This document shows positions 1-39,519 of a stretch of 39,519 bases of DNA, piece after piece. Source of the stretch: Alphaproteobacteria bacterium (lineage in GTDB: Bacteria > Pseudomonadota > Alphaproteobacteria > GCA-2731375). The notes below the pieces were generated by a model. That model was not told the DNA's origin. It ran no database searches and saw only the letters and a program-made list of their open reading frames with translations. Within the stretch, counting starts at the first letter, position 1, and each line of letters begins with the position of its first letter. The stretch covers positions 1 through 39,519 of the forward strand of contig JAPYPT010000010.1 of the NCBI GenBank assembly GCA_029937535.1, written 5' to 3'. A program made the position numbers and the translations under genes.

Positions 1-147
1 CGCTAAGTACATCACTCATCGAGTGCATTGATTTATTTATAATAATCACATTTATATGCCGATTGTGTAATAATAATTATATCTATTACTTAAGATATAA
101 TGCATTATGCTATATGGAATATATCTTGAATGCCGTTCCTGCCGGAT
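1..147. other. AT-rich non-coding left edge
   Basis: No credible gene lies here. The stretch is far more AT-rich than the neighbouring coding DNA. It contains a weak inverted repeat (aagatata at 92-99 paired with tatatctt at 120-127) around the palindrome ATAATGCATTAT. It sits just downstream of the minus-strand carboxyltransferase stop, so it could be a weak transcription end, but there is no convincing GC stem with a T-run. Confidence 0.4.
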
Positions 148-1677
148 TCAGAAGGTCGTCGGCCAGGTCGCCATCAAATGTTCGCCAACGCCATTGGCCA
201 TGCGGCGATCATGCAGCGCCAGCATCTTACTCAGCCAGGTCCTGGTTTCGCGCGGATCTATGACATCCTGGATCATGAAAGGTTCGGCCAGATCATAGGC
301 GGAGGTGCCCCGTTCGAATTGCTGCTCCAATTGGTCATAACGTTCGGGGTCGTCCTCGCGTTTTAGTTTGTGTACGACGGAGACGGAAATCTTCGGATCG
401 ACAAAGCTGATGTCCCCGGTGTACCAGGCACACATCTCGTCGGCATGCACCGCGCCGATGTTCAAATGGGCCTGACCGTAGGATTTTCGCATGATAACGG
501 TCAGCAATGGCACCGTCGTCATGGCCATGGCCTGGATATAGTTCATGATTTTCCCGGGCAGTTTTTGCCGCTCGCCCACCACGCCGACGAGGAAGCCCGG
601 GGTGTCGACCAGATGGATTACAGGGATATTGAAACTGTCGCACAGAACCAGGAACCCGATGATCTTGTCGCAGGCATCGCCATCCATGGCGCCGCCCTTG
701 AACATGGGGTTTGTGGCGATAATCCCGACCGAATGGCCATCCATGCGGGCCAGACCGGTGCTGACGACCTTGGAAAACCTCTCCTTGATGGGGAAATAGC
801 TGTCTTTGTCCACGATCAGCCTGATGACCTTGCGCACATCGTAAACCTTGGCCCGGCTTTCCGGCACCAGATCCAGCAGCTTACCTATATCGGCGCCTGA
901 TCCGCTGGGTACCGCCAGGCGCGGCGGCGCCTCGGCGCTGTTTGACGGCAGGTAGGAAAGGAAACGCCGGATGGCGTCCAGGGCCTCTTCGTCGCTGTCC
1001 ACCGCCATATCGACCTGGCCCGAGACTTCCGTCTGCATGCGCCAGCCGCCGAGATCTTCGGGATCTTCATCCTCGGCAATGGCGACGGAGGTCACGTTGG
1101 TGGAGGACACGGCCATGATCGCGCCTTTTCGCATGACGATAAAATCCGACATGACCGAGAGCCAGGTGCCGCCGCCAAACGATTGTCCCAGCACGGCGGA
1201 GGCCCAGGGGACCTTGCGGTGGCGGCGCAGGGCGCCTTTTTCCGCCGCCGCGTGGATGCCCTGCGCGCCCATGATATCAGGCATGCGGGCGCCCGAGCAT
1301 TCGTTCAGGGCAACGAGGGGGATGCCGTTCTTGTTGGCGTTGGCAATGGAATGCTGGCGTTTCTTGGAGGCGATGGCGGCCGAGGAGGCGCCCATGGCGC
1401 TGAATTCGGCGGCATGAATGACCACGGGCCGGCCGTCGATCTGGGCATACCCATCGACCACCCCATCGCCCGGCGTGCGATGGTGATCTTCCTGGCGCTC
1501 CGATACCGCCAATAATCCCCATTCGGTGAATGTCCCGGGATCGGCCAGATGGTCGATCCTTTGCCGGGCGTTCAAAATTCCGGCTTCCGCCCATGCCGCC
1601 AGCCGTTTGGCCGAACCCATGGCCCGCGCCGTGGCCCGCCGCCGCTCCAGTTCCGCAATTTGTTCCTCGAATGCCAA
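148..1677 (-). CDS. Acyl-CoA carboxylase carboxyltransferase-like protein
   Basis: This 509-residue protein belongs to the carboxyltransferase family of biotin-dependent acyl-CoA carboxylases (PccB/MmdA type), which move CO2 from carboxybiotin to an acyl-CoA. Visible family marks are an N-terminal helical region with NARQRIDHLADPGTF, an ECSGARMPD turn, a glycine-rich SFGGGTWLS segment, and HLVDTPGFLVG with KGGAMDGDACDK in the second crotonase-like half. Length is normal. It is divergent: the usual GGAD-H motif reads DLGGWRMQTEVSG, and the usual C-terminal GGAY segment is replaced by GQAHLNIGAVHADEM. The acyl substrate, and even carboxylase activity, are therefore unsure. No biotin-carrier or biotin carboxylase gene is next to it. 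The start is TTG at 1677, with GAGGAG about nine bases upstream and no better in-frame start. Confidence 0.85.
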   Translation of the reverse strand: MAFEEQIAELERRRATARAMGSAKRLAAWAEAGILNARQRIDHLADPGTFTEWGLLAVSERQEDHHRTPGDGVVDGYAQIDGRPVVIHAAEFSAMGASSAAIASKKRQHSIANANKNGIPLVALNECSGARMPDIMGAQGIHAAAEKGALRRHRKVPWASAVLGQSFGGGTWLSVMSDFIVMRKGAIMAVSSTNVTSVAIAEDEDPEDLGGWRMQTEVSGQVDMAVDSDEEALDAIRRFLSYLPSNSAEAPPRLAVPSGSGADIGKLLDLVPESRAKVYDVRKVIRLIVDKDSYFPIKERFSKVVSTGLARMDGHSVGIIATNPMFKGGAMDGDACDKIIGFLVLCDSFNIPVIHLVDTPGFLVGVVGERQKLPGKIMNYIQAMAMTTVPLLTVIMRKSYGQAHLNIGAVHADEMCAWYTGDISFVDPKISVSVVHKLKREDDPERYDQLEQQFERGTSAYDLAEPFMIQDVIDPRETRTWLSKMLALHDRRMANGVGEHLMATWPTTF

Positions 1678-1694
1678 CCTAACTTACTCCTCGT

Positions 1695-1952
1695 CTATTC
1701 ATGCCGCCGGATCAAAAATGCGATCTCCGGCCCTTGTTCACCTTCCCCCCGGACGGTTTCGACCAGGGTGTGGTTGCTTGTCTGACAAAAAGCGGGAAAA
1801 TCAGATGCCGCCGCCGGATCGGTGCAATAGACCCGCAGCAATTCACCTGGGCCCAGGACCATCAGGGCCTTGCGCGCGCGCAGCACCGGCAAGGGGCAAA
1901 TCAAACCCCTTGCATCCAGTTCGCTTACGTGGCTTTTCGCGCTGTCTTCCAT
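1695..1952 (-). CDS. tusA: TusA/SirA-family sulfur-carrier protein
   Basis: This is a small (85-residue) TusA-family protein. TusA proteins carry persulfide sulfur on a conserved cysteine, for tRNA thiolation or for cytoplasmic sulfur oxidation. The signature LDARGLICPLPVLRARKAL near the N-terminus carries the active cysteine (about residue 19) in the CPxP motif, and the rest fits the short beta-alpha-beta-alpha fold. The frame stays open upstream to 2099, but that would overlap the divergent ccdA start, and the extra 49 residues do not look like the family. The ATG at 1952 is therefore chosen, although no strong ribosome site precedes it. An ATG at 2000 is the alternative. The gene is divergent from ccdA and lies close to ArsR and TauE genes, which suggests a role in thiosulfate, sulfite or persulfide handling. 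Confidence 0.85.
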   Translation of the reverse strand: MEDSAKSHVSELDARGLICPLPVLRARKALMVLGPGELLRVYCTDPAAASDFPAFCQTSNHTLVETVRGEGEQGPEIAFLIRRHE

Positions 1953-2006
1953 GGCGCTACTGTAGCGCACCCCCGCAATTGGTGAAATCACCGTGATCAT
2001 GCGCCC

Positions 2007-2036
2007 GACACAATTAGCCGACACAATAGTGTGTAT
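2007..2036. promoter_or_regulatory. Candidate operator in the tusA-ccdA divergent region
   Basis: The region between tusA and ccdA holds two direct copies of GACACAAT about 13 bases apart. The second is part of the inverted repeat ACAC-AATA-GTGT. This would be a reasonable binding site for a dimeric regulator, such as the nearby ArsR-family protein, but the arms are short and no promoter boxes could be assigned with certainty. Confidence 0.2.
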
Positions 2037-2097
2037 TGGCCCCAGGGCCGCGCCGGGGTCATAATCAGCTTCGGAAGCAATACAATGGGATTTATCC

Positions 2098-2841
2098 ATG
2101 GGTGGCCTTGATATCAGCTATGCCGGCGCCTTGGGGGGCGGCCTCCTAAGTTTTGTCTCCCCCTGTGTATTGCCATTGGTACCCGCATATTTATGTTTTC
2201 TTGGCGGCACGTCGTTGGAACAGCTTTCGGGCGATGAAACGGTCGAGACCGGGGCGGCCCGCCGCGTCGTGGTCTCGGCGTTACTGTTCATTTTTGGATT
2301 TTCCACCGTATTCGTGGCCCTCGGTGCTTCGGCTACCGTGATTAGCGGCATCTTGCTGGAACATAAACTAATTCTGGGTCAAATCGCCGGCGTCATCATC
2401 ATTATCTTTGGTTTGCACGTCATGGGATTGTTACGATTGCCGTTCCTGAACAGAGATGTGCGTCTGCATCTACAGAACCGCCCCGCCAGTCTTGCCGGGG
2501 CATATTTGCTTGGTCTGGCCTTTGCATTTGGCTGGACGCCCTGTATCGGCCCCATTCTTGCAACCGTTTTGTCAGTGGCCGCCCGCGGCGATAGCCTGTG
2601 GTACGGCACGACGCTGCTGACGGTATACGCCGCCGGCTTGGGCATTCCGTTTCTTTTGGCGGCTTTTCTGGCAGCGCCATTCATGCGGTGGATGAAGCGC
2701 ATGCGCAAACATATGCGACGAATAGAAATGGCGACCGGATCTCTTTTGATTGTAACGGGATTATTATTTTTATTTAATTCGTTTGAGATTTTAGGATTTT
2801 GGCTGATCGAGTTCGTTCCCATTCTCGGCGAAATCGGATGA
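2098..2841 (+). CDS. ccdA: CcdA-type thiol-disulfide membrane transporter
   Basis: This 247-residue polytopic membrane protein of the CcdA/DsbD-beta family passes electrons from cytoplasmic thioredoxin across the inner membrane to periplasmic thiol proteins. It serves cytochrome c maturation or, as SoxV, sulfur oxidation. Both redox cysteines sit in the expected proline-rich motifs: FVSPCVLPL (about C23) and FGWTPCIGPI (about C149). About six hydrophobic helices are visible and the length is normal for the family. The gene is divergent from tusA. Its TGA overlaps the ATG of a decayed small gene (ATGA at 2838-2841), so it was once translationally coupled to that partner. The sulfur-gene neighbourhood favours a SoxV-like role, but cytochrome biogenesis cannot be excluded. 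Confidence 0.9.
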   Translation: MGGLDISYAGALGGGLLSFVSPCVLPLVPAYLCFLGGTSLEQLSGDETVETGAARRVVVSALLFIFGFSTVFVALGASATVISGILLEHKLILGQIAGVIIIIFGLHVMGLLRLPFLNRDVRLHLQNRPASLAGAYLLGLAFAFGWTPCIGPILATVLSVAARGDSLWYGTTLLTVYAAGLGIPFLLAAFLAAPFMRWMKRMRKHMRRIEMATGSLLIVTGLLFLFNSFEILGFWLIEFVPILGEIG

Positions 2842-3046
2842 AAACTTCGCCTCGAATTTCAAATATTTAGAATATTATTGTAATATTTGGACTCTTGTTT
2901 TATCTAATGGATGGAGCAATTTACAGTCCATCGGTATCGCGGGCGCGGCCCAAGGTATCGGACTAATTGTTCTGTATTTAAGTGCCGGATTGCTATTGTT
3001 CGAATTCGCTCCGGCAAGAAGTTTAGTCCGTGATCAATTGGGGTAA
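2838..3046 (+). pseudogene. Decayed small two-helix membrane protein gene downstream of ccdA
   Basis: An ATG at 2838 overlaps the ccdA stop (ATGA), a typical coupled start. It reads MKTSPRISNI and then meets TAG at 2868-2870. The same frame goes on as NIIVIFGLLFYLMDGAIY, a clear membrane helix, until about 2935. After that the protein-like sequence moves to the second reading frame: AAQGIGLIVLYLSAG, then LLLFEFAPARSLVRDQLG, ending at TAA 3044-3046. That frame has no ATG, GTG or TTG between its last stop (2804-2806) and the hydrophobic segment. The simplest reading is a small protein of about 68 residues with two helices, broken by one nonsense codon and one frameshift. I do not recognise the family. 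Sequencing error is an alternative explanation. Confidence 0.5.
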
Positions 3047-3110
3047 TTGGGTTGCGCGGACTGGGGAAAGACGATTGGGCGGAAGCGCTTTCGTATATGG
3101 GGAATTCTAA

Positions 3111-3437
3111 ATGTCACTTGGGACCTTGCAGAACCATGCACGCGGCGCCAGCCGTATCTTGAAGGCCATGGCAAATGAACGTCGGTTTATGATTCTGTGC
3201 CACCTCGTCGACGGTGAGATGAGCGTGGGCGAACTGGAAAAATTACTGGGTATCAGCCAGTCGGCTCTGTCTCAGCATTTGGCGCGCCTGCGCAACGACG
3301 GATTGGTGACGCCGCGGCGCTCGGCCCAGAACATATACTATTCACTGCAAGGGAACGAGGCGCGGGCAATCATGCAGCTTTTGCAGGATTTGATCAGTCT
3401 TGATGGACCGGCGCGGGAAGCCAGTCAGGCGCCCTGA
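3111..3437 (+). CDS. ArsR/SmtB-family transcriptional repressor
   Basis: This 108-residue winged-helix regulator has ILKAMANERRFMILCHL followed by the recognition helix region GISQSALSQHLARLRNDGLV and the wing RRSAQNIYYSL. It most resembles the BigR/SqrR (SoxR) branch, whose members sense persulfides through a pair of cysteines and repress sulfide- and thiosulfate-handling genes. Here only the first cysteine remains (C30, in ILCHL). The C-terminal helix, where the partner cysteine would be, has none. It lies ahead of the TauE/SafE gene, with a hairpin at 3598-3634 in between. It may control the TauE and ccdA units. The start ATG has GGGGAA about five bases upstream. Confidence 0.88.
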   Translation: MSLGTLQNHARGASRILKAMANERRFMILCHLVDGEMSVGELEKLLGISQSALSQHLARLRNDGLVTPRRSAQNIYYSLQGNEARAIMQLLQDLISLDGPAREASQAP

Positions 3438-3739
3438 AAGACCCGGTCTCGGCGCCAGCACGGTTGACGCCGCTTTATTTCCGGCTCCGTTGAAAGCAGT
3501 TTTCGAATAAGCCTGGATTGATGTTGATTTTGTTAAATACTGGCAGGTTTTGTTTGCCATAACCGGCCAATTTGCTGTATGCACCATTCACCGCGTTGAG
3601 CTCGCCTTGGGAAAGGCAAGCTCAATTCTTTTTGGGGCATTCATAGAACTGGCCGCGTTCGCTTATTGCGCCGCGAAATTGATGCGCCGTCATTCGATGT
3701 GCCCCAAGTTTTTGTTCCCCAAGTTTATGTGCCCGCTGC
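3438..3739. other. Intergenic region between the ArsR and TauE/SafE genes
   Basis: I see no convincing gene in these 302 bases. They hold a hairpin with a T-run (3598-3634, listed separately). Just before the TauE start there is a direct repeat of CCCCAAGTTT (3702-3711 and 3717-3726, 15-base spacing). Expression signals of the downstream permease, and possible repressor sites, would be expected here. Confidence 0.4.
3598..3634 (+). terminator. Rho-independent terminator-like hairpin
   Basis: The arms GAGCTCGCC and GGCAAGCTC (one mismatch) are followed within three bases by TTCTTTTT. It lies about 160 bases downstream of the ArsR stop and upstream of the TauE gene. It could end the ArsR transcript or act in the permease leader. 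Confidence 0.5.
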
Positions 3740-4663
3740 ATGCAGATCTATCTACCCATCGCTGAACTGTCGGTTAATGCTTTCCTGTTTCTTGGCATGG
3801 GGGCGGGGGTCGGTTTTCTCTCTGGCTTGTTCGGTGTCGGTGGCGGTTTTTTGATGACGCCACTGTTGATATTCGCCGGTATACCGCCCGCCGTGGCCGT
3901 CGCGACAGAGGCCAATCAAATTGTCGCGTCTTCCGTATCCGGCGCCTTGGCCCATTGGCGCCGGGGTAATGTTGATATCAAAATGGGTGTCGTGCTGTTG
4001 ATCGGCGGCTTCATCGGCTCCACCTTGGGTGTTTGGGTATTCGGTCTATTGCAGGGGCTGGGCCAGATTGATCTGGTGATCAGGCTGTCTTACGTGGTGT
4101 TCCTGGGCATCATCGGTGCGTTGATGCTGGTGGAAAGCCTGAAGGCGATTTCCCGGCAGCGTAAACCGGGCGGCAGGCGGCGCAAACTGCATCAACACAA
4201 TTGGCTGCACGGCCTGCCGTTCAAAATGCGCTTTCGCCGCTCCAAACTGTATATCTCCGCGCTTCTGCCCTTCGGCATTGGGGTATTGGTCGGCATCCTG
4301 GCCGCGATCATGGGCGTGGGCGGCGGCTTTATCATGGTCCCGGCGATGATCTATTTGCTGGGCATGCCGACGGCCATGGTCGTCGGCACCTCCCTGTTTC
4401 AGATCATATTCGTCACCGCCAACGTCACCTTTCTACAGGCCTGGCAAAACCAAACTGTGGATATTTTTCTGGCCCTGCTGCTTCTAACCGGCGGTGTTAT
4501 CGGCGCCCAATTGGGCACCCGGGCCGGTTCCAAACTGCCGGGGGAGCAGTTGCGCAGCATGTTGGCCTTGATTGTTTTGGGGGTCTGCGCCCGTCTGGCC
4601 TATGAATTGCTGTCCCGCCCGGACGATCTGTTTTCCATCGGCGCCATGGTCGGGAACGGTTGA
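3740..4663 (+). CDS. TauE/SafE-family sulfite/anion exporter-like permease
   Basis: This 307-residue inner-membrane permease is of the TauE/SafE (DUF81) family, whose members are linked to export of sulfite, sulfoacetate and related sulfur anions. The two inverted halves each carry the family glycine motif: LFGVGGGFLMTPLL in the N-terminal half and MGVGGGFIMVPAM in the C-terminal half. They are joined by a basic cytoplasmic loop (RQRKPGGRRRK). Eight hydrophobic helices fit. The start ATG at 3740 has no strong ribosome site, but the hydrophobic N-terminus fits this start. It is translationally coupled to the next gene by a TGATG overlap. The exact anion is unknown; sulfite is a guess from family and context. 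Confidence 0.88.
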   Translation: MQIYLPIAELSVNAFLFLGMGAGVGFLSGLFGVGGGFLMTPLLIFAGIPPAVAVATEANQIVASSVSGALAHWRRGNVDIKMGVVLLIGGFIGSTLGVWVFGLLQGLGQIDLVIRLSYVVFLGIIGALMLVESLKAISRQRKPGGRRRKLHQHNWLHGLPFKMRFRRSKLYISALLPFGIGVLVGILAAIMGVGGGFIMVPAMIYLLGMPTAMVVGTSLFQIIFVTANVTFLQAWQNQTVDIFLALLLLTGGVIGAQLGTRAGSKLPGEQLRSMLALIVLGVCARLAYELLSRPDDLFSIGAMVGNG

Positions 4664-5430
4664 TGAGGGGCCTCGGGGCAATTTTTCTGGGTTCCCGGTT
4701 GGCATTATTGCTTGTGACGTTCTTACTTCTAGGTCTGGCCCGGCCGGTATGGGCACAGGCGGTCGTGGCGGATTTATCCGACCATTTGATCGCGGTCACG
4801 ACCGGTTTTGTCGGCACCAAGTTGCTCATGTTCGGTGCGATCGAGGGTGATGCGGCGGATATTATCATTGTTGTCCGGGGCCCGGCGGATCAGGTCGTGG
4901 TCCGGCGCAAGGAACGACTGGGCGGCATTTGGGTTAACCGCCATAAGCTGATATTCGGTGGCGTGCCGGCCTTTTACCGCCTCGCCAGTACCCGCTCCCT
5001 GGACGAGATCGCCTCCAACCGCATTCTGGCGCGCCACGGCATCGGCCTGGATCAAATTCGCCTGATCAATCCAAAAGCCGAAGAGGGCGAATTGTCCGAA
5101 TTCCGCGCCGCGCTGATCCGCAACAAGCAACGCCTGGGCCTTTACCCGTCGGCAAATGGTCAGATCGCCTTGCTGGGCAACCGCCTGTTCCGCAGCGATA
5201 TCTTCTTTCCCTCCAACGTGCCCACCGGAACCTACAATGTGACGGTTTACCTTTTGCGCGGCGGCAAGGTCATCAGCGCCCAAACGACGCCCCTGATCGT
5301 GTCCAAAATTGGTATCGGCGCACAGGCCTTCGCCTTTGCGCACCGGCATTCCGCCTTGTACGGCGTCGTAGCCTTGGCCATGGCGTTGTTCGCGGGCTGG
5401 TTGGCTGGCGCAATATTTAAGCGTGCCTAG
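4663..5430 (+). CDS. TIGR02186 / Alph_Pro_TM family periplasm-facing membrane protein
   Basis: This 255-residue protein has an N-terminal signal or anchor (ALLLVTFLLLGLARPVWAQA), a predicted periplasmic beta-rich domain and one C-terminal transmembrane helix (YGVVALAMALFAGWLAGAIF). It matches the alphaproteobacterial Alph_Pro_TM/TIGR02186 family, whose function is unknown and which often follows TauE/SafE genes as it does here. Typical family stretches are LSDHLIAVTTGFVGTKLLMFG, VVVRGP and IFFPSNVPTGTYNV. The ATG at 4663 forms TGATG with the TauE stop; a TTG at 4660 is the only longer option. The coupling suggests it is an accessory subunit of the permease or a periplasmic partner for the exported anion. 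That is inference. Confidence 0.85.
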   Translation: MRGLGAIFLGSRLALLLVTFLLLGLARPVWAQAVVADLSDHLIAVTTGFVGTKLLMFGAIEGDAADIIIVVRGPADQVVVRRKERLGGIWVNRHKLIFGGVPAFYRLASTRSLDEIASNRILARHGIGLDQIRLINPKAEEGELSEFRAALIRNKQRLGLYPSANGQIALLGNRLFRSDIFFPSNVPTGTYNVTVYLLRGGKVISAQTTPLIVSKIGIGAQAFAFAHRHSALYGVVALAMALFAGWLAGAIFKRA

Positions 5431-5443
5431 CCGCGACACGATC

Positions 5444-5484
5444 TAGCGCATGTCGCGTTCAATTGAACGCGAGGCCATGCGCTA
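5444..5484. repeat. Palindromic element, TAGCGC-bounded
   Basis: The outer arms TAGCGCATG and CATGCGCTA enclose the perfect 20-base palindrome TCGCGTTCAATTGAACGCGA plus an extra GGC. It sits between the convergent genes ending at 5430 and 5553, next to a second element (5497-5548). It resembles the TAGAGC family elsewhere in this window and could act as a bidirectional transcription end. Confidence 0.75.
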
Positions 5485-5496
5485 AAACCTTTAAGA

Positions 5497-5548
5497 TAGA
5501 GCAACTTATCCGTATTCAATTGAATCCAATTGAATACGGCTTGCTCTA
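5497..5548. repeat. Palindromic element, TAGAGC-bounded (copy 1)
   Basis: The ends TAGAGCAA and TTGCTCTA enclose CCGTATTCAATTG and CAATTGAATACGG, giving a long stem. CTTAAG-like sequence flanks it on both sides. It lies in the convergent junction before the response-regulator stop. Further members are at 9376-9436, 26486-26527 and 33509-33571. Confidence 0.8.
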
Positions 5549-5552
5549 GAAC

Positions 5553-6467
5553 TTAAGACGGAGCGGAATCGGCCGCGGCGGCGCCATCTCCGGCCGCGGT
5601 TCCATCGCCCTGCCCCGCCGACGCGGTGTTATAGGGCACGCGCTCACTTTCATCCAAGATATATAGATAGTCCAAATCGCCTTGCGGGAAATTGGTGGCG
5701 CTTATGAATACTTCCGGGGCGATCGCGCCATTCTGTAACATTACCGCTATGTTTGGCGCCTGGTCGGTAATTTTCTCGGCGACGGGAAGGCATTTATCCC
5801 AGTTGGTATGCTGCAACATGATGCAGAAGGTATCATCGGAAATGCGGGCCACCAGATCGGACGAACGGGCGATTTTGGTCAGCAGAGTTGCTACGCCGGC
5901 CATCATTGATTCCGTCGGATTGAAGCCATGGGCGTCCAAAATCGGGGCGTAATTGGTGATTTGCACATACAGCAAGGCGCCCTGTTTTTTTGCACGCAGG
6001 CTTTCCGCTATGACAATCCTGAAGAATTCGCGGAAGCTGGCTTCATTGACCACGCCGGTGCTGATGTCATTACCAGCACCCTCGCGCAACATGTCTTCCA
6101 TGTTTAGCAGCCGTTTGCCGGCCCTGATCCGAAGCTGTAATTCAATCGTGTTCAAGGGTTTGTTCAGATAATCATCGCCGCCTGCTTCAAGACTGGCCAT
6201 GACCGCGTCTTTTTCCGAAAAATCGGCGTAAAAAATTATATAGGTATAACGTGGGCGTTCGATTGCGCGTATGCGCCGGCATAATTCCAGGCCGCCGATG
6301 CCCGGTAGATCATAATCCATGATCACCATGCGGTAGGGTTCCTTGGCGATCAGGTCATAGGCCCGGTCACTATCGTGTTCCAGGGTGACGCGGTGACCCC
6401 ATTTCTCCAATTTTGCTTTTAACAACCGCGAAAACAGCGGATCTGGATCAACGACCAGTACTTTCAT
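5553..6467 (-). CDS. Response regulator with degenerate GGDEF-like domain
   Basis: This 304-residue protein has an N-terminal receiver domain (about 1-120): acidic pocket VVDPDP, phospho-acceptor D51 in VIMDYDLPG, and the conserved lysine in DDYLNKP. A second domain (about 130-275) follows the layout of a GGDEF domain. However, the expected D-LTGL-NR element reads DISTGVVNEASF, and the GGDEF signature is replaced by ISDDTF, so diguanylate cyclase activity is unlikely. An acidic Ala/Gly/Asp tail ends the protein. It is 36 bases downstream of the secretin-N-like gene and probably co-transcribed with it, facing the Tad locus. A role in pilus control through phosphorylation or c-di-GMP-independent contacts is inference. 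No sensor kinase is adjacent. Confidence 0.82.
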   Translation of the reverse strand: MKVLVVDPDPLFSRLLKAKLEKWGHRVTLEHDSDRAYDLIAKEPYRMVIMDYDLPGIGGLELCRRIRAIERPRYTYIIFYADFSEKDAVMASLEAGGDDYLNKPLNTIELQLRIRAGKRLLNMEDMLREGAGNDISTGVVNEASFREFFRIVIAESLRAKKQGALLYVQITNYAPILDAHGFNPTESMMAGVATLLTKIARSSDLVARISDDTFCIMLQHTNWDKCLPVAEKITDQAPNIAVMLQNGAIAPEVFISATNFPQGDLDYLYILDESERVPYNTASAGQGDGTAAGDGAAAADSAPS

Positions 6468-6503
6468 CGCGCTCTATCCTCTGACCGCTGGCAAATAACT
6501 GTG

Positions 6504-7121
6504 TTACCTGGTGCCCTGCGTGTTACCCAAAAGTCCGGCCAGGCCACCGGCAATGTTTGTGCCGCCTGGGCCACCAAGCGCCGCCGCCAAGCCCGCCGCC
6601 GCCGCGAGCGGCCCACCACCGGCCGCGCGCGGTTCGCCGCCCGCCGGTTGATTTTGCCCGCCCGGTGCCGCCGGCGCCGCTCCGGCCGTCGTGGCGCCGG
6701 ATCCACGCGGCGTGGCCACGGGCGTACAGCGTGGACTACAGCTCAACGTCGAAGAAATGTCCCGGCGATCGACGGTGACACGGCGTTTGTTTACCGGACC
6801 GACCACGATGGTGGATGATAAAATGATCTCTCCCGCCTCGTCCAAGATCAGCAAATTTGTTTCGCCCGGTTCCCGGCCCAAAAGAAACAGCCGGCCATTT
6901 CCCTCCACCACGATATCGGCGACGGCGGGGTTGCCAAGCATGATCACGTCGGGTGGATTGGCCAATGGCAGGGCCTTCGCCTTGCCAATCTCCAGCGATA
7001 TGATGCCGGCCGCACGGGCTTTTGGCATCGTTTCAACCAACAATCCCAGTGACGCGGCCAGAATGACCAGGCAAGCCAGCAACGGCCCCGGCAACCCATA
7101 ATGTGATCCGTGAAATTTCAT
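6504..7121 (-). CDS. Stand-alone secretin N-terminal-domain protein (T2SS-T3SS_pil_N type)
   Basis: This 205-residue exported protein has a signal sequence (LACLVILAASLGLLVETMPKARA). Residues about 38-115 match the first domain of CpaC-type secretins: GKAKALPLANPPDVIMLGNPAVADI, then LFLLGREPGETNLLILDEAGE. The same layout appears in this window's own CpaC (GKARLIRLP, ANPSVANV, IYLIGLEVGSTNAFFLDDKG). It has no secretin pore domain. After two cysteines (SCSPRC) the C-terminus is a flexible Gly/Ala/Pro-rich tail. It presumably assembles with, or regulates, the outer-membrane secretin. It starts a two-gene unit with the response regulator and is divergent from the TPR-SPOR gene. Confidence 0.78.
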   Translation of the reverse strand: MKFHGSHYGLPGPLLACLVILAASLGLLVETMPKARAAGIISLEIGKAKALPLANPPDVIMLGNPAVADIVVEGNGRLFLLGREPGETNLLILDEAGEIILSSTIVVGPVNKRRVTVDRRDISSTLSCSPRCTPVATPRGSGATTAGAAPAAPGGQNQPAGGEPRAAGGGPLAAAAGLAAALGGPGGTNIAGGLAGLLGNTQGTR

Positions 7122-7407
7122 TCCATGCCCTCGGCGAGGATTGATATCAAGTTGGCCGCCAAATTTGCGAATCGAACATCAGCCACATACCGAAATTAAC
7201 ACATTCAACGGCGTCAAGCATCTGTTATACAATATTAATAGCGCCTACCTGACAATGAAACCTTAAACAATTCGAGTGCGGGGCAAATTAGTTGGCGAAC
7301 GCCACAAGATATTCAAAGTATTTTCTATTGTATCCTATGTTGCCATGGCCATTTAGATTAAAATGATGAAATAGTGCGCGCCGGACAACTGCGTACAGGA
7401 TAAATGT

Positions 7408-9378
7408 ATGAAGAGGGATATTTCCTTCCGTCTTGCCTCCCGGATTGCACCATTAAGGTTTGCGGCATTCCGGATTGCGGCATTGTGGTGTGCCGGTGGA
7501 GTTTTATTGGCCGCTTGTGCGCCGGAACAAGCCGCCGAGCGGCATGCCGATCTTAATCGCCTTGACCGTAGCCTGTACGATGCCGCGGAGACTTTTGAAA
7601 AGCGGCGCGACTATGCCGCCGCGGTCAGCTATTACCGCAATCTGCATCGACGTAACAAAAGTGATATTGGGGCCGTGATCGGCCTTTCCAGGGGGCTTCG
7701 CCATCTGCGGCAGAGCCGGGAAGCCAAAGCGGTTATCGCCCGCGCCCTGAAAAACGCTCCCAAGAATATGGAATTACGGTCTGAATTGGGCAAGGTGCAA
7801 CTGGCATTGGGTGAACCGCTGAAGGCGGTGGATACACTGTCCCGGGTTGATGCTGAATTGGAGGTGAAGCGGTGGGATATCAAGGTCGCCCTGGGGATCG
7901 CCCATGACCGGGTCGGGATGTACGAACAGGCCGAACGGCGCTACCGTCAAGCGTTGGATTTGTCACCTGATAATGCCGTTGTGATGAACAATCTCGCCCT
8001 GTCGCTGGCCCAAGCCGGACGCATGGAAGAGGCAATCGAAATTCTGGATCTGGCCTCGGCCCTGCCTGAAGCCACGGCCCGGATGCGGCAGAACCTGGCC
8101 CTGCTTTACGCCATGAATGGCGATTTGGTATCGGCCGAGCAATATGTTCGCCGGGATCTGCCGCCGAAAATGGCGGATCACAATATGGCCTATTACAGGC
8201 AGCTCAAGACTGATGTTTCGGGTGATGCGGGGCCGGTACGATACATTCCGCCGAAGCTTGTGGCGCGGCCCGCGGAACCGACGCCGCCGCCCGCCAAGGT
8301 CGTCGCGACCATGGCGCCGCCAGCTAAAGAGGCGCCGCCAGCTAAAGAGGCACCGCCAGCTAAAGAGGCACCGCCAGCCAGAGAAGCGCCGCCGGCCAAA
8401 GCGGTGGTCGCAAAGGCGATGACGGCTGCGGTGAAATCAGAAAAGCCCGCGGTGCAGGCAGCGGCCGGTAAGGTGCTCAAGACCGTGGATGCCGCGGCCA
8501 ATCCAAAGGCCGAGACGAAAGCCGTGCCAGCCGTGGGGACACCGCCGGAACCCGACACAGTCAGAAAATCCATGGTGGTGCCAAAAGCAAAGAACGCCGA
8601 GGAGAATGCTGCGATGAAAGTTGCGGCTCCGTCGCACCGGGATCCCAACACAACCAGAACTGACGGCGGAACCGATGGCAAAACTAGTGCCAAAGCGGAA
8701 GGCAAACCTGCATCAGAGGTAAAGGCCGCCGCGTCCAGGGCGAAACCGATAGAGCCGATGGAACTGGGCACGGTGAAGAAAGCCATAGCGGCGCAAAAGG
8801 CAGAGACCGCCACGGAGGATGCAACGCCAAAAATCGCCGCTCTGCCGCGCCAGGACATCGCACCGGCCAAAACCAACGGCCAGCCGGATGCTCTGCCCAA
8901 CATGGTGAAAAAGCCGGTGGCGGATCCCATACCCGCACCTGGAGCCAAGACTGCTGCTACCGTGGAGAAACCGCCTAAATCGGAGAAACCGGGCATGGCG
9001 AAGGCGACAGCCAGGGTGGACAAGGTAGAGGACCCAACGCCCGAAGCGGCGCCGAAAATCGCGGCCTTGACCGACCGGGAGCCCGACACGGCAAAATCCG
9101 ACGGCAAGCCAACGGTGGCGGCCCTTGGCGGCTTTCGACTGCAGCTTGGCAGTTTTCGATCCTTGGATGGCGCGAAATCCATGCGTGACCGGATCTTGAA
9201 AGTCCATGGCGATCTATTGCGTGGTTTGCGGCTGGTGGTGGAGACAGTCACCGTGCCCGACCGTGGCGACTTTTTTCGCGTTAATTCGCAGCCGGTGCCG
9301 AACCGGGATGGGATTGATGAAACCTGTCTAAAGCTCGCGATCCGCGACGTGCCCTGTCTTTTGGTGCGGGCGCCTTAG
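7408..9378 (+). CDS. TPR-SPOR lipoprotein, possible TadD-like pilus accessory factor
   Basis: This 656-residue protein starts with a lipoprotein signal whose lipobox LLAAC places the modified cysteine at about residue 37. Residues about 50-260 are tetratricopeptide repeats (AAVSYYRNLHRRN, YRQALDLSPDNAVVMNNLALSLAQAG). Then come about 300 residues of Lys/Ala/Pro-rich low-complexity linker, including five near-perfect PPAKEA copies. A C-terminal SPOR domain, which binds denuded peptidoglycan (GFRLQLGSFRSLDGAKSMRD), ends it. The TPR part resembles TadD, the lipoprotein that helps CpaC-type secretin assembly, and TadD is otherwise missing from this locus. The SPOR tail and long linker are not typical of TadD. 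The TAG stop is the first three bases of a palindromic element. Confidence 0.8.
   Translation: MKRDISFRLASRIAPLRFAAFRIAALWCAGGVLLAACAPEQAAERHADLNRLDRSLYDAAETFEKRRDYAAAVSYYRNLHRRNKSDIGAVIGLSRGLRHLRQSREAKAVIARALKNAPKNMELRSELGKVQLALGEPLKAVDTLSRVDAELEVKRWDIKVALGIAHDRVGMYEQAERRYRQALDLSPDNAVVMNNLALSLAQAGRMEEAIEILDLASALPEATARMRQNLALLYAMNGDLVSAEQYVRRDLPPKMADHNMAYYRQLKTDVSGDAGPVRYIPPKLVARPAEPTPPPAKVVATMAPPAKEAPPAKEAPPAKEAPPAREAPPAKAVVAKAMTAAVKSEKPAVQAAAGKVLKTVDAAANPKAETKAVPAVGTPPEPDTVRKSMVVPKAKNAEENAAMKVAAPSHRDPNTTRTDGGTDGKTSAKAEGKPASEVKAAASRAKPIEPMELGTVKKAIAAQKAETATEDATPKIAALPRQDIAPAKTNGQPDALPNMVKKPVADPIPAPGAKTAATVEKPPKSEKPGMAKATARVDKVEDPTPEAAPKIAALTDREPDTAKSDGKPTVAALGGFRLQLGSFRSLDGAKSMRDRILKVHGDLLRGLRLVVETVTVPDRGDFFRVNSQPVPNRDGIDETCLKLAIRDVPCLLVRAP
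8314..8403. repeat. 15-bp coding tandem repeat in the TPR-SPOR linker
   Basis: About five to six units of a 15-base repeat (GCGCCGCCAGCTAAA-like) encode PPAKEA or PPAREA. The first copies are almost identical and later ones diverge. The repeat number could vary between strains by slippage and change the linker length. Confidence 0.8.
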
Positions 9379-9436
9379 AGCGTTTTCAACTTTTGTTGGG
9401 TGGCCTGGCGATTTAACGTTAGTTGAAAATGCTCTA
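9376..9436. repeat. Palindromic element, TAGAGC-bounded (copy 2), spanning both stop codons
   Basis: The arms TAGAGCGTTTTCAACT and AGTTGAAAATGCTCTA (one mismatch) flank a loop of about 29 bases. The first TAG is the stop of the TPR-SPOR gene. The last CTA is the stop (TAG on the minus strand) of tadC. The hairpin is well placed to end transcription of both convergent genes. Confidence 0.85.
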
Positions 9437-10393
9437 AATGGTATTCAAGGCCGTGATGATGGCCGGGCCAATGAGGATGATAAAAAGCACGGGCAGGAAA
9501 AACACGATCATCGGAACAGTCAATTGCGCGGGCAGGGCGCCGGCCTTTTGTTCCGCCCGGCTCATCCTCTCGTCCCTTTGTTCTTGCGATAGCACATGCA
9601 GGCTGACACTGATCGGGGTGCCATACTTCTCCGCCTGGGCCAATGCCGTGACCAGGGATTTTACAGCTGGCAGGCCGGTCCGTTCCGACAAATTTATCAA
9701 AGCTTGGCGCCGGTCGGGAAGAAATGCCAGTTCGGCGGTGGTCAGGCCCAGTTCTTCGGCCAATTCCGGTCCCTGTTCCTGCAATTCTCCCGCCACCCGG
9801 TGGAAGGCCGCCTCCATGGACAGACCGGCCTCGACACAAATGACCAGCAGGTCCATGGCGTCGGGGAAAATTTTCTGGATCGCCGTTTGGCGGTTTTGAA
9901 TTTTATTTTTCAAGATAATCTGCGGCATGAAAAAGCCAATCACGGCGGCGAGAAAGGAATACATCAGTTTGCCGGACGGTCCCATCTCGACCTTGGCAAG
10001 CAAAAACAGATAAATGGCCGTCAACAGGCCGAATATTATAGGCGCCACGAAGCGGAAGAAGGCATAGGTGTACAAATTCGCCTCGGACCGCAAGCCGGCC
10101 TGGGCCAACTTGTTTTTCATTGCCACGCTGTCGGCCGGGTTGACCAGTTTCAGCTTTTCCACCAGATAGGTGACGTACCCCCGGCCAACCTGCTGGCGCA
10201 GGGTGGAGGTCTGGTTGCCGAACTTGTTCCGTGCCTGGGCGCTTAATTCCTCGCGCCGGGCGGCCACGGTCTTTAATCGCGAACGCAGGCTGTCGCTGCC
10301 CATGAACGGCATGCCAAAGGCGACAATGGTCAAGAATGCGCCAATGCTGCCCAGGGCGATAATTATATTTTCAGGTGCGAGGAGAGTATCCAT
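9434..10393 (-). CDS. tadC: Tad pilus inner-membrane platform protein TadC
   Basis: This 319-residue protein of the GspF/T2SSF family is one of two inner-membrane platform proteins of the Flp/Tad pilus. A helix near the N-terminus is followed by a charged linker, a pair of central helices, and the family domain FPDAMDLLVICVEAGLSMEAAFHRVAGEL, with AQAEKYGTPISVSLHVLSQEQRDERM. Two helices end the protein. Its ATG overlaps the tadB TGA (ATGA at 10391-10395), so the two are translationally coupled. It is the last gene of the minus-strand pilus operon and its stop lies in a palindromic element. Confidence 0.93.
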   Translation of the reverse strand: MDTLLAPENIIIALGSIGAFLTIVAFGMPFMGSDSLRSRLKTVAARREELSAQARNKFGNQTSTLRQQVGRGYVTYLVEKLKLVNPADSVAMKNKLAQAGLRSEANLYTYAFFRFVAPIIFGLLTAIYLFLLAKVEMGPSGKLMYSFLAAVIGFFMPQIILKNKIQNRQTAIQKIFPDAMDLLVICVEAGLSMEAAFHRVAGELQEQGPELAEELGLTTAELAFLPDRRQALINLSERTGLPAVKSLVTALAQAEKYGTPISVSLHVLSQEQRDERMSRAEQKAGALPAQLTVPMIVFFLPVLFIILIGPAIITALNTI

Positions 10394-11385
10394 CAGACTT
10401 CAAAATTGATCATTTGTTTCATGATAAAGACGCCGCAGCTCATCCAGCATAAGCCGCCGACGATCATGATCTGGCCCCGGCTGTCCGTGAACAATGGCCC
10501 GATGTATTCCGGACTGGTCAGATACAACAGCGCCGTCATGAGGAACGGTAATGAGCCAATGATGCTGGCGGAGGATTTCGCCTCCGAAGACAGCGCTCTT
10601 ACCTTGTCCCCCATCTTCTTGCGGTCCCGCAGGATGCGGGACAGATTTGACAAGGTATCGGCGAGGTTGCCGCCGGTCTGGGCCTGGATCGCAAGGACAA
10701 TGGCGAAGAATTGCAGTTCCGGTGTGTTCAGCTGCTCCTGGCCCCGGACCAGCGCTTCATCGAGGGACAGGCCCAATTTTTGCGATTCCACGATTTCGCG
10801 AAAAACACCGGCTACCGGTTCGGGGCTTTCCGTGGCAATGATATTCAGGCACTCGCCGACCGGCAGGCCGGATTTTATACCACGTACAATGACATCAACG
10901 GCGTTGGCGAATTCCTTGGTGAATTTGGCGATCCGCCGTTTGGTCATGGTTTTGACCACGTAACGGGGAAAGCCAAAGCCAACGGTAATAGCCACGGGCA
11001 GCGCGCCAATTCTTGGATAACCCAAGATCAGATAGAGAATGCAGGAGCCGATCGCAAGACCGCCGCACAAAATAAAATAGTTCCGCACGCTGGTCTGCAA
11101 TCCCGCATGGCGCAGGATCTCGCGCATCTTCACGGCAAATGATTTTTTGGTTTTTGCGTCCTCCAGCTCGCGCAGCCGCGATTGGATGTTTCGTTTCCGC
11201 CCGCCGCTATCACGCCCGCCCGCGCGCCCGCCGCGGATACTGCCGGCCTTGCCCGAGGCGATAGCCACGCGCTGCTTTAAATTCGCCCGGGCCTTGACCT
11301 GCGGCATGATCAGCAAAAAGGTCAGCACGGTCATCGACAGAAAAACGGCGCCAGCGACGACAAATACAAGAACGCTAAGATCCAT
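10393..11385 (-). CDS. tadB: Tad pilus inner-membrane platform protein TadB
   Basis: This 330-residue T2SSF-family protein partners TadC in the inner-membrane platform on which the TadA ATPase acts. Hydrophobic segments lie at the N-terminus (LVFVVAGAVFLSMTVLTFLL), the centre and the C-terminus. The conserved domain reads FANAVDVIVRGIKSGLPVGECLNIIA and LQFFAIVLAIQAQTGGNLADTL. A basic Gly/Arg-rich stretch (GGRAGGRDSGGRKR) lies in the N-terminal cytoplasmic part. The ribosome site AGGAG is well placed before the ATG. A gap of 74 bases separates it from tadA, the largest gap among the distal genes. Confidence 0.93.
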   Translation of the reverse strand: MDLSVLVFVVAGAVFLSMTVLTFLLIMPQVKARANLKQRVAIASGKAGSIRGGRAGGRDSGGRKRNIQSRLRELEDAKTKKSFAVKMREILRHAGLQTSVRNYFILCGGLAIGSCILYLILGYPRIGALPVAITVGFGFPRYVVKTMTKRRIAKFTKEFANAVDVIVRGIKSGLPVGECLNIIATESPEPVAGVFREIVESQKLGLSLDEALVRGQEQLNTPELQFFAIVLAIQAQTGGNLADTLSNLSRILRDRKKMGDKVRALSSEAKSSASIIGSLPFLMTALLYLTSPEYIGPLFTDSRGQIMIVGGLCWMSCGVFIMKQMINFEV

Positions 11386-11459
11386 GCCCGTCTCCTTTAA
11401 ACCGGCCTCCCAGTCGGGACCTGCGAATGCACCGGGCGAGGCAGCCCGGCCCGCGCACT

Positions 11460-12914
11460 CTACATACCAAGCGCTACAACCAGATCTTCCTCGCGGCCAA
11501 AATACTTGGCCCGGTCCCAGAATGTTGGGCGCAGGCCCGTCGGCTTGTGTTCGCCGATCAACTTACCATTCTCGTCTTCGCCAGTGATCTCATAGGTAAA
11601 GAGATCTTGCAGGGTAACGACGTCGCCTTCCATGCCGACCACCTCCGTGATATGGGTGATCTTGCGGCTGCCGTCGCGTAGGCGCGCGGCCTGCACAATG
11701 ACATGCACGGCGGATGAAATTTGCTCCCGCACGGTCTTGGCCGGTAGGTTGAAGCCGCCCATGGCGATCATGTTTTCCACCCGGCTGATAGCCTCGCGCG
11801 GGTTGTTGGCATGGATCGTACCCATGGAGCCGTCATGGCCCGTATTCATGGCCTGCAACAGATCAAACGCCTCCGGCCCGCGCACCTCGCCGACGATAAT
11901 TCGTTCCGGCCGCATGCGCAGACAGTTTTTGACCAAATCCCGCATGGTGATTTCGCCCGCTCCCTCAAGGTTGGGGGGGCGTGTTTCCAGACGCACGACG
12001 TGGGGCTGTTGCAATTGCAATTCGGCCGAATCCTCACAGGTGATCGTTCGTTCGCCCTCTTCGATAAAGGCGGTCAGGGCATTCAACAATGTTGTCTTGC
12101 CCGAACCCGTGCCGCCCGAAACCAGGATATTCAAGCGGCAGGCGCCAATAACCTCCAGCAATTTCGCGCCCGAGGGGGTAATGGAGCCAAAATTTACGAG
12201 GTTCTCTATACGCAGTTTGTCTTTCTTGAACTTACGAATGGTCAAGGTGGCGCCGTCGATTGACAGAGGCGGCGCGATCACGTTGACGCGGCTGCCGTCC
12301 AACAGGCGGGCATCGCAAATGGGGCTGGACTCGTCCACCCGGCGTCCCACCGCCGAAACGATGCGCTGGCAGATATTCATCAATTGCGCGTTGTCCCGAA
12401 AGCGGATGTCCGTCAACTCAATCTGGCCATCGACTTCAATGTAAACTTTCTCGGCGCCGTTGACCATGATATCGGCAATATCGTCCCGTTCCAGCAACGG
12501 CTCCAACGGCCCCAGACCCAAAACGTCGTTGCAAATATCGGTAATCAGGGACTGTTGTTCGGTGCTGGACAGCACCATGGCCTTCATGGCGATAATTTCG
12601 CCGACAATATCAGTTATTTCCTCTCGGACCTGGGAGGATTCCAGTTTGCCCAGCTCGGTCAGGTCGACGGCCTCGACCAGGGAGGAAAAGATGCTCTGCT
12701 TGGTTTCGTTGTAGCGGTCCCGTTCATCGCCGAACAGGTCGCTGTGGTCGGGGGCCGCGACCGGTTCCGGCACGACAGCCTGGGGCGGGGGCACCACAAC
12801 GGGCGCCGGGGCCGGTTCGACTATCGCCGGCTCTTCCGGCAGCGCCTCGGCACTTGGTATTTGGGGCGGGGCCTTCGGTTTAACTTCTGGCCCACCGGTC
12901 CGTTTGCCAAACAT
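11460..12914 (-). CDS. cpaF: Tad pilus assembly ATPase TadA/CpaF
   Basis: This 484-residue secretion ATPase powers pilin polymerisation, and in the Tad system retraction too. After a Pro/Ala-rich N-terminus (about 10-55) comes the family N-domain (LGLGPLEPLLERDDIADIMVNG). Then come Walker A GGTGSGKTT at 267-275, the Asp box ITCEDSAELQL, Walker B RIIVGEVRGPEAFDLL and the His box GHDGSMGTIHANN. All catalytic elements are intact. It starts two bases after the TadZ/CpaE stop, so the two are likely translated together. The proline-rich N-terminal tail is longer than in the shortest homologues but is common in the family. Confidence 0.95.
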   Translation of the reverse strand: MFGKRTGGPEVKPKAPPQIPSAEALPEEPAIVEPAPAPVVVPPPQAVVPEPVAAPDHSDLFGDERDRYNETKQSIFSSLVEAVDLTELGKLESSQVREEITDIVGEIIAMKAMVLSSTEQQSLITDICNDVLGLGPLEPLLERDDIADIMVNGAEKVYIEVDGQIELTDIRFRDNAQLMNICQRIVSAVGRRVDESSPICDARLLDGSRVNVIAPPLSIDGATLTIRKFKKDKLRIENLVNFGSITPSGAKLLEVIGACRLNILVSGGTGSGKTTLLNALTAFIEEGERTITCEDSAELQLQQPHVVRLETRPPNLEGAGEITMRDLVKNCLRMRPERIIVGEVRGPEAFDLLQAMNTGHDGSMGTIHANNPREAISRVENMIAMGGFNLPAKTVREQISSAVHVIVQAARLRDGSRKITHITEVVGMEGDVVTLQDLFTYEITGEDENGKLIGEHKPTGLRPTFWDRAKYFGREEDLVVALGM

Positions 12915-12916
12915 GA

Positions 12917-14116
12917 TTAACTCGCCTTACCTTTGGTTTTTGACTTCGCCTTGCCCTTGCCCTTGCCCTTGAAACCTAATTGAGCCATGAGGCCCTTTTT
13001 AGCCTTTTGTTGTGGTTGCCGTCCACTAACCAGTATCGCCAGATCGCGCAGGGCCTCCACTGATTTATGTTTGCCGCTGACCTGCCCAACCATTTGCCCG
13101 TTGTTGGAGGCCGTTCCGAACAACGCGGCGGCGTGCGGTATTACGATGTCCGGCTTCATTTCGATCGCGGTTTCAAAATCTTTTGGCGACAGTTCTGATT
13201 TTTTGTAGGCGCCTTGATGGTTCAGCACGAGCCGCAGCGGCGAGGTCTCGCCCCGTTGTTGGCGCAGACGGTCCACAAGGTTTTTAGTGTCACGCAGACC
13301 CGACAGGTCCAGGACGCCCACGATCACGGTCTCGTCCGCATCAAGTAGAACTTGCTGCACCCAGGGCGCCCAACGGTGGGGCACGTCCAGAACCACGAAA
13401 GAGGACCGCCGGCGCACCAGATCCAGTAACCGGTCCAGGGATTCAGTCATGATCCGCTCTTCCGCGTTCAGATTGGAAGGCGATGCCAACAGGCGGACAT
13501 TCTCGTCAAATTCAATGAGAAAGCGGTCCAGCAACTGATCGTCCAGTCGGCTGGGATCAGCCAAGGCCTGTTCCAAGGTTTGCTGGGTCTCTAAATTGAA
13601 CGACAAGGCGGCGGTGCCGAAGGTAACATCAAGATCGATAACGGAAACTTCCTCGCCAAATTCCTGGCCCAGGTGCCAAGCCGTATTGTGAGCGATAGCC
13701 GATGATCCGCCACCGCCCCGGCTGCCCATGAAGGCGATTGAACGGCCCATGGGCGGGGCGTCGGGATCTTCGAAAATATTGGTGACCGCCTCAAGAATTT
13801 CCCGCGGCGCGACTTGACCCACCAGATACTCCGCCACGCCGCGCTGGATCAGTTCACGATACAGGCCGATATCATTTGACGATCCCATAATCAGGACATT
13901 GGTGCCGGCATCGCAGACTTCCGCCAGGCGATCCACTTCGTTAAGCACTTCCTCGCTTTCGGAATCTGATTCCAGCAGGATAAGTTGCGGTGTTGCATTG
14001 TCTTGATAATGGGCAATAGCCGCATCAATGCCGCCCATCCGCGCATCGACATTGGATCGGGACAGTTTGCGGTCGCCCAATCCATCGATCACGGCTGTCT
14101 GTGATGCTTCGTTCAC
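12917..14116 (-). CDS. cpaE: Tad pilus localisation protein TadZ/CpaE
   Basis: This ParA/MinD-like protein places the Tad machine, typically at a pole. An atypical receiver-like N-terminus (about 1-115) precedes an ATPase domain whose P-loop reads GSRGGGGSSAIAHN (131-144). That is the deviant form lacking the usual lysine, as in other CpaE proteins. VIDLDVTFGTAALSFNL and VVLDVPHRWAPW follow. The C-terminus is a lysine-rich tail (GKGKGKAKSKTKGKAS) that could bind membrane or nucleic acid. The only ordinary start is GTG at 14116. But the frame upstream stays open to a TGA at 14159-14161, and the extra residues ILRINVNAWL match the usual CpaE N-terminus. The true start may be ATT at 14146, seven bases after GGGAG. 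Confidence 0.92.
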   Translation of the reverse strand: MNEASQTAVIDGLGDRKLSRSNVDARMGGIDAAIAHYQDNATPQLILLESDSESEEVLNEVDRLAEVCDAGTNVLIMGSSNDIGLYRELIQRGVAEYLVGQVAPREILEAVTNIFEDPDAPPMGRSIAFMGSRGGGGSSAIAHNTAWHLGQEFGEEVSVIDLDVTFGTAALSFNLETQQTLEQALADPSRLDDQLLDRFLIEFDENVRLLASPSNLNAEERIMTESLDRLLDLVRRRSSFVVLDVPHRWAPWVQQVLLDADETVIVGVLDLSGLRDTKNLVDRLRQQRGETSPLRLVLNHQGAYKKSELSPKDFETAIEMKPDIVIPHAAALFGTASNNGQMVGQVSGKHKSVEALRDLAILVSGRQPQQKAKKGLMAQLGFKGKGKGKAKSKTKGKAS

Positions 14117-14225
14117 CAGCCAGGCATTGACGTTTATCCTAAGAATGGCGCCACTCCCTCATGTCCCGCGCGATGTACCGTGCGGATATGCCGTGCCGAT
14201 ATTGGCTTCATATCCAGCATAATCC

Positions 14226-14918
14226 TTAATTGCCGCCAAGCTGCCGGATCGAGCCCGTGTTCTCGCTACTGCCTCGTGTCGCTTCGGTCGGCTCGCCGGC
14301 GCTATAGTTTCTATGTACCCGGGCGCGCCGTCTGCCGTCGCCCGGCAATTCCGGCTGGGGTGTTTCCATATCGGCCGGATTGGCGATCATCACGGCCAAG
14401 CCGGCGCGCAGGGCGCAGCCAAAGTCGGGGTGCCTCTTATTGGTCGGGTTATTGGCCGTCGGCCTGTTGCGTTGGTTGCATGCAATGGTTCGCAAGGTAA
14501 AGGATTCAAAACTGACGATGATCGGGCCGCCGCCATCGTCCGTGCCTGCAATCCGGCGCAAGCCAATTTCGCTGGGCCGGACCCCTTGCCGCAGGATGTA
14601 TCCGCGAACGGCCTGCAACCGCGCTTTCGCCTCGTCGTTGTCGCCGGCCGTGGTCTGGCGGATTTCAAGCAAGCCGCCGCCCCTCTTGAAGTAATGTTTT
14701 ATCATGGCGTTCAGGCTTCGTTTTTCGTCATTTCCAAGCGTGGCGGTCCCCGTCTCGAATATGATGGGCTGCGTCACCAAGCGGCCATCCGCCTTAAAGG
14801 GATACAGGTCCGCTGGTGTCCGGCCGGCTTCCGGTGGATTTGGCAGGCAGCCGGCCAAAAGGGTCAGACAAAGGGCCATGGCCGCCAGTTTTGCGAACTT
14901 GCGCATATCATATGTCAT
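14226..14918 (-). CDS. cpaD: Tad pilus lipoprotein CpaD
   Basis: This protein of about 230 residues is of the CpaD family, a lipoprotein of the Caulobacter-type pilus that supports the outer-membrane secretin. The signal MRKFAKLAAMALCLTLLAGC ends in a clear lipobox. The family region follows, with GDNDEAKARLQAVRGYILRQGV, then an NPTNKRHPDFGCALRAGLAVMIANPADM segment typical of CpaD. The ATG at 14918 is preferred over one at 14951 because GGGAGG sits at ideal distance and the upstream start would overlap cpaC. A tail rich in Arg, Glu and Ser is likely flexible. A gap of 13 bases follows the cpaC stop. Confidence 0.92.
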   Translation of the reverse strand: MTYDMRKFAKLAAMALCLTLLAGCLPNPPEAGRTPADLYPFKADGRLVTQPIIFETGTATLGNDEKRSLNAMIKHYFKRGGGLLEIRQTTAGDNDEAKARLQAVRGYILRQGVRPSEIGLRRIAGTDDGGGPIIVSFESFTLRTIACNQRNRPTANNPTNKRHPDFGCALRAGLAVMIANPADMETPQPELPGDGRRRARVHRNYSAGEPTEATRGSSENTGSIRQLGGN

Positions 14919-14931
14919 CAGCGGCCTCCCA

Positions 14932-16392
14932 TTATTCAAGAATATACCCAATGGGCCCTTTTAAGGAGGCCGTGTCGGTATCCTGCCCACCAGCGTAGAT
15001 CCCGTGCAAACGACCGAGGAGGTAGAGGTCATAGTCGCTGGCCGGGATCAAACCGTCGGCCGATGTTTCAATTTTCCTGGGCGTTGTGGGGCGGACCAGA
15101 AAGGCCGTGACGGTAATGACCAATTCAGTTTCCGTCTTCTCCAGACTATTGTTGCGAAAGAAGGCGCCCAGGATCGGCACGTCCTTAATTCCAGGTACGC
15201 CCCGTATGCCGGCGGTCTCGTTCTCCTGCAACAGCCCCGCGATCACCAGGCTGCCCCCCGACGGCAACTCAACCGTGGTTTCCGCCCGCCGCACGGTGAG
15301 TGCGGGCACCTGGATATTGGCCAAGGTGATGGCCCCGGCGTTGGACAAGGCGCTGACTTCAGTGAAGATGCGTAGGGAGATGCGGCCTGAATTTAGAACC
15401 ACCGGCGTAAAGCTCAGCGCCACGCCGAAGGGTTCTTGTGAAATTGAGATGTTGCCGTCTCTCGCGGCTACCGGAATGGGGAATTCACCCCCCGCCAGGA
15501 AGGTGGCCGGCTCACCGGAAATCGTTGTCAGGTTCGGTTCAGCCAAGGTCTTGATCAGGCCGTTTCGCTCCAGCGCATTGATGGCGACGGTCAGACTGTC
15601 GCCCGTTGCCGGCGAATAAGTGAGCTGGCTAAACAGATACGGCGTATCCGTTGTCGGCGCGAAGCTGGCGACCCGCACGGCGAAATCACCCGAGGTCAGG
15701 GTCGAAAATGTCCCCGCGATGGCATCGAATAGATTAATGCCGAGTTCCTTCAGGACATTGCGCGAAACTTCCGCCACCCGGACCTGCAGCAAGACCTGTT
15801 GAGTCTCGATCACCGTCAGCATGTTGATGACGTTTTCTTCCGCCGAAACGAAGCGCGAGGCGATGACCCGTGCATGTTCGGAAATATCGGCGGAGCGCAC
15901 ATTGCCGGTCAAAAACAGATGTGAATTGACGGCCGTGATCTTGACGTCCGTGTTGGGCAACAGCTCGTTGATGGTCTGCTTGGCCGCGACCACATCCAGT
16001 TGCACCTGAATTTCCAGCCGCAACAGCTCATTACCCTTGTCATCCAGGAAAAACGCATTCGTCGAACCGACTTCCAGGCCGATCAGATAGATCAGCCGCT
16101 GCGTCTTGACCACCACGTTGGCGACGGAGGGATTGGCGACCAGCACATCACGCACCGCCATGGGTAAACGGATCAGGCGGGCCTTGCCCTCGGGCAGGTT
16201 GATGGCGCGGGCCGGCAATCCGTCGCGGATTTCCAGGGTGCCGATTTCGATCTGCTGGCCGTCGGGCGCGGGAACCGTGACCTCTTTGGTCTGCGCCATG
16301 GCGGTTTGCCCATAAGCGCAGGCAATAAGGGCCCAAAAAACCAGCCTCATTGTTCGAATGACGGTGCGAACCGTTCGGGCCATTTCAGCCAT
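14932..16392 (-). CDS. cpaC: Tad pilus outer-membrane secretin CpaC/RcpA
   Basis: This 486-residue secretin forms the outer-membrane channel for the Flp pilus. After a signal peptide (FWALIACAYGQTAMAQ) come the N-terminal pilus domain (about 60-145), a BON-like ring domain, and the secretin core. The core has NGLIKTLAEPNLTTISGEPATFLAGGEFPIPV and the closing VPGIKDVPILGAFF, both family signatures. It has no lipobox, so targeting presumably depends on CpaD and the TPR lipoprotein. ATG at 16392 overlaps the cpaB TGA (ATGA); a GTG three bases upstream is the only alternative. Length is normal for the family. Confidence 0.95.
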   Translation of the reverse strand: MAEMARTVRTVIRTMRLVFWALIACAYGQTAMAQTKEVTVPAPDGQQIEIGTLEIRDGLPARAINLPEGKARLIRLPMAVRDVLVANPSVANVVVKTQRLIYLIGLEVGSTNAFFLDDKGNELLRLEIQVQLDVVAAKQTINELLPNTDVKITAVNSHLFLTGNVRSADISEHARVIASRFVSAEENVINMLTVIETQQVLLQVRVAEVSRNVLKELGINLFDAIAGTFSTLTSGDFAVRVASFAPTTDTPYLFSQLTYSPATGDSLTVAINALERNGLIKTLAEPNLTTISGEPATFLAGGEFPIPVAARDGNISISQEPFGVALSFTPVVLNSGRISLRIFTEVSALSNAGAITLANIQVPALTVRRAETTVELPSGGSLVIAGLLQENETAGIRGVPGIKDVPILGAFFRNNSLEKTETELVITVTAFLVRPTTPRKIETSADGLIPASDYDLYLLGRLHGIYAGGQDTDTASLKGPIGYILE

Positions 16393-18023
16393 CACCTTTT
16401 GACCACCACGGTCGACGGCGTCGATGCCCGATAGATGGTAATGGTGCGGGTTTCTTCTTCGACTTCGATGTCGATGACCTCCACTGATGCGGGTACTTTT
16501 GCCGGCGTTACAGTTTTTCTTGAACGCTGGGACTTGCCCAGTTGTTTAGCCCGGCGCAACAAATTGGGATCGCGCCGGGTGCCCAGAATAATTTGATCGA
16601 GCAAGGCCTTGCTGACGCCGATATCCGACGATGCGCTGGCCTCGCGGATGTCGTCGCCGGAGGGGACGGAGCGTAGGGAAAGCGATAGGGAACCCATGCT
16701 GGCGGCCAATGAAACCACTTCGGCCTGTGTCGGTGTTACTTCCAGCGTGACGGTTTCACCAACCCGCGGTTTGCCCGTATTCGGGTCAATGACCTGCTCG
16801 ATTGCCAGAAGGCGTAAGTCCAGCAACAGCGTCTCGGTGAATTTCCGGATCGGCAGCACGGGTTTTTCGGAGGCATCGGAGTACTGGTGGGTCAATAGCA
16901 CGTCAACCCGGTCGCCCGGCGCGACAAAGCCCGAGACGCCGCTGACCTGGCTCACCACCATGCTGACGGCCCGCATGCCCGGCGCCAGGGAGGCGACAAT
17001 GAAACCCTGTTCGCCGGGGCGGATAATATTGCTGTGCAAAATTACCGCGCCCATTTCAAGGTCTGTTTTCAGGTAAGAGCCGCGCAGGGCGGTCATGGAG
17101 GTCAGGGCCTCGAATATATGGTCTTCGCCGTCCTGGCCGGCGGCAAGCGGTTTCCAAATAAAATCCGTATCACGCATCAGCGCGCCGGCGGGCAATTTAT
17201 GCTTGGCCATCAAAATCCGCGGCACGGATGAGGCCCGGCCACGCAAAAAGCGGCTGACTTCTTCGTCCGAGGTAAAGTCGGACTTGCTTTCGACCGCCGC
17301 ATCGCGGACCAGACTGCGCAACGACAGGGAAACCCGCCCCATGCGCTTGGCGACGGCGAGGCTTTCGGCCTGCTTCGGGGGCAATTCAAGGGTGATGGTC
17401 TTGCCAACCCGCGTTTGCTCCGAGATATCGTCGAAAGTTTGGTCAACGGCCAAGGCGCGTACGTCGGCAATTATGGTTTCGCTGATGATTTTGTCGCGAT
17501 TGGCATTCTCGCCCTGGGTCTGGCGAATTTGCTGGGTCAAAACCACATCGACCCGGTCGCCTGGCAGGATAAAACCGGCGGCGCCGGATTCAGCGCTGAC
17601 GCTAATCGAGACGGCCCGCATGCCCGGGCCCAGAACCCCTGCCAGGAACCCCGCCTTGCCCGGTTCCAATAGCCGGCTCTTGGTGATCGGTTGACCCTTG
17701 GTGATACCCCGGCGTACCGCCCAGCCGGTCAGATCCGCCGGCTTCACTGACTTTTTCTTGTCTTTCTGGCCTTGGACAATATAGTTCTCCGCCAGACCTT
17801 CCTCGGGCCAAGCCTGCCAGAGGAACAGATCCGGATTGACGATCGTGCCGGCGGGTAAATTATTGAGCGCGACAAGCACCTTGACCGTCGGCGCCTTGAC
17901 GACCTCTTGGGGCTTGCCCTTGCCATTTCCGACTGAGTCTTGCAGGAAATTCCTGACCAGAAAGGCGGTCGTGCCCGCCACGGCGAGCGCGGCAACAATC
18001 AAAAGAATGCGCGCCAGATTCAA
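16392..18023 (-). CDS. cpaB: Double-length Flp pilus assembly protein CpaB with tandem SAF-RcpC modules
   Basis: This periplasmic, membrane-anchored CpaB/RcpC protein has 543 residues; usual members have roughly 250-330. An N-terminal anchor (ILLIVAALAVAGTTAFLV) is followed by two full CpaB modules. Module 1 (about 46-237) and module 2 (about 266-453) repeat the same landmarks: LPAG near the start, PGMRAVSISVS versus PGMRAVSMVVS, GFILPGDRVDVVLT versus GFVAPGDRVDVLLT, and VSLSLRS versus LSLSLRS. The C-terminal 90 residues are basic and then beta-like. SAF domains are thought to bind peptidoglycan or glycans, so a duplicated form may make two contacts. It starts at TTG 18023 with GAGGGTG upstream and opens the operon containing cpaC. 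Confidence 0.93.
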   Translation of the reverse strand: MNLARILLIVAALAVAGTTAFLVRNFLQDSVGNGKGKPQEVVKAPTVKVLVALNNLPAGTIVNPDLFLWQAWPEEGLAENYIVQGQKDKKKSVKPADLTGWAVRRGITKGQPITKSRLLEPGKAGFLAGVLGPGMRAVSISVSAESGAAGFILPGDRVDVVLTQQIRQTQGENANRDKIISETIIADVRALAVDQTFDDISEQTRVGKTITLELPPKQAESLAVAKRMGRVSLSLRSLVRDAAVESKSDFTSDEEVSRFLRGRASSVPRILMAKHKLPAGALMRDTDFIWKPLAAGQDGEDHIFEALTSMTALRGSYLKTDLEMGAVILHSNIIRPGEQGFIVASLAPGMRAVSMVVSQVSGVSGFVAPGDRVDVLLTHQYSDASEKPVLPIRKFTETLLLDLRLLAIEQVIDPNTGKPRVGETVTLEVTPTQAEVVSLAASMGSLSLSLRSVPSGDDIREASASSDIGVSKALLDQIILGTRRDPNLLRRAKQLGKSQRSRKTVTPAKVPASVEVIDIEVEEETRTITIYRASTPSTVVVKR

Positions 18024-18259
18024 TGTTTCACCCTCAACTGCAACTCTTCAGCATGAAGCCAGTCCGACCACCGTGAGATGCAGACTTCGCCCCGCATGTA
18101 ATTGTTTACATCAAACTCCAAATTATGACCTGTTTTCCACACTGTCGTCAATAAGATCAATAAGTTATAAACAAATCTTAAAGAAAATATTTAGAAAAGC
18201 AGAAACTGCAACCAGATCAATCTTTCATGTCTCCCCAAACTATACGGTATTCACTGGAT
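18024..18259. promoter_or_regulatory. Leader/promoter region upstream of cpaB
   Basis: These 236 bases between the prepilin peptidase stop and the cpaB start are notably AT-rich (about 18090-18240), unlike the coding DNA. They probably hold a promoter for the cpaB-tadC unit, but I cannot assign -35/-10 boxes with confidence. No small gene is seen. Confidence 0.35.
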
Positions 18260-18754
18260 TTAGCCGTTTAAAATTGGCAGGTAGGGATAGTTGACCAGTC
18301 CCGCGGTGCCGATGGCGACGGCGTAAGGTGTGTCCCGTTTCTCCGTATGCAACCGGCGCAGGACCGGAAACTTCGAAAGCCCGGGCGCCAAGGGAAAATG
18401 GCGATACAACAACAAGGCCAGGGCTAAAACGCCACCCGCCAAAGCGGTTACGACGAGCAAAGCCAGCACCCGTTCGTGCCCCGTCCATAAGACGGCAGCC
18501 GCCAACAACTTGCCGTCGCCACCGCCCAGCAAGGCGAACCTGAACAATATGACCGCCGCGACCAACATCACGGCGCCCGCCGCAAAGGCCCATAAAATCG
18601 ACTGCCATGACATCCCCGCGCTGAGCGCGGCCAATGGATAGATGGCGGTCAGGGTCAGGGGAAGGCTGTTGGGAATTTCGAAAGTGCGGCAATCGGAGAC
18701 CATGGCCAATATCATAACCAAGGGGAAGATCAACGACAGCACCAACAACAGCAT
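18260..18754 (-). CDS. cpaA: Prepilin peptidase CpaA/TadV
   Basis: This is a 164-residue integral-membrane aspartyl peptidase (A24 family) that cleaves the Flp prepilin leader. The two catalytic aspartates are in place: D21 in VSDCRTFEIPNS and D80 in the GGGDGK (GxGD) motif. It has about five or six hydrophobic helices and the short Tad-type length without the methyltransferase domain of PilD. It lies between the pilin gene and cpaB. A strong hairpin upstream (18801-18833) probably limits read-through from the pilin gene. The final residues after PVLRRLHTEKRDTPYAVAIG match the usual end of the family. Confidence 0.93.
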   Translation of the reverse strand: MLLLVLSLIFPLVMILAMVSDCRTFEIPNSLPLTLTAIYPLAALSAGMSWQSILWAFAAGAVMLVAAVILFRFALLGGGDGKLLAAAVLWTGHERVLALLVVTALAGGVLALALLLYRHFPLAPGLSKFPVLRRLHTEKRDTPYAVAIGTAGLVNYPYLPILNG

Positions 18755-18800
18755 GGCTCAAATTCCGCGCCCCGACCTATCGTAACTGTGCCGAAAATTA

Positions 18801-18833
18801 TGCCGGGGCCCTGCGTATGCAGATGCCCCGGCA
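18801..18833 (-). terminator. Hairpin downstream of the Flp pilin gene
   Basis: The perfect 9-base arms TGCCGGGGC and GCCCCGGCA, with a loop of about 15 bases, are followed on the minus strand by TAATTTT. Its position between the pilin and prepilin peptidase genes fits a partial terminator or mRNA-stabilising stem that allows far more pilin than assembly proteins. Confidence 0.65.
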
Positions 18834-18863
18834 TATTTTGAGATATTTCGAAAATCGCCGGCG

Positions 18864-19070
18864 TTAGTTGGACTTCGGCGCCAATTGCGATTGGATATTC
18901 TCAAAGAATCCCTTCACCTCGTCGCCCAGTGCGAAAACAGCGGCGATGATGGCGACGGCGATGCCGGCGGCGATCAGGCCATATTCGATGGCCGTGGCGC
19001 CTGACTCGTCCTTGCCGAAGGTCTTAAGTTCGGTAACGCGGTTATGTACCTTGGTAATGAGACCCAACAT
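18864..19070 (-). CDS. flp: Flp/Fap-type major pilin
   Basis: This 68-residue Flp pilin is the subunit of the Tad pilus. The charged leader ends at the prepilin peptidase site, DESG followed by ATAIEYG, with the Glu-Tyr pair that marks Flp pilins. One hydrophobic helix follows (LIAAGIAVAIIAAVFALG), then a short polar tail. The ATG at 19070 is chosen over 19091 because AGGAGG sits seven bases upstream; the longer form would run through that site. The strong ribosome site and the hairpin downstream fit high expression. Only one pilin gene is present in the window. Confidence 0.95.
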   Translation of the reverse strand: MLGLITKVHNRVTELKTFGKDESGATAIEYGLIAAGIAVAIIAAVFALGDEVKGFFENIQSQLAPKSN

Positions 19071-19462
19071 AGTGAGGTCCTCCTGTTTCAAATAGGTCCG
19101 AATCGCAGCAGTGGCATGCTACGGTCGAGGCGTGATGCCTTGGCACGGGGCCCTGGCTTAACGTGCCGTCAGATTGAAAACGCCGATGCCGGTTAAGGCA
19201 ACATCCAAGCTGGCGGCATGACAGACATATACGGATGTCTTCCTCTGTTCGCAAGTGACCCCCGGTCACAACAAGCAATGACGAAAATTGGTTCGCCGAA
19301 TCATCAAAGCTTATGCGATTTCTTGTGTCGAGAGCAAAAGAAAATAGTTGATATTTGTCGTTTGTCTTTGGCGGACCCTAGGATCGACCGAATTGGTGCA
19401 TATTTTGTTACCGGAAATCTTCCGACCGTTGGGAAAAACGAATCTGTATTTGATTGGACAAA
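19071..19462. promoter_or_regulatory. Region between the flp promoter side and the dgcA 3' end
   Basis: These 392 bases should hold the pilin promoter and leader. The part nearest the gene has the ideal ribosome site. An imperfect hairpin (GGCACG with CGTGCC, about 19141-19167) lies about 70-100 bases upstream of the pilin start. No promoter boxes could be assigned firmly. The rest (about 19200-19440) is moderately AT-rich. Reading frames there overlap the dgcA end and do not look like real proteins. Confidence 0.35.
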
Positions 19463-20461
19463 TCAGCCCCAAAGATCCGCCGTGGGCGCCCCGACATGGC
19501 TGTCACGGTAGACCAACGCCGATGGCCGATCCTTGGCCAGCAGCAAGGGGCCATCGAGATCCACGAAATCCGCCAGGCTGGCCGGCAGCATGGCCGGCGC
19601 CATGGCCAGCGAGGTCCCCAGCATGCAGCCGACCATGATGCCAAAGCCCAGGCGTTTTGCCTCTTTCGCCATGATAAGCGCTTCCGTCAAACCGCCGCTT
19701 TTGTCCAATTTGATATTGACCAGGTCATAACGTCCGACCAGGGCACCCAGATCGGCACTGACATGACAGGATTCATCCGCACAAATTGGCACCGGGTGTG
19801 GTATTTCGGCCAAAATGCCGTCCTTGCCGCTGGGCAGGGGCTGTTCGATCAATTCCACGCCCAATTCGGCCAGCTGGTTGGAATAGGGCACGACCATCGC
19901 CGGCTCCCAAGCCTCGTTCGCATCGACGATCAGCCTTGCCTCCGGCGCGCCGTGACGTACCGCCCTGACCCGTTCAAGATCACTTTCGCCGGCCAGTTTC
20001 AGCTTCAACAGGGCGCGGTCCTTGGCCCCTTGCGCGGCCCGGCCCATCTCCTCCGGGCTACCCAGGCTCAATGTATAGGCGGTGATTAAATCGGGTGGGG
20101 CGGTACAATCCGGCAGGTCCGGAAGTTCCCAAACCCGGCATCCGCCGCGTTTTGCGTCCAAATCGAACAGCGCGCAGTCCAGGGCGTTGCGGGCGGCGCC
20201 CGCCGCCATGGCCTGGCTCAGATCAGCCCGCGTGCCACCGCCCAAGATCAGATCCGTCATGCCTTCAATCTGTTGCCGGACCGAGGCCAGGCTTTCACCA
20301 TAATGGGCATAGGGGACGCATTCGCCGCGCCCCCGATGGACGCCGTCGGTAATCTCCGCCACCATGACGTTGATTTCCGTGCGGCTGCCGCGCGAAATGG
20401 TAAAGCTGCCGGCAATCGGGAAGGTTTCTTCGAATACCTGCAGGGCGCGCTCCATGGGCAT
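19463..20461 (-). CDS. dgcA: Enolase-superfamily epimerase, probable N-acetyl-D-glutamate racemase DgcA
   Basis: This 332-residue protein of the muconate-lactonizing/dipeptide-epimerase branch of the enolase superfamily has the expected catalytic landmarks. They are KLKLAG (Lys acid/base), IVDANEAW (metal Asp), IEQPLP (metal Glu), CADESCH (metal Asp/Glu) and NIKLDKSGG (second Lys). Partnered with a DUF1611 protein, as here, members act as DgcA, racemising N-acetyl-D-glutamate so that D-glutamate can be used. L-Ala-D/L-Glu epimerase (peptidoglycan recycling) is the alternative. The start ATG at 20461 overlaps the dgcN TGA (ATGA). An open frame to 20611 would overlap dgcN by 50 codons with no family-like sequence. 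Confidence 0.85.
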   Translation of the reverse strand: MPMERALQVFEETFPIAGSFTISRGSRTEINVMVAEITDGVHRGRGECVPYAHYGESLASVRQQIEGMTDLILGGGTRADLSQAMAAGAARNALDCALFDLDAKRGGCRVWELPDLPDCTAPPDLITAYTLSLGSPEEMGRAAQGAKDRALLKLKLAGESDLERVRAVRHGAPEARLIVDANEAWEPAMVVPYSNQLAELGVELIEQPLPSGKDGILAEIPHPVPICADESCHVSADLGALVGRYDLVNIKLDKSGGLTEALIMAKEAKRLGFGIMVGCMLGTSLAMAPAMLPASLADFVDLDGPLLLAKDRPSALVYRDSHVGAPTADLWG

Positions 20462-21459
20462 CAATTCAGGTGATCCAGGAAACCTTCGGCGCCGCCGCGT
20501 ATGACATCCAGGCAGGGCAGGGACAGCCTCTGCGAGGTTTCGGCAAGGTAACGTTCCGCTTCGTCCGCGGATAGCGCGGATGTGTTGACCGAAACCCCCA
20601 GCATCTTGCAATCCGGGTTGGTCAGCTTGGCATTGGCCAGGTTCAATTCGATGCAGTCTTCAAGTTTTGGAATGGGCGCGTGTGGCAAACCACGCATATG
20701 GGTCCGGGTCGGCTCGTGACACAAGACCAGCCGGTCCGGTTGGGCGCCGTGCATCAGGCCCAGAGAGACCCCGGCATAGGAGGCGTGGAAGAGAGAGCCC
20801 TGGCCCTCGATCAAATCCCAATGATCGGGATCATTGTCGGGACTGAGCCATTCGGCCGCGCCCGAGATGAAATCCGCCACCACCGCGTCAATGGCCACGC
20901 CGCGTTCGGCGATCAGCACGCCGGTCTGGCCCGTGGCCCGGAAATCCGCATTCATGCCCCTTTCCCGCATGGCCTTCTCGATCGCCAGGGCGGTGTATTT
21001 TTTGCCGCACGAGCAATCCGTGCCCACGGTCAAAAGCCGTTTGCCGGGCCGTTTATGGCCCTTGCCGGTGGTGAAGGCCTGTTCGCTGTGCCGTACATTA
21101 TGCAAGGTGCGGCCGTGTTTTTCCGCCGCCCGGTTGATTTCCGGAAACGATTGCAGACGTCCATGCAGGCCGGAGGCGACATCCAGACCCTGGGCCAGGC
21201 CATGACAAATGGCGTCGGTCCAGCTATCGGGCAGAAAACCACCCGAATTGACCACGCCGATGACAAGGGTTTTGGCGCCCAGGCGCACGGCCTCGTCGAT
21301 GGACACATCCTTCAGGCCGATATCGGCATTGCAGCCGGGCAACCGAAACTGGCCAACACACCATTCGGGACGCCAATCGGCGATGCCGGTGGCCGTCTTG
21401 GCGGCCAGTTGGTCCGGTGCATCGCCCAGGAATAACAGATATGGTTTCTCTAGGACCAT
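20461..21459 (-). CDS. dgcN: DUF1611 P-loop protein, probable D-glutamate N-acetyltransferase DgcN
   Basis: This 332-residue DUF1611-family protein has a Rossmann-like N-domain (YLLFLGDAPDQLAAKTATGI, VIGVVNSGG) and a P-loop-like segment VGTDCSCGKKYTALAIEKAM, followed by EGQGSLFHASYAGVSLGLMHG. In characterised marine and alphaproteobacterial cases, DgcN N-acetylates D-glutamate before DgcA racemises it. The two genes are adjacent and overlap here. The start is ATG 21459, with GGAAAGG about five bases upstream. ATGs at 21474 and 21618 would extend it with sequence unlike the family and overlap the preceding gene. The operon implies that D-amino acids from peptidoglycan are a nutrient. Confidence 0.83.
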   Translation of the reverse strand: MVLEKPYLLFLGDAPDQLAAKTATGIADWRPEWCVGQFRLPGCNADIGLKDVSIDEAVRLGAKTLVIGVVNSGGFLPDSWTDAICHGLAQGLDVASGLHGRLQSFPEINRAAEKHGRTLHNVRHSEQAFTTGKGHKRPGKRLLTVGTDCSCGKKYTALAIEKAMRERGMNADFRATGQTGVLIAERGVAIDAVVADFISGAAEWLSPDNDPDHWDLIEGQGSLFHASYAGVSLGLMHGAQPDRLVLCHEPTRTHMRGLPHAPIPKLEDCIELNLANAKLTNPDCKMLGVSVNTSALSADEAERYLAETSQRLSLPCLDVIRGGAEGFLDHLN

Positions 21460-21478
21460 GGTTCGCCTTTCCATCCTT

Positions 21479-22066
21479 TTATCGTGCTTCCAAGGCCGCC
21501 AGTTCAGCCTCGAGGCTGGCTTGCTCGGCGTCGCGCGCCTGACGGAATTCTTCGCTGTCCCAGGCCCGGTGATCGCCTCTGGCATAGGCCAGGCCGTTGT
21601 AATTGTAGAGGAAGGCATTCATGCGGTTGGCGATAAAGTTATTGCGGGTTTTCACCACCGTGCCCGGTACGCCGGCAACGATGGAATTGGCCGGGATCAC
21701 GGCGCCTTCGGGCACGATGCTATGGCCGGCGACAATACAGTTGTCGCCCATCACCACATTGTCCATCACCGTGGCGTTGATGCCGATCAGGCAATTGTCG
21801 CCAATGGTGCAGCCGTGCAACGTGGCGCGATGGGTGACGGAGCAATAGGCGCCAATGCGCGTGCCCTGGCCGCTGCCGATATGCACCAGCACGAAATCCT
21901 GCAGGTTGGAATAGGGCCCGATGACGTTTTCCATTGTCTCGGCCCGGATCACGACCCGGGGCCAGATGGAAACGCCCGGGCCAATGCTGACCTTGCCGAA
22001 GATTTCGACCGTGTCGTGAATGAAGGCGGGATTGTCGAGTTCCACCAAAGGGCCAAATTTGCGCAA
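21479..22066 (-). CDS. Gamma-carbonic-anhydrase-fold hexapeptide protein
   Basis: This 195-residue left-handed beta-helix protein is built of isoleucine-patch hexapeptide repeats (SIGPGVSIWPRVVI, TIGDNCLIGINATVMDNVVMG). Three histidines, H62 in LVHIG and H79 and H84 in VTHRATLHG, match the metal-ligand layout of gamma carbonic anhydrases. It may bind Zn or Fe and hydrate CO2, but related proteins (PaaY, CaiE) act on CoA-linked or other substrates. The C-terminal 35 residues are a charged helical extension (RQARDAEQASLEAELAALEAR). TTG at 22066 is the start, with AGGAG upstream. It is 19 bases ahead of dgcN and likely in the same operon. Confidence 0.85.
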   Translation of the reverse strand: MRKFGPLVELDNPAFIHDTVEIFGKVSIGPGVSIWPRVVIRAETMENVIGPYSNLQDFVLVHIGSGQGTRIGAYCSVTHRATLHGCTIGDNCLIGINATVMDNVVMGDNCIVAGHSIVPEGAVIPANSIVAGVPGTVVKTRNNFIANRMNAFLYNYNGLAYARGDHRAWDSEEFRQARDAEQASLEAELAALEAR

Positions 22067-22152
22067 ACCAATCGTCTCCTCAGTATGTAATCGTCAGGGT
22101 ATTGTATTATCGGAATGTGGCCTCATCCGCCAGCAGCGACAGGCTATTTGTA

Positions 22153-23685
22153 CTAATTAGCGGCGTCGAACAGTTTATCGGCGCCGCCGCCAATCCCGGT
22201 TAATATCCCCTTGTTCAATTCGACTTGACGGGACTGCCAGTAGGCGGCTTTCAAGCCGGTATAGTAATCAATTGAATTCTCCCGCAATTCGTCCAGGGGG
22301 GCCATTAATTCCTCCCGTTTGACAACGGCGCGGGTGGCGCCGACACCGAGGTTCTGCACCGTGGTCAAAAGATAGGTCAGGGGTTGGAAGGCTATATCCA
22401 CGACCTTTCCAAGGCCGCCGCGGCTGCTGGCCGGGCCAAGCAGGGGCAGAACCAGATAGGGCCCCTGGCCCACGCCATGGGAATACAGAGTTTGGCCGAA
22501 ATCAGCATGATGGCGGGTCCAGCCGAAACTCGCCGCCGGGTCGAACAGGCCCAAGACGCCGATTGTGCTGTTGACGGTGAAACGGCCCAAGGTCACGCCC
22601 GCATCCCTTAAATCGCCCTGCAGCAGATCATTGGCCAGGATCACCGGCGCATCGAGGTTGAGGAAGAACTGCCGCACGGATTGGATGACGGGGTCCGGCA
22701 TGAGCCAATTGTAGCCAATGGCGATGGGGCGGATCAGCACCAGATCGATGGTTTCGTTGAAGGCGAAGATGATCCGGTTCATGGGCTCCAACGGGTCGGC
22801 TATTTCGCCGTCATCCAGGCTGCCATCGGCCAGACGTAAACCATAGGGCAGGGGTGCCGCGATAGGTCGTTGGGCCGGTTGTCGGTCATATTGTACTGGA
22901 GCCGCCCCGGCGCCCCGGCGCACGATGGGTTGCACTTGGCCAATGGCGGCGGGCGGTATGACGGTGCGCGGCAGGATGACGGGCCGGTTTTTGATGGGCG
23001 GCACGGCGGCCGTTCTGACAACTGGCGCCGGTGTGTAAACCGGCAACTGCGTGACGGGCGCCGCCACGCCCGTCGCGGCGGCGATGCGCTGCGCAAATCC
23101 AGGGTAGGCGGCCTGTACGGCACGGGCCACGGCAACCTCGCCGCCCGGCGCGGCGGCCAGGGCGCGGGACATGATTTGTTCCAAGGCCCGGGCGTTTTGG
23201 GCGATCGCCGAAATAGCCCAGGCGGAGACGCGGGCCGTATGGCCGCTGACCCGCCCTGGCCTGGCCTCCGTGGGTGCGCTCGGCCTGGCGTATCGGGCGG
23301 CCGTGGCCGGCGTGGCCGGTGCGGTGGTTCGCGCCGTGGCAAGGCCGGCGGCGCGGGCGATTTGATTGGCGAAACCGGGGAAAGACGCCATGGCCCCCTG
23401 CACGACGGCCGGTGCGATGACCGGCGCCGCGGCGGCAAGACCGCGTATCATGGGGTTGATTTGCCCAGGCCGCTGAACAAGGAATTGCGTGACCCAGGGT
23501 GCGAGCGCGGCCGCGACCTGGCGCCGGCGCACCGCTTCATTGCGGGCGCCCCTAGCCGCATTTTGGGCAATGGCGGCAAAATAATCCCGAAAGCCGGCCG
23601 CGGCCTGCTCCGAGTTCTGTGCAATGGCAGCCCCCGCGCCCAACAGACCGGCCACCAGCATGGCTACCGCCAGCAAACCTCGCAT
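22153..23685 (-). CDS. mlaA: MlaA-family outer-membrane lipid-asymmetry protein with long repetitive N-terminal extension
   Basis: The C-terminal part (about residues 297-505 of 510) is MlaA/VacJ: DPLEPMNRIIFAFNETIDLVLIRP, FTVNSTIGVLGLFDPA and GVGQGPYLVLPLLGP. MlaA removes misplaced phospholipids from the outer leaflet of the outer membrane. In front lies a secreted extension of about 270 residues after a type I signal (AMLVAGLLGAGAAIAQ) with no lipobox. It contains two related Ala-rich modules, each with AIAQNA and ending FPGFANQIARAAG or YPGFAQRIAAATG, then a Pro-rich linker. Typical MlaA has about 250 residues and is a lipoprotein. ATG at 23685 is chosen because GGAGG lies at a suitable distance. 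It is last of a likely MlaC-Sel1-MlaA unit. Confidence 0.9.
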   Translation of the reverse strand: MRGLLAVAMLVAGLLGAGAAIAQNSEQAAAGFRDYFAAIAQNAARGARNEAVRRRQVAAALAPWVTQFLVQRPGQINPMIRGLAAAAPVIAPAVVQGAMASFPGFANQIARAAGLATARTTAPATPATAARYARPSAPTEARPGRVSGHTARVSAWAISAIAQNARALEQIMSRALAAAPGGEVAVARAVQAAYPGFAQRIAAATGVAAPVTQLPVYTPAPVVRTAAVPPIKNRPVILPRTVIPPAAIGQVQPIVRRGAGAAPVQYDRQPAQRPIAAPLPYGLRLADGSLDDGEIADPLEPMNRIIFAFNETIDLVLIRPIAIGYNWLMPDPVIQSVRQFFLNLDAPVILANDLLQGDLRDAGVTLGRFTVNSTIGVLGLFDPAASFGWTRHHADFGQTLYSHGVGQGPYLVLPLLGPASSRGGLGKVVDIAFQPLTYLLTTVQNLGVGATRAVVKREELMAPLDELRENSIDYYTGLKAAYWQSRQVELNKGILTGIGGGADKLFDAAN

Positions 23686-23786
23686 ATACTTTCGCCTCCG
23701 CCTCTCCAAGCCGGAGTTAGATTAGTGCGGAATGGGTGCCGGGGCCAAGTGCCAACCCAACGCCATCCCATCGCAAACGTAAAACA

Positions 23787-24638
23787 TTACGGGTTTTCCC
23801 GTACGGCCCTGAACTCCGCGATGCGTTTCCTGGCCTCTGCCCGCTGCTCGGGCGTCAGGCGCTCGAGCAGGGCGACAATATTTTCCTGGGCCCGCTGGTG
23901 TCCCTGCGCTGCCGCCAGGGCCGCCCATTTATAGGCCTCGACCAGATCTTTCGCGATACCGCGGCCTTGTACATAACGGGTTGCCAGGTGGCTTTGTGCC
24001 TTGGCATAGCCCTGTTCGGCGGCCCGGCGGAACCATTTCACCGAAAGGGCATGATCCTGCCCGATGCCGTCGCCATCCCGATAGGCCTTGGCCAGGTTAT
24101 ACTGCGCCTTATCCAGGCCGCTTTCAGCCGCCGCCTGAAACAGCGCTACGGCGCGCGCGCTGTCCGCCGCCACGCCGAGGCCGTAGTGATACATTTTACC
24201 CAAGGTATAGCGCGAGCGGTTCAATCCGCCGGCGGCGGCGCGCTCCAGCCAATGAATGGCGTCTTTGTAACTCTGTGTCACGCCGTCACCGGAAATATAG
24301 GCGTTGGCCAGATTATGCTGCGCCATGCGAAAGCCGCCCGCCGCCGATTTGCGCCACCAGCGCACCGCTTCCTTGCTATCTTGCGCCACGCCCTTGCCCT
24401 GTTCGAACAGGATGCCGACATTAAATTGCGCCTTGGCATGGCCGGCCTTTGCCAGGGCCAGCCACTCCGTGGCCGCGCCGGCGAAATCTCCCCGTTGATA
24501 GGCCGCATAACCGGTCTTGAAATCCGCCGCCCGCGCGGCGGTTGTCAGACCAATCAGGAGAATTGCCAGAGGCAGGACGGCAAACAAAAACTTTCCAACC
24601 GATGTGGTCAGATGCTGCGGGATTGTGAAATTTTTCAT
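23787..24638 (-). CDS. Exported Sel1-like repeat protein
   Basis: This 283-residue protein has a signal sequence (FAVLPLAILLIGLTTAARA) and then five to six Sel1-like (SLR) repeats, each close to the A-Y-NLA-Y--G-GV--D---A--W---AA--G pattern. Examples are ISGDGVTQSYKDAIHWLERA, YHYGLGVAADSARAVALFQA and VQGRGIAKDLVEAYKWAALA. Such repeats are protein-protein scaffolds. ATG at 24638 has GGGAGG at good spacing; the GTG further upstream at 24653 would overlap that site. It lies between mlaC and mlaA genes. That suggests an envelope role linked to phospholipid transport, but the partner is unknown. Confidence 0.88.
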   Translation of the reverse strand: MKNFTIPQHLTTSVGKFLFAVLPLAILLIGLTTAARAADFKTGYAAYQRGDFAGAATEWLALAKAGHAKAQFNVGILFEQGKGVAQDSKEAVRWWRKSAAGGFRMAQHNLANAYISGDGVTQSYKDAIHWLERAAAGGLNRSRYTLGKMYHYGLGVAADSARAVALFQAAAESGLDKAQYNLAKAYRDGDGIGQDHALSVKWFRRAAEQGYAKAQSHLATRYVQGRGIAKDLVEAYKWAALAAAQGHQRAQENIVALLERLTPEQRAEARKRIAEFRAVRENP

Positions 24639-24655
24639 TTTTAATCCTCCCACAA

Positions 24656-25285
24656 TTAAGACGCGACGCCAAAATTCTCGGTCCGTGCGCGTAATGTCTG
24701 CAACAGACCCTGCATACCCCGCCGGCGTACCACGGCACTGAATTCAGAACGCTGGGTCACCGCCATGGACACTCCCTCGACCATGATATCGATGATTCGG
24801 TATTGTCCATCCTTCGGCCGTACCCGCCAATCCGCCTTGATCGCCGAACCGCCGGGCCGCGCGATCATGGTTCGAACCATGACATCCCGTTTACCAGCCG
24901 CCCTGGCGCCCGCCACGGTGAAGACTTCCCCCGAATAGCCGCCCATGCGCCGGCTATAGGTTTGCAGAACAAATTCCGTGAACAACGCCTGATAATCGGC
25001 CCTTTGCTGCGGTGTCGCCTTGCGCCAATGCTTGCCCAGAACGAACCGGGCAATAAACGGCATGTCGAAGCCGTTGGACAACAAATCACGGAACTGAGCT
25101 TCACGGACTTCGATCTTGTCTCCACTGGATTGCAGGATGCCGATGGCTTTTCCGGCCAGAGCCTTGATAAAGGCCGCTCCACCCTCGATTGCCTGTGGCG
25201 AGGCGGCGGCAAGAAGTAGACCCGGCACGGCAAGAATGGCGCCCGCCGCCAAGCCGCCCTGAATGATTGCCCGACGTGATCGCAA
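24656..25285 (-). CDS. mlaC: MlaC-family periplasmic phospholipid-binding protein
   Basis: This 209-residue MlaC (Tol-Pal/Ttg2D) protein ferries phospholipids through the periplasm between MlaA and the MlaFEDB ABC transporter. Family marks are FIKALAGKAIGIL, FDMPFIARFVLGKHWRKATPQQRADYQALFTEFV and DWRVRPKDGQYRIIDIMVEGVSMAVTQRSEF. The N-terminus MRSRRAIIQGG followed by a hydrophobic stretch looks like a Tat-type (twin-arginine) or Sec signal. The start is TTG at 25285, with AGGGAG seven bases upstream. mlaFED genes are not in the window. The next gene downstream is only 17 bases away, so an operon is likely. Confidence 0.9.
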   Translation of the reverse strand: MRSRRAIIQGGLAAGAILAVPGLLLAAASPQAIEGGAAFIKALAGKAIGILQSSGDKIEVREAQFRDLLSNGFDMPFIARFVLGKHWRKATPQQRADYQALFTEFVLQTYSRRMGGYSGEVFTVAGARAAGKRDVMVRTMIARPGGSAIKADWRVRPKDGQYRIIDIMVEGVSMAVTQRSEFSAVVRRRGMQGLLQTLRARTENFGVAS

Positions 25286-25353
25286 TGTTTATCTCCCTAA
25301 AATTTCGGATAGCGCGTTCTCCAGCCGGTGAAACGCGCATCGAGTATAATATA

Positions 25354-26370
25354 TCAATAGCGGCGCTGAAATTTCAGTCGGCTATAGCGGTCTTCCGACT
25401 TCAAGACCAGTTCGAAAGCGAAAGTCTCGCGCAGAATGGTCATGGGAATTTCCACCCCGGCATCACCCATGGACCAGGCGTTGCGATATAGCTCGATCAT
25501 GGTGGCAATGGTCCGGCCGTTGACCTTGACGATGGTATCGCCAACTTGCAGGCCGGAACGTTCCGCCGGGCCGTCATTGGCCAGGCCAATGACCTCAATG
25601 CGGCCCTCGACCTCCGCCGAGAACAGGCCCAGCCAGGGCCGGAACGAGGCCGCCGTGCGCCCTTCGCGCAACATCTCCGCCATGATTGGCGTCAACAGAT
25701 CGATCGGTACGAACATATTGCCGCTACGGCTTTCCTTGTCCTCGACGGCGTCTTCCACATAGAGCGAGCCGACGCCGAGCAGCGTACCCTCATGTCCGAT
25801 CAACGCCGCGCCGCCCCAGTTCGGATGGGCAGGTGCGGTGAAGATGGCTTCATCCAGCAGATATTCCCAATAACCGGCGAACTCGCGTTTGCTGACGACC
25901 CGGGCGCCGATCGCGGCGCCGCGGCCGCCATGTCCAGCGACCAGAACCCCGCGTCCCACCGCCAGATCCTCTGATTTGCCCAAGGGGATGGGGGGTATGT
26001 CCAGGGTTTCCAGTGCGCGGACCAGGCCAAACCCGCTGTCGTAATCATAGGCGATCATTTCCGCGGCAATGGTGCGGCCGTCGTTGGTGCCGATGCTGAT
26101 CGCCATGGCCTCGACGATCAAATAGCCGATGGTCAGGATCAAGCCGCTGTCGTCGATGATGATGCCGTTGCCTTCCCGTTCGGTTCCCAAGAACGGCGCC
26201 GTGTAGCCGTCCTCCGGCACCTCTGAATGCAGGCGCACGACCGAGGCAAGGGCGTTATCCACATCAAAGGGCAGCTTGGCGCCGTCTCCGGTCCCCGTTA
26301 GCGCGGCGGCAAACGGCATGGACAACAGCTCCTTGGCGTGATGTCCGTTCACTTTTTCCAAATCGCTCAT
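25354..26370 (-). CDS. HtrA/DegP-like protein lacking the catalytic triad (pseudoprotease with PDZ)
   Basis: This 338-residue protein has the layout of S1C trypsin-like proteases plus one PDZ domain (about 247-325, RPWLGLF, GPAERSGLQVGDTIVKVNG). All three catalytic positions are changed. The His site (usually ILTNNHVV) reads ILTIGYLI (Tyr83), the Asp site reads YDSGFGLV (Gly113), and the Ser site (usually GNSGGPL) reads PNWGGAAL (Trp185). Fold-defining sequence such as EGNGIIIDDSGLILT is kept, so it was probably retained for a binding or chaperone role. No signal peptide is seen (MSDLEKVNGHHAKELL), so it may be cytoplasmic, which is also unusual. Upstream is a palindromic element, downstream the mlaC unit. 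Confidence 0.85.
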   Translation of the reverse strand: MSDLEKVNGHHAKELLSMPFAAALTGTGDGAKLPFDVDNALASVVRLHSEVPEDGYTAPFLGTEREGNGIIIDDSGLILTIGYLIVEAMAISIGTNDGRTIAAEMIAYDYDSGFGLVRALETLDIPPIPLGKSEDLAVGRGVLVAGHGGRGAAIGARVVSKREFAGYWEYLLDEAIFTAPAHPNWGGAALIGHEGTLLGVGSLYVEDAVEDKESRSGNMFVPIDLLTPIMAEMLREGRTAASFRPWLGLFSAEVEGRIEVIGLANDGPAERSGLQVGDTIVKVNGRTIATMIELYRNAWSMGDAGVEIPMTILRETFAFELVLKSEDRYSRLKFQRRY

Positions 26371-26485
26371 GAATTCTTCGCCATTCGTCGTCCCGCAACA
26401 AAATTTTAGTCAGCTCCTAAGCTAGATCAAACAGTATAAAAACGGAATCGTTTTGATGTTGATAATTTGATCTATTTTAATGTGT

Positions 26486-26527
26486 TAGAGCAACTTGTCT
26501 GCGTTCGAAAGAACGCAGGTTGCTCTA
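26486..26527. repeat. Palindromic element, TAGAGC-bounded (copy 3)
   Basis: TAGAGCAAC and GTTGCTCTA form the base of the stem, and CTGCGTTC and GAACGCAG form its top around a GAAA tetraloop. A four-base TTGT bulge lies on the left. It sits between the stop of the cyclase gene and the start of the HtrA-like gene, both on the minus strand, so it may end the cyclase transcript. Confidence 0.85.
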
Positions 26528-26566
26528 AACCAGCGACGGCCCGTGACCAAAGGCGAATTTGAAATT

Positions 26567-28855
26567 TTATTTGGTTTCGGCGACGAAGACACCGTCCCAT
26601 TCGGGATCGGGCGGATTTTCTAGGAAAAATGCGATGCGCTCGTCATACATGTCATAAAGATCCGTGAAGCTGCCATCGGCTGTCCGGCAACTGCCGACCA
26701 GGGTGCGGGCCTTGTCCCATTCCTGGTGGCGGTAGGCTTCCAGCATTTCGCTGTGTTGCGATTTCAGTGTCTGGAAGTCCTGTTGGCGCAACATATCCTC
26801 GCGGCCGAGAATGGTGTGGATACGAACCGCTTCCGTCTTGCCCTTCACGGCAATCAGATCCAGTTCGATGGTGGCGAATTTGTCGTTCACCACGGCTTCC
26901 GTATCTTCACCGATGACGATGCCGACGCCGTAATTCTTGGACTGGCCCTCCAGGCGGGCGGCCAGATTGACCGAATCGCCCAGGACCGAATAGTCGAACC
27001 GCTGTTCGGAACCCATGTTGCCGACCACGCATACACCGGTGTTGATCCCGACACCCACATTCAGGGGTTTGTGTTCCGTGCCGTTTTCTTCCGCCTCCGC
27101 CTTCAGGACCTTGTTCAGTTCCGCCAATTCCTCAAACATCACAATGGCCGATTCACAGGCATGTTCGGGATGTTGTTCATCATCGAATGGGGCATTCCAA
27201 AAGGCCATGATGCAATCGCCCATATACTTGTCGATGGTACCGTGCCGGGCCAGGATCGCGTCGGTCAGTGGAGTTAGAAAGCGGTTGATCAGCCGGGTCA
27301 GGCCTTGAGGATTGTTCTTGAAGGTCTCGGAAATCGAGGTGAAGCCGCGGACGTCGCAAAACAGGAAGGTCATGTTGCGGCTTTCACCGCCCAGTTTCAG
27401 GCGGTCGGGCTCGTTCGCCAGCTGTTCCACAAGGGCGGGAGAAAGATATTGGCTGAAGGCGCCGCGCACCTGCTCGCGCTCCGCCTCCGTCTTCAGGTAC
27501 AGAATGGTCGAAGAGGAAAGGAATATGGCCACAATGGCGATGCCGGGATAGATCGGATCAACCAGCATCAGTTTGTCCGTATACAGATACCAGCTCAACG
27601 CCGCGGCGCCGATGGCGGTGCCGATGGAGATGGAGGCGCCCGGCAGGGCGCCGAAGCGGGGCGTGATCAGGATCAGGAAAAAGCCCATGACCAGGATCGA
27701 GATGATCTCCATCCCTTCGGCCCAATCAGGCCGTTCCATGAAATGTCCCGACAGGATCTGCTCGACGGTTTGAACGTGCACATCGACCCCGGCGGCGGCC
27801 GAATCCAGGGGCGTTGTCCGCAAGTCCTTGAGGCCGGCTGCGGACGTGCCGAAAAACAAGATCTTCCCCGCCACCAGGGACGGATCGAAATCGTCCTCGA
27901 ATACTTTCCAAAGGGGGATGACACGGCCCGGCGCCGCCTTTGCAAAATGCACCCAAAATCGGCCGCCGGCATCGACGGGAATTTCCAGATGCCCCACCTT
28001 GATGTGGTTCATGCCCGTGGATTCGCCAAAATTCTCTTCCTGATTGGCGCCGGAATTCTTAAGGATGTAGGTCGAGGCCCCCTGGAATACCCGCAATGCC
28101 TCCAGCGACAGGCTGGGGTAAAGCTGTTCGCCAATACGCATGAATGTTGGTACGCGGCGGATAATACCGTCGGTTTCGGGCACATGATTAAAACTGCCGA
28201 CGCCGGAGGCGGCTTCCTCGATGGCGGCCAGATTGACCACGGCGCCATCGAATTGGTTCAGGAAAGGACGCGGGTCATCGCCGCTGATGGCGAAACCCGC
28301 CTTGACCACCGGTTTGCTTTTCTGCCCGTCGTTGGTCAGGACAACGCCCGCGATCACGCCAATGTCCTTCGCGGCGTCGCGGATCTGGCCAATGATGTTG
28401 GCGAAGGCATCATCATGGTCGGGAATGTTTTCCAGAATGGGCTTGGCAAACGCCCTGGCCTGGGGTGACAAATCTTCCAGATTGTCGACCGGCTGGTTGA
28501 GCCAGACCGACAGGGCCTGTTTCGGCGAGGTCCGGTCCGGTTCGGCGAACACCACGTCGAATGCAACCACCTTGGCGCCGGCGTTGAAAAGCCGCGCCAA
28601 CATTTCCGCCAGTTTGCTCCGCGGCCAGGGCCACTGGCCGGTGCGGGCCAGGGTCTCGTCGTCCAGATCAAGTGTCGCCACGGGCACTTCCTGATGCTCG
28701 CGGGGGTGGATCTGATTGTATAAATCGAAAAGCTTGAGGCGGAAAACTTCCAGGAAAGGTGGGTTCTCAATCCGCAGACCCAGAGCCGCCAACAGCATGA
28801 TTGTTGGAATTACATACACCATTTGACGTTTGATGAAACGAATGGCGGGGACCAT
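26567..28855 (-). CDS. CHASE2-domain class III adenylate/guanylate cyclase
   Basis: This 762-residue membrane receptor-cyclase has an N-terminal helix (about 12-27), an extracytoplasmic CHASE2 sensor domain (about 35-365, with VAFDVVFAEPDR, FNHVPETDGIIRRVP and FFGTSAAGLKDLRTTPL), and three helices (about 383-453). The class III cyclase domain spans about 490-680. Active-site residues are intact: metal Asp501 (LFCDVRGF) and Asp547 (KYMGDCIMAFW), Lys543, Asp621 (RFDYSVLGD), Asn630 and Arg634 (NLAARLE). The Lys/Asp pair suggests ATP and hence cAMP. A helical C-terminal tail follows. It starts four bases after the HD-GYP gene stop, so both are made from one message. Confidence 0.93.
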   Translation of the reverse strand: MVPAIRFIKRQMVYVIPTIMLLAALGLRIENPPFLEVFRLKLFDLYNQIHPREHQEVPVATLDLDDETLARTGQWPWPRSKLAEMLARLFNAGAKVVAFDVVFAEPDRTSPKQALSVWLNQPVDNLEDLSPQARAFAKPILENIPDHDDAFANIIGQIRDAAKDIGVIAGVVLTNDGQKSKPVVKAGFAISGDDPRPFLNQFDGAVVNLAAIEEAASGVGSFNHVPETDGIIRRVPTFMRIGEQLYPSLSLEALRVFQGASTYILKNSGANQEENFGESTGMNHIKVGHLEIPVDAGGRFWVHFAKAAPGRVIPLWKVFEDDFDPSLVAGKILFFGTSAAGLKDLRTTPLDSAAAGVDVHVQTVEQILSGHFMERPDWAEGMEIISILVMGFFLILITPRFGALPGASISIGTAIGAAALSWYLYTDKLMLVDPIYPGIAIVAIFLSSSTILYLKTEAEREQVRGAFSQYLSPALVEQLANEPDRLKLGGESRNMTFLFCDVRGFTSISETFKNNPQGLTRLINRFLTPLTDAILARHGTIDKYMGDCIMAFWNAPFDDEQHPEHACESAIVMFEELAELNKVLKAEAEENGTEHKPLNVGVGINTGVCVVGNMGSEQRFDYSVLGDSVNLAARLEGQSKNYGVGIVIGEDTEAVVNDKFATIELDLIAVKGKTEAVRIHTILGREDMLRQQDFQTLKSQHSEMLEAYRHQEWDKARTLVGSCRTADGSFTDLYDMYDERIAFFLENPPDPEWDGVFVAETK

Positions 28856-28859
28856 GGAT

Positions 28860-30095
28860 CTAGTCTTTCAGGCGTCGATGGATCTTATTCATACCTTGGT
28901 GCCGTTTGCCCAGCAAGGATATTAGTTTCGGGTCGAAATGATTGTTCGGATCAAGCCGGTCATCACCCTTCAACATAATATCAATAGTCTTTTTATGATT
29001 GAACGCCGGTTTGTAGGGCCTCTCGGAGCGCAAGGCATCGTAAACATCGGCCATCGCGACGATACGGGCGGATATGGGGATATCGTCGCCCGCGACATTG
29101 TAGGGATAGCCATTGCCGTCCCATTGCTCGTGATGATAGAGCGCGATTTCCGCCGCCATGTTCAAGCGGGGCGCGGTTTCCAGGATTTGATGGCCATATT
29201 GTGGATGCATGGCCATTTCGGCCCGTTCATCATCGTCCAGACGGCCCTTTTTCTTGAGAACGGCCACATCGACACTCATTTTGCCGACATCATGCAGCTG
29301 CGCCGAATAGTGAATTTCGTCGCAAAAAGCCTTCACCATGCCAAATTCCTGGGCCAGGAAATAGCTGTATTCATTGACCCGGACAATATGATTGCCGGTG
29401 CCTTCGTCATGGATTTCCGAGGCCCGGGCCAGTAACTCAATCGATAACAGAAAGGCTTCCTCGGTCTCGGCCTGCATGGCGATGACCTGAGCCCGCTGCT
29501 CGCCCAATTCCCGATTGCGTTGGCGCAGGCGGGCATTTTTCTGCCGAATATTTTCCAACATGGCGGCGCGTTCAATATGGGTTGCCAAGACGTTGCCAAT
29601 GGGGGTGACCAGTTGCACCTGGTCCTCGTCAAAGGGAACCGGTGTTTCCACGCCTTGGCTACGGCGGTTTATAAGCTGCACCACGCCGATAACCTGCTCC
29701 TGATAGTTTTTCAAGGGAAAGCAAAGTACCGACATGGTGTGGTAGTTGGCCAACTCGTTATCGGGATTGAAGCTGTAGCTCTTGCCAGCGGCTATGTTGT
29801 AGACATCGTCGATGCGCACGACCTCACCGGACGCGGCGACGAAACCGGAAATACTTTTTGTCGTGATGGGAACAACAAAATCACTGCTGCCGATGCGCAC
29901 AACGTCACTTTGCAGGCTGATGGGTTCCAGCCACCGTTGTTGGCCCTTCCTGCGGACAATATAGATGGTGCCGCCCTCGGCCCCGGTCATCAGGCGGCTT
30001 TTCAGCAGCACTTTGCTCATCAGCTGATTTACTGACTGACGCGGTTGCCGTTCCACGAATTCCAGGAATTCGAGCACCTGATTAGAAACCGTCAT
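28860..30095 (-). CDS. GAF-HD-GYP cyclic-di-GMP phosphodiesterase
   Basis: This 411-residue cytoplasmic protein has a GAF sensor domain (about 25-175, GGTIYIVRR and FPLKNYQEQVIGVVQLINRR), a short coiled coil (about 178-212), and an HD-GYP domain (about 215-385). The metal and catalytic marks are complete: HDEGTGNH, LHDVGK (HD at 268-269), HPQYGHQIL and HHEQWDGNGYP (321-331, including GYP), then IVAMADVYDALRSERPY. It is expected to cleave cyclic di-GMP. The gene is directly upstream of, and nearly touches, the cyclase gene, which suggests linked control of two nucleotide messengers. GGTAGGGG precedes the ATG. Confidence 0.93.
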   Translation of the reverse strand: MTVSNQVLEFLEFVERQPRQSVNQLMSKVLLKSRLMTGAEGGTIYIVRRKGQQRWLEPISLQSDVVRIGSSDFVVPITTKSISGFVAASGEVVRIDDVYNIAAGKSYSFNPDNELANYHTMSVLCFPLKNYQEQVIGVVQLINRRSQGVETPVPFDEDQVQLVTPIGNVLATHIERAAMLENIRQKNARLRQRNRELGEQRAQVIAMQAETEEAFLLSIELLARASEIHDEGTGNHIVRVNEYSYFLAQEFGMVKAFCDEIHYSAQLHDVGKMSVDVAVLKKKGRLDDDERAEMAMHPQYGHQILETAPRLNMAAEIALYHHEQWDGNGYPYNVAGDDIPISARIVAMADVYDALRSERPYKPAFNHKKTIDIMLKGDDRLDPNNHFDPKLISLLGKRHQGMNKIHRRLKD

Positions 30096-30229
30096 ATCCC
30101 CTACCTGAATAAATTTTCCGGCTGACAGTGTGGATGGCTTGTGCAGTGTGGGACGCTGACATCGATACAGCCGAACTGTACCGCGTCTGCCTACCTTGGT
30201 TCAAGCCAGGGTGACTTTTATCGGCGGCC

Positions 30230-33200
30230 TCAAACCATGCGTTGCAGCCGCTCGATGATGAAATTATTCTTCTCCAGAATTTCCGTCGGCGTCAGACGCA
30301 AGACCTGATAGCCCCGTTCCACCATCACTTCGTCATGATTGTCTTCCGCCTCCAACTCGTGTTCGCCGCGAACCGATTCCAGAGGGGCGGCGATTTCAAT
30401 ATTGTACCGGCCGCCAAGGGGAGAGACGAGACGTACCGCCAAGGTCTGCTCACCTTCAGCAACGTTGCATTGGAAGGGAAACCCAGCGCTCAACAGCATT
30501 TGACGCAGCGCCGGCCAGGGATTCAAGGGCGCCTCGGCGTTCTTGTCCCCGAATGCCTTGTCGAACCTGACCTCGAACTCGTCGGGTATCAGCTCGCCGT
30601 TCTCATCGAATGCCGGTGGATCCTCGGCAAAATTTGAAAGGGCCGTGCACAGGCCGTTGGCATCGCGGCAGACATCCCGATCGCCGACGATGTGCAGACC
30701 CAAACGGGCCGCGCCGACCACGTCATGATACAAATCCTCGGCCCCGGCCAAGGCCTGGTTCAAGGCATCGGGTGCATCCGGCGCCAGGCCGGGCAGCAGA
30801 ATTATGAAATCCACCTGCCGGCCCAGAAACAAGTCCGGCGTGGCGACGGTGATGCGTTCACGTACGTTTTCCGGGAAATTGCCGCGCTTAATGAATTCCC
30901 TAATTTGTTCCGCTTGGGCGGGGATCGGCGTGGCGATGCCGACCGAACGGCGGGGCAGTCCGCGGAACAGGCCGATTTCGACCCAGGCGCGGATCAGCTT
31001 TTCCGTTTCCTTGACCTCGCCCTCGTTGACTGAATTATTTCCAACCACGGTCATGCGACCGGTCACGTGATGCCATTGCACGCCCAGTTGATTTTCCGGC
31101 GCGTCCGAGCGCAGTTTGCGGAAATTGGTCTGAACCACCATTTTGTTCTCATAAAATGTTGACGACAGATATTCCGCGATCCGGGGGTGTGAACGATAAT
31201 GTTCGACCAATTGATAGACGCCCCCCGTCACCGACAGCAGGTCGCAGAGATTGCCAAGAGCGGTCCGGCTGGCCGGTGACATCGTAACCTTGGCGGCCGT
31301 CTGGGTGAACTGACGTTTCGCCTCCCATTCGGGGGGCAGCGGAGAGAGGCGCTGATCATGGCGGGCAGCGCCGAACACCGCCGCCCGTTTGCCCCGGTAC
31401 AAGACCGGCAGGACGAGGCCCAGATCCCCAAGGTCCGCCTCATCAATGACAACCAGATCGAAATAGCCCGGCTCTAGCGGCAAGGCCTGGCCGGCTTCGT
31501 CCAGAGTGGCGCTCCATACGGGTAGCTGTTCGGCCAGAATACCGACCGCCTGGGCCAGCCGGGCGGAGCGATGGGTCCGGGTTTCATTGGCATCATCCTC
31601 GTTGCGTTTGTCGATCAGGTCAAAGAATGTCGAAACCTGATTCTCCAAGACCGCCGGGTCATCTTGTAAGCGGTCCGACCAATAATCGCGGTACAGCTCC
31701 CGCACGCCTGAAATCTTGCGGGCGGATTGGTTCATGGCCTGCAGTTCCAGGGTCCGGCAATCCTTGAAGCGGATAAGGTCGCGGATCGCCTTGTCCCGCT
31801 TGTCGACAAGCTGCCGCCATTTGACGTACATGCCCAACACTTCCAGGCCGGCGCCGATACCGACCAACTTGTCGTCATCCTCAAGGTCTTCCGCCGCTTG
31901 ATCCTTAATCACGGAGGGAAGCTTCGCCACCGCGCCACGGATCGCCGATAGAAGATCGTCGCGGCCGTCATTGCGGGACAGCATGCCCTTCATCATCTTG
32001 CCGATGCCGCCGCTCTTCTCACCGTTCAGAATTGCGAATTCGTCACGCCAGCCCTGCAGCTTTTCATGGCTGGGGCAGGGGGTCGTCCGCCGGGCGGGCG
32101 GCAATTGCCCAAGTCCGAGTTCAAGGGCCTCCCGGCGTATCAATGCGCCCAGTTCATTGACCCTACCATGAGCCGCGCGCAAGGGATCGACACCCTCGTT
32201 ATCCGCGACGGGCAGACGATCCAGCTCCTCCATGTCCTTGAGGGTCGGTTTCTCCCGGTTGGAGGCTTTCTTGTCCTCGCCGTCGTCTTCACCTTCCTCG
32301 GAAACATCGGCCTCGGGCCGCTGAATTTCCCGTAGCGTTTCATTTATGGCCAGGCGGCATGCCTCATTGACCTGGCTGTCGCCAACCCGCACCACGGCCG
32401 ACATCTTACGCCCCACCCAGGCGTTCAGATGATTGGTCATGGCGTCCACGGTTTCCCGGCGGCGGGCCGTGTACAGCACGCTCTGCCCATTCATCACCGC
32501 CGTGGCAATCAGATTTACCACCGTCGCCATTTGCCCGGTGCCGGGCGGCGCGGTGACCGCAATAAGCTGATGTTTCATACCGGCGCGGACCGCCTGGGTC
32601 TGGCTGTAGCCCAGGCGGTGCATGTCGAACACCATGGGACCATCCAGATGCGGTTGTTTCCCGTCTTCACCCAGCTCGCCGCCGCTGCCCGCGGCTTGGA
32701 TCCCACCCAGGGCGGTGGCGCCGATGCGGTGTTGTGCCTCAACGCCGCTCAGGTCGTTCAGATCCCGCAGCAAGGCCGAGATCGATGGCGCCATGGTAGC
32801 CGAGGCGAGGACGGCGCGATTTCGCCATTGCATGCGGCCTAGGGCGCCGGGCGCGATGACCTCGTCTAGTTTTGCGGGATTGAACCGGTCCGCTTTCAGG
32901 CCGAGGCGTTTGGCAACCGTTGCCAGTTTTTCGGCAAAAGGCACGGCGGGGTCGGCAATTTGATGGGCCAGGCCTTGAATCTGCAGTGGCTCAACGCCCT
33001 GATCCTGCAAAAGAGCGCAATTGACTTTCAGATAGCCATCCGGATCGGGGCACAAAACGCCGTCCTGGATCTTTGCCCGCATCAGAAAAAGGGGCCGGAT
33101 CGAGCCGTCGGCATATTGCAAATAGGGATAACCGTAACACAGCAGGGAAACGCCATAGGAAGTTAGAAAGCGTTCAATATTTTCGTTATCATCCGGCAGC

Positions 33201-33442
33201 GTCGCGGCCCGATTGCCGTGCATGAAGATGGTTTCGGTGTCCGTCGGCAGCTCCACGTAGGCCGGAACACCACCCGCCAGGGGGACCCGTAATTCATGCA
33301 GACGTTCTTCTTCGATCGCCCATCGGCTTGAACGCATCAGACCCGACAGATCGACGTCCGCCGAAGCATTCAGGTCCGGCCCGGCATGTTCAGTTTGCCT
33401 GGCGTCGTCCCTATCTATTGCCTGACGGGCAGGCTGTGCCAT
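30230..33442 (-). CDS. Large SF1-helicase-like protein with altered catalytic motifs and a degenerate nuclease-like C-terminus
   Basis: About 1070 residues follow the layout of large DUF4011-type AAA_11/AAA_12 helicase-nucleases. There is an N-domain with CYGYPYLQYADGSIRPLFL, a Q-like motif (GYSQTQAV), a P-loop, a charged coiled middle of about 300 residues, Walker B, SF1 motifs III-VI, and an endonuclease-like end. Residues are counted from the longer start at 33529. The P-loop is APPGTGQMAT (327-336), with Gln333 where the essential Lys should be. Motif III reads FGAARHDQRLSP (usual GDPxQLPP), and motif VI VVGAARLGLHIVGD (usual VALTRAR). Walker B VIDEADL, EHYRSHPRI and FLGRQVDFIILL are kept. 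The end has WPALRQMLLSAGF and ERGYQVLRLTPTEIL but no D-ExK nuclease residues. ATG 33442 is preferred because a palindrome overlaps the start at 33529. Confidence 0.8.
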   Translation of the reverse strand: MAQPARQAIDRDDARQTEHAGPDLNASADVDLSGLMRSSRWAIEEERLHELRVPLAGGVPAYVELPTDTETIFMHGNRAATLPDDNENIERFLTSYGVSLLCYGYPYLQYADGSIRPLFLMRAKIQDGVLCPDPDGYLKVNCALLQDQGVEPLQIQGLAHQIADPAVPFAEKLATVAKRLGLKADRFNPAKLDEVIAPGALGRMQWRNRAVLASATMAPSISALLRDLNDLSGVEAQHRIGATALGGIQAAGSGGELGEDGKQPHLDGPMVFDMHRLGYSQTQAVRAGMKHQLIAVTAPPGTGQMATVVNLIATAVMNGQSVLYTARRRETVDAMTNHLNAWVGRKMSAVVRVGDSQVNEACRLAINETLREIQRPEADVSEEGEDDGEDKKASNREKPTLKDMEELDRLPVADNEGVDPLRAAHGRVNELGALIRREALELGLGQLPPARRTTPCPSHEKLQGWRDEFAILNGEKSGGIGKMMKGMLSRNDGRDDLLSAIRGAVAKLPSVIKDQAAEDLEDDDKLVGIGAGLEVLGMYVKWRQLVDKRDKAIRDLIRFKDCRTLELQAMNQSARKISGVRELYRDYWSDRLQDDPAVLENQVSTFFDLIDKRNEDDANETRTHRSARLAQAVGILAEQLPVWSATLDEAGQALPLEPGYFDLVVIDEADLGDLGLVLPVLYRGKRAAVFGAARHDQRLSPLPPEWEAKRQFTQTAAKVTMSPASRTALGNLCDLLSVTGGVYQLVEHYRSHPRIAEYLSSTFYENKMVVQTNFRKLRSDAPENQLGVQWHHVTGRMTVVGNNSVNEGEVKETEKLIRAWVEIGLFRGLPRRSVGIATPIPAQAEQIREFIKRGNFPENVRERITVATPDLFLGRQVDFIILLPGLAPDAPDALNQALAGAEDLYHDVVGAARLGLHIVGDRDVCRDANGLCTALSNFAEDPPAFDENGELIPDEFEVRFDKAFGDKNAEAPLNPWPALRQMLLSAGFPFQCNVAEGEQTLAVRLVSPLGGRYNIEIAAPLESVRGEHELEAEDNHDEVMVERGYQVLRLTPTEILEKNNFIIERLQRMV

Positions 33443-33508
33443 ATCGCAACCCCGGATAGAATTTTCCCTGAAGCATTTCCAATTCGGAAATGCCTGGATT
33501 CTTAAGAA

Positions 33509-33571
33509 TAGAGCAGTTTTTCCAACCACTTAGTAACACTTCGTGATTCACGTTAGATCGGAACTGCTCTA
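33509..33571. repeat. Palindromic element, TAGAGC-bounded (copy 4)
   Basis: TAGAGCAGTT and AACTGCTCTA form the terminal stem. The interior holds a weaker pairing (TAAC with GTTA, CACTTCGTG region). CTTAAG flanks the left side, as also seen beside copy 1. It lies upstream of the helicase-like gene and overlaps its longest possible start codon (33529). Confidence 0.75.
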
Positions 33572-33656
33572 GTGAACACTGGTGCGAACCGAACTGTCCG
33601 CGCCCGCCTCGGAGGAAAATCTAGGGGAATTCGAATAACGTTTGGTTAACCGCGCG

Positions 33657-33688
33657 CCAAAAAGCCGGCGCCCCAGGGAGCGCCGGCT
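33657..33688 (-). terminator. Rho-independent terminator after the cytochrome c pseudogene
   Basis: On the minus strand the arms AGCCGGCGCT and GGCGCCGGCT surround a CCCTGG loop and are followed directly by TTTTT. It is about 30 bases past the stop of the broken cytochrome c gene. Confidence 0.85.
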
Positions 33689-33716
33689 GATTTCAGCGGA
33701 ATATAGGCAGTTTTTT

Positions 33717-34098
33717 CTATTTCGTGGCGTCTTTCAGATAACCAATTATGTTGTCGCGCTGGGATTGTTTTGTGAGTCTGGAAAAAGTCATTTTTGTCTT
33801 TGGCACCAGCTTTCTCGGCTTGGTCGGATATTTGTCCAGCATGGCCTCGTCCCAGACGATGCCGGAAGCCTTCATGGCCTTGGAAAATTTGAACCCGTCC
33901 AAGCTACCGGCCTTGCGGCCAAACAATCCATGCAGGTTTGGTCCAACCTTGTTTTCGCCGTCGGCCTTCAAGGTGTGGCAAGCCTTGCATTACTTGAACA
34001 CTTTACTTGCCTTTCTTGAGATTTGCGGCGTCAGCCACATTGAACGGCAAGGCCATGGCGATGGCGCCAACAACCACCGGCAAACGAAGCTTCCGCAT
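33717..34098 (-). pseudogene. Broken class I c-type cytochrome gene
   Basis: A well-formed start (ATG 34098, AGGAG upstream) gives a signal peptide: MRKLRLPVVVGAIAMALPFN, then VADAANLKKGK. The frame then stops at TAA 34003-34005. One base of shift brings in SKVFK, another TAA (33990-33992), then CKACHT, the heme-attachment motif, and the rest of a class I cytochrome: [16 protein letters not shown], and VPKTKMTF with the Met ligand. It ends at 33717. Functional relatives would read continuously, about GKKVFKKCKACHT. Two stops and a frameshift thus lie within about 20 bases, just before the heme site. The downstream part is otherwise well preserved, so the damage is recent or is a sequence error. 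Confidence 0.8.
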
Positions 34099-34232
34099 TT
34101 GGATCTCCTTACGACTGTATCTGAGCAATAAATATCTGTGGCATCGGCCACGCGGGCCTTACCTGGCATAGCCGCCGCGAGCATCGCAGCGACGGATCGT
34201 CGCACGCGGAGGTGGGTTGGAATACCGTTTCA

Positions 34233-34679
34233 TTAGCAGCCATCACACGCGTCCACTGGCAACTTGCGCGCCAGCCAGCCCACGCCCTGACGATTGCCAA
34301 GCATGCCTTCGCTAATGTCGAGGACCTGGGTATAGCCGCGGCTGAGAAGAAATCTGCTGGCATGTTTCGAGCGCACGCCGGCGGCGCAGATCAGGGCGAT
34401 CGGCGCGTTCTTGTCGCCGTTCGTCAGTTTGGCGATGCGGCGGAGGAATTCAGCCGCCCCGCGGCTGGACCGCACCGTGGCCCGTTCCGCGCCCCTCGGA
34501 ACACCTGTTTTCCGCCATTCATCCGGCCGTCGGATGTCGATGATCATGATCTCGCCGCCATTTGCCATCCGCAATGCCTGATCCGGCGTGACAACGGTTT
34601 GTGCGTTGGCGCCGCTGACCCAAATACAAAGGGCCAAGGCCAGTACCGTCAATAAGTATCGTTGCGAAAGGAGCATCAT
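34233..34679 (-). CDS. Periplasmic rhodanese-like sulfurtransferase
   Basis: This 148-residue single-domain rhodanese has a signal peptide (LLTVLALALCIWVSGANA). Rhodaneses move sulfane sulfur through a cysteine persulfide. The domain shows IMIIDIRRPDEWRKTGVPRGA and the active-site loop LICAAGVRSKHASRFL, with the catalytic Cys at about residue 98. Two more cysteines end the protein (DACDGC), which might bind metal or form a disulfide. It is upstream of the broken cytochrome c on the same strand. Together with TusA, CcdA and TauE this hints at periplasmic sulfur oxidation, but the sox genes themselves are not visible. Two adjacent ATG codons start it (34679, 34676). Confidence 0.9.
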   Translation of the reverse strand: MMLLSQRYLLTVLALALCIWVSGANAQTVVTPDQALRMANGGEIMIIDIRRPDEWRKTGVPRGAERATVRSSRGAAEFLRRIAKLTNGDKNAPIALICAAGVRSKHASRFLLSRGYTQVLDISEGMLGNRQGVGWLARKLPVDACDGC

Positions 34680-34896
34680 TCATTTCCTTCAGTGTCGGCC
34701 CATGACTTTACCGCTATTCGGATGATTGCTATGTTTATCATTGAATCAACATCGCGTGAGTGCCGCTAGGCCGAACTTGGCGCCTTTTGTCGCAGGGTAT
34801 GATTCATCGTCAAACAAGCGCCATATTAAACAAGAGGGCGGGGTGAAAGAGAGGCGCCGTCCAGATCTGTAAGTTCATATCTGAAAGGGAAACAAC

Positions 34897-35583
34897 ATGC
34901 TTGCAAGAGACATCATGACCAAGAATGTCGTGACTGTTCCACCCGAAATAGCCGTTGCCGATATCGCTCAGGTGCTGATCGACAACAAAATCTCCGGCGT
35001 GCCGGTGGTGGACAATACCGGCCGGCCGATAGGTATGGTGAGCGAGGGAGATTTGCTGCAACAGGTCGGTTTGAGCGGCGAACGGCGGCGTTCATGGTGG
35101 CTGCATTTGTTCTCCAGCCCGGAACAGGACGCCAAGGACTTCGTGAAACAGCACGGTGGTACGGCAGCGGACATCATGACAACGAAGATCGTCAGCGTCG
35201 ACGAGCTCGCGCCGACCACGACCATTGCGCGGCTGTTGGAAGAGAACCATATCAAACGGGTGCCGGTGATGCGTGATGGTGAACTGGTTGGTATCGTTTC
35301 CCGCGGCAATCTGCTACAAGCCCTGGCTGGCCATCGGGATGATGGTCCAAAGGCGCCCAGCGCCGATGACCGCACCGTGCGCCTTGATGTTCATGCGGCG
35401 CTGCAAAGCCAGAGCTGGACCAGCCACGGCGCGACCAATGTGATCGTCACCGATGGTGTGGTAGAGCTTTGGGGGTGGGTCGAGTCCGAGGCCGAGCGCA
35501 AGGCGATGCTGGTGGCGGCGAAGGAAATCGCCGGCGTGCGGGAGGTTATTGACCACCTAGGCGCGGTACCACCTGGAACGTAA
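34897..35583 (+). CDS. CBS-CBS-BON domain protein
   Basis: This 228-residue soluble protein has two CBS domains forming a Bateman module (about 1-57, ARDIMTKNVVTVPPE and GMVSEGDLL; about 92-147, AADIMTTKIVSVDELA and GIVSRGNLLQAL). A C-terminal BON domain follows (about 155-225, DVHAALQ, NVIVTDGVVELWGWV, EREVIDHLG-like end). CBS pairs bind adenosine nucleotides. BON domains are linked to membranes or potassium binding. Such proteins are common stress or energy sensors in alpha- and betaproteobacteria, with no fixed function. It is divergent from the rhodanese gene. The ribosome site AAAGGGAAA is well placed. Confidence 0.9.
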   Translation: MLARDIMTKNVVTVPPEIAVADIAQVLIDNKISGVPVVDNTGRPIGMVSEGDLLQQVGLSGERRRSWWLHLFSSPEQDAKDFVKQHGGTAADIMTTKIVSVDELAPTTTIARLLEENHIKRVPVMRDGELVGIVSRGNLLQALAGHRDDGPKAPSADDRTVRLDVHAALQSQSWTSHGATNVIVTDGVVELWGWVESEAERKAMLVAAKEIAGVREVIDHLGAVPPGT

Positions 35584-35643
35584 GCATCCATTCTCTCCCC
35601 AGTCGGGTGGGATTCGATGCACAACACCGACGATGGGATTTGA

Positions 35644-36246
35644 ATGCAAGAGCGGAAAGAGGAAGACAAAAAGGGCGCGCGGCGGAAGAAGAAGCGTGAC
35701 AAGGGCCGCTCCGAGCCGATCGTGGCTTATAACTCCAAGCTGAAGTTGGGGATCCTGGCCGGGCCTTGTGTGCTGGTGGCCGGGGTTTCCCTGACGGCCG
35801 CCATAACCGGCCAGGACATCCTGGGCGGCGGCACCATGCTGCATCTGTCCGGCGCCTTCATCGGCGCCCTGACCGCCTTCGTATTGCTGCAAATGGCCTT
35901 CGATAAAAAACCGATCTTAATCATTGATGACGAGGGCATTCGCTGCCGCCGGCCGGACGTGGGGTTGATCCCCTGGCACGCCGTGGTCGGCATTGGCACC
36001 TCCAAGGCGACCTTGCTGCGGCGGGTTTTGATGATCGCCGTTGATGACAATGAACTGGAGCCACAGGCCGCCCGGCACATGCGCCGGCGCGTCGGCATGT
36101 TCGCGGCTTTTTCCCCACAGGCGGCCAAGTTCGAGGGCCAAATGCTAGGTTGGCCGTCAATTCACGTGCCGATTTCCTATTTCGGCATGTCCGTCAATGA
36201 GCTGGAAAAGCAATTGGCCGAGAAAGTTCAGTTCCACGGTAAGTAA
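35644..36246 (+). CDS. Two-helix membrane protein, STM3941-like, function unknown
   Basis: This is a 200-residue protein. The first 25 residues are strongly basic (EEDKKGARRKKKRDKGR). Two hydrophobic helices follow (about 34-53 and 67-86), then a cytoplasmic domain with PILIIDDEGIRCRRPDVGLIPWHAVVGIG. That segment resembles the PH-like part of STM3941-family proteins (short strand, glycine turn, IPW). No catalytic motif is visible. It follows the CBS-BON gene by 60 bases, possibly co-transcribed, and is closed by a strong bidirectional terminator. I cannot assign a role. Confidence 0.75.
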   Translation: MQERKEEDKKGARRKKKRDKGRSEPIVAYNSKLKLGILAGPCVLVAGVSLTAAITGQDILGGGTMLHLSGAFIGALTAFVLLQMAFDKKPILIIDDEGIRCRRPDVGLIPWHAVVGIGTSKATLLRRVLMIAVDDNELEPQAARHMRRRVGMFAAFSPQAAKFEGQMLGWPSIHVPISYFGMSVNELEKQLAEKVQFHGK

Positions 36247-36279
36247 AACCGAGGGACGGTCGAAATACATGCCCAAAAA

Positions 36280-36317
36280 AAAGCCCCCGGGACAATGTCG
36301 CCGGGGGCTTTGTTTTT
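36280..36317. terminator. Bidirectional Rho-independent terminator
   Basis: AAAGCCCCCGG and CCGGGGGCTTT form a perfect stem around a ten-base loop, with GTTTTTG on the right and a run of A on the left (T-run on the minus strand). It separates the convergent STM3941-like gene and the TRAP small-permease gene. Confidence 0.92.
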
Positions 36318-36340
36318 GTGTTGTCGGTCTGAAAGCTTAG

Positions 36341-37078
36341 CTAACCCTTGCCGCTCTCGCCGATCTTTTTCATATCGGTCTCCTGCTCTTCCAGAACCAT
36401 GCGCTTATAACCTTCGACGCCTTCGCCCATATCTTCGGGCCATTCCAAGGTCATCAGTTCGAACCTGATATTTTTTGTCCCGAACAAAATCACGGCCGAT
36501 TGCAGCCATACCGCGACGCCCGAGGCCAGGGCAATAATCAGGCCGACACCCAGAACTGTTTTGATAATCCAACGGTGGCTCATCCCCACCAGGGAGGGTG
36601 AAATTTCGTTGGTGATGAAGGAATCGTAGGTGAAGATGTAGCAGAAATAGAGCACCACGAGGGTATAGGGGATCATGAAAAACGTGGTGCCCACGAACTC
36701 GATAAATGCCTGGGCCTTGGTTTGCAGATGCATGCGCACCAGATCCACCCGGACGTGGCGGTTGCGGGTAAAGCCATAGCCCAGAACCAATGAGAACAGG
36801 GCCGTATGCACATGCCATTCCAACTCCTGCAACATGGTGGACTGGAACATCCTGCTGACGTTTTCCACCAGCCAAAGCTGCGCATCAATGGAAAAGCCGA
36901 ATACCGTTTGGTTGGTCATCTTGCGACCGAAGACATCCAACATGGTGAAACCCACCAGGGGCAGAATGAAAAAGGCGCCGTTTTGGCCGAAAAATTCAAC
37001 AAAACTTTTCAGCTTGTAGGAAAGCAGCACCATGGGGTGAGAGCTCGTTTCCTGGCGAGACGCGGTTGTTTCGGTCAT
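36341..37078 (-). CDS. dctQ: TRAP transporter small permease (DctQ-like)
   Basis: This is a 246-residue small membrane subunit of a tripartite ATP-independent periplasmic transporter. Four hydrophobic helices are visible (GAFFILPLVGFTMLDVFGR, LFSLVLGYGF region, FFMIPYTLVVLYFCYIF, TVLGVGLIIALASGVAVWL), with RHVRVDLV, a typical DctQ turn. It is longer than common DctQ (about 160-180), as in the mannitol/chloroaromatic-type TRAP group. The tail is charged. ATG 37078 is preferred over 37120: GGAG is well placed and it starts 14 bases after the large-permease stop rather than overlapping it. Confidence 0.88.
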   Translation of the reverse strand: MTETTASRQETSSHPMVLLSYKLKSFVEFFGQNGAFFILPLVGFTMLDVFGRKMTNQTVFGFSIDAQLWLVENVSRMFQSTMLQELEWHVHTALFSLVLGYGFTRNRHVRVDLVRMHLQTKAQAFIEFVGTTFFMIPYTLVVLYFCYIFTYDSFITNEISPSLVGMSHRWIIKTVLGVGLIIALASGVAVWLQSAVILFGTKNIRFELMTLEWPEDMGEGVEGYKRMVLEEQETDMKKIGESGKG

Positions 37079-37092
37079 CTCACAACTCCAAT

Positions 37093-38460
37093 CTAGGCGT
37101 AAACAAGGTTTGGCAGCCACAGCGCGATCTTAGGAAAGACCAGCACCAGGATCACCCCGACCAACTGGATCAACACGAACGGTATGATGCCCAGATAGAT
37201 GTTCTTAATATCCACCTCTTTTGGCGCAATACCTTTCATGTAGAACAAGGCGAAGCCAAATGGCGGGGTCAGGAACGATGTTTGCAGGTTGATCGCGACC
37301 AGAACCGTGAACCAGTAGACCACGTTGTCGTCGGCGACGTGACCGGTGAAATCCAATTCCGCCACCAGCGGCGCGAACACCGGCAGGACGATCAAGGTGA
37401 TCTCGACCCAATCCAGGAAAAAACCAAGGAAGAACACGATGGCCATGATCAGGAACAACAGCCCCCAAGAGCCAAATCCGGCCTTTAGGATCAAATCTTC
37501 CACCACGTCGTCGCCGCCCAGGGAGCGGAACACATAGGCGAAGCAGGTTGCCGACATGACGATGAAAAAGATCATCGCGATGGTCAGGCCGGATGATTGG
37601 CAAACGCCCTTCACCACATCCCATTTCAAGGTGCCCTTGAAGGCCGCAATGACCATGGCGCCAAAGGCGCCGACCGCGCCGGCTTCGGACGGCGTCGCCC
37701 AACCCAGCAGGATCGAACCCTTGATGAAGGCGATTAGAACCACCGGCGGGAAAAATCCCCGCACCAGCAACGGCCCCAATTCGTTGGACGGCACATAAAG
37801 CAACTCCGGCGGCAGCTTCGGCGCGATGCTGGGCTTTATGGCGGCCCAGGACGTCACGAAAGTGAGATACATTGTCGCCAATACCAGGCCGGGGATAATC
37901 GCCGACATGAACAATGTGCCAACCGAAATGGACAGCAGATCCGCCATGATGATCAGCATGATCGACGGCGGGATCAAAATTCCCAAGGTGCCCGAGGCCG
38001 CGATGACGCCGGTCGCCAGGGTTTGATGATAGCCTTGCCGCAACATCACCGGCAGGGCCAAAGCGGTCATCATGGTCACCGAGGCGCCAATAATACCGGT
38101 CATGGCCGCCAGAATGGTGCCCATGACGGTCACGGCCAGAGCCAGGGCGCCCGGCACCCGGCGCAGCAAGACCTGGCAGCAATACAGCATCTCGTTGGCG
38201 ATGCCGCTGCGTTCCATCATGGTGCCCATGAAAACGAACGTGGGCACGGCGACCAGCACTAAATTTTCCGCCGCCATGCCCCAAATGCGCGGCATGAAAT
38301 TGAAATATTCAATCAGTTTAAACATATCCATGCCGTAGCCGATCAGGCCAAAGCCAATCGCCAGGCCGCCAAGAATGAAGGCCACCGGATAACCGGTGAA
38401 CAACAGGCATGCCAGGCTCAAAAACATAAAGATCGGAAGATATTCAGCAAAAAATTCCAT
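37093..38460 (-). CDS. dctM: TRAP transporter large permease (DctM-like)
   Basis: This 455-residue large membrane subunit of a TRAP transporter moves the solute, driven by a sodium or proton gradient. It has about 12 hydrophobic helices. Family marks are VPTFVFMGTMMERSGIANEML, GASVTMMTALALPVMLRQGY and ASGTLGILIPPSIMLIIMA, the last being the conserved DctM motif. FLGFFLDWVEITLIVLPVFAP lies in the second half. Overall it fits the mannitol/chloroaromatic-compound subgroup. It is encoded between dctP and dctQ on the minus strand. Confidence 0.94.
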   Translation of the reverse strand: MEFFAEYLPIFMFLSLACLLFTGYPVAFILGGLAIGFGLIGYGMDMFKLIEYFNFMPRIWGMAAENLVLVAVPTFVFMGTMMERSGIANEMLYCCQVLLRRVPGALALAVTVMGTILAAMTGIIGASVTMMTALALPVMLRQGYHQTLATGVIAASGTLGILIPPSIMLIIMADLLSISVGTLFMSAIIPGLVLATMYLTFVTSWAAIKPSIAPKLPPELLYVPSNELGPLLVRGFFPPVVLIAFIKGSILLGWATPSEAGAVGAFGAMVIAAFKGTLKWDVVKGVCQSSGLTIAMIFFIVMSATCFAYVFRSLGGDDVVEDLILKAGFGSWGLLFLIMAIVFFLGFFLDWVEITLIVLPVFAPLVAELDFTGHVADDNVVYWFTVLVAINLQTSFLTPPFGFALFYMKGIAPKEVDIKNIYLGIIPFVLIQLVGVILVLVFPKIALWLPNLVYA

Positions 38461-38608
38461 GGTTCAATTTCCGTTTCCGGCGCGCGCGGCCGGTTACTAA
38501 AGCGTCTCTCGGGATTGATGCCACGGACGTCGCGGCAAAAAAATTTGCCAGACGATAAGTCCGCGGCGCGGTTCTTATTATTGGTCGTCTAATTGGTCGC
38601 CAATATTA

Positions 38609-38634
38609 CTGGGCCCCGGAAAACCGGGGCCCAG
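38609..38634 (-). terminator. Strong hairpin between dctP and dctM
   Basis: The perfect 11-base arms CTGGGCCCCGG and CCGGGGCCCAG, with a four-base loop, lie 40 bases after the dctP stop. On the minus strand only TAATATT follows, so it is probably a partial terminator or an mRNA-end stabiliser. Either would allow more binding protein than permease. Confidence 0.6.
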
Positions 38635-38674
38635 CTTTATCGCAGTGATGACCTAACGTGGTCAAGTCCGGTTA

Positions 38675-39519
38675 TCAATCGAGATAGCCGTGATCTTTCC
38701 AGATTTTGTACTTGGCGCGGAAAGCGCTGTAGCTTTCATTCACTTCCTTGAACAAAGGATCCTTGGCGGATTCTTCGACGACCACTTCTTCCCAGGCCTT
38801 CCGCAGAATATCCAGGTCAGAATCGGGCCAACGCACCGAGGTAACGCCCTTGGCTTTCAACTTAGCCATAGCTTCGAACTGCAGGGCTTCCGAACGGGTG
38901 TTCGACCAAGTAATGGAATCGCCACAGGCAACCGAAATAATAGCCTGTTGTTGCTTGTCCAAGGCATCCCAACCGGCTTTGTTCATCAACAGTTCGCCAA
39001 TGGAGCTTTGCTGATGCCAGCCGGGGAAATAGTTGAACTTAGCGATTTGATAGAAGCCAAGATCATAATCGATCGAAGGCATGGAGAATTCCGTCGCATC
39101 GATCACGCCGCGTTCCAGAGCCGGATAGATGTCGGCGCCAGCCAGCAACTGGGTGGAAACGCCAAGCTTGGACATCACAACCGCGCCCAGACCGAAGAAG
39201 CGCATTTTCAGGCCCTTCAGTTCGGTAACAGAGTTGTACCGTTTGCGGAACCAACCCGATGTCTCTGGCGCGATAAGGGCGCAATGCAAACCGTGCACGC
39301 CATTGTCGTGATACAGGCGATTGTAGATTTCATCGCCGCCGCCATAGCCCAGCCAGGCCAGGAATTCGCCACCACGCGGGCCGAACGGCACGGCGGTGAA
39401 GAACGAAAGGGCGGGGAATTTGCCAACGTGATAGCCGGCGGTGCCCCACATGGCGTCAATCGAGCCGGCCTTGACCGCATCCCAACCCTGCAGGGTCGGA
39501 ACCAGCGAGCCAGGCTCGA
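38675..39519 (-). CDS. dctP: TRAP transporter substrate-binding protein (DctP/TakP-like), partial
   Basis: This is the C-terminal part (about 280 residues) of a periplasmic solute receptor; the N-terminus and signal peptide lie beyond the right edge. The frame stays open to the last base. Residues before the first internal Met (LVPTLQGWDAVKAGSIDAMW) fit the TakP group. Further marks are SGWFRKRYNSVTELKGLKMRF and GADIYPALERGVIDATEFSM, which includes the conserved Arg and Asp/Glu of the ligand pocket. TakP relatives bind 2-oxo acids such as pyruvate, often with sodium or calcium, so a keto- or hydroxy-acid ligand is likely. It is first of the dctP-dctM-dctQ unit. Confidence 0.92.
   Translation of the reverse strand, partial: EPGSLVPTLQGWDAVKAGSIDAMWGTAGYHVGKFPALSFFTAVPFGPRGGEFLAWLGYGGGDEIYNRLYHDNGVHGLHCALIAPETSGWFRKRYNSVTELKGLKMRFFGLGAVVMSKLGVSTQLLAGADIYPALERGVIDATEFSMPSIDYDLGFYQIAKFNYFPGWHQQSSIGELLMNKAGWDALDKQQQAIISVACGDSITWSNTRSEALQFEAMAKLKAKGVTSVRWPDSDLDILRKAWEEVVVEESAKDPLFKEVNESYSAFRAKYKIWKDHGYLD

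Follow-up and report, generated by a model that had tools for sequence, protein, structure and literature searches.

The locus described here raises the question of why a bacterial helicase that appears to have lost catalysis is maintained, and of what keeps its apparently dead ATP site frozen. The gene lies in a window of 39,519 nucleotides, the whole stretch of DNA that was analysed, which is one entire contig of a 5.58-Mb MAG with 96% completeness, whose close relatives, where named, are MAGs of marine Alphaproteobacteria/Rhodospirillaceae. It occupies positions 30233-33442 of the minus strand, with the stop codon at 30230-30232. The frame is open upstream of the ATG at 33442 as far as a GTG at 33529, and the ATG was chosen as the start because orthologues begin there with the common sequence MAQP, giving a protein of 1070 amino acids. 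The preliminary description of an intact frame of about 1,070 residues encoding a helicase-nuclease-like protein was accurate in its coordinates, to which the strand is added here. A promoter and terminator scan gave counts near chance and nothing usable.

Domain organization and altered catalytic motifs

The 1070-aa protein is a UPF1-like SF1B helicase by descent with a C-terminal nuclease-like region. It matches the Pfam families AAA_12 (1.5e-14) and AAA_11 (6.9e-8), both past the curated cut-offs, and its best PDB sequence matches using phmmer are UPF1 (1.2e-8), NAM7, Senataxin (SETX) and IGHMBP2. Among the domains named in the preliminary description, these two helicase families were recovered, whereas DUF4011 and MTES_1575 were not detected by Pfam in this protein. 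The DUF4011 type suggested there had to be abandoned, and DUF4011/Hhe membership was also rejected by an NCBIfam score of 35 against a cut-off of 2000.

The states of the individual motifs were read by alignment against nine active relatives, and all features given below are on the minus strand. The N-terminal domain (residues 30-270; 32633-33355), delimited from sequences and alignments, carries a GYP...PLF signature; active relatives have this domain too, preceded by an additional N-terminal stretch that looks winged-helix-like by eye and is absent here. The Walker A motif or P-loop, APPGTGQMAT (A298-T307; 32522-32551), is degenerate, with both the Lys and the Mg-binding Ser/Thr lost. RecA1 contains a partly fast-evolving helical insertion (residues 345-620; 31583-32410), whose helices come from a low-confidence model and within which lies a REKPTLK motif (residues 396-402; 32237-32257) common to the genus, to G013 from a different genus of the same family and to the more distant G135. 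Motif II or Walker B, DLVVIDEAD (residues 662-670; 31433-31459), is only loosely kept, as its DEAD is present in most orthologues and drifts to NEAD in G007 and to DDAE in G010. In motif III, VFGAARH (residues 689-695; 31358-31378), the GDxxQ sequence is lost and G691-A692 is found instead, while motif IV, EHYRSHP (residues 747-753; 31184-31204), is kept. Motif V (residues 865-879, TVATPDLFLGRQVDF; 30806-30850) is degenerate, with FLGRQVD in place of FQGxExD and hence without the Gln and Glu. Motif VI (residues 904-921, LYHDVVGAARLGLHIVGD; 30680-30733) is replaced by a signature (Y/F)H...AARxGxHxxGD, such that YHDVVGAARLG stands where active relatives have TRAR, with the first Arg lost and the second (R913) kept. 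The nuclease-like C-terminal region (residues 975-1070; 30233-30520) runs colinear to the MTES_1575 domain that active relatives carry, in which LDxAL...IEVDG corresponds to LAVRL...IEIAA here, both Asp residues being lost and the Glu (E1016) kept.

The alignment confirms the Gln in the P-loop, the GA in motif III and the motif VI without its usual Arg that had been noted at the outset, as well as the absence of catalytic acidic residues from the nuclease-like region save for E1016. Of the motifs that had been described as kept, this holds for motif IV, loosely for Walker B and not for motif V. Chance is excluded as the source of these changes, which are found again in relatives that were assembled independently. 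Judging from the missing residues, both the ATPase and the nuclease activities of the protein appear to have been lost.

Full-length AlphaFold2 prediction using seven orthologues reached a pLDDT of 34 and this model was not used, so that RecA1 is a putative domain assigned from the AAA_11 sequence match, and an intact two-RecA cleft is hypothetical, which counts against the scaffold reading favoured below. Residues 730-1070 were folded with four active relatives added to the alignment, which gave a mean pLDDT of 64.5, with block means mostly of 64-92 across residues 780-940. The RecA2 domain (residues 730-945; 30608-31255) is predicted to have a UPF1/Sen1-like fold over residues 766-942, as its model matches Senataxin, Sen1, UPF1 and IGHMBP2 with Z of 17-18 at 2.5-2.7 A over ~170 residues; for SETX 8ftm the values are VIA Z 17.9, 170 residues and 2.5 A. 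The nuclease-like part of the model has strands and helices in an order that, in our reading, fits the alpha-beta-beta-beta-alpha-beta core of nucleases of this kind; the structure-match list was filled by RecA2 matches, and the lack of a separate match for this part is uninformative either way.

Conservation and selection within the genus

Six further genomes of the genus have full-length intact copies with 73-83% identity, making seven open frames with the window included. The G009 copy is divided between the ends of two contigs, and that of G011 is reduced to its N-terminal third. All same-group sequences that cover the P-loop (9/9, window included) read APPGTGQMA(T/S); in G013, a 902-aa open frame of ~30% identity in the same syntenic place, the P-loop is APPGSGAFA. 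Orthologues with an intact GKT P-loop were sought and none was found, GKT being present only in more distant outgroup proteins.

Comparison of the window with the six orthologues gave dN/dS values of 0.09-0.14, similar to those of the adjacent genes for the HD-GYP protein (0.07-0.08) and the cyclase (0.10-0.12), although these ratios are approximate due to the high dS (1.2-1.5). In the P-loop (residues 298-307), no amino-acid change was observed in 60 codon comparisons (pN 0.000, pS 0.52), which all include the window sequence and hence are not independent. The ratio pN/pS is 0.03 for residues 296-318, 0.09 for the motif V-VI region, 0.23 for the whole protein and 0.34 for residues 420-560 of the helical insertion. 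Of the parts examined, none is more constrained than the altered P-loop, and the gene is under strong purifying selection. Because the altered P-loop is common to orthologues and dN/dS is low, this is not a decaying copy, and the initial view of a maintained pseudoenzyme is upheld, also by degenerate relatives that group together across three order-level lineages.

A degenerate family and its active relatives

Profile searches revealed degenerate relatives in two further order-level groups, and hence in three order-level lineages of Alphaproteobacteria in all. One further group comprises G161, G672, G338, G676, G673 and G670, and the other G135, whose frame is interrupted by a frameshift or an assembly error; in a sample of 385 genomes from the class, members were absent from all other families. 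In these two groups the P-loops read EAPPGGGKLA, EMLPDSGRYG, DVPPGGGQMA, EAPPGSNRMA, EASPGGEREA and ESPPGTAKMI, in none of which a Ser/Thr follows the Lys position. The P-loop Lys itself is kept in three members (G161, G672 and G135), in which nucleotide binding may accordingly be possible. Wherever the region is present, no degenerate member has the K(S/T) of the P-loop, the GD of motif III or the first Arg of TRAR, and degenerate members share the (Y/F)H...AARxGxHxxGD replacement, often followed by CxxAGG.

For G338 and G676 Pfam gave no match at all, and for the other degenerate members outside the genus its matches were either to helicase families below threshold or spurious. This near-invisibility may explain why the degenerate family appears undescribed, and similar families may escape annotation unnoticed. 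A literature search of limited coverage, which leaves novelty unproven, found no earlier description of such a family and only the precedents cited below.

The same searches retrieved active relatives with GPPGTGK(S/T), DEASQ, GDPxQL, FQGDERD and TRAR, in most of which Pfam detects the MTES_1575 nuclease domain. These active proteins, which join an SF1 helicase to an MTES_1575/Vsr-like nuclease (for example G349, G097, G369, G593 and the Rhizobium plasmid protein WP_207159510.1), have the same domain order and share with the degenerate protein the GYP...PL(F/L) N-terminal domain, the helicase core and the C-terminal nuclease-like region; its last 341 residues are also colinear with the viral-contig relative L137. 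They differ in keeping GPPGTGK(S/T), DEASQ, GD(P)xQL, FQGxExD and TRA(R/K) together with the acidic residues of the nuclease, which are lost here. In maximum-likelihood trees, 15 degenerate and 9 active sequences, the latter all with GK(S/T), are split by one branch with a support of 100/100, which is also obtained with the motif and nuclease columns removed. The simplest reading of these trees, which contain long branches (G013, G338 and G135) and whose root is not known, is that catalysis was probably lost once, anciently, in the degenerate family; they do not choose between vertical descent and transfer among the three orders. A phage origin of the family was considered and rejected, as a scan of viral contigs with the family profile confirmed no relative, one short peptide pattern being a weak test.

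Genomic context and gene loss

Gene order is constant across the genus and G013, comprising MlaC, trypsin/PDZ, a CHASE2-adenylate/guanylate cyclase (26567-28855, minus strand in the window), a GAF-HD-GYP protein (28860-30095, also minus) and the pseudohelicase gene, with the two adjoining genes assigned by Pfam and synteny. On the opposite side of the pseudohelicase gene lies a small cytochrome c gene, with TRAP transporter genes further off. The second family group occupies another fixed locus, likewise chromosomal, at which the gene adjoins mazG and in most cases is placed between metG-side genes and mazG/hflX, these names having been assigned by eye from the sequences. No neighbour gene is common to the two fixed loci, which counts against a scaffold role. 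The link with defence made in the preliminary description is not supported for this gene in its fixed, housekeeping-type neighbourhood, since Pfam analysis of the neighbours and synteny revealed no defence genes and no mobile context in the window, and placement in a defence island was rejected. However, at least one active relative does lie among defence genes, since the Rhizobium plasmid relative, of weak similarity, adjoins a Shedu nuclease and a restriction endonuclease.

In several relatives the gene is broken or replaced. Only its two ends remain in G003, with the frame broken; 61 residues, fused to a cyclase remnant, are left in G008; 341 residues, followed by apparent ThDP-enzyme and aminotransferase genes, are left in G011; and other genes occupy the site in G014. 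These copies come from MAGs and misassembly is possible in single cases. Because of these losses, the gene is accessory and its role dispensable. Broken or missing copies provide natural comparisons, and the close active enzymes allow side-by-side biochemistry.

Proposed function and alternative explanations

On balance, and with moderate confidence, we favour the view that the protein belongs to an undescribed SF1B pseudohelicase-pseudonuclease family and would serve as an ATP-independent nucleic-acid-binding scaffold or reader; a scaffold and a nucleic-acid binder were among the options of the preliminary description, and this reading remains the best guess. We infer the following mechanism. 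The ancestor would have been a catalytically active fusion of an SF1 helicase with a nuclease of the Vsr/MTES_1575 type, in which catalysis was lost before the split of the three order-level lineages or before the spread of the gene among them. Along with the nuclease Asp residues, those required for ATP hydrolysis would have been lost: the Mg-binding Ser/Thr of the P-loop, the motif III Asp, the first motif VI Arg and, save in a minority of members, the Lys of the P-loop. The RecA-like domains may have kept the nucleic-acid groove and could grip ssDNA or RNA without ATP, and the remodelled P-loop cleft would have turned into a fixed site that is structural, binds a ligand or docks a partner, with the protein acting in the manner of RecC/AddB or Deinococcus radiodurans PriA. 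That the P-loop is frozen points to a new role for the cleft as such, and the data do not discriminate between a rigid structural element, a docking site and a ligand site. A more specific proposal, made tentatively and open to considerable doubt, is that of a free-standing SF1B helicase-nuclease family that lost both activities once in Alphaproteobacteria and was retained in three order-level lineages, with the ATP cleft converted into a new conserved binding site and a housekeeping-type regulatory or nucleic-acid-reading role.

The main alternative, which we consider unlikely, is a nucleotide or second-messenger sensor, whose altered cleft would bind without hydrolysis and whose bound state would switch contacts, the ligand perhaps being tied to the HD-GYP phosphodiesterase and CHASE2 cyclase, the genes of which adjoin that of the pseudohelicase in the genus and G013. 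The unchanged P-loop in all 60 codon comparisons and the loop Lys retained in G161, G672 and G135 are in favour of such a sensor, but replacement of the Lys by Gln together with loss of the Mg-binding Ser/Thr usually abolishes nucleotide binding in P-loop proteins, the P-loop varies between members of the second lineage, and the neighbours there are quite different (metG, mazG, hflX, hfq). It is decidedly improbable that the protein is the inactive subunit of a defence or repair complex, in which an active partner would supply catalysis as AddA and RecB do for AddB and RecC. Some active relatives adjoin defence genes, as with Shedu and the restriction endonuclease on the Rhizobium plasmid, and repeated gene loss resembles that of accessory systems; against this stand a window free of defence genes and mobile context, the fixed synteny in the genus and G013 and the failure of the family profile to find a relative in viral contigs. 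Neither was a second AAA_12 helicase that could form a pair found in the host genome, which is 96% complete and was searched for helicases only at the level of Pfam families, and this counts against a scaffold role as well.

A non-canonical yet active ATPase that uses substitute residues would account for the strong constraint on the altered cleft and for the motif II Asp retained in most members. Given the joint loss of the P-loop Lys, the Mg-binding Ser/Thr, the motif III Asp, the motif V Gln/Glu and the first motif VI Arg, and given replacement residues that differ between lineages, we regard this as very unlikely. As for a functionless gene in early decay, the internal deletion, truncation or replacement in G003, G008, G011 and G014 could be taken as its signs, but full-length frames in seven genus genomes with dN/dS of ~0.1, altered motifs that are identical between species and long frames that persist in other orders largely refute this explanation and leave it scarcely credible.

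Comparison with known systems

RecC and AddB are UvrD-like (SF1A) proteins that function inside RecBCD and AddAB. Inactivated helicase and nuclease domains are retained in RecC (PMC1185551), and the inactivated helicase domains of AddB/RecC bind Chi at the ssDNA tracking site (PMC4824097). The likeness to the 1070-aa protein, in which loss of activity is read from sequence, consists in dead helicase and dead nuclease-like regions (the latter in RecC) within one conserved protein with a structural or reading role, which is proposed in the present case; however, RecC and AddB work only inside complexes, whereas the protein described here is UPF1-like (SF1B) and has no partner gene adjacent. D. 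radiodurans PriA has lost motifs and has no ATPase or unwinding activity, and still binds DNA and DnaB (PMC4504706). It is likewise a bacterial helicase retained despite lost motifs, but belongs to another helicase family, has a known role in replication restart and is confined to the Deinococcus-Thermus PriA lineage.

CnuH of the CoCoNuT type IV restriction systems is a UPF1-like SF1 helicase, with a fused Vsr-like nuclease in type III-B (PMC11090510), and thus resembles the present protein in both parts. It differs in that its helicase motifs are kept and that it is encoded with a McrB-type GTPase (CnuB), no gene for which was found beside the pseudohelicase by Pfam analysis of the neighbours and synteny. 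Anti-phage proteins of the Hhe/DUF4011 type have weak matches in common with the 1070-aa protein, in the helicase core only. In yeast Utp25 the helicase fold is kept and the ATPase motifs are dispensable (PMC9539457), although this protein is derived from DEAD-box (SF2) helicases, is eukaryotic and acts in ribosome assembly. Only a handful of dead helicases have a known job, namely RecC, AddB, D. radiodurans PriA and Utp25, and the family described here would add to them a free-standing UPF1-like dead helicase in bacteria with a deep phylogenetic spread.

Disrupted Copies of the Pseudohelicase and Its Neighbours

The pseudohelicase copy is broken or replaced in several relatives, in structurally different ways (coordinates are counted within each locus). 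In G011 (L096, 6738-10073), the N-terminal third of the pseudohelicase continues in frame into what appears to be a ThDP-dependent enzyme; this sequence and a gene on the opposite strand that resembles class III aminotransferases take the place of the other two thirds. In G008 (L095, 4369-5277), pseudohelicase residues 1-61 are fused in frame with the end of the CHASE2-cyclase, and the HD-GYP gene is absent between the two fused pieces. In G003 (L094, 2887-3439), the pseudohelicase is reduced to its two ends, approximately residues 1-84 and 1003-1070, which are mutually out of frame.

A division of the reading frame is also found in G135, the sole family member found in its order, which is split between two overlapping frames (L076, 1220-3704), reflecting either a frameshift or a sequencing error. 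Within the window, the small cytochrome c gene (33720-34100, minus strand), divergent from the pseudohelicase, is disrupted by a frameshift near KKGK and a stop immediately ahead of the haem motif CKACH, whereas this gene is intact in relatives. The window copy is either a pseudogene or the product of an assembly error. Elsewhere on the same contig, the minus strand carries a Flp/Tad pilus cluster encoding CpaB, CpaC, CpaE, CpaF, TadB and TadC (9434-18023).

Gene Surroundings of Active or Distant Relatives

On the Rhizobium leguminosarum plasmid NZ_CP071401.1 (319991-330887, L142), the genes lined up alongside a relative of the helicase encode a Shedu nuclease, a restriction endonuclease, a protein resembling chromosome-segregation ATPases and a DUF2357 protein, making this a candidate defence cluster. 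After the active helicase-nuclease of G593 (L082, 170-10733) come two frames on the same strand, a large one that by visual inspection resembles a helicase and another that resembles Hsp70; the arrangement may represent a multi-gene system. On the viral contig L140 (3131-9724), the gene after an active relative encodes a long coiled-coil protein whose AAA domain looks McrB-like by eye, and the organisation of this pair recalls that of CoCoNuT.
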